From an uncultured candidate division WPS-2 bacterium (lineage in GTDB: Bacteria; Vulcanimicrobiota; Vulcanimicrobiia; Vulcanimicrobiales; Vulcanimicrobiaceae), in the NCBI GenBank assembly GCA_937910425.1, contig CALEOJ010000252.1:1-46417 (forward strand): DNA of 46,417 nucleotides. Reading direction: 5' to 3'. The notes beneath the pieces were generated by a model, which was given only the letters and a program-made list of their open reading frames with translations, ran no database searches and was not told where the DNA came from. Each line of letters starts with the position of its first letter. Within the stretch, counting starts at the first letter, position 1. The position numbers and the translations under genes are program-made. Positions 1 through 46,417 of the stretch are shown in pieces.

Positions 1-12
1 CTCTTCCGATCT
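1..12. other. Illumina adapter remnant at contig end
   Basis: The first 12 bases, CTCTTCCGATCT, are identical to the 3' end of the standard Illumina TruSeq-type adapter. They interrupt the amidase reading frame that follows, where the last codons would otherwise run into adapter sequence. This is seen directly and is best read as untrimmed adapter, not genome. The true genomic sequence starts at about base 13. Confidence 0.9.
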
Positions 13-660
13 AGCGACAGGCTCGCCCGCGAGCACCTCGTACGCCCGCTGCACGGTGACGATCTCGCGCGCCATCGGTCCCACCGAGTCGAGCCCGACG
101 GCGAGCGGGAAGATGTCGTCGATCGGCAGCGCACCGGTCGCGGGGCGCACGCCGCTGATGCCGTTCAGCGCGGCGGGGATGCGAATCGAGCCGAGCGTGT
201 CGGTACCGAGCGCGAGGTCGCACAGCCCGGCCGCGACCGCCGCGCCGGATCCGCCGCTCGAGCCGCCGGGGATGCGCCGTTCGTCCCACGGGTTCGCGGT
301 GCGTCCGAAATGCGGGTTCTCCGTCGTGACGCCCCACGCGAACTCGTGCGTGTTCGTCTTCCCGACGACGAGCGCGCCGGCCGCGCGCAGCGCCGCGACG
401 ACCGGTGCGTCGCGCACCGGATCGCGACGAAAGAACGAGGAGCCGGCGCGGGTCGGCAGCCCGGCGACGTCGATGATGTCCTTGACGCCGAGCGTCAGGC
501 CATGCAGCGGGCCGCGCGCATCCGGCGCAATCGCGTCGAGGCGCGCGGCGTCGCGCAGCACAGCGGCCTCATCGACGGCGACGTAGCAGTGCAGCCGTGC
601 GTCGACCTCGCGAATGCGCGCGAGCAGCGCCCGCGCGCGTTCGCGCATGGCCAGACTCAT
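13..660 (-). CDS. Amidase signature family protein (partial, C-terminus missing)
   Basis: This is the N-terminal 216 or so residues of an amidase signature enzyme, which hydrolyses amide bonds with a Ser-cisSer-Lys triad (GatA, AtzF and fatty-acid amide hydrolase relatives). The frame starts at an ATG at 660 with MSLAMRERARALLARI. The catalytic lysine lies in GVKDIID near residue 60, and the Gly/Ser-rich signature PGGSSGGSGAAVAAG carries the two serines. After GTDTLGSIRIPAALNGISG the protein continues to the contig end, so roughly half of a normal 450-residue enzyme is missing. The substrate cannot be told. It lies 79 bases downstream of the HAD hydrolase on the same strand and may be cotranscribed. 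The family call is secure; GatA itself is unlikely because no gatB or gatC is seen. Confidence 0.9.
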
Positions 661-739
661 CGAATAGGCTCCATACGCGCCATGACGTAGGGCAAATGGC
701 CCAGGTTCCGTGCAAGGCCGCGCAAAGCGAACGGGTTCG

Positions 740-1453
740 CTATTGCGCCGGCGCCGGGGTCAGGAGCGCGTCCGCGAGCTCGGCGAAGTCTTTCACGACG
801 ATGTCGGGTTGGTACGGCGTCTTCCCGAACGGGCGCTTGCGGCGGTCGATGAACGCGGTCTGCGTGCCGAACGCCTTCGCGCCGATGCAATCGAAGGCGT
901 GGTTGGCGACGAAGAGGATCACGGCCGGGTCGGCACCGGCGATCTCGGCCGCCTTCCGGTAGGTGGCGATGTGCGGCTTGAATGCGTTCGCCGCGGCGAC
1001 CGAGATCACGCGGTCGAACGGGACCTTTGCGTAGGCAACGCCGGCGGCCAGCATGTCGGGGTCGCCGTTGGAGAGGATCACCAGTTCGTAGGTCCCGCGC
1101 AGTCGGTCGAGCGCCGCGGCGACATCCGGAAACGGGCGCAGCCGCGTGATCGCGTCGACCAAGTCGCGAACCTCGTCCTCGGTGTGCGCGATCCCGGCTC
1201 GCTCGAGCGTGTAGTCGACCGCGCGCTGCCCGATCTCGCGGTACGGCGTGTGCTCCTTGTGCAGCAGCGCATCGATCATCGAGTTCTCGAAGTGGGTGCG
1301 CCGCCACCAAGTGACGACCGAGTCCGGCTTGCCTTTATAGCCTTTGCTCTTCAGATACGGGGCGATCGTCTGGGTGAGCCCGCCCTGCATGTCGACGACG
1401 GTCCCGTAGAAGTCGAACATGAGAACGCGTACCGCGGCTGCATCGAACGGCAT
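740..1453 (-). CDS. HAD-superfamily hydrolase, haloacid dehalogenase type II-like
   Basis: A 237-residue soluble HAD hydrolase. Motif I is DFYGTVVD with the nucleophile at D14, motif II is ILSNGD with S128-N129, the motif III lysine is K159 in AFKPH, and the motif IV region is FDCIGAKAFG with D188. The spacing and the late IGAKAFG block are those of the (S)-2-haloacid dehalogenase type II group, which displaces halide from 2-haloacids through an aspartyl ester. In that group the motif IV block usually reads WDxxGA; here it is FD, so the real substrate may be a phosphate ester or other small molecule. No strong Shine-Dalgarno precedes the ATG. It is followed on the same strand by the amidase. 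Confidence 0.85.
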   Translation of the reverse strand: MPFDAAAVRVLMFDFYGTVVDMQGGLTQTIAPYLKSKGYKGKPDSVVTWWRRTHFENSMIDALLHKEHTPYREIGQRAVDYTLERAGIAHTEDEVRDLVDAITRLRPFPDVAAALDRLRGTYELVILSNGDPDMLAAGVAYAKVPFDRVISVAAANAFKPHIATYRKAAEIAGADPAVILFVANHAFDCIGAKAFGTQTAFIDRRKRPFGKTPYQPDIVVKDFAELADALLTPAPAQ

Positions 1454-1564
1454 GATGGGCGCACTACCGAAGCGCGCGGCGCAGTCCCTGCACGGACGTG
1501 CTGCGCCGTCTCACGACGGTCCGCGACGACCGTCGCCGGACGGCTACGTCGAGCGGCCCCGGGC

Positions 1565-1909
1565 TCAGCCCGCTGCGACGAAGGTGAAGCGCGGCTCGCG
1601 GGTGCCCGAGAAGAAGGCGACCATATCGGCCACCATGCGCTCGCAGTCGGCGCGGGTCAGCGCGTAGCCCCGTTCGTCGCGCAGGTACACGGGCGCCAAG
1701 GGCAGCCCGGAGATCGCGTCGACCGCCGGCGGCGCAACGAAACGCGCGACGATGCGATCCGCTCCGCCGAGCTCGACGATCGCGGAGTGGCCTTCGTACG
1801 ACCATTGCACGGCGGTGCCGTCTCTCGAGATACACAAGCGCTCGCCGAAGGTGGTGCCCAAGGGGGCGAACGCCTCGGCGAGCCAGTGTGTGGGCGCGGA
1901 ATGGGCCAT
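1565..1909 (-). CDS. Hypothetical protein, 114 aa
   Basis: A small soluble protein of mixed composition with no signal peptide or membrane segment and no family I recognise. Conserved-looking blocks are GERLCISRDGTAVQWSYEG in the first half and the end GTREPRFTFVAAG. It sits between two other minus-strand genes. No Shine-Dalgarno is visible before the ATG; a TACGCT hexamer ends about 6 bases upstream of it, which would fit a leaderless transcript. Codon use looks like its neighbours. Function unknown. Confidence 0.6.
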   Translation of the reverse strand: MAHSAPTHWLAEAFAPLGTTFGERLCISRDGTAVQWSYEGHSAIVELGGADRIVARFVAPPAVDAISGLPLAPVYLRDERGYALTRADCERMVADMVAFFSGTREPRFTFVAAG

Positions 1910-1975
1910 GGACCCAGCGTAGCGGCGAACGGGGTCGCGGCCATCGGCCAGCCGGTTAACGCGCCCGGGTTTGCG

Positions 1976-2239
1976 TTATACGGTTCGTGCGGCGAGCCGC
2001 TCGACGATCGTGCCGGCGGCGACCTCGGGCAGCGTCTTTTCGAAGCTCAGCGAGAGGCTGTCCCCGGCGTCGAACGAGAACTTGGCCGTCGCCTCGTCGT
2101 CCTGCAGAGCGGCGACGACGGTCCCGCCGCTGCCGACCCACATCGCGGAGTCCCATGAGAGCTCTTCCGTGCGGACCCCGCGTCCGAGGCGACCACGCAC
2201 CTGGGCGTCGACCGCCTCGACCCATTGATCAAATGTCAT
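1976..2239 (-). CDS. Hypothetical protein, 87 aa
   Basis: A small protein starting MTFDQWVEAVDAQ and ending IVERLAARTV, with a mid-section rich in Ser, Trp and Gly (LSWDSAMWVGSGG) and no membrane segment. I choose the ATG at 2239 because GGAG stands six bases before it; an in-frame ATG at 2245 directly abuts that GGAG and is less likely. It diverges from the ammonium transporter gene, with about 230 bases between them that hold only promoter-like sequence. No recognisable family. Confidence 0.6.
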   Translation of the reverse strand: MTFDQWVEAVDAQVRGRLGRGVRTEELSWDSAMWVGSGGTVVAALQDDEATAKFSFDAGDSLSLSFEKTLPEVAAGTIVERLAARTV

Positions 2240-2475
2240 ATCCATCTCCGTCGCCCTTATCCAAAGGGCCTATATCTTAGCGCGAGCATACCGCGGGGCG
2301 CGGCCGAATGCAAGACGGACGCCGCCCGTCGCTGGCAGCAAGGCCGGTCTCGCCGTTCGGCTTAGCCAGATGGAGCGCCGCGCGAAACGCAGCTTAGACG
2401 CACGTCGAGTGCGCCATGCTTCCTGCCCGGGCTACGGTGTGAAGCCTACACGCTCGTAGGACGCGGAGGATTTTC

Positions 2476-3861
2476 GTGCTTTCATTCTTGGCCGACGTCA
2501 ACCCGTACGTTCCGGCCCCAAGCTTCCTGAACTCAGGCGACACGGCGTGGCAGCTCACCGCCGCGACGTTCGTCGGGATGCAGAGCATCCCGGGTCTCGC
2601 GATCCTGTACGCGGGCCTCGTGAAGAAGAAGTGGGCGCTCAACTCGGCAGTGATGTGCTTCTACGCGTTCTCGATCGTGCTGCTGTGCTGGGTCCTCTGG
2701 GGCTACAATATGGGCTTCGGCAACCCAGCGACGCTGGGGCCGGGGATACTGTCGATGATCGTCGGGATCCCGGGGCCGGCGATCGGCGCCGCGTCCGAGC
2801 TCGGGCAGGCGAACATCCCGCTGGCCGGGTCCGGCTTCCCGCCGCTGCGGTTCTCGGGCTCGGCGATGATCTATTTCCAGTTCGTGTTCGCGGCGATTAC
2901 GCCGATCCTCATCGCCGGTGCCGTGCTCGGGCGGATGAACTTCAAGGCCTGGATGCTGTTCGTACCGCTGTGGAGCTCGCTGGTGTACACGGTCGGCGCG
3001 TTCATGCTGTGGGGCGGCGGTTGGCTCTCGAGTCTGGGCGCCGTCGACTACTCCGGCGGGTACGTCATCCACCTCGCGGCCGGTGTCTCGGGCTTCGTTG
3101 CGGCGGCAATGGTCGGACCGCGGCTGCTGCAAGACCGCACCAGTTTCGATCCCAACAACTTGATCGTCGCGCTCGCCGGCGCCGGCCTGCTGTGGCTGGG
3201 CTGGAACGGCTTCAACGGCGGCGACCCGTACTTCGCGAACGCCGACGCCGCGGCGGCGGTCTTGAACACGAACATCGCGACGGCGGTGGCCTTGCTCGTC
3301 TGGCTGATTCTCGACATGTTCGCGCTGGGTCATCCCTCGGCGGTCTCGATGATCAACGGGATGATCGTCGGCCTCGTCGCCATCACCCCGGCGGCCGGCT
3401 ACGTCGACGGATACGGAGCGATCGCGACCGGCGGCGTTGCCGCTCTGGTGGTCTGGTTCACGCTGAACAAGCTCGGTAAGCTCGCGTTCCTCAAACGCGT
3501 CGACGACACGTTCAGCGTGCTGCACACGCATGGCGTCGCGGGCTTGATGGGCGGTCTATGCGTCGGCCTGTTCGCGAACCCGAACATGCTCGAGTATCTC
3601 AGCAGCGACAAGAAGACGCCCGCGGTCTCCGTGCAGGGGCTCTTCTACGGCAATCCCAAGCAGCTGTGGATCCAGTTCATGGCCGCTGTGGTGATCATCG
3701 TATGGAACGTGATCGCAACCTTTATCGTGCTCAAGATCGTCTCGTTCATCTTCCCGCTGCGTGCCAGCGAGAGTGACATCGAGGGCGGCGATCTGGCGAT
3801 CCACGGCGTCGATCCGGTCCCATCGTTCCCGTCGGCGCCACCGGCTGTGCCGGCGGGCTGA
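2476..3861 (+). CDS. amt: Ammonium transporter (Amt/MEP/Rh family)
   Basis: A 461-residue, 11-helix membrane channel that takes up ammonium. Family residues are in place: the aspartate of VDYSGGYVIH (D191, equivalent to AmtB D160), the twin pore histidines H199 in YVIHLAAG and H352 in LHTHGVAGLMGG, and the N-terminal block GLAILYAGLVKKKWALN. The start is a GTG at 2476 with a strong GGAGGA six bases upstream. The C-terminal tail after the last helix (residues about 425-461) is cytoplasmic and would dock a PII protein, but no glnK/glnB gene lies next to it, which is less usual. A long hairpin follows the stop codon. Confidence 0.96.
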   Translation: MLSFLADVNPYVPAPSFLNSGDTAWQLTAATFVGMQSIPGLAILYAGLVKKKWALNSAVMCFYAFSIVLLCWVLWGYNMGFGNPATLGPGILSMIVGIPGPAIGAASELGQANIPLAGSGFPPLRFSGSAMIYFQFVFAAITPILIAGAVLGRMNFKAWMLFVPLWSSLVYTVGAFMLWGGGWLSSLGAVDYSGGYVIHLAAGVSGFVAAAMVGPRLLQDRTSFDPNNLIVALAGAGLLWLGWNGFNGGDPYFANADAAAAVLNTNIATAVALLVWLILDMFALGHPSAVSMINGMIVGLVAITPAAGYVDGYGAIATGGVAALVVWFTLNKLGKLAFLKRVDDTFSVLHTHGVAGLMGGLCVGLFANPNMLEYLSSDKKTPAVSVQGLFYGNPKQLWIQFMAAVVIIVWNVIATFIVLKIVSFIFPLRASESDIEGGDLAIHGVDPVPSFPSAPPAVPAG

Positions 3862-3869
3862 GCGCGCCG

Positions 3870-3908
3870 GCGCGACAACGAGCATCGGTCAGATGTTCGT
3901 TGTCGCGC
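3870..3908. terminator. Long stem-loop after amt
   Basis: Bases 3870-3885 pair with 3893-3908 to give a 16-base-pair stem (one G-U wobble) around a 7-base loop, starting nine bases after the amt stop codon. No U-run follows on either strand, so it is a candidate intrinsic terminator or 3' stabilising hairpin serving the convergent pair. The pairing is seen; the role is inferred. Confidence 0.6.
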
Positions 3909-4432
3909 GGCTACGTCGTCCATGCGCGTTCCGACCGTAGTCGAGGCTGGTCCGCGTCCGGTGCAGCAAGTTCGCTTGCGTCCAACCGGCGCGGTGCCGC
4001 AGCCCCGGATAGAGCATGCTCTCGAACGGCGTCGCCTTGGCCTGAAGCGCTGTCATGAGCCGCGTGGAGTTCTCGAAGATGACGTGGTCGTCGGCCATGC
4101 CGTGGATCAGCAGCAGCGTATTGGGCGCCAGGCGATTCAGCCGCGCGGTGAGATCCGACGCCGCGTAGCCGGCCGCATTGTTACGGCAGCGTCTTCACAT
4201 AGGTGACGCCGGCGAGTTGATCGGCGACGTCCCACGTTCCGAGTTTGCGATCGATCGCGGTCTTGAAGGCGACCGAACGGTTCGGCGTACCGTGGTTGTC
4301 GAGCGCGAAGAGGATGAAGCCCGCTTCGCGCTTGCGCGAGCATCCGGCGCGGCTCGATCGCGCGGCCGGCCGCATCGGGCGCGACCAAGAAGCCGTTCTG
4401 AGCGAACTCGGCCTCGGCTACTAGGAAGCTGA
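3889..4432 (-). pseudogene. Decayed S9 (dipeptidyl-peptidase IV-like) peptidase, C-terminal domain
   Basis: Pieces of one alpha/beta-hydrolase domain are spread over several frames. First MLAQARSG (about 4320-4342), then after a frame change near 4320 FILFALDNHGTPNRSVAFK to YVKTLP and a stop at 4181, then NAAGYAASDLTARLN from about 4188, with LLLIHGMADDHV (catalytic Asp) and MLYPGLRHRAGW (catalytic His). In intact DPP IV-type enzymes some 60-70 residues, including the nucleophile motif GWSxGG, lie between KTLP and NAAGY; they are deleted here. No beta-propeller is present. The gene is therefore dead: frameshifted, internally deleted and truncated. The assignment rests on known family motifs. 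Confidence 0.8.
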
Positions 4433-4462
4433 CCAAACGGCACCCAACTTGCGAGGGGAGCT

Positions 4463-5656
4463 ATGCCGCGCGTAACCCTCTCCTATCGGCGCGACGACTC
4501 GGCGGGGATCGCTCGCCTTATTTTTGAGCGCCTCAAGCCTCGCTATGGCGCCGATTCGGTCTTCATGGACATCGACGCCATCGAGTTCGGCGAAGACTAT
4601 CGCGACAAGATCCATCAAGCGCTGGGACAGACCGACTTTCTCCTCGTGCTGATCGGTCCGCGCTGGCTGGGCCCGACGACGGGCGGCCGGAATCGCATCA
4701 ACGACGCGACCGACCCGGTGCGGATGGAGGTGGAGCGGGCGTTGGAGATCGGTCTGCGCGTCGTGCCCATCCTGCTCGAGAGCACGCCGATGCCGGGTCC
4801 CGACGAACTGCCCGGGACGCTCGGCCGGCTCCCGTTCCTCAACGCGGCCGAGGTTACCGCGGGGCGTGAGTTCGACGGTCAGATCGACCGCATCATCCGC
4901 TTCATCGACCGCACGTTCGCCAAAATCGAAGCGCGCCGCGCGCGCGAGCCAAAGCCCGAACGGCCGCCGGTACGCGTTGACGACCCGCCGCCCGTCGGGC
5001 CGGTCACCCCGACGCCAATCGTCGGGCCGACCACTCCGCCGCGAACCGTCGCCGCACGCTGGTCGAACAGGGCGCTCGTCGTGGGCGGCACCCTCGTCCT
5101 GGTGTGCGTCGTCGGAATCATCGGACTCATCGGACTCGTGAGGTCGAACGGGCACTCCGGCGGGTCCATTGTTGCCGTCGCCACCGAACAGCCGACAGCG
5201 GCGGCCACCCTCCAGGTCTTCTCCCTGCCGACCACGGCGCCGGCCACCGAACGGCCGACAGCGGCGCCGACGCTCAACATCTTCTCCCTGCCGGTCGGCG
5301 CCGCGCCGGCACGGCGCGGCGCCGCGGTGCCGGCCGGATTCGGCGTCATGTACCCCCGATTGAGTGGCCTGTTTTGGAAGCCGACGCAGTGCCGCCAGAG
5401 CGGCAGCAGCGCGCAGGTCGGCATCCAGATCTTCAACGACTACCGCGCGAGCGTCAACACCGACGTCGCGTTGACGAAGCAAGTGGCCAAGTTGGGGGCA
5501 AGTGACTGGCTCCCGGGGCGTCGGCGTTTCGCACCGGGATTGAGTCCCGCGTTCGGCCGCACCATCGCAAACTTCAGGTGCCGGCAATCAGTGGTTTCGG
5601 GGCTGCGCAACGTGCGGTTCGGCGCAGACAGCGGGCCCTACGTCCGTTATTACTGA
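4463..5656 (+). CDS. TIR-domain protein with a membrane helix and outer C-terminal region
   Basis: A 397-residue protein. Residues 3-150 form a bacterial TIR (TIR_2-type) domain: VTLSYRRDDSAGIARLIFE, then DSVFMDIDAIEFGEDY, DFLLVLIGPRWL and RMEVERALEIG, where the Glu of RMEVE is the likely equivalent of the NADase glutamate. A Pro-rich linker (165-195) leads to one membrane helix (about 204-226, LVVGGTLVLVCVVGIIGLIG). Beyond it come two copies of a 16-residue repeat and a C-terminal region of about 100 residues with two Cys that I cannot assign. The start ATG has GAGGGGAG upstream. Possible roles are NAD-based signalling, defence or a membrane scaffold. Its 3' end overlaps the convergent CHASE2 gene. 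Confidence 0.85.
   Translation: MPRVTLSYRRDDSAGIARLIFERLKPRYGADSVFMDIDAIEFGEDYRDKIHQALGQTDFLLVLIGPRWLGPTTGGRNRINDATDPVRMEVERALEIGLRVVPILLESTPMPGPDELPGTLGRLPFLNAAEVTAGREFDGQIDRIIRFIDRTFAKIEARRAREPKPERPPVRVDDPPPVGPVTPTPIVGPTTPPRTVAARWSNRALVVGGTLVLVCVVGIIGLIGLVRSNGHSGGSIVAVATEQPTAAATLQVFSLPTTAPATERPTAAPTLNIFSLPVGAAPARRGAAVPAGFGVMYPRLSGLFWKPTQCRQSGSSAQVGIQIFNDYRASVNTDVALTKQVAKLGASDWLPGRRRFAPGLSPAFGRTIANFRCRQSVVSGLRNVRFGADSGPYVRYY
5183..5293 (+). repeat. Two 48-base in-frame repeats within the TIR gene
   Basis: Bases 5183-5230 and 5246-5293 encode TEQPTAAATLQVFSLP and TERPTAAPTLNIFSLP, a 16-residue unit with a 63-base period in the segment just outside the membrane helix. This is a recent internal duplication of a low-complexity stalk. 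Confidence 0.8.
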
Positions 5657-6000
5657 GTCTTTGCCGGCTGAGGTTCTGCCTGTGCAGGCAGTTTCTTGAT
5701 GCTGTTGGTGGCCTGACAAGGAGCGAACTCGACGTCGAGGATGACGGCGGCCGGATGTTCGTTCGCGCCCACCAGGCGGTCGAGCACGCGGGCGATGTTG
5801 CGTCGATCGCCGGCAACGTCGGCGGTGTCCCACGGGACGTCGACGATCGCAACCTGCTGCGAGAACGTCGGCGCGTGGTGCGAGCTGAGCCATTCGAACA
5901 CCGCCCAGTCCCACTCGTGGGGCATCCACAAGGCGGCCGCGGCCATGATGACACCGTACGCGGCGAGCAGCGCCGCGACGCTGCGCGCCCAGCGGGGCAC
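5650..6000 (-). CDS. Truncated CHASE2-domain protein
   Basis: A 116-residue protein with an N-terminal membrane anchor (ARSVAALLAAYGVIMAAAALW) followed by the first part of a CHASE2 extracellular sensory domain: VAIVDVPWDTA, the helix NIARVLDRLVGANEHP and AVILDVEFAP. CHASE2 domains normally run for about 250-300 residues, end in further membrane helices and feed a kinase or cyclase. Here the protein stops after about 60 residues of the domain with a Gln/Pro-rich tail and overlaps the end of the TIR gene by seven bases. It is probably a remnant, although a short secreted stub cannot be excluded. Confidence 0.6.
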   Translation of the reverse strand: MPRWARSVAALLAAYGVIMAAAALWMPHEWDWAVFEWLSSHHAPTFSQQVAIVDVPWDTADVAGDRRNIARVLDRLVGANEHPAAVILDVEFAPCQATNSIKKLPAQAEPQPAKTQ

Positions 6001-6025
6001 GCTAAGACGCCCGCCGACTCATAAG

Positions 6026-7042
6026 CTACACGAGCTTTCCGGTCGTCCTTTCGAGCATCTCCCACCCTTTGGAATCGTATTGATCGCGCCACTCGCGATA
6101 GAGGCCCGAGGCGCGGATCACTTGGCTGAACGGTTCGAGCGCCGGGCGATTGAACACCATCCCGTCCGCGGTGAGCGCCGCTTCGACGCTGACTTCTTGC
6201 GTTGTCATCGACTTCGTCGCCGCGGTCGCGGCGGCCCCGAACTCTCGATCGAGAACGTCTTGCACGTTCTTCGGCAGGCGTTGCCAAGCATCGGCGTTCG
6301 CGAAAAGCAGGTACGAGAGGCCGCTGTGATGCGTCAGCGAGCAGTACTTGACCTGTTCGTAGAACTTGAAGTTGCGTACGGTCGGCAACGGCACTTCGAT
6401 GCCGTCGATGAGGTGCGTCTGCAGCGACGTGTAGACTTCCGCGAGCGTGATCACCGTCGGTGACGCTCCGAAGGCCTTGAACGTGCCGACGTCGATCGGC
6501 CCCGGGGGGACGCGGATCTTGAGACCCTTGAGGTCCGCCGGTGCGTTGATGGGGCGGACGCGGTTCTGCACCTCGAAGAAGCCGCCGTAAAAGGACGTGT
6601 CGAACTTGCGAAGGCCGATCTTCGCGCCGGCCTCCCCGATGTACGCGCCGAGCGGACCGTCCGCGGCGGTTTGATACTGTTGCGGGCCCTTGAAGGCGAA
6701 CGGCATGCTGAGCAGCGCGGCCGACGGGATCACGGATCCCATGATGTTGTTACCGATCTGGACGAACTCGATGGCGCCGGACCGCAACTGCGCCAGCATC
6801 TGCGGGTCACCGCCGAGCAGGCTGCTGGGGAACAGTTTGATCTCGATTTGGCCGCCCGAAGCGTCCGCAATGCGTTTGATCGCCTCGGCCGACTGGACGT
6901 TCATCGGGTGCGTCAGCGTCTGATCGTTCGCGAGCTTGTAGGTGAATTGCGCCGCGTCGCCCGGCCACCGAAGGACGCCCACGGAGGCGAAGGCACCGGC
7001 ACCGGCACCGATCGAGAGCAACCGTTTCCGAGAAAGAGTCAT
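6026..7042 (-). CDS. TRAP transporter substrate-binding protein, DctP family
   Basis: A 338-residue periplasmic solute receptor. It opens with a Tat-like leader (SRKRLLSIGAGAGAFASVG; RK in place of the twin Arg) and then YKLANDQTLTHPMNVQSAE. Family landmarks are QLRSGAIEFVQIGNN, LSMPFAF, NRVRPINAPADLKGLKIRV with the Arg that usually binds a carboxylate, ASPTVITLAEVYTSLQTHLIDGIE, and KYCSLTHHSGL. TRAP systems import organic acids using an ion gradient and need DctQ/DctM membrane subunits; none is present here, so this receptor is an orphan or works with a distant transporter. It diverges from the SDR operon. Family call secure, ligand unknown. Confidence 0.93.
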   Translation of the reverse strand: MTLSRKRLLSIGAGAGAFASVGVLRWPGDAAQFTYKLANDQTLTHPMNVQSAEAIKRIADASGGQIEIKLFPSSLLGGDPQMLAQLRSGAIEFVQIGNNIMGSVIPSAALLSMPFAFKGPQQYQTAADGPLGAYIGEAGAKIGLRKFDTSFYGGFFEVQNRVRPINAPADLKGLKIRVPPGPIDVGTFKAFGASPTVITLAEVYTSLQTHLIDGIEVPLPTVRNFKFYEQVKYCSLTHHSGLSYLLFANADAWQRLPKNVQDVLDREFGAAATAATKSMTTQEVSVEAALTADGMVFNRPALEPFSQVIRASGLYREWRDQYDSKGWEMLERTTGKLV

Positions 7043-7096
7043 CGCGAGCCGCCTTTACGCCGGTTTTGCTGCTGTTGGTCCTGGATTGTTGAACAA

Positions 7097-7109
7097 GTCT
7101 GTAACAGAC
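7097..7109. promoter_or_regulatory. Palindrome between divergent dctP-like and SDR genes
   Basis: GTCTG TAA CAGAC is a perfect 5+3+5 inverted repeat in the 139-base divergent intergenic region. It could be an operator shared by both directions. The symmetry is seen; binding by any regulator is inference. Confidence 0.35.
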
Positions 7110-7181
7110 CCTGGCGGTCAAGCCGAGGCCGCTCCAAGGGGGCGGCGAAGGACTGCGACGGTGAGCCGTGGAGAGACTCGT

Positions 7182-7946
7182 ATGCGCGAACTCGAGGGCT
7201 CTGTCGCGATCGTCACCGGCTCGTCGGACGGGATCGGCTTGGCCACGGCGCGCCGGCTGGCGGAGCTCGGCGCGGCGGTCGTCATCAACTCGCGCTCTCA
7301 GGAGCGCGCCGACATCGTTGCGCGCTCGCTCTGCGACGACGGCCTGCGGGCGATCGCCGTCGGTGCCGATCTCAGCTCGCCGGCAGGGGTCGACCAGCTG
7401 ATCGCGGGCGCCGTCGACGCCTACGGGACGATCGACGTGCTCGTCAACAACGCCGGGATTCCGAGCGTCTCTCCCGCCGAGGATCTGCGCGTCGAGGCTT
7501 GGCGCGCCGTTCTCGACCTGAACCTCACCGCACCGTTCCTCTGCGCGCAAGCCGCCGGCCGAATCATGCTCGCGAAAGGCAAGGGGGTCATCGTCAACGT
7601 GGGGTCGGTCTTTTCACGGCTGGGAATGCCGGGACGCGTCGCCTACAGCGCCAGCAAGCACGGCCTCGACGGGCTCACCGCGACGCTCGGCGTCGAGTGG
7701 GGACCACGCGGGGTGCGCGTCGTGTCGGTCAATGCGGGCTACACCGCGACGGCGCTCGTGCAGCGCGCGATGTCGACGGGGGGCTTCAGCGACGACGACA
7801 TCGCACGGCGCACGCCGCTCGGGCGGCTGGCTTCGCCGGCTGAGGTCGCGAACGTGATCGCGTTCGTGGTCTCCGACGCGGCGTCGTACGTCAACGCCAC
7901 ACACATCTACGTCGACGGCGGCTGGACCGGTTACGGCGGATGGTGA
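7182..7946 (+). CDS. Short-chain dehydrogenase/reductase
   Basis: A 254-residue NAD(P)-dependent oxidoreductase of the classical SDR type. TGSSDGIG (12-19) is the cofactor loop, NNAG (89-92) the core motif, and S142, Y155 and K159 the catalytic residues in GSVFSRLGMPGRVAYSASK. The C-terminus VDGGWTGYGGW is typical of FabG-like enzymes. I start it at the ATG at 7182 with GGAGAG upstream; an in-frame GTG at 7161 is possible. It overlaps the E1alpha gene by seven bases, so it is the first gene of the 2-oxoacid dehydrogenase operon. One guess is a carbonyl reductase acting on the same substrate pool, for example acetoin or diacetyl; the sequence does not settle this. Confidence 0.92.
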   Translation: MRELEGSVAIVTGSSDGIGLATARRLAELGAAVVINSRSQERADIVARSLCDDGLRAIAVGADLSSPAGVDQLIAGAVDAYGTIDVLVNNAGIPSVSPAEDLRVEAWRAVLDLNLTAPFLCAQAAGRIMLAKGKGVIVNVGSVFSRLGMPGRVAYSASKHGLDGLTATLGVEWGPRGVRVVSVNAGYTATALVQRAMSTGGFSDDDIARRTPLGRLASPAEVANVIAFVVSDAASYVNATHIYVDGGWTGYGGW

Positions 7947-8977
7947 GCGTGCTCGATCCGTCCGGCACGCTTGCGCCGGGCGCGGCGGCGCCGCTCGACG
8001 ACGACGACGTTCTCGCCGCCCTGCGCCTGATGAAGCTCAGCCGTGCGTTCGATGCGAAGGGCGCGAGCTTGCAGCGGCAAGGCCGTTTCGGAACCTTTTC
8101 GCAGGTCGGCGGGCAAGAGGCGTCCGTCGTCGGCTCGGCATGGGCGCTCGATCCCGCGCGCGATTGGATCGTGCCGCAATACCGGGAGCTGCCCGCGCTG
8201 CTGCGCCACGGCTATCCGCTCGCGCACTTCATCCGGTATTTCCAGGGGAACCCCGCCGGCGGCGCCATCCCGGACGGCGTGAACATCCTTCCGATTCAGA
8301 TCTCGATCGCTGCGCAACTGCCCCACGCGGTCGGGCTCGCGTGGGGATTGAAGCGACAGAAGAAGGATGCCGTGGTGCTCGTGTACTTCGGTGACGGCGC
8401 CTCGAGCGAAGGCGACTTCCACGAGGCGTGCAATCTCGCCGGGCTGGTCGGCGCTCCGGTCGTGTTCTTCTTGCAGAACAACGGCTGGGCGATCTCGACG
8501 CCGCGCCGCAAGCAGAGCGCGGGCCGGACCCTCGCCGAGCGCGCGCCGGCATACGGCTTTCCCGGCGTTCAGGTCGACGGCAACGACCTCTTCGCCGTCT
8601 ATGCGGCGGCGTCGCGCGCCGTTTCCCGCGCGCGAGGCGGAGACGGTCCAACCCTGATCGAGTCCGTCACGCGGCGCCTCGGACCGCACAACACGGCGGA
8701 CGATCCGACGCGTTACGTCGACCCGGCGGACGCGGAGCACTGGCGAGCGCTCGACCCGATCGACCGCCTGGAGCGCTATCTCGTGCAGCGCAGCGGCGAT
8801 CACCGCGCGCGCATCGCGGCGTTCGAGGCGGACGTCGCAGGTGAGATCGAACGCGCGCTCGCGGAGGCCGCCGAGGGTGATCCGCTCAGCGCGGATCAGC
8901 TGTTCGCACACGTCTACGCCGAACCGCCGGTCCGTCTCGCGCGCCAGCGGGCGGAACGCGCGCAGGGTCGTCCCTGA
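7940..8977 (+). CDS. 2-oxoacid dehydrogenase E1 component, alpha subunit
   Basis: A 345-residue thiamine-diphosphate enzyme subunit that, with E1beta, decarboxylates a 2-oxoacid. The TPP-binding stretch starts GDG at 151-153 (GDGASSEGDFHEACNLAG) and ends in NN at 180-181 followed by GWAISTP. The N-terminal block RLMKLSRAFDAKGASLQRQG and VPQYRELPALLRHG are those of the heterotetrameric PdhA/BkdA/AcoA group. The substrate could be pyruvate, a branched-chain 2-oxoacid or acetoin; residue patterns here do not decide. It overlaps the SDR gene upstream and shares one base (TGATG) with E1beta. Confidence 0.93.
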   Translation: MVSVLDPSGTLAPGAAAPLDDDDVLAALRLMKLSRAFDAKGASLQRQGRFGTFSQVGGQEASVVGSAWALDPARDWIVPQYRELPALLRHGYPLAHFIRYFQGNPAGGAIPDGVNILPIQISIAAQLPHAVGLAWGLKRQKKDAVVLVYFGDGASSEGDFHEACNLAGLVGAPVVFFLQNNGWAISTPRRKQSAGRTLAERAPAYGFPGVQVDGNDLFAVYAAASRAVSRARGGDGPTLIESVTRRLGPHNTADDPTRYVDPADAEHWRALDPIDRLERYLVQRSGDHRARIAAFEADVAGEIERALAEAAEGDPLSADQLFAHVYAEPPVRLARQRAERAQGRP

Positions 8978-9957
8978 TGCCCGTGATGACGATGATCCAG
9001 GCGATTCGCACCGAACTCGACGAGGCGCTCGAGGCCGACCCGCGCGTGATGATCATCGGTGAGGACGTCGGCGCGCTCGGCGGCGTGTTCCGCGCGACGG
9101 ACGGGCTGCAGGCAAAGTACGGCGACGAGCGCGTGGTCGACATGCCGCTCGCCGAAGCGTCGATCGTCGGCGCGGCGCTGGGACTTGCCGTCTCCGGAAT
9201 GCGGCCGATCGCGGAGATCCAGTTCCTCGGGTTCGCGCATCAGGCGTTCCATCAGATCGGTCAGCAGGTCGCGCGGATGCGATTCCGCTCGCAAGGCCAT
9301 TGCGCCGTGCCGCTCGTGCTGCGCGCGGCGTTCGGCGGCGGGGTGCGCACTCCCGAGCTGCACAGCGACGCGTTCGAGGCGTTCTACGCGCACTGTCCCG
9401 GGCTCAAGGTCGTCATGCCGGCGACCGCCTACGACGCGAAAGGGCTGTTGGCGACCGCGATCGCCGGCGCCGATCCGGTCTTGTTCTGCGAGCCGTTGCG
9501 CGGATACCGGCTCGTGAAAGACGACGTTCCCGGCGAACCCTACCAGGTACCGTTCGGGCGGCTGCGGATCGCACGTCCCGGCCGTGACGTGACGCTCGTC
9601 GCGTGGAGCGCCGCGGTGCAGCTCGCGGAACGCGCTGCCGACTCGCTCGATACCGCCGGTATCAGCGCGGAGGTGATCGACCTGCGGACGCTCAACCCGC
9701 TCGACGTCGACGGCCTGGCGGAAGCGGTGGCGCGCACCGGCCGCTGCGTCGTCGTGCAGGAAGCGCCGCTCAGCGGCGGATTCGGCGCCGAAGTGGTCGC
9801 GACGATCGTCGAGACGTCGTTCTACGACCTGCACGCTCCGATCGAGCGCGTGAGCGCCCCCGACACGCCGTATCCGTTGGCCGGCGTCGAGGATTTCTAT
9901 CTGCCGTCGGTCGACGACGTCGTCCGCGCTGCACGGCGCACGCTCGCGGGCGCGTGA
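8977..9957 (+). CDS. 2-oxoacid dehydrogenase E1 component, beta subunit
   Basis: A 326-residue partner of E1alpha, forming the alpha2-beta2 decarboxylase. Recognisable blocks are MTMIQAIRTELDEALEADP, MIIGEDVGALGGVFRATDGL, the TPP-site glutamate region VVDMPLAEASIVGAALGLA, VLRAAFGGG, and the C-terminal transketolase domain with ISAEVIDLRTLNPLD and VVVQEAPLSGGFGAEV. The start ATG overlaps the E1alpha stop by one base and the stop overlaps the E2 GTG start, so the three subunits are translationally coupled. Confidence 0.94.
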   Translation: MPVMTMIQAIRTELDEALEADPRVMIIGEDVGALGGVFRATDGLQAKYGDERVVDMPLAEASIVGAALGLAVSGMRPIAEIQFLGFAHQAFHQIGQQVARMRFRSQGHCAVPLVLRAAFGGGVRTPELHSDAFEAFYAHCPGLKVVMPATAYDAKGLLATAIAGADPVLFCEPLRGYRLVKDDVPGEPYQVPFGRLRIARPGRDVTLVAWSAAVQLAERAADSLDTAGISAEVIDLRTLNPLDVDGLAEAVARTGRCVVVQEAPLSGGFGAEVVATIVETSFYDLHAPIERVSAPDTPYPLAGVEDFYLPSVDDVVRAARRTLAGA

Positions 9958-11063
9958 ACGAGCCGGCGCTCGTCGAGCTGAAGCTCGCCGACGTTGGCGA
10001 GGGGCTCGCGGAGGCGGAGATCGTCGAGTGGCTCGTGCGGCCCGGCGACATGGTGAAAGCGGATCAACCGGTCGTGATCGTGATGACCGACAAAGCGTCG
10101 GTCGAGATCCCCGCGCCGGCAGACGGGCGCGTGCGTGAATGCATCGGCACGCCCGGCTCGATCGTCGCGACCGGTTCGGTGCTGCTGCGGTTGGAGAGCG
10201 CCGCGCCGCGTGCTCCCGCTCCGCAGGCGGCCCCGAGCACGCGCCGGCGTGCCGGGGAGCTCGGCGTGGATCTGCGGGCGGTCGCCGGGAGCGGTCCGCA
10301 GGGGCGCATCCTGATCGAAGACGTCGAGCGACACGCTGCGTCGTCGCAGCCTTCACCACGCGACACGGACGACGAGATCATCCCGCTGCGCGGCTTGCGG
10401 CGCCAAACGGCGCACGCGGTCGCGCACGCGTGGCGCACGGTGCCCTCGATCGCAGAATTTCGCGACGTCGATGCGACGGAGCTCGTCCGCCTCCAAAGCG
10501 AGGTTCGCGCGCGCCGAACGCCGGGCGATCCGCCGTTTACGTACCTGCCGTTCTTCGTTCGCGCGGTCGCCGTGGCGCTGCAGCGCCACCCGCACTTCAA
10601 CGGTTTTCTCGATCTCGAACGCGGCGAGATCACACGCCGCAGCGCTTGCCACATCGGCATCGCGACGGCGACGGAGGACGGCTTGATCGTCCCCGTGTTG
10701 CGCGACGCCGCGCGCTTGGAACTCGACGAGATCGCGGCGGAACTCGACCGGCTCGTCACCCGCGCGCGCGCGGGCCGGCTGCACGCCGCCGATCTCACCG
10801 GGAGCAGCGTGACGATCACGAACTTCGGCAGCTACGGCACGGAGTTCGGTCTCCCGATCGTGCGCGCAGGAGAGTCCGCGATCGTCGGCTTCGGCCGGAT
10901 TCGCGACGCGGTCGTTCCGCGCGACGGCGTACCCGCGGTGCGTCCGATGCTGCCGCTCACGGTGTCGGCCGATCACCGGCTCAACGACGGGCGGCACCTC
11001 GCGGCGTTCGCGGCGACGATCGCCGAATGTTGTCGCGATCCCGCTGCGCCGGGGAATCGCTAA
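9954..11063 (+). CDS. 2-oxoacid dehydrogenase E2 (dihydrolipoyl acyltransferase)
   Basis: A 369-residue E2 core. A single lipoyl domain (about 5-78) has the lipoylated lysine at K47 in VMTDKASVEIPAP. A peripheral-subunit-binding domain follows an Ala/Pro linker (RRRAGELGVDLRAVAGSG). The catalytic domain ends in SADHRLNDGRHLA with H341 and D345 of the DHxxxDG motif. The start is GTG at 9954 in a GTGA overlap; longer open sequence upstream belongs to the E1beta gene. No dihydrolipoamide dehydrogenase (E3) gene follows; the complex must borrow one from elsewhere. The next gene is convergent, six bases away. Confidence 0.95.
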   Translation: MNEPALVELKLADVGEGLAEAEIVEWLVRPGDMVKADQPVVIVMTDKASVEIPAPADGRVRECIGTPGSIVATGSVLLRLESAAPRAPAPQAAPSTRRRAGELGVDLRAVAGSGPQGRILIEDVERHAASSQPSPRDTDDEIIPLRGLRRQTAHAVAHAWRTVPSIAEFRDVDATELVRLQSEVRARRTPGDPPFTYLPFFVRAVAVALQRHPHFNGFLDLERGEITRRSACHIGIATATEDGLIVPVLRDAARLELDEIAAELDRLVTRARAGRLHAADLTGSSVTITNFGSYGTEFGLPIVRAGESAIVGFGRIRDAVVPRDGVPAVRPMLPLTVSADHRLNDGRHLAAFAATIAECCRDPAAPGNR

Positions 11064-11069
11064 CTACGT

Positions 11070-12998
11070 CTAAACGCCGAGTGCGGTGAGTCCGGCCCGA
11101 GCCGGTTCGCGCTGGAGAACGTCCGGACAATCGTGCGCGGCGAGCCCGTAGAGCCGCGCGGCGTCGTCCTTCGAGCCCTGCAGTGCGTAGTATTCCGCCG
11201 TGTAGTAGTTCGCCAAGCACACGTGAACCCGTTCCGTCACCGGATTCGGATTTCGCGCGGCGGCGAGCGTCGCGGCCGGCGAGCTCTGCCCCAGGAAGAG
11301 CCGCACGATCGGAGCCGGCCAGGCGTTCATGTCGAGGCGCTTCGCCGCTTCGGGGAGGCGGCTCGGCACGTGGCTCCGGCGATCCACGAGCTCGACGAGG
11401 AGCGCAGCGTACGCGTTCGTGGGATCGACGGAGGCGGCTTTTTCGAAGTCCGCTCGTGCTCGACCGAGCGGACCCGCGTACAGAAACGCCATCCCGCGCA
11501 CGATGTAGGGGTACGGCAGGTTGGGCGCTACCCGAACCGCGGTCTCATAGTCGGCGAGCGCGCGGCCGCGGTCGTCTTTCGCGCTGTACGCCAGCCCGCG
11601 ATCTTCGTAGACCGCGGCCACCGACGGATCGAGGCGGAGCGATTGCGTGTAGTCGTCGATCGCCCGGTCGAGATCGTTCTTTTCGCTGTACGCCAGCCCG
11701 CGATAGAAGTATCCGTCGGCCATCGCCGGATCGACACGCAGTGCGGCAGTGTAGTCGGCGATCGCCTTGTCGACGTCACCTTTTCGTTTGTTCATCACGC
11801 CGCGATTGAAAAAGGCGTCGACGTTCTGCGGATCGAGGCGAACCGCCGTGGTGTAGTCCGCGATCGCGCGATCGTCGTCTTTCCGGTTGCCGTACGTGAT
11901 CCCGCGGTTGTAGTAGAAGTCCGCTTCCGACGGGTTCAGCCGTATGGCCTCGTCGTAGTCCGCGAGGGCGCGGTCGTAGTTCCTCAGCAGGTCGTAGGCA
12001 TCACCACGATCGCTGTACGCGTCCGCGAACTTCGGATCGAGCCGAATCGCCTCGTCGTCGTCGGCGATTGCTTGCTTGTAGTCGAGCTTGTTGTAGTAGA
12101 CGTCGGCTCGATTGTAGAACGTTACCGCGTCGAGCGGGTTCAAGCGAATCGCTTCGTTGAACGTCTCGAGCGCGCGATCGTAGTCGCCTTTGTCGTCGTA
12201 GAGCACGCCGCGATTGTTGAGCGCGGACGCGATACGTTCGGGATCCCCGCTCTCGCGGGCCAGGGTCAGCTGTGCATCGTAGAGCACCTGCGCTTCCGTG
12301 GGCGACCGAAACGTCTTGGCCGGCGTCGGCGCGTCGGCGGCAAAGGACACGCTCGCTGTACGAGCCGGCGTTATGACGTCGACCGTTCGGACGACGTGAG
12401 ACCGGGCCGAAGCGGCGGCAGCCGATGTCTCCGAAGATTGCCGCGCCGTCGCTCGACCGGGTCCGCTCGCCTCGTCGATTTGAAGTCTTGCCGCGTATCC
12501 GACGTCGACCGCGCCGCGCTTGCACGCGAACGTCACCTTCCGCCCCGACGTGTCGACCGAGAACACGGTGCCGCGCGCCGACGCGGTGAACGTCTGACCG
12601 TATTTCACCTGAAAGAAATTGAGCGCGCCGTGAACGACCGAGAACAGCGCGCTTCCGTGCGCCATACTCGAACGCTCGCCGGCACCGGTCTCCACGAACG
12701 TGAAGCTCGTATCCGGGCGAAGCGTCGTCGTGCTCTTCGCATCCGTCGAGGCGATCACGACGGTCAACCCGAGGGGGACGTCGATGCGTGCCCCGTCCGG
12801 CAGTCTCTGCCGCACGGCCAGCGCCTTGGGACCGCCGCTCGGAAGAGTCACCGTGGCGAAGCGGGTCGCGCCGGGCTGCGTGTGGATCTCCGTCACGACG
12901 TGCTGCCGAACGGCGGCGCCTGCCCCGGCGTCCCCGAACGCGACGAGGGTCGCGGCGAGGCTGAGACAGAGAAGCACGGACTTCGTCGTCGATCCCAT
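11070..12998 (-). CDS. Secreted FecR-domain protein with eight TPR repeats
   Basis: A 642-residue exported protein. The signal peptide SVLLCLSLAATLVAFGDAGAGA comes first, then a FecR-like beta domain (about 115-200) with GSALFSVVHGALNFFQVKYG and ARGTVFSVDTSGRKVTFACK. Eight consecutive 34-residue TPRs follow, such as ALNNRGVLYDDKGDYDRALE and ending DEAIRLNP, then a helical tail. Start chosen at ATG 12998, with GGAGG nine bases upstream; the open frame extends much further but without signs of coding. FecR/TPR proteins of this layout are thought to act as extracytoplasmic scaffolds or stress-linked regulators. No sigma factor or fecI is nearby. The TPR region gives 102-base period repeats in the DNA. 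Confidence 0.85.
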   Translation of the reverse strand: MGSTTKSVLLCLSLAATLVAFGDAGAGAAVRQHVVTEIHTQPGATRFATVTLPSGGPKALAVRQRLPDGARIDVPLGLTVVIASTDAKSTTTLRPDTSFTFVETGAGERSSMAHGSALFSVVHGALNFFQVKYGQTFTASARGTVFSVDTSGRKVTFACKRGAVDVGYAARLQIDEASGPGRATARQSSETSAAAASARSHVVRTVDVITPARTASVSFAADAPTPAKTFRSPTEAQVLYDAQLTLARESGDPERIASALNNRGVLYDDKGDYDRALETFNEAIRLNPLDAVTFYNRADVYYNKLDYKQAIADDDEAIRLDPKFADAYSDRGDAYDLLRNYDRALADYDEAIRLNPSEADFYYNRGITYGNRKDDDRAIADYTTAVRLDPQNVDAFFNRGVMNKRKGDVDKAIADYTAALRVDPAMADGYFYRGLAYSEKNDLDRAIDDYTQSLRLDPSVAAVYEDRGLAYSAKDDRGRALADYETAVRVAPNLPYPYIVRGMAFLYAGPLGRARADFEKAASVDPTNAYAALLVELVDRRSHVPSRLPEAAKRLDMNAWPAPIVRLFLGQSSPAATLAAARNPNPVTERVHVCLANYYTAEYYALQGSKDDAARLYGLAAHDCPDVLQREPARAGLTALGV

Positions 12999-13071
12999 GG
13001 CAAGGAGCCTCCAGCGACACGATTCGTGCAGCGCGGCTCCATTCCATTGGCTTGGTCCGAGCCCGGGGCGG

Positions 13072-13440
13072 TCAGGGCCGGGCGGTGCGACTCCAACTGC
13101 TGCCGTTCGCGAAGTGCACGTAGTCGACGAAACAGTCGTTCCGATCGGATTGATACGCGAAGAGGCCGCCGCTGACCGTGCGCCGCAGGTGTCTGGTGAC
13201 GTCGACCCCGGGCGGGAAGACGCCCTTGATATCGAACGTCGCGCGCTTCTCGTGCCGGCCGTACCGTGCGCTGATACGGATCTCGTCCGCCGACAAGGCC
13301 GCGCCGTTGCGGAACGTGACGTCGTACGTCGCGATCTCCATGAGCTCGATGCTCGTGATTCCACCGCTGCAAGCCGAGATCGTGACCGGCGCCGGCGAGG
13401 CGAGAAAGACGGCGACGAAGGCGATCGTGAGCGAGAGCAT
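13072..13440 (-). CDS. Hypothetical secreted protein, 122 aa
   Basis: A small exported protein: signal peptide MLSLTIAFVAVFLASPAPVT, then a beta-rich domain with ACSGGITSIELMEIATYDVT, EIRISARYGRHEKR and NDCFVDYVHFANG. Two Cys (in ACSGG and NDCF) could form a disulphide. I recognise no named family. It starts 16 bases after the stop of the PH-domain gene and is probably cotranscribed with it. Confidence 0.65.
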   Translation of the reverse strand: MLSLTIAFVAVFLASPAPVTISACSGGITSIELMEIATYDVTFRNGAALSADEIRISARYGRHEKRATFDIKGVFPPGVDVTRHLRRTVSGGLFAYQSDRNDCFVDYVHFANGSSWSRTARP

Positions 13441-13456
13441 GTTGAGCACCTCGAGC

Positions 13457-14143
13457 CTACGGAATCTGCGTTTGACGGATCGCCTGTTTCCAGGTGTCGC
13501 CCTCGACACCCATTGCCACGGCTTCGAACTCGCGATACAGGCGCACGGGGTCGCGCATGTCGCGAATCGCGCCGGTCGACAAGAACATGGTGCCGAATCC
13601 CAGCATGCGCCCGAGGAATCCCTGCGACATCGTTGCGCCGGCGAGCGCGGTGTTGCCGACCGGGGTCACCCGGCGCCCGAATAGCCCTTCCACGATGAAC
13701 ACCCGGCGGTTCGTCGTCACGATGCGGTAGGCGCGATAGTGAAAAAGGTGACCGAGTAGCGCGACGATCTCGCGCAACAGAAGCAGCCCGCCGACGATGA
13801 TCACCGCCGTTCGCGCGATCCCCGTCACGAGCGGTATCATGACGTGGTGACCACGAACGATCGGGTGCGTCTCCCACGCGAGCACGACCGCCAGGATCGC
13901 GGCGATGATGACGATCCGCACGACGGGATGGACCAAGATGATCGGATGCGGCGAGCTGGCGAACGTCACGGACTCCGTCGGCAGCAGCATCCCGGCGAGC
14001 TCTGCCGGAGGCGCGGGCACCGTTACGGCCGGCGGCGCGGCAGCGTATGGGACGACGCTCACGTCGCGCGCCGCGGCGTCGAGTGGTGCGGCGGGACCGG
14101 TCTCCGCTCGGGCTAGCCGGCCGGGTTCGTCATTGGGTCGCAT
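13457..14143 (-). CDS. PH-domain (bPH_2/YdbT-like) membrane protein
   Basis: A 228-residue protein. An Ala/Pro-rich N-terminal 60 residues precede SVTFASSPHPIILVHPVV and two membrane helices (VVRIVIIAAILAVVLAW and ARTAVIIVGGLLLLREIVAL). The second half, RAYRIVTTNRRVFIVEGLFG to GFGTMFLSTGAIRDMRDP, is a bacterial pleckstrin-homology domain of the YdbS/YdbT type, in which TTNRR and the RxxG turn are typical. These proteins are membrane-associated with unknown biochemical role. It lies 20 bases after the depolymerase gene on the same strand. Confidence 0.8.
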   Translation of the reverse strand: MRPNDEPGRLARAETGPAAPLDAAARDVSVVPYAAAPPAVTVPAPPAELAGMLLPTESVTFASSPHPIILVHPVVRIVIIAAILAVVLAWETHPIVRGHHVMIPLVTGIARTAVIIVGGLLLLREIVALLGHLFHYRAYRIVTTNRRVFIVEGLFGRRVTPVGNTALAGATMSQGFLGRMLGFGTMFLSTGAIRDMRDPVRLYREFEAVAMGVEGDTWKQAIRQTQIP

Positions 14144-14163
14144 GGTGTGCCCTCACCTTTCCC

Positions 14164-15381
14164 TCAATCGCTGGCGAGGATGACGTTCCGCAGGACGGGA
14201 TAGATCTGGGCGCTCCAGCGAAGTCCGCTGAAGACGCCGTAATGGCCGACGCCGGCCTGCAGATGGTGGCGCTTCCGGTACGGGCGCAGGCCGCTGCACA
14301 GCTCGTGCGCGGCGAGCGTCTGGCCCAGCCCGCAGACGTCGTCTTTCTCTCCCTCGACCGTCAGCAGCGCGGTCCGCGCGATCGCGCGCGGTTCGACGGG
14401 CCGGCCGCGCCACATGAATTCTCCGCGCGCCAGCGTGTACTCTTGGAATACCGTGCGGACGGTCTCCAAGTAGAACTCGGCCGGGAGATCGAGCACCGCG
14501 AAATACTCGTCGTAGAAGGCGCGCGTCGCACGGACCTTCTCGTCGTCCCCGTTCACCAAACTCCGGAACAGGTCCTGATGTGCCTTCACGTGCTTCTCGA
14601 CGTTCATGCTCATGAACGCGAGCAGCTGAACGAAGCCCGGGTACACGCGGCGCAGTGCGCCCGGATAGCGCAGCGGGACGCCGGCGATCAGGTTCTGCTC
14701 GAACCATTCGATCGGGCGGCTGACGGCAAGTTCGTTGACCTTCGTCGGGCTCACCCGCGCGTCGATCGGCCCCGCCATCAAGGTCATGCTCCGCGGCTGC
14801 GCCGGATTGCCGGCCTCCGCCATGATCGCAACGGCGGCCAGCGCGGTGACGCACGGCTGGCACACCGCGACCACGTGCGCTCCCGGACCGATCGCTTCGA
14901 GAAACCGTATGATGTGATCGATCGAATCGTCGAGGCCGAAGCCCCCGTGCTCCAAGCTCACGTCTCGCGCGTTGTGCCAGTCGGTGAGGTAGACGTCGTG
15001 CTCCGGGAGCATCGTGCGGACCGTCGCACGCAGTAGCGTCGCGAAGTGCCCCGAGAGCGGCGCAACCAGCAGTACCCGCGGCTGCGCCGTGTCGACGTCC
15101 TTCTTGAAGTGCAGCAACGTCCCGAACGGCGTGACGAGGACAGGCTCCTCGCGCACGTCGACCTGGCGGTCGCCGACCTTGACACTGTCGATCCCGAAGG
15201 CAGGGCGCGTGTGACTCAGCCCGGTGCGCGCAACCAGCTCGTACGCAGCCGCAAGATTGCGGATCGGCTCGGCGATGAACGGGACCGGCACGAACTGGCT
15301 GAGCATGCCGCCGGCGACCCCGGCGAACGCGCGAACCGGCCCCAGCATGTCGACCTGTGCTTGATACATTTGGTAGATCAT
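14164..15381 (-). CDS. phaZ: Intracellular polyhydroxyalkanoate (PHB) depolymerase
   Basis: A 405-residue alpha/beta hydrolase that breaks down intracellular PHB granules. It begins MIYQMYQAQVDMLGPVRAFA, typical of PhaZ1-type enzymes, and has the lipase-box-like VCQPCVTALAAVAIMAEAG with the catalytic Cys at about 174, Asp in EGEKDDVCG and His in GVGHYGVFSG. Start chosen at ATG 15381, matching the family N-terminus; an upstream in-frame ATG at 15453 would overlap the divergent GST gene. No phaC or phasin is nearby. A PHB storage lifestyle is implied. Confidence 0.93.
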   Translation of the reverse strand: MIYQMYQAQVDMLGPVRAFAGVAGGMLSQFVPVPFIAEPIRNLAAAYELVARTGLSHTRPAFGIDSVKVGDRQVDVREEPVLVTPFGTLLHFKKDVDTAQPRVLLVAPLSGHFATLLRATVRTMLPEHDVYLTDWHNARDVSLEHGGFGLDDSIDHIIRFLEAIGPGAHVVAVCQPCVTALAAVAIMAEAGNPAQPRSMTLMAGPIDARVSPTKVNELAVSRPIEWFEQNLIAGVPLRYPGALRRVYPGFVQLLAFMSMNVEKHVKAHQDLFRSLVNGDDEKVRATRAFYDEYFAVLDLPAEFYLETVRTVFQEYTLARGEFMWRGRPVEPRAIARTALLTVEGEKDDVCGLGQTLAAHELCSGLRPYRKRHHLQAGVGHYGVFSGLRWSAQIYPVLRNVILASD

Positions 15382-15443
15382 CGTCTCATACTTTTGGATA
15401 ACCAGAGTGGTCGAGGACGAGCCGGAAGGCGAACGTACGCCAA

Positions 15444-16091
15444 ATGGCCGCAACTCTTACGATCAGCAGCAAGAATTATTCGTCGTGGTCACTGCGCGGC
15501 TGGCTGCTGTGTAGGATGGCCGGCCTGGACTTCGAGGAGAGACCGCTGCCGCCCGACGATCCGTCGGCCCGCGCGGAGTTACTGCTCTTGTCGCCGTCCT
15601 TTCTTGTCCCCTGCCTCACCCATGACGGCGTCTCGGTATGGGATACGCTGTCGATCGCAGAGTATCTCAACGACGTGACTCCGGATGCGCAGCTCCTGCC
15701 CGCCGATCGTGCAGCGCGCGCACGCTGTCGTTCGATTTGCGGCGAGATGCACTCGGGCTTCGCAAACTTGCGCTCCGCGTTGCCGATGAACCTCAAGGCG
15801 CACTACTCCGGGTTCACCGTGTATCCCGGCGCGCGTCCCGACATCGACCGCATCCTGACCATCTGGCGCGAATGCCTCTCCGGCGGCGGGCCGTACCTCT
15901 TCGGCGCGCGCACGATGGCCGACGCAATGTATGCGCCCGTGGTCACGCGGTTCCTGACCTACGACGTGAAGCTGGACGCGCTGTGCACCGCGTATTGCGA
16001 ACGGATCATGGCGTTGCCCGATATGGTTGAATGGATCCGAGCAGCCAAGGCAGAGCCGGACGAGGTCGAAGAGCTGGACGTCGAGTTCTAA
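15444..16091 (+). CDS. Glutathione S-transferase family protein
   Basis: A 215-residue GST-fold protein. The thioredoxin-like N-terminal domain contains ISSKNYSSWSLRGWLLCRM, in which the SSWS segment carries the catalytic serine of zeta/maleylacetoacetate isomerase-like GSTs, and the cis-Pro/Glu-Ser region FLVPCLTHDGVSVWDTLSI, where the usual E-S is D-T. A helical C-terminal domain includes GGGPYLFGARTMADAMYAPV. The protein is probably glutathione- or other thiol-dependent; substrate unknown. It diverges from phaZ and converges with the protease pseudogene, four bases away. Confidence 0.87.
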   Translation: MAATLTISSKNYSSWSLRGWLLCRMAGLDFEERPLPPDDPSARAELLLLSPSFLVPCLTHDGVSVWDTLSIAEYLNDVTPDAQLLPADRAARARCRSICGEMHSGFANLRSALPMNLKAHYSGFTVYPGARPDIDRILTIWRECLSGGGPYLFGARTMADAMYAPVVTRFLTYDVKLDALCTAYCERIMALPDMVEWIRAAKAEPDEVEELDVEF

Positions 16092-16095
16092 TGGA

Positions 16096-17018
16096 TCAAT
16101 TTGGGAGCCCGCGGCCGGTCCGAGGCCGGATGGGGTGCCAGGGCTGCGGCGCGATGGCGATGGCGTCGTTGGCGTAGCCGCGTATGTACTGGAACGAGAC
16201 GAACCCGTAACCCTTGGCACCAAAGCCTGTGCCCATGCTGTTGCGAAAGATGAAATACCCGCCGCCGGGGAACGCGCGCGACTCGCGGAAGCCAACGAGG
16301 TCGATGGAATGACCGTCGAACATCGGCGGATTGGAGCCGGTGTTGGCGCTCCGTGGATAGTCCTTGAGCAGTGGGACGCCGCCGACCGTTACCGTGGCGA
16401 AGTTGTTGAGCCACCAGATTCCCGTCGCCACCGGACGGCCGGAACGCAAGATCGCGAGCGTGTTTTGCAGCTCCGCGGCCGTCATCCCGTCGTATTGTCC
16501 CAGACCTTGACGACCGTGAACGCATACTTCACCGGGAACATCGCCTGAGCCGCGGCAATGGCGGCATTGTTCGGTGTAGCGGGATGCTGGGGATCGTACG
16601 CCGCACGATAGGGCATCTGTCGTACGTTGGCGATGCCATGCGCGCTGTACCCGCTCATGAACTTGGTGAAGAATCCGCCGTCGGCGTCTTCGCCCGTTGC
16701 CTGGTTGCCGGCCCAGTTGAGATACTCTTCCGACAGATTGGGCCCCCCGCGCGCGGGTAGCATCCCGGCCTTCTGGTACTCGATCAGAAAGGTCGTGGCA
16801 AAGACGGTGCACGTGCCGCGGTTGCCCTGATCGCGCACATGCAATCGGTACTGCCTGATCTTGGGGCGAAGGTCGACCTCCGGCGCGAGACCGGCGGGGA
16901 AATGCTCGATGAACGTGAGATGGACCGGTACTGCCGGGCGCCACGCGGGGGAGGCGGCCTGCGCAACGCCGGTCATCAGAAACGCCGACACGAGGAACGA
17001 AGCGAGAATCTTGTCCAT
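16096..17018 (-). pseudogene. Papain-like (C1 family) cysteine protease, frameshifted
   Basis: A secreted protease split by one frameshift. The start ATG at 17018 has GGAGG upstream and a signal peptide ILASFLVSAFLMTGVAQA. The catalytic cysteine is C70 in RDQGNRGTCTVFATTFLIEY. The first frame stops after VVKVWDNTTG at about 16482. The other frame picks up at MTAAELQNTLAILRSG and contains the catalytic His in DGHSIDLVGF and the Asn region GGYFIFRNSMGTGFGAKGYG. One missing base in the CCC run at 16486-16488 (plus strand) restores one continuous protein of about 305 residues. Everything else is intact, so this is a very recent mutation or an assembly error. Confidence 0.85.
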
Positions 17019-17099
17019 GAGCAACGCCTCCTTACGAGGTGCGCCGGACTTCCCCATCGGTCATCGACAGTCCGTCGCCGCGACCTCGAATCCGTACCC

Positions 17100-17132
17100 G
17101 TTAGCGGTTCGCCAGGCCGGCCCTCCGTGTGC
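17100..17132. repeat. 33-base dispersed repeat, copy 1
   Basis: This intergenic stretch, beginning GTTAGCGGTT and containing GGCCGGCCCTCCG, matches 25488-25520 at 28 of 33 positions without gaps and in the same orientation. It lies just upstream of the methyltransferase start. It is possibly a short interspersed repeat; no function is evident. Confidence 0.6.
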
Positions 17133-17144
17133 TACTGTGAAGAG

Positions 17145-17966
17145 ATGAGACGCAGCACCTTCGAGAAGGCCGGAGCAACGTTCTTTTATTCCGCGATCGC
17201 GGACTTCTTGTTCGTGAATTCGTGGTATTCGCTCGTCAGCAAGCTCGATAAGAACGGCGAAGAGACGTTTCTCAACTACGGGTTTGCCGACCTCGACGGT
17301 GCCAAGATCGAGCTCGCTCCGGAACTCGAGGTCCATCGGTATGCTGTTCAGCTCTACCACCACGTCGTGTCGAGGGCAGCCGTTCGAGGGAAAAACGTGC
17401 TCGAGATCGGCTGCGGCCGAGGCGGCGGGGCGTCGTACGTGGCTCAAACCCTGCAGCCGCTACGCTACGTCGGCCTCGACATCAACAGGACCGCCATCGC
17501 CTTCGACCGGAGATTCTACCGGAATCAAAAGAACCTGGAGTTCATCGCCGGCGACGCCCACGCGTTGCCTTTCGCCGACGGCGTCTTCGACGTGGCCGTC
17601 AACGTCGAGTCGTGCCACCACTATCGTGACTTGGACACGTTCTTGGCCGAAGTCCATCGCGTGCTCGAGCCGGGCGGCACCTTCCTGATGGCCTGTTTTC
17701 CCCGCAAGAACGAAATGTCGCTGCTGCGAGAGCCGCTTCGTCGGTCGCGCTTCGAGTGCGTCCTCGAGGAGGACATCACTTCGAACGTGTTGCGTGCGCT
17801 CGAGACCGACAGCGCTCGGAGAGAAGACGCGGTGCGCCGCCTCTGCCCAGCGCCCTTGCGGACGTTCGGACGGGAATTCGCCGGTGTCCGGGATTCAGAG
17901 CTGTACGAATCGTTTGCGTCGGGGAAACGCCCCTACTTGAACTTCGTGCTTCAGAAGAGCACGTGA
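17145..17966 (+). CDS. Class I SAM-dependent methyltransferase
   Basis: A 273-residue methyltransferase. The pre-domain FLNYGFADLDGAK and ELEVHRYAVQLYHHVV leads into motif I VLEIGCGRGGGASYVAQTL, motif II YVGLDINRTAIAF, the acidic/aromatic block IAGDAHALPFADGVFDVAVN and motif IV-like NVESCHHYRDLDTFLAEVHR with RVLEPGGTFLMA. The LEIGCGRGGGAS form and FLNYG lead are shared with the phthiotriol methyltransferase-like group that methylates lipid or polyketide hydroxyls. Start at ATG 17145; no good Shine-Dalgarno. It converges with the LpxO-like gene, 13 bases apart. Confidence 0.85.
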   Translation: MRRSTFEKAGATFFYSAIADFLFVNSWYSLVSKLDKNGEETFLNYGFADLDGAKIELAPELEVHRYAVQLYHHVVSRAAVRGKNVLEIGCGRGGGASYVAQTLQPLRYVGLDINRTAIAFDRRFYRNQKNLEFIAGDAHALPFADGVFDVAVNVESCHHYRDLDTFLAEVHRVLEPGGTFLMACFPRKNEMSLLREPLRRSRFECVLEEDITSNVLRALETDSARREDAVRRLCPAPLRTFGREFAGVRDSELYESFASGKRPYLNFVLQKST

Positions 17967-17979
17967 AGCGCAGCGCTCC

Positions 17980-18789
17980 CTACCGGTAGAAGTCGCGTTC
18001 CCAGTTTCGTTGATTGTCCTTGGCGTCACGAATGAAAGGCGATCGCGCGGCGACTTGTAGAAGGACCCAGTTCACGACGTTCGCCGGAAACCTCAGTGGC
18101 CGCACGAAGTCGGCGAACAAGACGACGCGCAGCAGGCCGCTCCGGTTCCAGGCTTCGTGCTCGTACGAGTCGTCGAAGATGAGCGCCTTGCCTTCATCCC
18201 AGTGGCAGACTCGCGATCCGACGCGGATCGCCACGTTATCGCTGGTGTCCGGGACGATGAGGCCGAGATGGAGCCGTAACAGCCCGTTATAGGGGCCGCG
18301 ATGCGGTTCCAGGTGCTTCCCGGGTTCGAAGATCGAAAACATCGCCGTCGAGAGGCCCGGAATTTCTCGGAGGATGCGCCAAGTTTGCGGACACTGCTCG
18401 ATGTTGCGCTTTGCCCTGATGCCGACTCCGATCAGAAGGAACGACTTCCAACCACGGTCGCCCGTCACCAAGCCGATGTCCGGCAAGATATCCTGAAAGC
18501 ACGGCAGCTCGTCCTTGCGCGTCAGGACACGATCGAGCTCGGCCCGAATCGTGCGCCAGTCGCGCTCGAGCCTCGGCACCCACGCAAAAGCCGCCGTGTC
18601 GAGCACCGCGTCGTTGGAGACTTTCGAACACGTGCGATTGAGCCGTTCGACGAAGGGAAGAATGCGAACGAGAAGACGAGCCGTTAGCGTCAGCTTGGTC
18701 TTCCCTTGAGAAAGCCAGAGGTACTCGTCCGTGCGGGACGCCACGTCTATTTGATCGATCACGCCCGCTTCGAGGCCCGACTCGACCAT
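17980..18789 (-). CDS. Aspartyl/asparaginyl beta-hydroxylase family (LpxO-like) dioxygenase
   Basis: A 269-residue Fe(II)/2-oxoglutarate dioxygenase. The family core is MFSIFEPGKHLEPHRGPYNG with H163, LLRLHLGLIVPD, CHWDEGKALIFDDSYEHEAW with H211, and R221 for 2-oxoglutarate in RVVLFADFVRPL. Relatives hydroxylate Asp/Asn residues or the lipid A acyl chain (LpxO). A C-terminal hydrophobic stretch (PANVVNWVLLQVAA) suggests membrane association, as in LpxO. The gene begins 22 bases after the last hydrogenase gene in the same direction, so it may be read through from that operon; a functional link is not obvious. Confidence 0.88.
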   Translation of the reverse strand: MVESGLEAGVIDQIDVASRTDEYLWLSQGKTKLTLTARLLVRILPFVERLNRTCSKVSNDAVLDTAAFAWVPRLERDWRTIRAELDRVLTRKDELPCFQDILPDIGLVTGDRGWKSFLLIGVGIRAKRNIEQCPQTWRILREIPGLSTAMFSIFEPGKHLEPHRGPYNGLLRLHLGLIVPDTSDNVAIRVGSRVCHWDEGKALIFDDSYEHEAWNRSGLLRVVLFADFVRPLRFPANVVNWVLLQVAARSPFIRDAKDNQRNWERDFYR

Positions 18790-18811
18790 CCTTGAATGCG
18801 CAGGAGCAGTA

Positions 18812-19267
18812 TCAGCGTTCGCGCTTCTGGTCTTTCACGGCGCGGGCGACATCCCCACGCGAAAGAATGGTGCCGGCTTCCTCGAGCCCTGAGCGGATTG
18901 CATCCGGCGTCGGGGGACAACCATGGACGAAGATCGCCGCCTCCAACTCGACTCCGGCTCCCTCGCCCGCTTCGGGCGCACCTGCCCAAGGGCCGACGCC
19001 TGCGGCGCAGTCGCCGATTGCCACGACCACCCGGGGAAGGGGGACGGCGTCGACGGTCTGTTCGGCTGCGGCACGCATCGCCACCGTCATCGGACCCGTG
19101 ACGGTGATGACGTCGGCATGCCGCGGTGAGGCGACGATGTCCCAGCCGTCCCGCGTGATATCGTAGTAGGCGTTGTTCAGGGCGTTCATCTCGTGCTCGC
19201 AGCCATTGCAACTTCCGCACACCAGGTGTCGAATACCGAGCGATCCGCGGAAACTCGACTGCGTCAT
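18812..19267 (-). CDS. Group-4 [NiFe] hydrogenase small subunit (HyfI/HycG/NuoB-like)
   Basis: A 151-residue iron-sulphur subunit carrying the proximal [4Fe-4S] cluster next to the catalytic subunit. Cluster ligands are visible in HLVCGSCNGCEHEMNAL, IGDCAAG and VHGCPPTPDAI. ALNNAYYDITRDGWDIVASP and DVITVTGPMT are standard family blocks. Start ATG at 19267 overlaps the large-subunit stop (ATGA). It is the last gene of the six-gene operon. Compared with E. coli HycG it lacks a long C-terminal extension. No formate dehydrogenase or ferredoxin-like subunit gene is next to it. Confidence 0.9.
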   Translation of the reverse strand: MTQSSFRGSLGIRHLVCGSCNGCEHEMNALNNAYYDITRDGWDIVASPRHADVITVTGPMTVAMRAAAEQTVDAVPLPRVVVAIGDCAAGVGPWAGAPEAGEGAGVELEAAIFVHGCPPTPDAIRSGLEEAGTILSRGDVARAVKDQKRER

Positions 19268-20667
19268 CGGTCGGCACACGCATAGCAGAGATTGAAGCTC
19301 TTGTTGACCAATGGAAAATCAGGAACGATGTTGCCGTCCATTGCCGCGGCGACGATCGGCCAGTTGCGATACGAGGCGGAGATGACGTGCAGCCGGCTGA
19401 GGCGGCCTCGATCGTCGACATGGACGGCGACGGTCTCTGCGCCGCGCGGTCCTTCGACGACGCCGATCGCAGCACCGGGCCCGAGGCGCGGCATCTTGGG
19501 CGCGCTTGGCCGCGCGTCGCCAAGCTGCGCGAGCGCCTCGTCGATGGCGCGAAACGAGCCTCGCAGCTCGTCGCGCTTGACGCAGCAGCGCGCGAACGCA
19601 TCTCCACTCGCGGCGGTGGCGGCGTCGACGCGGATTCGTCGATAGGCTCCGTAGGGAGCAAACGCGCGAACGTCGATCTTCCCACCTGACGCGCGACTTG
19701 CCGGACCGACCGCGCCGAAGGCGCGCGCCATCTTGCGGGAAACGACACCGGCGCGTTCCCAGCGGGCAACGACGGACGGGTTGCCAAAGAGCGCCGCGAA
19801 ATAATGTTCGGCGGAACTCGCCAGCACACGAAGAGTCGCGCGGAGTTCCGACGGCTCGCGCAGCGTACTCGGCCCGACGCCACCAGGAACGATCGCGTCG
19901 AAAAGCAGCCGATGCCCGCCTCCGAGCCGGCACGCGCGCATGGCTCGTTCCTTGAGCGCCATCCCCCTGGCGAACCCTGGTCCCCAGCCGGCTCCGGCGG
20001 CGCTGGCGGCCAAGTCCGCAAGGTGATTGTAGACGCGTTCGAGCTCCACTACGACGAGCCGGGCGAGCTCGACACCGGGATCGAGCTCAATGCCGGCGAG
20101 CTGCTCGAGCGCCTGCGCATAGGCCAGCGATCGCGATGCGCTACAGCTGCCGCAGATACGGGCCACACCGGCCGCCGCCTCGAGAGCATCGGTCCCGCAG
20201 AGGTGCCGCTCGACGCCGCGATGCGAATATGAAAGCTGGGCATCGAGATGGACGACCGTTTCGCCGCCGGAGCTGAAGGTGAATCGTCCGGGTTCAATGA
20301 TCCCTGCGTGTACTGGGCCGACGACCATGTGCATGAGCCCGCCACCCGTCGCCAGCAGAGCGTCCGGCATGCGGCCGTCCTGTCCCCGCAACGGGCGTGG
20401 ATCGGGCAGATCGGCGAAGCGCACGTTCCACTCGTCGCGCATTTCGCGCTCGTCCCACGAAAAAAGCGGAAACGTCGCCGAGAATGCCGTCGCCGCTCGA
20501 CCGTCAGCATGCGGGCGCTCGAGCGCAAAGGCTCCCCGCGCCCCGAGGAAAAGATAGTGCACCGCATCTGAAGACGCGTACGCGCCCAGCGGAACGCCGC
20601 TTTCACATTCGGCGCTCACGCCGCGCTCGAATGCGCTCACGTCGAGCTCGTGCGACGGTCCGCTCAT
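19264..20667 (-). CDS. Group-4 [NiFe] hydrogenase-like large subunit (HyfG/HycE type)
   Basis: A 467-residue fusion. Residues about 30-95 are a NuoC-like domain (FPLFSWDEREMRDEWNVRF), the rest NuoD/hydrogenase large-subunit-like (VVHLDAQLSYSHRGVERHL). All four nickel-binding Cys positions are kept: C172 and C175 in RICGSCSASRS, C461 and C464 in NLCYACADR at the C-terminus. Two deviations matter: the usual His after the first pair (CxxCxxxH) is Arg, and DPCxxC is NLCxxC. The protein ends right after CADR, so no maturation-protease tail is present. A redox role with Ni is plausible, but true H2 chemistry is not proven. ATGA overlaps at both ends. Confidence 0.88.
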   Translation of the reverse strand: MSGPSHELDVSAFERGVSAECESGVPLGAYASSDAVHYLFLGARGAFALERPHADGRAATAFSATFPLFSWDEREMRDEWNVRFADLPDPRPLRGQDGRMPDALLATGGGLMHMVVGPVHAGIIEPGRFTFSSGGETVVHLDAQLSYSHRGVERHLCGTDALEAAAGVARICGSCSASRSLAYAQALEQLAGIELDPGVELARLVVVELERVYNHLADLAASAAGAGWGPGFARGMALKERAMRACRLGGGHRLLFDAIVPGGVGPSTLREPSELRATLRVLASSAEHYFAALFGNPSVVARWERAGVVSRKMARAFGAVGPASRASGGKIDVRAFAPYGAYRRIRVDAATAASGDAFARCCVKRDELRGSFRAIDEALAQLGDARPSAPKMPRLGPGAAIGVVEGPRGAETVAVHVDDRGRLSRLHVISASYRNWPIVAAAMDGNIVPDFPLVNKSFNLCYACADR

Positions 20668-22130
20668 GGCGCGGACTCGAGTGTTGCGGCAATGCTCGCC
20701 AGCGATGCTCCGAGCGAGGTCCACGGGACGACGGCGATGCTCAGAGCTCCGATGACCGCGACGGCGATCGCGCCGCTAGCGACCGACGCGAGGAGCGCCG
20801 CGATCCGTTGCTCGGCCGTCCGCGGTATCTCGTGAGCGGGCGAGCTCTCGACCCCCTGCGCCTTCGGAGTACCGGATTCGATCTCGATCGCGCTACGCGC
20901 TATCGCGGCAAAGGCCAGGGCTATGCCGGTGAGGCCCAGCCCCAAGGGAACCCATTGATGCGCCGCGATCCCGGCGAAAACCAAGAGCAGCTCGCTCACG
21001 AACAGTCCGAACGGTGGCATCCCGGAAAGCGCGACGAGCGCCGCGAGCAACAGCCGGCCCGAGCCGCCGCGCTGCCACAGGCCGCGCAATTTCCCCAGTG
21101 TCGTCGTGCTGAAGTCGCGCTGCACCATTCCGGCAGCGAAGAATGCGGCGGACTTCGCAAAAGCATGCCCGACGACGTGCAGCAGAGCCGCGAGAAACCC
21201 GAGCGAGCCGCCGAAGCCCAGCGCCAGCGCCACGATACCCGCGTGCTCGACGGTCGAGTACGCGAGCATTCGCTTCAAGTCTCGTTGCACCAACATGAGA
21301 GCACCGGCAACGATCACCGATGCAGCGCCCAGCCACACCAGGATCTGGTGAAGCAGCGGGGAGACGCCCAGCGCCGCCCCAACCTCGAGCGTGCGCATGA
21401 TGGCGTAGAGCGCGCACGAGACGAGGACTCCAGAGAGAAGCGCGCTGATCGGCGCCGGGGCCTTCGAATGCGCGTCGGGTAGCCATGCGTGCATGGGGAA
21501 AAGCCCCGCTTTGGTGGCGAACCCGACGAGCATCAGGACCGTTGCCAACTGCGCCAGTGATGGAGCGGCCGGCGTGGTATGGCCGGCGATCGCGGTCCAC
21601 GATAGCGTCAGCCGCGGATCGATCCCGGCCGCGATCGCGACGTGCGCCAATGCGACGATCCCGAGCAGCGCGAAGCCGATCCCGACGCTACAGAGCACGA
21701 GATACTTCCAAGCAGCTTCCAGCGCGGTCGCCTCGCCGCTGAAGCCGACGAGGAAGGCCGTCGCGAGCGTGGTGGCCGAGATCCCCAGCCACAGCGCCGC
21801 AAAGTTATCCGCAAGTACGACAAGCAGCATCGCACTCCAGAAAGCGCCGAGGAGAACGAAATACACCGACTTGCGAGACCAGATCGCACGCCCGACCCCC
21901 CAGTCGGGCGCGAACGTTCCGGTCGAGAACGCCGTGGCCAGGAAACCGAGCACGGAAACGATTGCGGTAAACGTGCCCGAAAGACCGTCGATCGTTCCAG
22001 CGAGCGAAAGCGGTAGCGCAGCTGCGACCGCTGCAAGGACGACACGCGCAAACCGCCGCGCCTCGCGATTCCGAAACGCGATCGTCAGAATCGCCGACAA
22101 GAGCGGTGCGGCGATCACCCACGCCATCAT
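20664..22130 (-). CDS. Hydrogenase-4 membrane subunit F-like (NuoL/M/N antiporter type)
   Basis: A 488-residue, roughly 14-helix proton-pumping-type subunit. The core quinone-oxidoreductase block has LVGFATKAGLFPMHAWLPDA, HSKAPAPISALLSGVLV, LVQRDLKRMLAYSTVEHAG and LHVVGHAFAKSAAFFAAG, with the essential Lys and His of this family (GFATK, LPDAH, DLKR, HAFAK). LVALSGMPPFGLFVSELLL is also typical. It corresponds to HyfF, or HycQ of the mycobacterial hyc-like operon. Start ATG 22130 overlaps the upstream stop. Confidence 0.92.
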   Translation of the reverse strand: MMAWVIAAPLLSAILTIAFRNREARRFARVVLAAVAAALPLSLAGTIDGLSGTFTAIVSVLGFLATAFSTGTFAPDWGVGRAIWSRKSVYFVLLGAFWSAMLLVVLADNFAALWLGISATTLATAFLVGFSGEATALEAAWKYLVLCSVGIGFALLGIVALAHVAIAAGIDPRLTLSWTAIAGHTTPAAPSLAQLATVLMLVGFATKAGLFPMHAWLPDAHSKAPAPISALLSGVLVSCALYAIMRTLEVGAALGVSPLLHQILVWLGAASVIVAGALMLVQRDLKRMLAYSTVEHAGIVALALGFGGSLGFLAALLHVVGHAFAKSAAFFAAGMVQRDFSTTTLGKLRGLWQRGGSGRLLLAALVALSGMPPFGLFVSELLLVFAGIAAHQWVPLGLGLTGIALAFAAIARSAIEIESGTPKAQGVESSPAHEIPRTAEQRIAALLASVASGAIAVAVIGALSIAVVPWTSLGASLASIAATLESAP

Positions 22131-22732
22131 CCGCGCAGTCTCCGCAGGGATTCGACATCAAGCAGAGGATCGTGCACGACGATTGCGCGCACGAGGGCTA
22201 GGCCGATGACCGTCGCAACGAGAGCATCGAACGCCGTACCAAGCTCGATCGGTTCCGGCAGACCCGGTGCCAACATCGATGCGGCAAGTCCGATCCCGAT
22301 GCTGAGCACGAGTAAGCCGACCATGTGCGCGAGCAGGTTCCTATGGATGATGAGCATGCCGACTCCGCACAAGACGACGAAAGCGACGAGGTCGGCCATC
22401 GGGACCGTCGCCACCGCCGGGAGACGCGTCACGATCTTGGCGAGCACCGCGAACGCGATCACGATCAGAAGACGGCCGGGAGCGGAAATCGAAGGCCGCA
22501 GATCTGCCGCAGCCGGATTCGCGCGCACGAACAGCACGATTCCGAGGGGCGCTAGAACGACTTTGAGCACCGTCGCAACGGCGAACAGCGCAAAGGTTGC
22601 GGGCGAAGCGAGAGCGGCGGTGATTCCCAGCGCACCAACCATCACGGAAAGAACGACGTAGGCGATCAAGACCTGGAACGTGCGACCGTTCACGAGCAAG
22701 ACGGTACCGGCGACGAGGACGACAACTGCCAT
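22127..22732 (-). CDS. Hydrogenase-4 membrane subunit E-like (HyfE/HycP)
   Basis: A 201-residue, six-helix membrane protein beginning MAVVVLVAGTVLLVNGRTFQ, with LLVLSIGIGLAASML late. It corresponds to HyfE/HycP, in which the C-terminal half resembles NuoK (LCGVGMLIIHRNLLAHMVGL). I start at ATG 22732; an in-frame GTG at 22738 overlaps the upstream stop (GTGA), matching the coupling seen elsewhere in this operon, and may be the real start. It ends in an ATGA overlap with the F-like gene. Confidence 0.88.
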   Translation of the reverse strand: MAVVVLVAGTVLLVNGRTFQVLIAYVVLSVMVGALGITAALASPATFALFAVATVLKVVLAPLGIVLFVRANPAAADLRPSISAPGRLLIVIAFAVLAKIVTRLPAVATVPMADLVAFVVLCGVGMLIIHRNLLAHMVGLLVLSIGIGLAASMLAPGLPEPIELGTAFDALVATVIGLALVRAIVVHDPLLDVESLRRLRG

Positions 22733-22734
22733 CG

Positions 22735-23613
22735 TCACGCGAGCCCTCCCAGCACGCGCAGACCGATGCTCGCCACAGCGAAGATAAACGCCGTGCCGAA
22801 GAGTTGCGGAACCTCGAAGAGCCGCAACTTCGCGAACAGCGTTTCGACGACGGTGACCGCGCCGATGAGGCCGAGGATCCACGGCAGATGGCGCCAGCCC
22901 TCGGCACCGCCCGGAAGCAGCATCGCCGCCAGCACGAGGAAGCAAAGCTGACGGATGTAACCGGCGTACTGGAGCATGGCGAGTTGCCATCCGGAGTATT
23001 CCAGAACCAGCCCCTCATGAATCATCGTGAGCTCATAGTGCGTTTCTTGGTTGTCGATGGGAACGCGCGCGGTCTCCGCAAGGAGCACCAAGAAGAAAGC
23101 CGCAAACGCAAGCATTCCGGCGAGTCCGAACGGCGCATCCAGCAAGAACGATAGGTGCGTTCCCCGGCCTAAGACGGCTCCTCCGAGGAGCGCGAGGAGC
23201 AGCGCAGGCTCGACGAGGCTGCCGAACGCCATCTCGCGGCTGGCTGCCATCCCGGCGAAGGAACTTCGCGTGTCGAGTGCAGCTAGTGCGAGAGCGAACC
23301 GCCCCAGCCCCAAGAGGAAGGCCAACGCGATGATGTCGACGATGCTCCCCATGGCATTCGGCGCGACGATCGGCAGCACGGAAGCGAAGGTAACGGCGAC
23401 GCCGAGCACGATCCCCGGAGCGATCAGCGGTATCGGTGAGACGCCGTACGGGAGCAGCGCCTCTTTGTTCAAGAGCTTCGCCAGATCGCGATACGGTTGC
23501 AGCGGAGACGGCCCGGGACGGCCTTGCAAGTTCGCGCGCAGCCGTTTCATCACTCCCTGTACCAAGGGGGCGAGCACGGCGATCGATACGACCTGAGCGA
23601 GAAGCTGCATCAT
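22735..23613 (-). CDS. Hydrogenase-4 / formate hydrogenlyase membrane subunit C-like (HyfC/HycD, NuoH-type)
   Basis: A 292-residue, eight-helix subunit that forms the membrane interface for the peripheral arm. NuoH-family marks are NLQGRPGPSPLQPYRDLAKL, LETARVPIDNQETHYE style residues (seen as ETARVPIDNQETHYELT), and EGLVLEYSGWQLAML with the conserved acidic residues. Start ATG 23613 overlaps the previous stop. Its order after the B-like subunit follows hyf and mycobacterial hyc clusters. Confidence 0.93.
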   Translation of the reverse strand: MMQLLAQVVSIAVLAPLVQGVMKRLRANLQGRPGPSPLQPYRDLAKLLNKEALLPYGVSPIPLIAPGIVLGVAVTFASVLPIVAPNAMGSIVDIIALAFLLGLGRFALALAALDTRSSFAGMAASREMAFGSLVEPALLLALLGGAVLGRGTHLSFLLDAPFGLAGMLAFAAFFLVLLAETARVPIDNQETHYELTMIHEGLVLEYSGWQLAMLQYAGYIRQLCFLVLAAMLLPGGAEGWRHLPWILGLIGAVTVVETLFAKLRLFEVPQLFGTAFIFAVASIGLRVLGGLA

Positions 23614-25478
23614 CGAGCGAGCGCGACCGTGACGATCAACGCGGCTAGAGCATACGCGAGGTACATTCGCAGACTCCCGCTCTGGACCAGGCGGAACCGG
23701 CGCGCGAACCGCAGGACCACCGCCGCAAAGTGTCGCGCTCCTTCGTCGACGACATAGCGGCTTTCGGTCCGATACGAGATCCGCTCCGGGAGCCATCGGG
23801 ACGACCCCATCTGGTAGCGCCGCTGGCGCTCGGGAAGCAGGACGAAGGCGAAAATCGTGCGGAGCGGCTTGGAGAACGCAGTGGCCGTATATTGCGCCGC
23901 CACGGTGACCGGCGATCCGCAGGTCCAGGTCGGCACGAAGCGTATGCGTCGCCGGGCCGCCATGGCGACGCAGAGGAGAGCACCGGCGAGTGGCAGCAGC
24001 ACCAGTGTTGCCGGCAGCACGGGCAACGCCTGCGGAGTAATCACGACCAGGCCGAGTGTTTTTCCGACGACGCCGGCCAATGGAACGACCGCAAGCGTCG
24101 GGACGACGCCGAGCACGATGCAGAGCCCGGCGAGAAACGCGACTGCCATCGTCGACGCGTCGAACCGCTCGCGAACCGCGGGACGCGCGTTGAGACGTCG
24201 CGACTCGCCGAGGAAAACGACTCCGAAGACCTTGACGAAACAGGCGGCGGCGAGCCCTCCGGTCAGCGCGAGCCCCGCGATCGCTGCAACGAACACGAAC
24301 GTCACCGTCGGGCCGCCGCCGGAGACGCCGCCGACGAGGCTCTGAAAGGTGAGCCACTCTGAGGCGAATCCGTTGAACGGCGGCAGACCGGTGATTGCGA
24401 CGCAGCCGATGAGAAAGAACGGCGCGGTCCAAACGAGCTCGCCCCACAGACCACCCAGACGCTCGAGATCGACCGTGCCTTCCACATCGTTGACGGTACC
24501 GGCACCCAAGAACAGCAGCGCCTTGAACAACCCATGGTTGATCGTGTGGAACAGCGCCGCGACGAGCGCCAATCCCGCGAGAGCGGAGCTTCCGGCGGAC
24601 CGAGCCAGGAGAGCGACGCCGATGCCGATCACGATAATGCCCACGTTCTCTACCGAGTGGTATGCGAGCAGCCGTTTGAGGTCGTGATCGACGAGCGCGT
24701 ACAGGACGCCGCCGACAGCGCTGATGGTGCCGATCGCAACGAGCGCAAGGCCCCACCAGGACGGCCCCGGGGCGGCGAGCTCCAGCGTGACCACGAGTAA
24801 GCCGTACAGGGCGACCTTGAGCATCGCGCCCGAGAGCATGGCGGAGGCACTCGCCGGCGCAACCGGATGAGCACGCGGCAACCAGAAGTGCAACGGCATC
24901 AACCCCGCTTTGGAGCCGAAACCGAGCAACGCGAAAACGAAGACCGTGTCGCGCAATCCGGGCGAAAGTCGGGTCGCGTGCGCCGCGATTCCGGCAAATG
25001 ACGTATCCCCGGCCGCCAGCGCGAGAAGCGTGAGGGCGACGAGCACGCAGAGCGCACCGGTCTGCGCGACGACCAGGTACGTGAAGGTGGCGCGGCGGAC
25101 GCCGCGGCGTTCGTGGTGCGCGGCGACCAAGAAGGCGGAGACCAGCGACATCGTTTCCCACGCGAAGAAGAAGAGTGCGGCGCTCCGGGCTACAAGAACC
25201 AAGAGCATCGCGGCCGTGAATAAAGCGATCAGCAGTGGCTCGCCCGGCGAGCCCCGGCGCATGCACCACAGGGCCACCGCCGTGGTGAGAATCGCCAGAA
25301 GCGCGCAGAACGGCGCGCTCAACGGGGTTACGGCGAATCTCAGCGCCAGTGCCGGAACGGTGCCTTCGAGCGTGTAAGCCGGGATCTCGGAGCCGTGCGA
25401 ACGAAAGCCGATCACCGCGACAGCGGCCGCGAGAATCGCGACGGAGCACATCGCGACGACGCCGGCACTGCGAAGCAT
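23610..25478 (-). CDS. Hydrogenase-4 membrane subunit B-like (HyfB/HycC)
   Basis: A 622-residue antiporter-like subunit with about 15-16 helices. The conserved core contains LGFGSKAGLMPLHFWLPRAH, HPVAPASASAMLSGAMLKVA, LVDHDLKRLLAYHSVENVG and FHTINHGLFKALLFLGAG, with the proton-path Lys and His. After the core, the tail has TWTCGSPVTVAAQYTATAF then SKPLR, the marker of HyfB-type proteins. It is the first gene of the operon. Only 61 bases separate its start from the next gene end and they contain a dispersed 33-base repeat; no Shine-Dalgarno is evident. Confidence 0.93.
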   Translation of the reverse strand: MLRSAGVVAMCSVAILAAAVAVIGFRSHGSEIPAYTLEGTVPALALRFAVTPLSAPFCALLAILTTAVALWCMRRGSPGEPLLIALFTAAMLLVLVARSAALFFFAWETMSLVSAFLVAAHHERRGVRRATFTYLVVAQTGALCVLVALTLLALAAGDTSFAGIAAHATRLSPGLRDTVFVFALLGFGSKAGLMPLHFWLPRAHPVAPASASAMLSGAMLKVALYGLLVVTLELAAPGPSWWGLALVAIGTISAVGGVLYALVDHDLKRLLAYHSVENVGIIVIGIGVALLARSAGSSALAGLALVAALFHTINHGLFKALLFLGAGTVNDVEGTVDLERLGGLWGELVWTAPFFLIGCVAITGLPPFNGFASEWLTFQSLVGGVSGGGPTVTFVFVAAIAGLALTGGLAAACFVKVFGVVFLGESRRLNARPAVRERFDASTMAVAFLAGLCIVLGVVPTLAVVPLAGVVGKTLGLVVITPQALPVLPATLVLLPLAGALLCVAMAARRRIRFVPTWTCGSPVTVAAQYTATAFSKPLRTIFAFVLLPERQRRYQMGSSRWLPERISYRTESRYVVDEGARHFAAVVLRFARRFRLVQSGSLRMYLAYALAALIVTVALAR

Positions 25479-25487
25479 GGCTACGTC

Positions 25488-25520
25488 GTTAGCGGTTTCC
25501 GCGGCCGGCCCTCCGCGTGC
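25488..25520. repeat. 33-base dispersed repeat, copy 2
   Basis: Partner of 17100-17132 (28 of 33 identical, same strand). It lies ten bases upstream of the hyfB-like start codon, in the only gap that could hold the operon promoter. Confidence 0.6.
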
Positions 25521-25539
25521 AAGCGCTGCAAGAGCGGCG

Positions 25540-26232
25540 TCAGCCGCACGCGCGTAGCGCGATAACGAGCAGAATCAGCGCCCCCGCGATTTGAGCTGTT
25601 CGGACCGCCGCTCGCCTGACCTTCATCGCGCTGGTTGCGTCGAGTGGCTGCTCGCTCCAAGATGAGGAGGCCTCACCATAAAGCCCGGGCGCCTTTGTCC
25701 AAACCGTACCGGCGTCGGTCACCGCGATTCCCGCGCCGGACGCGATTGCCGCGGCGATGTCGTCGAGAGGGAGTTGGGCCGCCGGACCCATTGTGTTGCT
25801 GAAGAGCCCGATCCGTTCACCACCACTGGTCACGACGGACAACGAGTCTCGAAGGTTGATCAGGCCGAACGAACGGAACGCCTCCTGCCGTCTCTCGACG
25901 GACCGGATCTGCCCGAGCGGAAGCGCGATCACGCGGAACTGCGGTACGAGCAGCCAGCTGTGGCGTTGAGGCACCGTTGCATCGAGGCTCGTTCCTTTGA
26001 TGCTGATTTGGGTCCGGACGACCCCGATCAGCCCAAACGTCATGAAGAGACCGAATCCGGCCATGATGACGCCGGTGATATCGATGATGGCGTTACTGCT
26101 TGGATCGCTTCCACCAACCAGAAGCGGTAGGCTGAAGAGTAAGGCGGCGACGGCGAACATGAATACGGCCGCGAACCCGAGCATGATCCGCATGCCGGGA
26201 TCGAATCGCCACGTCCGATCTGCCGCAGACAT
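25540..26232 (-). CDS. Hypothetical membrane protein, 230 aa
   Basis: Three membrane helices: two near the N-terminus (about 18-40 and 48-72) and one at the C-terminus (AQIAGALILLVIALRACG). Between them is a PH-like beta segment, SWLLVPQFRVIALPLGQIRS to DSLSVVTSGGERIGLFSN. I do not recognise a named family. Start ATG 26232 (MSAADRTWRFDPG) has GGAG eleven bases upstream; a TTG immediately before is in frame. Its first codons are duplicated at 27831-27865. Confidence 0.65.
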   Translation of the reverse strand: MSAADRTWRFDPGMRIMLGFAAVFMFAVAALLFSLPLLVGGSDPSSNAIIDITGVIMAGFGLFMTFGLIGVVRTQISIKGTSLDATVPQRHSWLLVPQFRVIALPLGQIRSVERRQEAFRSFGLINLRDSLSVVTSGGERIGLFSNTMGPAAQLPLDDIAAAIASGAGIAVTDAGTVWTKAPGLYGEASSSWSEQPLDATSAMKVRRAAVRTAQIAGALILLVIALRACG

Positions 26233-26236
26233 CAAG
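26202..26236. repeat. 35-base direct repeat, left copy
   Basis: CGAATCGCCA...GCAGACA...CAAG here matches 27831-27865 with only three mismatches over the first 34 bases. On the minus strand both copies encode SAADRTWRF; here these are the first codons of the membrane protein at 25540-26232. Confidence 0.65.
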
Positions 26237-26266
26237 GAATGCGCTCCGGTGCGGAGTGATGAACTG

Positions 26267-26455
26267 TCAGTGATCGATAAAGTTCGACGCTTCTTTCATC
26301 GTAGGGTCGAGCCGCAGATCTTCATGAGCATATTTTCGGTCTTCATGCCCTCCGGAGACCTCGACTCGCACGAGGACTTCGTGAGGCTGAACATCTTTAA
26401 CGGTCCCTTCTTCCTTGGTTCCGTCAATGTAGACCCTATCGCCGGCCTTCAACAT
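26267..26455 (-). CDS. Small SH3/KOW-like hypothetical protein, 62 aa
   Basis: A 62-residue protein starting MLKAGDRVYIDGTKEEGTVK and ending MKEASNFIDH, with a charged middle (GGHEDRKYAHEDLRLD). The pattern of short strands beginning with a GDRV turn suggests a small SH3/Tudor-like barrel. GGAGGG stands about eight bases before the ATG, so translation is well supported despite the size. Upstream, 26456-26719 holds no gene I can support and should contain divergent promoters for this gene and the alcohol dehydrogenase. Confidence 0.6.
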   Translation of the reverse strand: MLKAGDRVYIDGTKEEGTVKDVQPHEVLVRVEVSGGHEDRKYAHEDLRLDPTMKEASNFIDH

Positions 26456-26719
26456 CGCTGTTCCCTCCAACCGAAGCTGCGCTAGCGCAGTTCGCGTGCC
26501 GCCGGTACTGCGGTATTCCTGAGTAACCTCAACAGATTCACGCGGAAGGGGCACGGGCCTTCTACGTGGTCGGAATCTGACCGAAGGTGGTGACAACGCC
26601 GCTATCGGGCGGTCGGAAGCGCGCTGCGCTCGGTAAAGTCTATTCTGTATCTGATTCTGGGCGCATCTGCTGGGAACATACTTGATTGTACCAGTCGTCA
26701 ATTTGCTGAAAGCAGTGTC

Positions 26720-27826
26720 ATGACCACGAACGCTACGATTCCACAGACTCTCGCAGTTCCGCCCACGACGGGCGGGGCTGCGGTCACGATGAAGGCGCTC
26801 GTCTATCTCGGCGACGGGAAGAAGGGCTACGAGGACCGGCCGAAGCCGAGGATCTCGGCACCCACCGACGCGATCGTCAAGATCACGAAGACGACGATCT
26901 GCGGCACGGATTTGCACATCCTCAAGGGCGACATGCCGGGTGTTGAACCCGGGCGGATTCTCGGACACGAGGGCGTCGGCGTCATCGACGAAGTCGGGTC
27001 AGGCGTGACCGCTTTCGAGCGCGGAGATCGCGTCGTGATATCCTGCGTGACGGCGGATGGCACGTGCGTCTACTGTCGCAAGCTCATGTTCTCGCACTGC
27101 GTGAACGGCGGGTGGATCCTCGGCAACACGATCGACGGCACCCAAGCCGAGTTCGTCCGCATCCCGTACGCGGATACGAGTCTCTATCCGATTCTCGATG
27201 GCGAGGACGAAGAGCCGCTGGTCATGTGCAGCGATATTTTGCCGACCGGTTTCGAGTGCGGCGTCCTCAACGGTCAGGTCACGCCGGGGAGCACGGTAGC
27301 GATCGTCGGATCGGGGCCGGTCGGGCTCGCTGCGTTGCTCACCGCCCAGTTCTACTCGCCCGCCGAGATCATCATGATCGATCTGGACGACAAGCGCCTC
27401 GCGGTTGCGACGAGCTTCGGCGCAACGCACGTCATCAACAGCCGTGACGGCAACGCCGTCGAGGCGGTACTGAAGATCACCGGCAAAGACGGCGTCGACA
27501 CCGCCATCGAGGCGGTCGGCATTCCGGCCACGTTCGAGCTTTGCGGACAACTCGTCGGGCCCGGCGGGCACATCGCCAACATCGGCGTGCACGGGAAGCC
27601 GGTTTCGCTCCATCTCGAGCAGCTCTGGGACCGAAACATCAGCATCACGACGCGGCTGGTCGACACCGTCAGTACGCCCATGCTCCTCAAGCTCGTGCGC
27701 GCGCACAAAATCGATCCCAAACGCCTCATCACGCACCACTTCAAGCTCTTGAACATCATCGATGCGTACGACGCGTTCGCAGATGCGGCGAAGAGCGGAG
27801 CGCTGAAGGTTCTCATCGAGGCGTAG
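26720..27826 (+). CDS. Zinc-dependent alcohol dehydrogenase (MDR family)
   Basis: A 368-residue medium-chain dehydrogenase. Catalytic zinc ligands are C61 (TTICGTDLHIL) and H83-E84 (LGHEGVGVI). A structural zinc site is C109, C116, C119 and C127. The NAD(P) Rossmann motif is VAIVGSGPVGLAA, and the end is AFADAAKSGALKVLIEA. Sequence style is that of the broad short-chain or secondary alcohol dehydrogenase group; substrate not determined. An internal ATG at codon 24 (MKALVYLGDGKKGYEDRP) matches the usual family N-terminus and could be the true start, since no clear Shine-Dalgarno precedes 26720. It is bracketed by the 35-base direct repeats. Confidence 0.92.
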   Translation: MTTNATIPQTLAVPPTTGGAAVTMKALVYLGDGKKGYEDRPKPRISAPTDAIVKITKTTICGTDLHILKGDMPGVEPGRILGHEGVGVIDEVGSGVTAFERGDRVVISCVTADGTCVYCRKLMFSHCVNGGWILGNTIDGTQAEFVRIPYADTSLYPILDGEDEEPLVMCSDILPTGFECGVLNGQVTPGSTVAIVGSGPVGLAALLTAQFYSPAEIIMIDLDDKRLAVATSFGATHVINSRDGNAVEAVLKITGKDGVDTAIEAVGIPATFELCGQLVGPGGHIANIGVHGKPVSLHLEQLWDRNISITTRLVDTVSTPMLLKLVRAHKIDPKRLITHHFKLLNIIDAYDAFADAAKSGALKVLIEA

Positions 27827-27830
27827 CGAC

Positions 27831-27865
27831 CGAATCGCCAGGTCCGATCTGCTGCAGACAACAAG
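27831..27865. repeat. 35-base direct repeat, right copy
   Basis: This copy starts five bases after the alcohol dehydrogenase stop codon. On the minus strand it reads TTG then SAADRTWRFGR, a detached copy of the 5' end of the membrane-protein gene at 26232, with no gene following it. Confidence 0.65.
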
Positions 27866-27998
27866 ACTCAACGCCGATCGGGGTGCGGCTTGAAGTTCGG
27901 ATCCCAAGTAGAAACTCGCGCCGCTTACAAGGGAGGGAACGAGCGCCTCGCTCGATAAGTCGCTGACGCTCGCACGGCCTGGGGGTAGGGAGGCGAAC

Positions 27999-29531
27999 AT
28001 GCAATATACGCGCGGGAACGTCTGGGAACTCGGCGGCGACTGGGCAGACCCGATCTTATGGTACGCGCGCGGCGTGGCAGCGATGAAGGCGCGGAAACTT
28101 GCCGAACCGACAAGCTGGCGCTTCTACGGCGCGATCCACGGCATCGATCCGGGCCTCTGGCAGCAACTCGGCTATTTGAGTTTGTCCGACCCGATGCCGA
28201 GTAACGCCGACGTTCAGCGTTTTTGGAAGCAGTGTCAGCACGGCAGCTGGTATTTCTTGCCGTGGCATCGCGGTTATGTCCTCGCCTTCGAGGCGAACAT
28301 CCGCGCGATCGTGACCAAGCTGGGTGGACCGGCGGACTGGGCGTTGCCGTACTGGAATTATTTCAAGCCCAACCAATATCCGTTGCCGCCGGCCTTCGCC
28401 TCACCGAACTGGCCCGACGGACAGGGTGACAATCCGCTCTTCGTCCAGCAACGGTATGGACCGCAGAGCGACGGCAACGTGTATGTGCCCGTCGACCAGA
28501 TCAACCTCGATGCGATGACCGATCCTGATTTCACCGGGGTCGCGAGCGGTGGCAGCCCCGGCTTCGGCGGCGTCGACACGGGATTCGAGCATGGAGGACC
28601 CGTCCACGGCGGTATCGAGTCGCAGCCGCATGACAACGTGCACGGTCTGGTCGGGGGAGGCGATCCGGACAATCCACAGCTTCCGGGCCTGATGTCCGAT
28701 CCAGACACGGCCGGGCTCGATCCGATCTTCTGGTTGCATCATGCCAATATCGACCGGCTGTGGGAGGTATGGCAGCAGAACCCTCCGGCCAATGTCGACC
28801 CGACTGATCCCAACTGGATCAACGGTCCCGGTAACATCGGCGAGCGCGTCTTTTCGATGCCGATGCCGAACGGCAATCCGTGGGACTATATACCCGGTGA
28901 TATGGCTGATCTCGGGAAGCTCGACTATACCTATGACGATCTATCGCCTGCTGCGCCCGCGCAGCCGGGTCAAAGATTGCTGCAGTTCGGAGCGAGCCCC
29001 GAAGTGGTAAAGGCGATACAAGGAGCTGGTGCCGTGCCGAGCGGGAAAAACGTCGAACTCATGGGTGCAAATCAAGGGTCTCTCCGAATCAGCGGCGGCG
29101 AAGCCGGCACCTCCGTTCAGCTCGACACAGGCGTGCGCCGCAAGGTCACTGCGAGCTTTGCCGCGGCCGCAGAGGCGACCGAGCCCGACCGCGTTTTCCT
29201 CAACCTGGAAAATGTCCGCGGGCTCGCCGACTCCACAGCGTTTCAGGTGTACGTCGGCCTGCCCCAGGGCGCGAACCCCGCCGATCATCCCGAACTACGG
29301 GCGGGCAGCGTTGCGCTGTTCGGCGTGCGCAAGGCGAGTCTGACCGATGACGAACATGCGGGGAAAGGCCTGACCTTCGTGTTGGAAATCACCAAGATCG
29401 TCGACGCGCTGCACCTCGGCAACGCGTTCGACGTCGGCGCGCTCGACGTTCGAATCGTGCCGGTGAGGCCCGTTCCCGAAAATGCGCAAATCACCATCGG
29501 GCGTGTCAGCATCTTCCGCCAAGGTCGCTGA
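27999..29531 (+). CDS. Tyrosinase family copper oxidase
   Basis: A 510-residue type-3 copper protein. Copper A ligands are H47 (AIHGID), H81 (CQHGSWYF) and H90 (LPWHRGYVLAFE). Copper B ligands are H211 and H215 (HDNVHGLVGG) and H247/H248 (DPIFWLHHANIDRLW). Residues from about 330 to the end form a beta-rich domain like the C-terminal domain of plant-type polyphenol oxidases, with VFLNLENVRGLADSTAFQVY. The enzyme would oxidise phenols or catechols to quinones. There is no signal peptide. Start ATG 27999 has GGGAGG close upstream. The DUF2182 gene follows 12 bases later, suggesting one transcript. Confidence 0.93.
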   Translation: MQYTRGNVWELGGDWADPILWYARGVAAMKARKLAEPTSWRFYGAIHGIDPGLWQQLGYLSLSDPMPSNADVQRFWKQCQHGSWYFLPWHRGYVLAFEANIRAIVTKLGGPADWALPYWNYFKPNQYPLPPAFASPNWPDGQGDNPLFVQQRYGPQSDGNVYVPVDQINLDAMTDPDFTGVASGGSPGFGGVDTGFEHGGPVHGGIESQPHDNVHGLVGGGDPDNPQLPGLMSDPDTAGLDPIFWLHHANIDRLWEVWQQNPPANVDPTDPNWINGPGNIGERVFSMPMPNGNPWDYIPGDMADLGKLDYTYDDLSPAAPAQPGQRLLQFGASPEVVKAIQGAGAVPSGKNVELMGANQGSLRISGGEAGTSVQLDTGVRRKVTASFAAAAEATEPDRVFLNLENVRGLADSTAFQVYVGLPQGANPADHPELRAGSVALFGVRKASLTDDEHAGKGLTFVLEITKIVDALHLGNAFDVGALDVRIVPVRPVPENAQITIGRVSIFRQGR

Positions 29532-29543
29532 ACAGGTTCCCCG

Positions 29544-30326
29544 ATGACACCCGCCGTCCGTGAGCGCTTGCAGGTCCGTGCGCCCCTGCTGTTGATCAGC
29601 GCGGCCGCGTGGACACTGCTCGTGGTCGAGCCGGGCGGCATGACAATGCCTGTCTACTGCTCAGCTGCGCCGGGGGCAATGCCGCCTGCATCGCTCGACC
29701 TGCTGTTGGCGCTCAACCCGCCCGCATCACTAGCGGCGGGCTGGGCACTGATGCTGGCAGCCATGATGGTGCCGCTGCTGATCGCGCCTGTGCGCCATAT
29801 CCGTGATCGCAGCTTCGCCCAGCGGCGTATCCGCGCCATCGTGCTCTTCGTAGCAATGTATGGCGCGATCTGGATGGCGGCCGGCGTCATGCTGCTAGCA
29901 TTCGCGCTGGCGGTTCGGCTGGTCGTTCCTGGATCGTCGGTGCCGGTGGCGCTGGCGCTGGCGGCGATGATCGCGCTTGTCTGGCAGCTTTCACCCGTCA
30001 AACAGCGGTGTCTCAATCGTTGCCATGCCCAGCCCGCACTAGCAGCCTTCGGTCCCGCGGCGGATATCGGCGCGCTTCGGTTCGGGTTGACGCACGGGAT
30101 CTGGTGCGTCGGCTCGTGTTGGGTTCTGATGCTGCTGCCCATGCTGGTTTCGGGCGGGCACGTCGCTGCGATGGCCGCTGTGGCGCTGTGGCTCTTCGCC
30201 GAACGGCTCGACTCGCCGATGCCGCCGCGCTGGCGCTTCCGCGTCCCGGGTAAGGCGGTGCGAATAGCGATCGCGCAAGCGCAGATGCCGCTGCACCAGT
30301 TCACGCGGCCGCAGGCGGCGAAATAA
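29544..30326 (+). CDS. DUF2182 integral membrane protein
   Basis: A 260-residue protein with about six to seven helices and family signatures AAGWALMLAAMMVPLLIAPV, QLSPVKQRCLNRCH and LTHGIWCVGSCWVLMLLPML. DUF2182 proteins are predicted metal-binding membrane proteins with conserved Cys and Met; here the Cys pairs C-x3-C (RCLNRC) and C-x3-C (CVGSC) and many Met fit copper handling. Next to a tyrosinase, a role in supplying copper to the enzyme is a reasonable inference, not shown. It ends shortly before the convergent crotonase gene. Confidence 0.85.
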   Translation: MTPAVRERLQVRAPLLLISAAAWTLLVVEPGGMTMPVYCSAAPGAMPPASLDLLLALNPPASLAAGWALMLAAMMVPLLIAPVRHIRDRSFAQRRIRAIVLFVAMYGAIWMAAGVMLLAFALAVRLVVPGSSVPVALALAAMIALVWQLSPVKQRCLNRCHAQPALAAFGPAADIGALRFGLTHGIWCVGSCWVLMLLPMLVSGGHVAAMAAVALWLFAERLDSPMPPRWRFRVPGKAVRIAIAQAQMPLHQFTRPQAAK

Positions 30327-30357
30327 AGCGTCGCCATTACCCCCGACGACGCGCATG

Positions 30358-31122
30358 TTACTTTTTGGGACGCCGCGCGGCCACGGCTTTCCAGTGCTCC
30401 TCCGACATCCACGCCTCCGCGAACAGCGAGGCCTCGTTCTCGAGACATTCATCGTCGTCGCGGCGCGGTGCGTCGACCATGCGCTTGATGGTTCGTACGG
30501 CGAGCGCGGAGTTGTCGGCGATCGTTGCGGCGAGCTCGATCGCCGTGTCCAGGGCGCGTCCGTCGTCCGCCAGCCGGTCGACCAATCCCCAGCGCAGCGC
30601 GTCTTCCGCGCCGAAGCGCTCCCCCGTCGCGAGCAACATCAATGCGCGCGAGCGTGGCATGACCTCGCGTAGCCGAGTTGCGCCGCGCCAGGCAGGCGTG
30701 ATCCCCAGCTTCACCTGAAAGAAGCCGAACCGGGCGCCGCGTACCGCGACCCGAATGTCGGCGGCGAGCGCGAACTCGAGTCCGCCGCCGTACGCATCGC
30801 CGTTCATCGCCGCGATCACGATAACGGGTGAGCGTCGCGCCGCGCGGCTGACCCGCTGCATGCGCAGCGACATCGCGATCGCCGCTTCCCGCGTCCTGAT
30901 CTCACCGAACTCGTCGAGGTCCCCGCCCGAGCAAAAGGTACGCTCACCGGCGCCCGTGACGATCAAGCACGAGCAAGCATCCGCTTCCGCCTCGGCGAGG
31001 ATTCGGCCGATCTCGTCGATGGTCGCGAGGCTCAGGGCATTGTGGACCGCGGGGCGGTTCAGGGTCGCGATGCGGATCCCCGGCTGGCCGGTCACGATCA
31101 CCGGCGGAACTTCATGCGTCAC
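30358..31122 (-). CDS. Crotonase-family protein, possible malonyl-type acyl-CoA decarboxylase
   Basis: A 254-residue enoyl-CoA hydratase/isomerase-superfamily enzyme. Oxyanion-hole blocks are TFCSGGDLDEFG and GDAYGGGLEFALAADIRV. The first catalytic Glu is present in GGGLE, but the second, normally PE in FGxPExxLG, is replaced (ARFGFFQVKLGITPAWRGAT), so ordinary hydratase activity is doubtful. The block LGITPAWRGATRL recalls MGIIPSWGGTTRL of mammalian ethylmalonyl-CoA decarboxylase (ECHDC1), from memory of that family. GTG start at 31122 with GGAGG upstream; open frame extends beyond this but is antisense to the mutase. It diverges from the mutase operon and may act on its product. Confidence 0.85.
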   Translation of the reverse strand: MTHEVPPVIVTGQPGIRIATLNRPAVHNALSLATIDEIGRILAEAEADACSCLIVTGAGERTFCSGGDLDEFGEIRTREAAIAMSLRMQRVSRAARRSPVIVIAAMNGDAYGGGLEFALAADIRVAVRGARFGFFQVKLGITPAWRGATRLREVMPRSRALMLLATGERFGAEDALRWGLVDRLADDGRALDTAIELAATIADNSALAVRTIKRMVDAPRRDDDECLENEASLFAEAWMSEEHWKAVAARRPKK

Positions 31123-31127
31123 AGCTC

Positions 31128-31156
31128 TTGCCTCCGGTAGAAATTTTTTGTATGTT
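31128..31156 (+). promoter_or_regulatory. Predicted promoter of the mutase-importer operon
   Basis: TTGCCT (31128-31133) and TATGTT (31151-31156) are separated by 17 bases in the only AT-rich patch of the divergent region. GGTA at 31136-31139 and TACC at 31162-31165 form the arms of a loose inverted repeat across it, a candidate operator for the GntR regulator. AAGGAG at 31190-31195 precedes the GTG start. No cobalamin riboswitch-like sequence fits in the short leader. Confidence 0.45.
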
Positions 31157-31203
31157 GCTTTTACCTCGGCCGGTCCCTCCAGCCGGCGCAAGGAGCATCC
31201 CTG

Positions 31204-32796
31204 GTGGCCATCGACCCGAACGAGCGGGCGACCCCGTCCGGAATCCCGCGTAAGGCATCGTACCTCGCGTCCGATTGGCACCCCGACGACGCCGGCGCTG
31301 ATGCTGCGCCCGGAGCGTACCCCTTCACGCGCGGCGTCGCGCCCGACGGTTACCGTCGCAAGCTCTGGACGATGCGCCAGTATTCGGGCTTCGGCACCGC
31401 CGCCGAGTCGAACCAGCGATATCGGTATCTGCTCGACCGCGGTCAGACGGGACTGAGCGTCGCGCTCGACCTTCCGACCCAGCTCGGCTACGATTCGGAC
31501 GATCCGCGGGCCGAAGAAGAGGTCGGCCGCGTCGGCGTCGCCATCGACAGCTTGGCCGACATCGAGACGCTGTTCGACGGAATTCGATTGGACGGCATCA
31601 CGACGTCGTTCACGATCAACGCGACCGCGAGCGTGCTCCTCGCGATGTACGTCGCGCTCGCGAAGAAGCAAGGCAGCAGCCTCGCTCGCATCTCGGGGAC
31701 GATTCAGAACGACATCCTCAAGGAATACGTCTCGCGCGGGACGTGGATCTATCCCGTGGAGCCGTCGCTGCGGCTGATCGTCGACACGATCGAGTACTGC
31801 TCGACGGAGGTGCCTCGCTTCAACGCGATCAGCGTCGCCGGCGCGCACTTTCGCGACGCCGGGGCGACGGCGGTTCAGGAGCTGGCGTTCACGCTCGCCG
31901 ACGGCATCGCGTACGCGCAGCGCTGCGTGGAACGCGGCCTCGACGTCGATTCCTTCGCGAAGAACATCAGTTTTTTCTTCTATACTCACAGCGACTTTTT
32001 CGAGGAGATCGCGAAATACCGGGCTGCCCGCCGGATTTGGGCGCGCACGATGCGGGAGCGTTTCGGCGCCGTGCAGGAGCGCTCGCTGCATTTTCGGTTC
32101 GGCCTCGTCTGCGGCGGCAGCACGCTCCAGGCTGCGCAGCCGATGAACAATGCGATCCGCGTCGCGTACCAAGCGATGTCGTCGGTGCTCGGCGGCGCGA
32201 CGTCGATCTTCACCGCCGCATGGGACGAACCGTTCGCGATCCCGACCGAGGAGAGCGCGGAGCTGGCGCTGCGCACCCAACAGATCCTCGCGTACGAGAC
32301 GGGCGTCCCGGACGTCGCCGATCCGCTCGGCGGCTCGTACTATGTCGAAGCGCTCACCGACGCCACCGAACGCGAAGTGCTCCGGCTGCTCGACGAGATC
32401 GACGCGCAAGGTGGCATGGTCCGCTGCATCGAGGACGGAATCGTGCAGCAGATGATCGCCGACGAAGCGTACCGGAAGCAGCATCGCCTCGAGCGAGGCG
32501 ACGACGTCGTCGTCGGCGTGAATCGCTTTCAGACGCAGCAGCAGCGAGAGCTCACGCTGTTTTCGCTCGACGAGGGACTGCAGCGCACGCAACTGGAGCG
32601 CTTGCGAGCGGTGCGAGCCGCGCGCGATCCTGTGGCCGCCGAGCGCGCGCTCGAGCGGCTGCGCGAGGTGCTAAATTCCGAGTGCAATTGCATGCCGGTC
32701 CTCATCGAGGCCGCGGAGGCGTACTGCACGATCGGTGAGATGTGCGGGATCATGCGGTCGGTCTTCGGAGAGTTCCGCGAACCGATCGTCGTCTGA
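31204..32796 (+). CDS. B12-dependent acyl-CoA mutase, large (TIM-barrel) subunit
   Basis: A 530-residue large subunit of a two-part acyl-CoA mutase, lacking the B12 domain, which is encoded next. Register against methylmalonyl-CoA mutase is clear: Y60 (RQYSGFGTAAESN) equals Y89 of the Propionibacterium enzyme, Q168 equals Q197, R178 equals R207 and H215 equals H244. Tyr and Arg that hold a free carboxylate are kept, unlike isobutyryl- or hydroxyisobutyryl-CoA mutases. But Y243 is Ala (A214 in AGAHF) and the usual TQSLHTN block is ATSIFTA. The substrate is therefore probably a carboxy-acyl-CoA other than methylmalonyl-CoA. GTG start with AAGGAG upstream; one-base overlap with the small subunit. 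Confidence 0.93.
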   Translation: MAIDPNERATPSGIPRKASYLASDWHPDDAGADAAPGAYPFTRGVAPDGYRRKLWTMRQYSGFGTAAESNQRYRYLLDRGQTGLSVALDLPTQLGYDSDDPRAEEEVGRVGVAIDSLADIETLFDGIRLDGITTSFTINATASVLLAMYVALAKKQGSSLARISGTIQNDILKEYVSRGTWIYPVEPSLRLIVDTIEYCSTEVPRFNAISVAGAHFRDAGATAVQELAFTLADGIAYAQRCVERGLDVDSFAKNISFFFYTHSDFFEEIAKYRAARRIWARTMRERFGAVQERSLHFRFGLVCGGSTLQAAQPMNNAIRVAYQAMSSVLGGATSIFTAAWDEPFAIPTEESAELALRTQQILAYETGVPDVADPLGGSYYVEALTDATEREVLRLLDEIDAQGGMVRCIEDGIVQQMIADEAYRKQHRLERGDDVVVGVNRFQTQQQRELTLFSLDEGLQRTQLERLRAVRAARDPVAAERALERLREVLNSECNCMPVLIEAAEAYCTIGEMCGIMRSVFGEFREPIVV

Positions 32797-33185
32797 TGCG
32801 CGTCATCGTCGCGAAACCCGGCCTGGACGGGCACGACCGGGGCGCGAAGATCATCGCCCGCGCGCTGATGGAGGCGGGGATGGAAGTGATCTACACCGGG
32901 CTGCGTCAGACGCCCGAGCAGATCGTGAGCGCCGCGATCCAAGAGGACGCCGACGCGATCGGCCTCAGCATTCTCTCGGGCGCGCACGTGGGGCTCACGC
33001 GCAAGATCGTCACGCAGCTTCGTGAACGGGGGTCGGACGACATCGCGGTGCTCGTCGGGGGCGCGATCCCGCCCGCCGACGTCGCGGTGCTGCGCGAGGC
33101 GGGCGCGGTCGAGGTCTTCCCGACGGGCGCGCTGCTCGCCGACGTCGTGTCGGCATTCCGGCGTCATGGCGAACGCCGCGCATGA
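32796..33185 (+). CDS. B12-binding small subunit of the acyl-CoA mutase
   Basis: A 129-residue cobalamin-binding domain. DxHxxG is D11-G-H13-D-R-G16 in PGLDGHDRGAKIIARALM; H13 is the lower axial cobalt ligand. SILSGAH and VLVGGAIPPAD are the other B12-tail contacts. This is the separate small subunit found in archaeal and several bacterial mutases (MCM type with split subunits). ATG at 32796 overlaps the large-subunit stop by one base and its stop overlaps the GntR start, so stoichiometric translation is likely. No MeaB-type chaperone GTPase is in the window. Confidence 0.95.
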   Translation: MRVIVAKPGLDGHDRGAKIIARALMEAGMEVIYTGLRQTPEQIVSAAIQEDADAIGLSILSGAHVGLTRKIVTQLRERGSDDIAVLVGGAIPPADVAVLREAGAVEVFPTGALLADVVSAFRRHGERRA

Positions 33186-33865
33186 AAACTCGGTTGGGCG
33201 TGCTGCCGGTGGACTCGTCGTCGCTGTCCAGGCGCGTCCTCGCACAACTGCGCGATCGGATCATCGGGGGAGCCGTCCCCAGCGGCACATGGCTGCGGCT
33301 CGCCGACCTCGCGAGCGAACTCGGGACGAGCATCACGCCCGTGCGCTCGGCGCTGGCGGAACTCGAAACGCAGGGCCTCGTCGATGTCGCGAAAGCGCGC
33401 GGCTACCGCGTCATCCCGCCGACCGATGCCGACATTCGCGATGCCTACCTCGTCGTGGGATTTCTCTCGGGCGAGCTGAGCGCTCGCGCCGCAGCGCAGG
33501 CAGACGACGCCTTCGTCGAGCACGTTAAGGCGCTCGCCCGTGCCGTCGTCGTCGCGTCTCGGTCGGGTTCCGCCGCAGAGGTGGACGCCGCGAATTGGGC
33601 GTTCCACCGCACGATCAACCTTCGGGCCGGCGCTCCACGCCTCGCCCGCCTGCTGCGCGGGGTGACGCACAGCGTGCCGCACGACTTTCACCGGATCGTC
33701 GGCGGCTGGACGAACGTCGCGATCAAGCACCACCGCGAGCTCGTGCGCGCGCTCGCGGCTCGCGATCCCGTGCAAGCACGGGAGGTGGCCCTGAAGCACG
33801 TCGCACTCGGGTGTACCCACCTGCTTCGTCATCTGACAGACGTGCGGAAGGCCGAACGCGGCTGA
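33182..33865 (+). CDS. GntR-family transcriptional regulator with FCD domain
   Basis: A 227-residue regulator. An N-terminal winged helix (about 15-80: RVLAQLRDRIIGGAVPSGTW, LADLASELGTSITPVRSALA, GLVDVAKARGYRV) precedes a helical FCD effector domain. Its metal or ligand pocket is suggested by AANWAFHRTINL, IKHHRELVRAL and ALKHVALG. FCD regulators usually sense organic acids and repress the linked catabolic operon. It sits inside the operon between mutase and importer with an ATGA overlap, so it should be autoregulated. The operator is probably in the 31123-31203 divergent region. Confidence 0.92.
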   Translation: MKTRLGVLPVDSSSLSRRVLAQLRDRIIGGAVPSGTWLRLADLASELGTSITPVRSALAELETQGLVDVAKARGYRVIPPTDADIRDAYLVVGFLSGELSARAAAQADDAFVEHVKALARAVVVASRSGSAAEVDAANWAFHRTINLRAGAPRLARLLRGVTHSVPHDFHRIVGGWTNVAIKHHRELVRALAARDPVQAREVALKHVALGCTHLLRHLTDVRKAERG

Positions 33866-33907
33866 CCGGACGCAGGTCGCTCCAACGTCACTTCGAGGAG
33901 ATCGTCT

Positions 33908-35107
33908 ATGAGGCTCATATTGCTCAGTCGCGCCGTCGCCGGCGCCGTCGCGGTCGCCGTGCTCGGATGGGCGGCTCCTGCGCCGATCGCCGCTGCCGAC
34001 CAGCCTCCGATCGTCATCGGCGCAACGATCTCGGAGACCGGCAGCTACGCCGTCGACGCGAAGTACGCGCTCGAGGGGTACCAGCTGTGGATCAAGGAGC
34101 AGAACGCGAAAGGCGGCCTGCTCGGCCGCAAGATCGAGCTGAAAACGTACGATGACGCGAGCGATCCGGCGACGGCGGTGAACCTCTACGAACGCCTGAT
34201 CGATCAAGACCACGTCGACGTCATCGTCGGTCCGTATTCGAGCGCGATCACGGCCGCTGTGGCGAACGTCGCCGAGAAGCACAAGATGCCGATGATCTCG
34301 CCCGAAGTCTCCGCCGCCGCGCCTTTCAAACGTGGCCTGCGCTACCTCTTCATGGGGATCGCGCAGTCGACGCATTACGTGGAAGGTGTCATCGCCTTGG
34401 CGAAAGCCAACGGCTACAAGCGGATCGCGGTCACCGGCGAAGACAGCGCCTTTCCGCGCTCGATCGCCGGCGCGCTACCCGACTTGGCGAAGGCTGCCGG
34501 ATTGGACATCGTGTACTCCGAGCTCTATCCGCACAATGCGTCCGACTACTCAGCCGTCACGCAGAAGATCAAACAGGCCAACGCTGACGCGCTGTTCTCG
34601 ATCTCCTACTTTCCCGACGCGATCGGTATGCTGCGCGCGCTCAAATCGGCAAACGTGCCGCTGAAGCTCGTGTACTTCGCGGTCGGACCGTCCGAGCCGA
34701 ACTTCGGCAAGGAGGCCGGCAAGGATGCCGACGGCGTGCTCGCCACGACGAACTGGAGCGCGAACCTGAAGACGCCGAACAACGGTGAGTTCGCGCGGGA
34801 CTTCGCCGCAACGTACCACAGCGCGCCGGACTACCATGCCGCCGCGAACTACTCGGCCCTCGAAGTGCTCGGTGCGGCGATCGCCCGCGTGAAGTCGCTC
34901 GACCAGGAAAAACTGCGCGATCAGTTCGCGAACACGAAGATGCAAACGGTGATGGGAAGCTACGAAGTCGACCCTGCGACTGGACTGCAGCTCGGCTACA
35001 CCTCGCTCACGCTGCAGTGGCAGGGCGGGAAGCAGTACATCGTCGCGCCCCCGGCGATGGCGGAGCGGAAGCCGATCGCGCCGTTCCCTGCGTGGTCGGC
35101 GCACTGA
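33908..35107 (+). CDS. ABC transporter substrate-binding protein, branched-chain amino acid (LIV) type
   Basis: A 399-residue periplasmic receptor with a signal peptide (LLSRAVAGAVAVAVLGWAA) and the type I fold: IVIGATISETGSYAVDAKYA, GLLGRKIELKTYDDASDPAT, VIVGPYSSAITAAVANVAEK, then hinge and second lobe (IAVTGEDSAFPRSIAGALPD, SDYSAVTQKIKQANADALF). Such receptors bind branched amino acids, urea, amides or aromatic and small aliphatic acids, so fold does not fix the ligand. GAGGAG precedes the ATG after a 42-base gap from gntR, and the stop overlaps the permease start. Confidence 0.93.
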   Translation: MRLILLSRAVAGAVAVAVLGWAAPAPIAAADQPPIVIGATISETGSYAVDAKYALEGYQLWIKEQNAKGGLLGRKIELKTYDDASDPATAVNLYERLIDQDHVDVIVGPYSSAITAAVANVAEKHKMPMISPEVSAAAPFKRGLRYLFMGIAQSTHYVEGVIALAKANGYKRIAVTGEDSAFPRSIAGALPDLAKAAGLDIVYSELYPHNASDYSAVTQKIKQANADALFSISYFPDAIGMLRALKSANVPLKLVYFAVGPSEPNFGKEAGKDADGVLATTNWSANLKTPNNGEFARDFAATYHSAPDYHAAANYSALEVLGAAIARVKSLDQEKLRDQFANTKMQTVMGSYEVDPATGLQLGYTSLTLQWQGGKQYIVAPPAMAERKPIAPFPAWSAH

Positions 35108-35982
35108 TGCATCCGGAACTCGCCGCCCAGCTGACGGTCGACGGACTGTTGCTGGGGGGCGTGTTCGCCCTCGCCGCGCTCGGACTCAACGTCATCTTCG
35201 GCGTGACGCGGATCGTCAATCTGGCGCACGGCGAGATCATCGTCCTCGCCGCGCTGTGCGCCGCGGTTGTGTTTCAGCGCTTCGGCATAACGCCGATCGA
35301 GCTGCTGCCGGCCGAGTTCATCGCCGGCGCCCTGCTGGGCGCAATCCTCGAGCGGCTCGTGTTTCGCCGCCTGCCGCCCGATCCGGCCGGTGCGGAGACG
35401 ACGTCGCTGCTGCTCGCGTTCGGGGTCGCGTACTTCATCGTCGGCTTCTCGCTGGCGGTGTTCACCGGTGACTTCCGATCGGTGGCATATCTCACGTCGA
35501 GCTGGCAGCTCGGTCCGATCTCGGTCGGCCAGTCCCGGTTCGTCGCGTTCGTCGCCGCACTGGCGATCGCCGGCGCACTGGCCGTTCTGCTACGGTCCAC
35601 GGCGCTCGGCCGCGGGCTGCGCGCGGCCAGTCAAAACGTGGAAGGCGCGCGCGCCTGCGGGATCGATATCGGCCGGATGCGGACGATCAGCTTCGCGCTC
35701 GGCAGCGGCGTCGCGGCGGCCGCGGGCGGCCTGGTCAGCATGATCTATGCGGTGAACCCGGACTCAGGCTCGCAGCTGACGCTGCTCGCGTTCAGCGTCG
35801 TCGCGCTCGGCGGGCTCGGCAGCTACGCGGGGACGCTGATCGGCGCTGCGATCCTGGGCGTCGCCGTTTCCTTCGGGGGATTCTTGGGGAGTGCGCAGAT
35901 CGGCCAGCTCATTCCCTACGTCATCTTCATCGCGGTCCTGCTGTTCCGTCCGTCGGGGATCCTCGGGAAGAGCGCCACGTGA
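35107..35982 (+). CDS. livH: LIV-type ABC permease, LivH family
   Basis: A 291-residue, eight-helix permease: LGLNVIFGVTRIVNLAHGEI is the family hallmark at the N-terminus, with LRAASQNVEGARACGIDIGR as the coupling-helix loop that docks the ATPase and VVALGGLGSYAGTLIGAAIL near the end. ATG 35107 overlaps the receptor stop by one base; GTGA overlap with the next gene. An extended open frame before it has no coding signs. Confidence 0.95.
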   Translation: MHPELAAQLTVDGLLLGGVFALAALGLNVIFGVTRIVNLAHGEIIVLAALCAAVVFQRFGITPIELLPAEFIAGALLGAILERLVFRRLPPDPAGAETTSLLLAFGVAYFIVGFSLAVFTGDFRSVAYLTSSWQLGPISVGQSRFVAFVAALAIAGALAVLLRSTALGRGLRAASQNVEGARACGIDIGRMRTISFALGSGVAAAAGGLVSMIYAVNPDSGSQLTLLAFSVVALGGLGSYAGTLIGAAILGVAVSFGGFLGSAQIGQLIPYVIFIAVLLFRPSGILGKSAT

Positions 35983-36899
35983 CCGATCGCCGCATCGCGG
36001 CCAGCGTCGCGATCCTGGCGCTCTGCGCGATCCTGCCGCCGCTGGGCAGCGGGTACGTGCAGTCCGTCTTCTACATTGCGGTGCTCTACATCGCGCTCGC
36101 ATACGGCTGGAACGTCATCGCTGGGTACGGGGGCTATCTCTCGTTCGGCCAGGTGACGTTTTTCGGGATCGGTGCATACGCGGTGGCGCTCGGCGTGACG
36201 CAGTTGCATTTGCCGTGGCTGCTGTGCGCGTTCGCGGGAGGCGCGATCGCGGCGGTGCTCGCGGTGCCGCTCGGGTACCTGATGCTGCGCTTGCGTGGAC
36301 CGTTCTTCGCGCTGGGGATGCTGGGACTGGCACAGACGACGCGGATCGCCGCCGAGGCGGCGCCGTTCACCGGCGGCAGCGCCGGGATCTACTTGCCGCC
36401 GGGGTCCAACACGCTCCCCGCGTACTATTGGACGCTCGCCGTGCTGGCGCTCGCGATGGGGATGACGCTGTGGGTCGACCGCTCGACGTTCGGGCTGCGG
36501 CTGCGTGCGCTGCGCGCCGATGAACGCGCCGCCGGAACGCTCGGCGTCGACGTGACCCGGTTCAAGGTGATGGCGTTCGTGATCAGCGCGATCGTCCCGG
36601 GGCTGCTCGGCGGCGGCTACGCCTGGTATCTGACGTACGTCGATCCGGCATCGGTGTTCTCGACGCACATCGAGCTGCAGACGGTGGCGATGGTGATTCT
36701 CGGCGGGGTCGGGACGTATTGGGGTCCCTTCGTCGGCGGCGCGCTCATGTCGCAGGTCTCTCAGTCGCTCGGCGCGCGCTTCCCACAAGGCCACCTGATG
36801 ATCTTCGGCGGCCTGATCGTCGCGCTGCTGATCGCGCTGCCGCGCGGCATCGTACCGGCGCTGACCGCGGCCCTCGCGAGAAGGTCGGCCCGCGCGTGA
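35979..36899 (+). CDS. livM: LIV-type ABC permease, LivM family
   Basis: A 306-residue partner permease with about ten helices. Hallmarks are YGWNVIAGYGGYLSFGQVTF, GIGAYAVALG, the coupling loop STFGLRLRALRADERAAGTL with LGVDVTRFKVMAFVISA, and MVILGGVGTYWGPFVGGALM. GTG start in a GTGA overlap with livH; its stop overlaps the livG GTG start. Confidence 0.95.
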   Translation: MTDRRIAASVAILALCAILPPLGSGYVQSVFYIAVLYIALAYGWNVIAGYGGYLSFGQVTFFGIGAYAVALGVTQLHLPWLLCAFAGGAIAAVLAVPLGYLMLRLRGPFFALGMLGLAQTTRIAAEAAPFTGGSAGIYLPPGSNTLPAYYWTLAVLALAMGMTLWVDRSTFGLRLRALRADERAAGTLGVDVTRFKVMAFVISAIVPGLLGGGYAWYLTYVDPASVFSTHIELQTVAMVILGGVGTYWGPFVGGALMSQVSQSLGARFPQGHLMIFGGLIVALLIALPRGIVPALTAALARRSARA

Positions 36900-37618
36900 G
36901 CGCACTGCTGGACGTCGACGACGTCGCGCGCTCGTTCGGCGGCGTTCGCGCCCTCGACGGCGTCAGCTTTCGGGTCGACGAGGGCGAGATCGTGTGCATC
37001 ATCGGCCCGAACGGCGCCGGAAAGACGACGCTTTTCAACGTGATCAGCGGCGTGATGCGGCCGTCCAAAGGCGACGTGCGCTTTCGCGGTCGTTCCGTGG
37101 TCGGCATGCCGTCCCACCGCATCGCCGCGGCCGGCATCGGCCGAACGTATCAGGTCGTGCGGCCCTTCAGCCGCCTCACCGTCCTCGAGAACGTGATGGT
37201 CGGCGCGCTGCTGCACGAGCGCGGTCTCGCGCCGACCCGCCGGACGGCAGCGACGATTCTGGAAGCCGTCGGCCTGGAGCGGTTCGCCGACGCGCCGGCC
37301 GAGTCGCTGACGCTCACCCAGCGCAAGCGGCTCGAGGTAGCACGAACGCTCGCGATCCGCCCGAAGCTGCTGCTGCTCGACGAGGTGATGGCCGGTCTGA
37401 CGCCGACCGAGGCCGACGCCATGTGCGCGTTCTTGCGCACGCTCCACGAGCAAGGGATCGCCGCGATCGGCGCCGTCGAACACGTGATGCGCGTAGTGAT
37501 GAGCATCTCGCACCGCATCGTCGTGCTCGACTTCGGCAAGACGATCGCTCAGGGAACTCCTGCCGAGGTCTCCGCCGATCCCGCCGTGATCGAAGCGTAC
37601 TTCGGCGCGACGCCGTGA
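36896..37618 (+). CDS. livG: LIV-type ABC ATPase, LivG family
   Basis: A 240-residue nucleotide-binding subunit: Walker A GPNGAGKTTLFN, Q-loop region GIGRTYQVVRPFSRLTVLEN, signature LTLTQRKRLEVARTL, which is the degenerate LivG form, Walker B KLLLLDEVMAGLTPTE and H-loop VEHVM. C-terminal region GKTIAQGTPAEVSADPAVIEAYFG is typical. GTG start at 36896 in GTGA overlap; stop overlaps livF. Confidence 0.95.
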   Translation: MSALLDVDDVARSFGGVRALDGVSFRVDEGEIVCIIGPNGAGKTTLFNVISGVMRPSKGDVRFRGRSVVGMPSHRIAAAGIGRTYQVVRPFSRLTVLENVMVGALLHERGLAPTRRTAATILEAVGLERFADAPAESLTLTQRKRLEVARTLAIRPKLLLLDEVMAGLTPTEADAMCAFLRTLHEQGIAAIGAVEHVMRVVMSISHRIVVLDFGKTIAQGTPAEVSADPAVIEAYFGATP

Positions 37619-38334
37619 GCAGGCTCGAGGTGCGCGATCTGCGCGTGAGCTACGGCGAGTTTGCGGCGCTCCAAGGCGTCTCGCTCGACGTCGAGAGCGG
37701 CGAGATCGTGGCGATCGTCGGCGCGAACGGCGCCGGGAAGAGCACGCTGCTGAAGGCGATCGCGGGGCTCGTGCCGGCGCGCGCCGGGACGATTGCGTTC
37801 GACGGCCGGCGGTGCGACGGGTGCAGCCCGCGCACGCTGGTCGAGCGCGGGATCGCGATGACGCTCGAGGGCCGGCAGCTCTTCCCGGAGATGACGATCG
37901 AGGACAACCTGCTCGCCGGCGCCGAGATCCGCCGTGGACGCGGGCGCGCGAAAGCCAACCTCGCGGCGATCTACGATCGGCTGAGCGTGCTGCGCGAACG
38001 GCGGCACCAGCTGGCCGGGACGCTGTCGGGCGGCGAGCAGCAGATGGTCGCGATCGGCCGGTCGTTGATGTCCGAGCCGGCGCTGCTGCTGCTGGACGAG
38101 CCGTCGCTCGGGCTGGCGCCGCGCATCGTGGGCCGCATCTTCGAGTGGGTGCGCGACATCAATCGTGCTGGAACGACGGTGGTGATCGTCGAGCAGAACA
38201 TCGCCGCATCGCTCGCGCTCGCGTCGCGCGCGTACGTGCTCGCCGAAGGTCGCGTCGTGATGGCCGGAATCGCCGCCGACATCGCGCGCGATGAAGGCGT
38301 GCGCGTCGCGTACCTCGGCGGAGCCGCCCCGTGA
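37615..38334 (+). CDS. livF: LIV-type ABC ATPase, LivF family
   Basis: A 239-residue ATPase: Walker A VGANGAGKSTLLKAIAG, MTLEGRQLFPEMTIEDNLL, signature LSGGEQQMVAIGRSLM, Walker B ALLLLDEPSLGLAP, and VEQN in place of the H-loop His, as is normal in LivF. The C-terminus is AYVLAEGRVVMAGIAADIAR. GTG start in GTGA overlap; its stop overlaps the CoA-transferase start. Confidence 0.95.
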   Translation: MSRLEVRDLRVSYGEFAALQGVSLDVESGEIVAIVGANGAGKSTLLKAIAGLVPARAGTIAFDGRRCDGCSPRTLVERGIAMTLEGRQLFPEMTIEDNLLAGAEIRRGRGRAKANLAAIYDRLSVLRERRHQLAGTLSGGEQQMVAIGRSLMSEPALLLLDEPSLGLAPRIVGRIFEWVRDINRAGTTVVIVEQNIAASLALASRAYVLAEGRVVMAGIAADIARDEGVRVAYLGGAAP

Positions 38335-39524
38335 CGGGCGGCGTCCTGGACGGTACGTTCGTCCTCGACCTCACGGTCAGCGTTGCCGGTCCGATGGCCG
38401 CCGCGATGCTAGCCGACGCCGGCGCACGCGTGGTCAAGATCGAGCGGACCACCGGCGAAGTATCGAGCGAGTGGGACAGCGTCGTGCACGGTCTGAGCTC
38501 GTACTATGTCGTCAACGCGCGGAACAAGGAGAGTATCGCGCTCGACCTGCGCGATCCGGAAGCGCTGGCCGCGGTCGCCGCGCTCGCGCGGCACGCCGAC
38601 GTGATCCTGGAGAACTTCTCGCCCGGTGTCGTCGATCGGCTCGGGCTGGGATATGAGGCCGTCGCTCGGGACAACCCCGGCGTCGTGTACGCGCATATCT
38701 CCGGCTACGGCCAGCAGGGCCCGTACCGCAGCGAGAAAGCGTTCGATCTCCTCATCCAAGGCGAGAGCGGCTTGCTGACCCTAACCGGAACGCCCGACGA
38801 GATCTGCAAGGTGCCGATCTCCGTCGTGGATATCGCCGCGGCGATGTATGCGAATCAGGCCGTGCTGCTCGCGCTCATGCACCGGGCGAAGACCGGCGAA
38901 GGTCAGGAGATCGATATCTCCATGCTGCACAGCATCGTCGCGTGGCTCGGTGCGATCCCGTACTTCCATTGGTTTCGCGGCGAGACGCCGCCGCGCACCG
39001 GCGCGAAGCACTACTTGATCGCGCCGTACGGTCCGTATCGCTGCTCCGACGGAAAGTACGTCAACTTCGCCGCCGCCAGCAACGCCGCGTGGACGGCCTT
39101 CGGCACGAACGTCATCGAGCGCCCCGACCTGGCCGAGGATCCGCGCTTCGCGACGAACGAGGGGCGCGTCGCGCACCGTATGGAGCTCGAGCGTGAAGTG
39201 GCCGCAGCGATAGCGACGCGCACGCAGGACGCGTGGATCGCAGCGATGCACGCGCACGACATCCCCTGCGGCCGCGTGCGCGACCTCGGCGAGATGCTGC
39301 AGCATCCGCAGCTCCAGGCGACCGGCGCCTTCATCGAGCAGCCCTCGCGCGTCGGCGCGATTCCGTTCGTACGCAGCCCGATCGAACTGCCGCGCGCGCC
39401 GTCGCGACGCGGCCCGGTACCGCTGCGGGGAGAGCACACCCGCCCGATCCTGGCTGAACTCGGCTACGACGAGCACGCGATCATCGGCATGCTGGAACGA
39501 GGCGCAGCCCGCGAACCCGACTGA
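38331..39524 (+). CDS. Class III CoA-transferase (CaiB/BaiF), itaconate/mesaconate-type
   Basis: A 397-residue formyl-CoA-transferase-fold enzyme that moves CoA between acids through an aspartyl-CoA anhydride. Blocks are GPMAAAMLADAGARVVKIER, NKESIALDLRDPE, ENFSPGV, AHISGYGQQGPYRSEKAFDL, and the catalytic aspartate D167 in VPISVVDIAAAMYANQ. The run AFDLLIQGESGLLTLTGTP and PPRTGAKHYLIAPYGPY resemble itaconate-, mesaconate- and citramalate-CoA transferases (recalled family pattern). It is the last gene of the operon, joined by a GTGA overlap to livF, so it likely activates the acid the importer brings in. Donor probably succinyl-CoA. Confidence 0.9.
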   Translation: MTGGVLDGTFVLDLTVSVAGPMAAAMLADAGARVVKIERTTGEVSSEWDSVVHGLSSYYVVNARNKESIALDLRDPEALAAVAALARHADVILENFSPGVVDRLGLGYEAVARDNPGVVYAHISGYGQQGPYRSEKAFDLLIQGESGLLTLTGTPDEICKVPISVVDIAAAMYANQAVLLALMHRAKTGEGQEIDISMLHSIVAWLGAIPYFHWFRGETPPRTGAKHYLIAPYGPYRCSDGKYVNFAAASNAAWTAFGTNVIERPDLAEDPRFATNEGRVAHRMELEREVAAAIATRTQDAWIAAMHAHDIPCGRVRDLGEMLQHPQLQATGAFIEQPSRVGAIPFVRSPIELPRAPSRRGPVPLRGEHTRPILAELGYDEHAIIGMLERGAAREPD

Positions 39525-39541
39525 CTCACAACAGCTCGGTT

Positions 39542-39560
39542 GGCGTGTGGGATTCACGCC
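39542..39560 (+). terminator. Hairpin after the mutase-importer operon
   Basis: GGCGTG (39542-39547) pairs perfectly with CACGCC (39555-39560) around a 7-base loop, 17 bases after the CoA-transferase stop. No U-run follows, so termination is likely but not certain. Confidence 0.4.
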
Positions 39561-39730
39561 TCGCGAACGCCGCGAACATCGGGCCGGGTCGTGATCTTCA
39601 TGTGGCCGAGTCGCTGCGTCACGACGAGCGGCTGGACGCCGGCGGCGAACATCAGCGTTGTCGCTGTGGTCTTCCTCAGCTCGTCGCGCCTTTCAATCAA
39701 TATATCCGCGACGCAATGCGAAAACCGCAG
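39554..39730 (-). pseudogene. Tyrosine recombinase (phage integrase) C-terminal remnant
   Basis: On the minus strand an open stretch of about 55 codons ends at a stop at 39554 and reads RRDELRKTTATTLMFAAG, then VQPLVVTQRLGHMKITT. This is the end of the catalytic domain of XerC/phage-type integrases (HxLRHTxAT..., RLGH..I.TT), with the Arg of LR and the His of LGH recognisable but the first His and the final Tyr missing (RPDVRGVREA in place of the usual Y-containing end). The rest of the gene is absent, replaced upstream by the lectin gene. No tRNA is adjacent. Confidence 0.7.
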
Positions 39731-39736
39731 GTTCGC

Positions 39737-40219
39737 CTACCGTTGCAGGTGCCAGAGCTGGTTCGGAGTGCCGTCCTGGTGCCACTGGATGAGCGGCGTT
39801 CCTTGGGTGGTCGAGCCGCCCGCGACGCCGATGACCTTCCCGGAGCCCCGATTGACGAGGAGGGACCGCCCGCCCCCGCGACGTTCCCAGCGCCATTGCT
39901 GGTTCATTGACCCGTCGTCGTGCCACTGGACGATGTTCGCGCCGTCGGCGGTCGAGCCCGCGGCCACGCCGACGCACAGCCCGCTGCCAGCATTGACGAG
40001 CTTGAACCAACCCGCGCCCGTCGGCGTGATCGACCAGCTCTGGCTCGCGTTGCCGTTGCTGTGCCACGTAATGAGCTGCGCACCGTCGTTGGTCGAGGAG
40101 CCCCGCACGCCGATCACGAGACCCGTCGGGACATTCACGATCACTCCCGTTGCTTGCGCCAACGCCGCCCCGGACGTTGCAGCCACGATCAGGAGGGTCA
40201 GCCACATCGCGCGCGTCAT
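39737..40219 (-). CDS. Secreted ricin-type beta-trefoil lectin
   Basis: A 160-residue protein with a signal peptide (MWLTLLIVAATSGAALAQAT) and one complete beta-trefoil of three repeats, each with the QxW signature: NASQSW, SMNQQW and TPNQLW, and repeated GVRGSSTNDGAQLITWHSNG-like units. Ricin B/CBM13-type trefoils bind galactose-like or other sugars. There is no attached catalytic domain, so this is a stand-alone secreted lectin. AAGGAG precedes the ATG. It stands alone among decayed mobile sequence. Confidence 0.9.
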   Translation of the reverse strand: MTRAMWLTLLIVAATSGAALAQATGVIVNVPTGLVIGVRGSSTNDGAQLITWHSNGNASQSWSITPTGAGWFKLVNAGSGLCVGVAAGSTADGANIVQWHDDGSMNQQWRWERRGGGRSLLVNRGSGKVIGVAGGSTTQGTPLIQWHQDGTPNQLWHLQR

Positions 40220-40303
40220 AATGCTTGCTCCTTCGACCGGTTCGGTCGGGTAGCGCTAACTGGCCCAGGCCTTGGACGACCGCTTGCCGTTTTCCCACCT
40301 TGA

Positions 40304-40633
40304 GCGCAGGGGCCTCGCGGCACCGACCATCCGGCGCTTTACACGGCTTGGGAAGCATGTGGCGCCGAAACACTGATCGACGCCAAGAGGCATGAGGACG
40401 AGTGGAATGCTCGCGTTCCCGCTGCGTTGCAAATGCACCACTTTGCGGAAAAGCTTGAAATTCAAAAAAGCACTTGGCAACCGCTGATGCATATACTCAT
40501 TGGATTTACCGGCAGCAACGAAAGCGCTCACCAGTATCAGCGCGACAAGTTGGGCCGGGTTGATGGCGATATGGCGCTGATCGAGCTCTCTTCAACCCGG
40601 CTCGGCCCATCGTTGGTGCTGGAAAACCGTTGA
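40304..40633 (+). other. Unassigned open stretch, possible gene remnant
   Basis: Between the lectin and the DUF305-like gene, about 410 bases hold one protein-like plus-strand frame from roughly 40304 (after a stop) to a TGA at 40631-40633. It includes ALYTAWEACGAETLIDAKRH and WQPLMHILIGFTGSNESAHQ. No Shine-Dalgarno or strong start is present (a TTG at 40427 or ATG at 40433 are the only options). Base composition is lower in GC than the surroundings. I recognise no family; it could be a 5'-truncated foreign gene or chance. Confidence 0.3.
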
Positions 40634-41419
40634 CTATTGAACGATTTTCGAAAGGCTGGAGAGCTCTTGCGAACGCGCAGAAAGAACCTTGCGCGCGAGT
40701 GTTTCGTCATTCGCGTCCCCAGACGTTAGCCCGATCGTCGCCATCGAAATCTCCATTGCGTCCAAGCGCATCAGCGCGGGGACAAAGCCCTTATCGACGT
40801 TCGATGATCCCCACCAGAACGATCGCCCTCCCATCATCATCTGGTAGCTATCGCCTTGCCCCATCATCGGGCCGTACCACGGGCCGCTCCCTTGCGCGCG
40901 CGGTCCGCCGTTCTGACCAGGACCGTTACCGCCCATCATGCCTGGGCCATAGCCACTTTGCGCGCTCTGTCCGCCGTTCGGACCAGGACTGTACCCGCCC
41001 ATCATGCCTGGCCCGTTGCCACCCTGACCATAGCCGCCCATCATGCCAGGACCGTATGGGCCGTAGCCACTCTGCGGTGAAGGCCACGCCGGCGGTGCTT
41101 GCCCGTAGCGCTCACTGTACGCCGAACGTACTGCCGCAATGTCGCGCGAACGCTCGCTAGCAACCCGAGCAGCAAACTTCTTTATGGTGACGCTCGTTGC
41201 ATTCTGCTGCGCCGTCTGCGCCATGGACAGCGCAGCCTGATCGAAATGGAGCAGCATGATCTGGAGGTGCTGAGCGAAGGGGTATGCTGTACCGGTCCAC
41301 GATGGATATCCCGGCGCGCCTGACGATGCCGGCTTGGGTTGCGCTGCGACCGGCACAGCGAGCCCGAGGCAAAGCGCGATGCTTGCGAAGTTCAACAAAA
41401 TACCACGTCTCATGTTCAT
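40634..41419 (-). CDS. Secreted DUF305-like protein with Gly/Met-rich insert
   Basis: A 261-residue exported protein. Signal peptide RRGILLNFASIALCLGLAVPVAA. A first helical pair (AQHLQIMLLHFDQAALSMAQ, FAARVASERSRDIAAVRSAY) and a last one (FVPALMRLDAMEISMATIGL, LARKVLSARSQELSSLSKIV) resemble the two halves of ferritin-like DUF305. Between them lies a Gly/Met/Pro/Tyr repeat with several GPGMMGGY or PGMMGGNG units (about residues 115-200). The usual DUF305 HH pair is not present. Met-rich repeats often bind Cu(I), so copper binding is a fair guess. ATG at 41419 has AGGAA upstream; MarR-linked genes lie upstream on the same strand. Confidence 0.7.
   Translation of the reverse strand: MNMRRGILLNFASIALCLGLAVPVAAQPKPASSGAPGYPSWTGTAYPFAQHLQIMLLHFDQAALSMAQTAQQNATSVTIKKFAARVASERSRDIAAVRSAYSERYGQAPPAWPSPQSGYGPYGPGMMGGYGQGGNGPGMMGGYSPGPNGGQSAQSGYGPGMMGGNGPGQNGGPRAQGSGPWYGPMMGQGDSYQMMMGGRSFWWGSSNVDKGFVPALMRLDAMEISMATIGLTSGDANDETLARKVLSARSQELSSLSKIVQ
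40889..41070 (-). repeat. GPGMMGG-encoding tandem repeats
   Basis: Imperfect repeats containing CATCATGCC(T/A)GG(C/A)CC on the plus strand recur at least four times here and encode the Gly/Met-rich insert of the DUF305-like protein. Confidence 0.7.
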
Positions 41420-41564
41420 TTGAATGTTCCTGTTTAAGCGTTGCATCTTTATTTGGTTACGATTCATAGCTAATAACCGTTGCCATGCCACCATTCATGT
41501 GTTGCTCGTTGTGGCAGTGTGTAGTGGAGTTGATCCGCTCTCGTGGAGAGGTTTTGATTGGACA

Positions 41565-41624
41565 TCAAGCGGCTGCATTCATGCGCCGCTCGTAATTGTT
41601 GGGTGAGAGGTAGCCGAGGGCCAC
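41565..41624 (-). pseudogene. IS3-family transposase C-terminal tail
   Basis: The minus strand reads VALGYLSPNNYERRMNAAA and a stop at 41565. LGYLSPxxYE is the conserved end of IS3-group (orfB/DDE) transposases. Only about 20 codons remain. The 145 bases beyond (41420-41564) are visibly lower in GC and hold no gene; they may include the terminal end of the element. Confidence 0.7.
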
Positions 41625-41705
41625 CCAGAGCCGCACGCGCTCTCCGGGGCGATACGGGGCCTCCAGGCGCTTCGCGACGATTCCCTCGAGTCCCAAGGCG
41701 CTCGG
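41625..41705 (-). pseudogene. ATP-dependent DNA ligase fragment
   Basis: ALGLEGIVAKRLEAPYRPGE followed by RVRLW is motif IV/IIIa-region sequence of LigD/LigC-type ATP-dependent ligases (GLEGVVAKR...PYxPGxRxxxW). Only about 27 codons remain, and they run in frame directly into the transposase tail. Confidence 0.7.
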
Positions 41706-41767
41706 ACTCTGCCGGCGGCGACGATCAGCGCGGCCATCGCCCGCCACATGCGAACCGCTCGCTTCAG

Positions 41768-41959
41768 TCACCAGAGCTTCCGCTTCCCGGTCACCGCTCG
41801 CCATAGCACCGTCTTGGCCTTGTACCGCGCGCGCGTCTTGATACTGCGCGCGACGGACTTGACGTTGCCGGTCAGTATAGATTCAGCGAGATGCGCGTTC
41901 GATGTCGCGCGCGCGCTCTTGAACAGCGCGGATGCGAGCATGCCGAGAAGCGAGCGCGC
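41768..41959 (-). CDS. Small basic hypothetical protein, 63 aa
   Basis: MARSLLGMLASALFKSARAT to a very basic end (SIKTRARYKAKTVLWRAVTGKRKLW). It could be a small nucleic-acid- or membrane-binding protein; no family recognised. GGAG lies ten bases before the chosen ATG; an in-frame ATG exists at 41989. The 150 bases upstream (41960-42113) hold nothing else I can support. Confidence 0.45.
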   Translation of the reverse strand, partial: ARSLLGMLASALFKSARATSNAHLAESILTGNVKSVARSIKTRARYKAKTVLWRAVTGKRKLW

Positions 41960-42113
41960 CATTTCTATCTCACTCCCATCGGCGCCCACTTTTGATGCGA
42001 CGCGATGATGCGCGCGAGGCTCTGGCGGTCCTCCACGTCCCGGCGGCGCGCGTCCCGCTCGCCGCAGCTACGGCCGGCGTCGCATCGCGTCTGGTGGGAA
42101 CCGTTCAAGCGCA

Positions 42114-42839
42114 TCAGCGCGGCGTGAACCCGTGCTGCATGCTGCCCGACGGAACACCGCCCGTCATCATCCGATGCATCATTTGAGTCATCATTGGACC
42201 GCCGCCAATCGTCATGCCGCCACGAGCCATCATGCCGCGCATCATGCCCATGCCCATTTGTTCCGTGGGCCCATGGCCCGCGCCGCGATTGCCCATCATC
42301 GGCCCGCCGTTGGCCATGACGCTGCGCATCAAGGCTGGCATCCCCTCGCGCGCCAGGTCGCTGACTTCGCCCGCGTGCGCCTGCAGCGCAGCAACGGTTG
42401 CCGGATCGCTCGACGTCTGCGTGAGGATCACGCCCGTAGGCGTTTGCAGGATCTCGGTGTGGATCTTATCCTTGTTCGCAAAGATCGTCGGCAGCGTGTG
42501 GCTAGCCACGTTGAATACTTTGCCGTCCTTTAGTCGCTGATCCATGCTCGCTACATGGGCCTTGATTTCTTTCGCGACCTGCGGGTCCTCCGACTCCGTC
42601 ACGGTGCGGATACCGTTCGGCAGTTTGGTCACGGTGCGCTTGATCTTGTTATGATCGGCGAGCAGCTCATGGACGACGCCCATGTCGGCGCCGAATGCGT
42701 TGTCTTGCTGCGAGCCGCTGATCAGCCCGCTGGACGGCGCTGCGCCACCCTGGGCGCGCGCGATGTCGGGTCCCGAGACGGCCGCCGTGACGGCCAATGC
42801 CGTCAAGGCTCCCGTGGCGAGGAGTGTAATGAGTTTCAA
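42114..42839 (-). CDS. Secreted protein with Met/Gly-rich C-terminus, 241 aa
   Basis: Signal peptide (ITLLATGALTALAVTAAVSG), then a soluble domain: VVHELLADHNKIKRTVTKLP, NGIRTVTESEDPQVAKEIKA, VFNVASHTLPTIFANKDKIH, then a C-terminal tail packed with Met, Gly and His (MGMGMMRGMMARGG, MTQMMHRMMTGG, ending MQHGFTPR). The middle recurs in DUF-type secreted proteins near copper genes, but I cannot name the family. The start codon is TTG at 42839 with GGAGA about nine bases upstream. It lies 27 bases after the preceding gene in the same direction. Copper or other soft-metal binding by the tail is inferred. Confidence 0.7.
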   Translation of the reverse strand: MKLITLLATGALTALAVTAAVSGPDIARAQGGAAPSSGLISGSQQDNAFGADMGVVHELLADHNKIKRTVTKLPNGIRTVTESEDPQVAKEIKAHVASMDQRLKDGKVFNVASHTLPTIFANKDKIHTEILQTPTGVILTQTSSDPATVAALQAHAGEVSDLAREGMPALMRSVMANGGPMMGNRGAGHGPTEQMGMGMMRGMMARGGMTIGGGPMMTQMMHRMMTGGVPSGSMQHGFTPR

Positions 42840-42866
42840 GAACGTGATCTCCGTTGGTCGATCTGG

Positions 42867-43376
42867 TTAGTGCGTCATCATCATGGCGTGTGCGCCGTGA
42901 TCCGAGATTTGTGCGGCAAACCACCGGTGGACCGCCGCGATCAACGTCGGGTCGGCGGTCTTGTAGCGAATGCTCGCGCCGTTCGACGTCGGCGCGTAGG
43001 TAACGACGATCTTGTGAGCGCCGGCGCGGAGCTGCGCGAGTCCGGGCATGGTCTTTCCATGGATCTCGGCCGGATCGGCGAAGTCGCCGCGAGCGAATGC
43101 AAGAGCTTCCTTGCGCAGATGCGACCGCACGAGCGCGATCTGCTTCGGGTCGCCGTCGTGGACCCGGACCGTCTGCACGCCGCCGTCGGACGAGGGTCGA
43201 AAGATATGCATCGTCCGGTTGAGGTCGAAGGGCATCACGTGCTCGCTGCGGTCGTCGACCATGGCCTTATGCGCAGACGCCGAGGACGACGCATCGGCGA
43301 GCGCAGGGACGCCGGCGTATGAGATTGCAATGCCGGCGACAATCGCAGCATAGATCTGAGGAAGCTTAGGTTTCAC
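42867..43376 (-). CDS. Secreted His/Met-ended protein (family often mislabelled aspartate carbamoyltransferase)
   Basis: A 169-residue exported protein: signal peptide (IYAAIVAGIAISYAGVPALA), then SEHVMPFDLNRTMHIFRPSS, DGGVQTVRVHDGDPKQIALV, FARGDFADPAEIHGKTMPGL, and a His/Met end SDHGAHAMMMTH. From memory, this VMPF...RGDF.DPA.IHG pattern is a secreted family carrying an erroneous aspartate carbamoyltransferase label in databases; nothing here resembles that enzyme. GTG start at 43376 overlaps the MarR gene by 11 bases, so the two are coupled. A periplasmic metal-related function is a guess from the tail and neighbours. Confidence 0.75.
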   Translation of the reverse strand: MKPKLPQIYAAIVAGIAISYAGVPALADASSSASAHKAMVDDRSEHVMPFDLNRTMHIFRPSSDGGVQTVRVHDGDPKQIALVRSHLRKEALAFARGDFADPAEIHGKTMPGLAQLRAGAHKIVVTYAPTSNGASIRYKTADPTLIAAVHRWFAAQISDHGAHAMMMTH

Positions 43377-43830
43377 GGATCACCTTGATGAGCGTATCGA
43401 GGGCGGTCGCGACGAGGGCGCGCTCCGGCCTCGGAATCGCTGCGAAAATGGTTGAGAATTTGGCTTGACGGGATGCCGCGAGATTCGCGGCCGCGTCGCG
43501 ACCGTCGAGCGTCACGTGGACGTGGACCATGCGAGCGTCACCCTTGTCGCGGCGGCGCTCGACCCAACCGCGCCGTTCGAGGAGCGTTACGATGCGGCTC
43601 ACGGTGCTCTTGTCGAGCCGCAGCCGCGCGGCAAGGCCATTCTGCGTTAGACCCGCTTCGCGGGAAAGTTCGAGCAAAGCATGCGCCTCGGCGACGGCCA
43701 CCGGCTGACCGCATGGTGTGCGATCAGGCTGATGGAGTCCCAGTGCCCGCACGAGCGAGACCATCGAGTCCTGGAAGGCGACAGCTTGCGCCGGGGGTCG
43801 GCGCCGGCGCCGTATAGTTTGACTTTGCAA
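43366..43830 (-). CDS. MarR-family transcriptional regulator
   Basis: A 154-residue winged-helix protein. The DNA-binding part is AHALLELSREAGLTQNGLAA, RLRLDKSTVSRIVTLLERRG, WVERRRDKGDARMVHVHVTL with the wing D-x-R pair (KGDAR). Flanking helices form the dimer. The open frame begins with TTG at 43830 and no Shine-Dalgarno; an ATG at codon 23 (MVSLVRALGL) would give a shorter, still complete protein. It heads a minus-strand set of secreted, putatively metal-binding proteins and should control them and itself. Confidence 0.88.
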   Translation of the reverse strand: MQSQTIRRRRRPPAQAVAFQDSMVSLVRALGLHQPDRTPCGQPVAVAEAHALLELSREAGLTQNGLAARLRLDKSTVSRIVTLLERRGWVERRRDKGDARMVHVHVTLDGRDAAANLAASRQAKFSTIFAAIPRPERALVATALDTLIKVIRET

Positions 43831-43867
43831 CGGTTTGATTATGCAACGGTCGGACGGCGGGGGTCAA
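43826..43867 (-). promoter_or_regulatory. Predicted marR promoter with direct-repeat operator
   Basis: On the minus strand TTGACC (43862-43867) and CATAAT (43838-43843) are 18 bases apart. The direct repeat TGCAACGGT (43826-43834 and 43842-43850, plus strand) flanks and touches the -10 box, a good place for autorepression. The predicted start of transcription falls at or next to the TTG at 43830. The remaining sequence, 43868-44044, contains no gene I can support. Confidence 0.5.
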
Positions 43868-44044
43868 GCGCTTCTCACCAGAGCCTCATTCACGGGTGCC
43901 CGCCGGTCGCGCCTGAGCGATCGCCTACATGCGTCGCATCCCTGCACGTGTTCACGTCGATTTCCCCGGTTCTTCTCAGCATCCGCGTACGGTGTGAACC
44001 AAGGAAGAGACGGTATCGGTTATGAGAACTCTTCTGCGGCTGGC

Positions 44045-44341
44045 TTACAACAATTTCGCGAACGTCTCGCCGAGCCGGCGCAGCTCGCTCTCGTCCGCGG
44101 TGCCGTCTTCGGGCCGCAGGCACTGCGCCATGCTGGACACCATGAGATGCACCATGCTGCGGTCGAGCGCGGCACGCGCCGCGGCCATTTGCTGGACGAT
44201 GGCATGACAGTCCGCGCGCTCGTCGAGCATCCGCTCGATCCCGCGGACCTGGCCCTCCAACCGGCGCAGCCGAGACCGCAGGCGTCGTATTTCGTCCTCC
44301 GGCAGCTCCAGCGGCTGCGGCTTTCTTGCTTTCGATGCCAC
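44045..44341 (-). CDS. CsoR/RcnR-family metal- or sulphur-sensing repressor
   Basis: A 98-residue all-helical repressor: RRLRSRLRRLEGQVRGIERM, then LDERADCHAIVQQM, ARAALDRSMVHLMVSSMAQC. The two core Cys are C45 and C74, 29 apart as in CsoR (C36/C65), but the position of the copper-binding His (H61 of M. tuberculosis CsoR) is S70. A Cys pair without that His is the arrangement of CstR persulphide sensors; H46 or H65 could alternatively complete a metal site. GTG start at 44341 without a Shine-Dalgarno but with a -10 box at leaderless distance. Divergent from the RND pump it probably controls. Confidence 0.88.
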   Translation of the reverse strand: MASKARKPQPLELPEDEIRRLRSRLRRLEGQVRGIERMLDERADCHAIVQQMAAARAALDRSMVHLMVSSMAQCLRPEDGTADESELRRLGETFAKLL

Positions 44342-44346
44342 GCTGC

Positions 44347-44375
44347 CAGTATACCCCCGGTAGTAGCCTTGTGCA
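44347..44375 (-). promoter_or_regulatory. Predicted leaderless csoR-like promoter
   Basis: On the minus strand TGCACA (44370-44375) and TATACT (44347-44352) are separated by 17 bases, and the GTG start codon lies five bases after the -10 box, so transcription should begin at the start codon itself. Confidence 0.5.
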
Positions 44376-44391
44376 TACCCCCTGGAGTATG
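44353..44391. promoter_or_regulatory. CsoR-family operators between repressor and RND pump
   Basis: CATACCCCCTGGAGTATG (44374-44391) is an 18-base palindrome with seven of nine pairs matching; TACCCCCGGTA (44353-44363) is a second, shorter one with four-base arms. Both fit the TAC-C-rich / G-rich-GTA layout known for CsoR-family sites. They overlap the csoR-like promoter and a TATGAT (44388-44393) upstream of the RND gene, so one protein could repress both directions. Confidence 0.6.
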
Positions 44392-44405
44392 ATACGAATA
44401 GAGTC

Positions 44406-46417
44406 ATGAACGTGCCGGCCCGGCTCGGTCCCATCGCTCGGGTCGTCCGGGCGTTCCTCGACGCGAAGATCACGGCGGTGCTCGTCGTCGCTACGACGCT
44501 AGTCGGTCTGTTCGCTATCGCGATGACGCCGCGCGAAGAGAACCCGCGCATCACCGTCCCGACGGCCATCGTCACCACGAACGACCAGGGCCGGTCGCGT
44601 GCCGAGATCGAGCAGCTGGTGACGGTGCCGCTCGAACGGGTCATCGGTCAGATCGCCGGCGTCGAGCACGTGTACGCGACGTCGCAGGACGGTCGCTCGA
44701 CGATCACCGTCCGGTATCGCGTCGGCACCGACACGACGCAAGCCTACGTCGACCTCTACACGCGGCTCCTGGGTAACCGCGGCGTCATACCGGCCGACGC
44801 CGCCGATCCCATCGTCACACGCATCGACGTCGACGACGTTCCGGTCGTGGTGCTGACCCTTTCGAGCTCTTCGCTCGACGAAGGCGCGCTGCGAGATCTC
44901 GCCTATCGGATGAGCGACGCAATCGCACCGCTTCCGGGCGTTGGCGGCGTAACGCTGTACGGTGGCCGTAGCCGCGCCGTGAGCGTGGTGCTCGATCCGC
45001 AGCGGCTGCGCGGGTACGGCATCGGTTTCTCCGATCTCGACCCCGCCCTGCGGACGAATGCCGAGCAGCCCGCCGGATACGTGACCGACGGCACGACGCG
45101 CACCGATCTGCGCGCCGGGCAACCTTTCCACAGCGCGTACGACGTGGAACACGCGATCGTCGCGATGCGGGAAGGCGTGCCGATCGAGCTGCGCGAGGTC
45201 GCAAGCGTGCGCGCGGGCTTCGCAGCGCGCGAATCCTACGCATGGTACTCCGCGCCCGGCGGACCGGTCGGACAGAACGCGGTGAGCATCGCCGTTGCGA
45301 AGCGCAACGGCGCGAACGTCGTGCAGGTCGCGGGCGCGGTCCTCTCCGCCGCAAACGCATTCACGCTGCCTGCATCCGCGAGCCTGACGGTGACCCGCGA
45401 CGACGGCGCCAAGGCGAACGATGCCGTCAACGAGCTTCTGCGCCGTCTTCTCGAAGCGATCGCGATCGTCTCGATTCTGCTCGTGCTGACGCTCGGCTGG
45501 CGCGAGGCGGCGGTCGTGGCCCTCGCGATCCCGCTCACGCTCTTCATCACGCTCGGCGCGGCGATGCTCATGCACCAGACGATCAACCGCATCACGCTGT
45601 TCGCCCTGATCCTCTCGCTGGGAATCCTCGTCGACGATGCGATCGTCGTGATCGAGAACGTCCATCGCCAGCTGCGCGGTTCGGTCGGAGATCGCCGCGC
45701 GATCATCGCCGCCGCCGTCGGTCAGGTCGCGAGCCCTACGATCCTGGCGACGCTCACCGTGATCCTCGCCTTCCTTCCCATGGCGTTCGTGACCGGGCTG
45801 ATGGGACCGTACATGCGCCCGATTCCGTTCGACGTTCCCATCGCAATGCTCGCGTCGCTCGCGGTCGCCATCATCGTCACGCCTTGGGCTGCGCTGCGGC
45901 TCGTCCGCGTCGGGCACGCCGCGACTGCGGCGCGCGGCGCGCGCTGGGAGGCGTTCTATCGCAACGCGCTCGGCGGCATGCTGGACAGCAGACGCCGGCG
46001 CCGGGTCTTTCTCGGCCTCGTCACCGTGGCGCTCGCCACGGCCATGGTCCTCCCGCTCGCGCAGCTCGTGAAGTTCCGGATGCTGCCGTCCCAGAACGAA
46101 AACACCTTCGTCGTCGCGATCGACGAGCCGATCGGCACCGACCTCGAGCGCACGCGCGCCGCGACGCGGGCCGTCGAGGCGAAGCTCCTCGGCGATCCGA
46201 ACGTGCGCAACGTCGAGGCTTTCGTCGGCCATCACGCCGTACCCGACTTCAACGGCGTTTTGCGCGGATCGTTCTTCCGCGACGCGCCCTGGTTCGCCGA
46301 GCTGCGCGTCAACCTCGTCGACAAGGCGTCCCGCCACGCCAGTTCCGAGGACATCGTGTGGGGGCTGCGGCCGGTGCTGCAGGCGGCGGGCGCGCCGTTC
46401 GCCGCATCCGTGCGCCT
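44406..46417 (+). CDS. RND-superfamily efflux permease (partial, C-terminus beyond window)
   Basis: The first 670 residues of an inner-membrane RND pump (about 1,020 expected). N-terminal helix DAKITAVLVVATTLVGLFAI, then MTPREENPRITVPTAIVTTN, VPLERVIGQIAGVEHVYATS, the porter domain, and helices with ILSLGILVDDAIVVIENVHR, in which the twin Asp is the proton relay of AcrB-like (HAE) pumps; heavy-metal (HME) pumps usually have a different motif here. No membrane-fusion protein gene lies upstream, so it may follow downstream outside the window. ATG 44406 follows the CsoR-type operators. Substrate unknown. Confidence 0.9.
   Translation, partial: MNVPARLGPIARVVRAFLDAKITAVLVVATTLVGLFAIAMTPREENPRITVPTAIVTTNDQGRSRAEIEQLVTVPLERVIGQIAGVEHVYATSQDGRSTITVRYRVGTDTTQAYVDLYTRLLGNRGVIPADAADPIVTRIDVDDVPVVVLTLSSSSLDEGALRDLAYRMSDAIAPLPGVGGVTLYGGRSRAVSVVLDPQRLRGYGIGFSDLDPALRTNAEQPAGYVTDGTTRTDLRAGQPFHSAYDVEHAIVAMREGVPIELREVASVRAGFAARESYAWYSAPGGPVGQNAVSIAVAKRNGANVVQVAGAVLSAANAFTLPASASLTVTRDDGAKANDAVNELLRRLLEAIAIVSILLVLTLGWREAAVVALAIPLTLFITLGAAMLMHQTINRITLFALILSLGILVDDAIVVIENVHRQLRGSVGDRRAIIAAAVGQVASPTILATLTVILAFLPMAFVTGLMGPYMRPIPFDVPIAMLASLAVAIIVTPWAALRLVRVGHAATAARGARWEAFYRNALGGMLDSRRRRRVFLGLVTVALATAMVLPLAQLVKFRMLPSQNENTFVVAIDEPIGTDLERTRAATRAVEAKLLGDPNVRNVEAFVGHHAVPDFNGVLRGSFFRDAPWFAELRVNLVDKASRHASSEDIVWGLRPVLQAAGAPFAASVR

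Follow-up and report, generated by a model that had tools for sequence, protein, structure and literature searches.

Characterised bacterial TIR defence proteins mostly respond to intracellular signals. The locus studied here raises the question of how a TIR domain comes to be joined to a membrane helix and an outer part, and how this protein (P0001) relates to the broken gene (P0002) that converges on it. The window, that is, the whole stretch of 46,417 nucleotides that was analysed, is contig C252 of the genome of a soil bacterium (3.6 Mb in 408 contigs), and the relatives compared with it were metagenome-assembled Candidatus Eremiobacterota. An earlier note on this DNA had read P0001 as a minimal receptor and P0002 as a cut-off CHASE2 sensor. 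In this study, with a probability of about 0.6, we believe that P0001 is a membrane TIR NADase of receptor plan lying at a rearrangement junction, that P0002 is the relic of an unrelated CHASE2-3TM-TIR receptor, and that intact receptors of the latter kind stand in a conserved FecR-TPR module. The features are collected in Table 1.

Table 1. Features of the locus, with positions in the window.
Feature	Position	Strand	Basis or remark
Remnant of DPP-IV/S9 peptidase gene	3937..4328	-	Keeps about 131 of 754 residues; flanks the TIR gene on the left
TIR-TM-stalk-ectodomain protein P0001	4463..5656	+	397 aa, ATG start; ORF and translation, TIR_2, orthologue L012:6001-7221 at 71%
TIR domain of P0001, residues 1-153	4463..4921	+	Pfam, SARM1 match by sequence and fold, conservation
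Putative catalytic Glu89 codon of P0001	4727-4729	+	
Single transmembrane helix of P0001, residues 205-223	5075..5131	+	Hydropathy 2.85; model helix 203-228
Pro/Thr/Ala-rich stalk of P0001	5180..5293	+	Direct repeat D1
C-terminal part of P0001, residues 285-397, predicted extracytoplasmic; conserved C310 and C373	5315..5653	+	Orthologue comparison
P0002, 5' piece of a receptor gene of the CHASE2-3TM-TIR kind (TM1 and start of CHASE2)	5650..6000	-	Homology covers 5707-6000
Hairpin CTGCCTGTGCAGGCAG resembling a terminator, with TTTCTT after it, between the two convergent genes	5676..5691	+	Weak
Exported FecR-TPR protein, homologue of the CHASE2-TIR partner	11070..12998	-	No CHASE2-TIR gene beside it

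TIR domain of P0001

The Pfam model TIR_2 (PF13676) spans residues 4-126 of P0001 (E 8.1e-9; 36.4 bits against a cut-off of 28), and the best sequence matches in the PDB were SARM1 TIR domains (E 1e-8), with similarity over residues 2-150. SARM1 chains also came top when the predicted model was searched with Foldseek, with TM-scores of about 0.8 as normalised to the isolated TIR targets. In our own reading of the sequence alignment, Glu89 falls on the Glu of the SARM1 KEI motif in the alpha-C region, which we take to be the catalytic E642. The earlier note had pointed to Glu89 and Glu91 together; both were numbered correctly, but in the alignment of 12 P0001 relatives only Glu89 is invariant, and Glu91 varies. 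A survey of TIR domains reports that more than 70% of all TIRs carry a Glu at the catalytic position and that it is critical for NADase activity, but also that its presence is no guarantee of activity, as it is frequent in TIRs for which none has been reported (PMC7075850). By family, fold and the position of Glu89, the TIR domain of P0001 appears to be SARM1-like and of the NADase type, as had been suggested, and it would be expected to act on NAD+.

A TIR domain 70% identical to that of P0001 is fused to an apparent P-loop ATPase region (GSGGVGKT) in another genome (L007:1501-3486, G039). The P0001-type TIR subfamily reads as occurring in two immune-type architectures, and TIR with P-loop ATPase is a typical immune one. 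PADLOC gave weak TIR matches only for P0001, and no defence gene directly adjoins it; a role in immunity or against phages may nevertheless be proposed.

Membrane plan, stalk and outer part

P0001 has one hydrophobic segment (residues 205-223), and AlphaFold puts a helix at 203-228; together with the TIR_2 match and the full-length orthologue described below, this bears out the description of a TIR protein with a membrane helix. Four Arg stand among the ten residues that precede the helix region, against one after it; they cluster in RTVAARWSNR and are rare in RSNGH just behind the helix. Because this bias fits the positive-inside rule, the TIR domain is predicted to lie in the cytoplasm and the stalk and Cys-containing part outside, the same topology as had been predicted earlier. 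The stalk had also been described as duplicated, and it does contain a 51-nt direct repeat (5180-5230 and 5243-5293) whose copies are 86% identical; the repeat copies are arranged differently in the orthologue. P0001 has three Cys, namely C215 inside the helix, C310 and C373, and the last two are kept in the orthologue, so that a single disulphide C310-C373 in the outer part is plausible. AlphaFold gave a pLDDT below 50 over most of residues 285-397, both in the model of the whole protein and in that of the part alone (two runs, with 8 and 2 sequences), and the outer part had no sequence match in the PDB. When 117 genomes of the class were searched for homologues of the outer part, the orthologue alone was convincing and the remainder was noise.

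Evolution of P0001

Among 11 genomes of the genus, a full-length orthologue was found in one other, from a different species (G008), where it is 71% identical end to end. The TIR parts of the two proteins are 94% identical, with changes at the three codon positions of 4:4:19 and a dN/dS of about 0.16, a pattern that carries the signature of selection on a protein. Residues 285-397 are 56% identical, with changes of 29:30:23 and an NG86 dN/dS of about 1; these rates come from a single orthologue pair, and in GC-rich DNA dS is underestimated and the NG86 dN/dS overstated. The linker and stalk are likewise 56% identical, with changes of 44:32:41. Changes at positions 1 and 2 against position 3 were 8:19 in the TIR part and 59:23 in the outer part (Fisher p 2e-4), and the TIR pattern also differs from that of the linker and stalk (Fisher p 1e-3). 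By these comparisons, the TIR domain appears strongly constrained, and the linker and outer part appear to change fast.

The even spread of changes in the outer part and its NG86 dN/dS of about 1 would also be expected if the outer part were under relaxed constraint and P0001 were a plain membrane-tethered TIR, without outside sensing and activated from the cytoplasm, and the presence of a full-length orthologue in only one other of the 11 genus genomes points the same way. We regard this as rather unlikely, as the 112 aligned codons of the outer part show no stop, frameshift or internal gap at 24% DNA divergence, and as both Cys, Trp305, Trp349 and the motifs MYPRL, GLFWKPT, FNDYR and APGLSP are retained in both proteins. 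The outer part thus seems to evolve fast yet stay protein, and on one pair diversifying selection and relaxed constraint are indistinguishable.

Truncated CHASE2 gene beside P0001

P0002 encodes 116 residues on a gene that is convergent with that of P0001 and overlaps its end by seven bases. We rejected the idea that it is a stand-alone CHASE2 gene, since P0002 alone had no Pfam match and its relatives show an origin in a CHASE2-TIR gene. Its nearest relative is a full-length CHASE2-TIR protein (L061, genome G053) on a branch other than that of the intact copy in the window's own genome, with 60% identity over residues 1-98, the GTG start included (E 2e-36), and its similarity to the other CHASE2-TIR copies is lower. 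P0002 is homologous to the start of a CHASE2-3TM-TIR protein of about 563 residues over about 97 residues and breaks off midway through the CHASE2 fold. The homology ends at 5707; the final 19 codons, which overlap the hairpin, have no match. The rest of CHASE2, TM2-4 and the TIR pieces of the parent gene were found nowhere else in the window. The convergent gene is thus a cut-off CHASE2 gene, as the earlier note had it; the notion of a sensor fragment holds for the truncated CHASE2, but the parent was a CHASE2-TIR receptor and not the missing ectodomain of P0001. P0001 and P0002 lie on opposite strands, and only the TIR fold is common to the parent receptor and P0001. The region of the hairpin CTGCCTGTGCAGGCAG folds no better than shuffled sequences, and the hairpin is at best a weak terminator candidate for the P0001 gene.

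P0002 is most likely a dead relic. That it works as a short membrane protein, for example as a decoy or dominant-negative partner of an intact CHASE2-TIR, is quite improbable: it has kept its start codon, TM1 and open frame, with a dN/dS of about 0.3 against the intact copy of the same genome that covers mostly the time before truncation, but it ends mid-fold with an unrelated 19-residue tail, it lies at a junction beside other gene debris, and no second truncated copy was found in the relatives.

Rearrangement junction

The S9 peptidase remnant on the left consists of residues 661-743 and 556-603 of 754, with a 173-bp deletion between them, and the gene is intact in G008 (L012:818-3079), where it carries DPPIV_N and Peptidase_S9 (Pfam). 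Both cut genes are on the minus strand, and on the sides that face the TIR gene the S9 remnant lacks its N-terminal part and P0002 its C-terminal part. The TIR segment homologous to G008 runs from window position 4413 to 5644 and fills the gap between them. Because the S9 remnant abuts on the left and the cut CHASE2-TIR gene on the right, P0001 can be placed at a rearrangement junction, and the rearrangement between sensory genes suspected earlier finds its counterpart in this flanking debris. The TIR gene of G008 has an SDR gene on one side and hydrogenase genes on the other. In G002, SDR, PdhA and PdhB lie together as in the window with no TIR gene, and for this reason we consider the TIR segment accessory. 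We infer that the TIR segment was moved and that flanking DNA was deleted. No convincing flanking repeats that would point to a mechanism were found around it. A mobile element was rejected as the explanation on the same lack of repeats; P0001 was also absent from phages, and matches in plasmids covered the TIR part only. Beyond P0002, the window carries a lone TRAP-type solute-binding protein of the DctP family (6026-7042, minus strand), with no TRAP permease among the neighbouring ORFs.

Intact CHASE2-TIR receptors and their neighbours

The earlier note had proposed a search for full-length TIR-CHASE2 pairs in relatives, and they do exist, as single fused proteins. A profile search of 149 Eremiobacterota genomes returned 14 full-length CHASE2-TIR copies in 10 genomes, plus the P0002 fragment. 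The window's own genome holds an intact copy on contig C282, in an ORF that carries both the P0002 match and the best TIR match of the genome. From its likely start it has 578 residues, with TM1, CHASE2 (E 8.5e-10), three more hydrophobic segments within residues 320-401 and TIR (E 2.8e-14). The CHASE2 model (PF05226) scored 39.1 and 36.9 bits in L020 and L023 against a cut-off of 26.3; a CHASE2 match in Pfam at E 1e-3 or better was obtained for 6 of the 14 intact copies, the others being divergent. The TIR Glu is present in all 14, within PYCRFEI in most.

In 12 of the 14 copies, the next gene encodes an exported-looking protein with a FecR-like region and, after it, TPR or Sel1 repeats (tblastn and Pfam), the two without it being L066 and L070. 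The two genes overlap by 4 bp at their starts in five loci (L062, L064, L067, L071 and L072). Genes for TPR-S/MAP3K_TRAF_bd proteins occur near CHASE2-TIR in L071 and L072, patatin genes in L060, L071 and L072, and SLATT-like genes in L060, L062, L063 and L071-L073, the Pfam support for the last being weak and mostly below the cut-off. The N-termini of the SLATT-like proteins in L062, L063 and L072 carry GVTGHRDL, which we read as a SLOG motif. SLATT, TPR-S and patatin neighbours are typical of conflict systems, and SLATT beside TIR has been predicted to be a membrane-effector pairing in phage and defence contexts (PMC9503650). By gene content and order, the intact receptors seem to be part of a conserved module with the exported FecR-TPR protein and conflict-system genes.

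Two further arrangements were noted at these loci. In the window's own genome (L071:2198-9585, C282) and in G008 (L072:1927-9308), the genes run SLATT-like, TPR-S/MAP3K_TRAF_bd, CHASE2-TIR and FecR-TPR with patatin close by, and this run looks like a multi-gene conflict system. In another genome (L070:5848-10001, G039:C16), a divergent CHASE2-TIR gene has an RHS-repeat gene immediately upstream.

A full-text literature search, incomplete in coverage, returned no description of a CHASE2-TIR fusion, and one paper assigns CHASE2 to caspase proteins rather than to TIR (PMC8195603). None was found in plasmids, nor outside the phylum in 399 and 400 genomes from the phyla of Candidatus Accumulibacter and of an Anaerolineales genome, a weak negative, since few candidates were scored per genome and no positive control gave a signal. 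The parts of the CHASE2-TIR receptor are known, but we could not find its combination and neighbourhood described.

The orphan FecR-TPR protein

In the window, the FecR-TPR gene lies about 5.4 kb from that of P0001 on the opposite strand, and in G008 the pair is about 0.9 kb apart with the SDR gene between. Within the genus, this orphan type is confined to the two genomes that hold P0001 or its orthologue. The protein may be a partner of P0001, or both may merely ride on one syntenic block. The former would make a two-part system in which P0001 replaces CHASE2-TIR as the membrane partner, in line with the role of FecR-TPR/Sel1 as the usual CHASE2-TIR partner, the shared distribution and the short distance in G008. 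We find such a system unlikely, because the genes share no operon in either genome, because synteny alone could account for a co-occurrence in two genomes only, and because the outer part of P0001 has no similarity to CHASE2.

Proposed mechanism and meaning

In our preferred reading, with P0001 as a receptor-plan membrane TIR NADase, a cytoplasmic SARM1-type TIR would be joined by one helix and a flexible stalk to a fast-changing outer part, probably with one disulphide. An event at the outer part, either a ligand or a damaged envelope, would most likely cluster P0001; the clustered TIR domains might then assemble and hydrolyse NAD+ or produce a cyclic ADP-ribose signal, and the loss of NAD+ or the signal would halt the cell or trigger other effectors. 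A wider and speculative scheme, which we consider improbable, is a module like the Toll receptors in which the exported FecR-TPR protein senses the envelope and activates CHASE2-3TM-TIR, whose NAD product drives SLATT, TPR-S or patatin; P0001 would be an independent second receptor that uses the orphan FecR-TPR protein after the loss of CHASE2-TIR.

In a plan that resembles Toll receptors, CHASE2-TIR would couple a classical external sensor with a TIR enzyme across the membrane, with a conserved exported partner, and, if active, it would offer a directly testable case of envelope sensing answered by NAD+ chemistry. P0001 would represent another way of arriving at this plan of sensor, membrane and TIR, and the cut CHASE2-TIR gene at its side shows that rearrangement drives turnover among these receptor genes.

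Comparison with known systems

The earlier note had treated a membrane TIR as exceptional among bacteria, and this was not supported. Seven named TIR loci were recovered from genomes, of which L012 is the orthologue and L016, L017 and L018 show the same order of TIR, helix and outer part; L016 belongs to Anaerolineales, with a weak laminin-G match, and L017 and L018 to Thermoleophilia. In the window bacterium's own family, at least five other loci among those sampled (L093, L095, L097, L098 and L099) have one helix soon after the TIR domain, with several in L092; the CHASE2-TIR copies are further membrane TIRs. The five proteins form a separate set of TIR proteins and have about 130-200 further residues. 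The plan of TIR, helix and outer part thus recurs in other bacteria, with P0001 as another example of a known plan.

P0001 has in common with SARM1 and the prokaryotic TIR NADases the fold, the sequence over residues 2-150 and the position of the catalytic Glu. In contrast to SARM1, its TIR domain is N-terminal, it has a membrane helix and outer part and no ARM/SAM regulation, and its activity is putative. Animal Toll-like receptors also combine a single span with a cytoplasmic TIR, and this comparison concerns the way of working only: in P0001 the domain order is opposite, with the TIR domain first and nearest in sequence to SARM1 and not to TLRs, there is no LRR, and we do not claim that the receptor plans have a common origin. 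Thoeris ThsB and TIR-SLATT systems share a TIR enzyme with P0001, and SLATT-like genes near TIR genes are also seen at the CHASE2-TIR loci. P0001 itself was rejected as ThsB, since it scored 31.8 against a cut-off of 220 for the NCBIfam model and no ThsA-like gene was noticed among the neighbouring ORFs. For the CHASE2-TIR loci, the parallel is the BiofilmReg operon of Burkholderia, in which FecR stands beside a CHASE2 receptor with histidine kinase output (PMC5192318). Both have TM1, CHASE2, three TM segments and a cytoplasmic output with an exported FecR-domain neighbour, whereas the output is a histidine kinase in BiofilmReg and TIR in our loci, the partner carries LysM in the former and TPR/Sel1 in the latter, and the neighbours of CHASE2-TIR are conflict-system genes.
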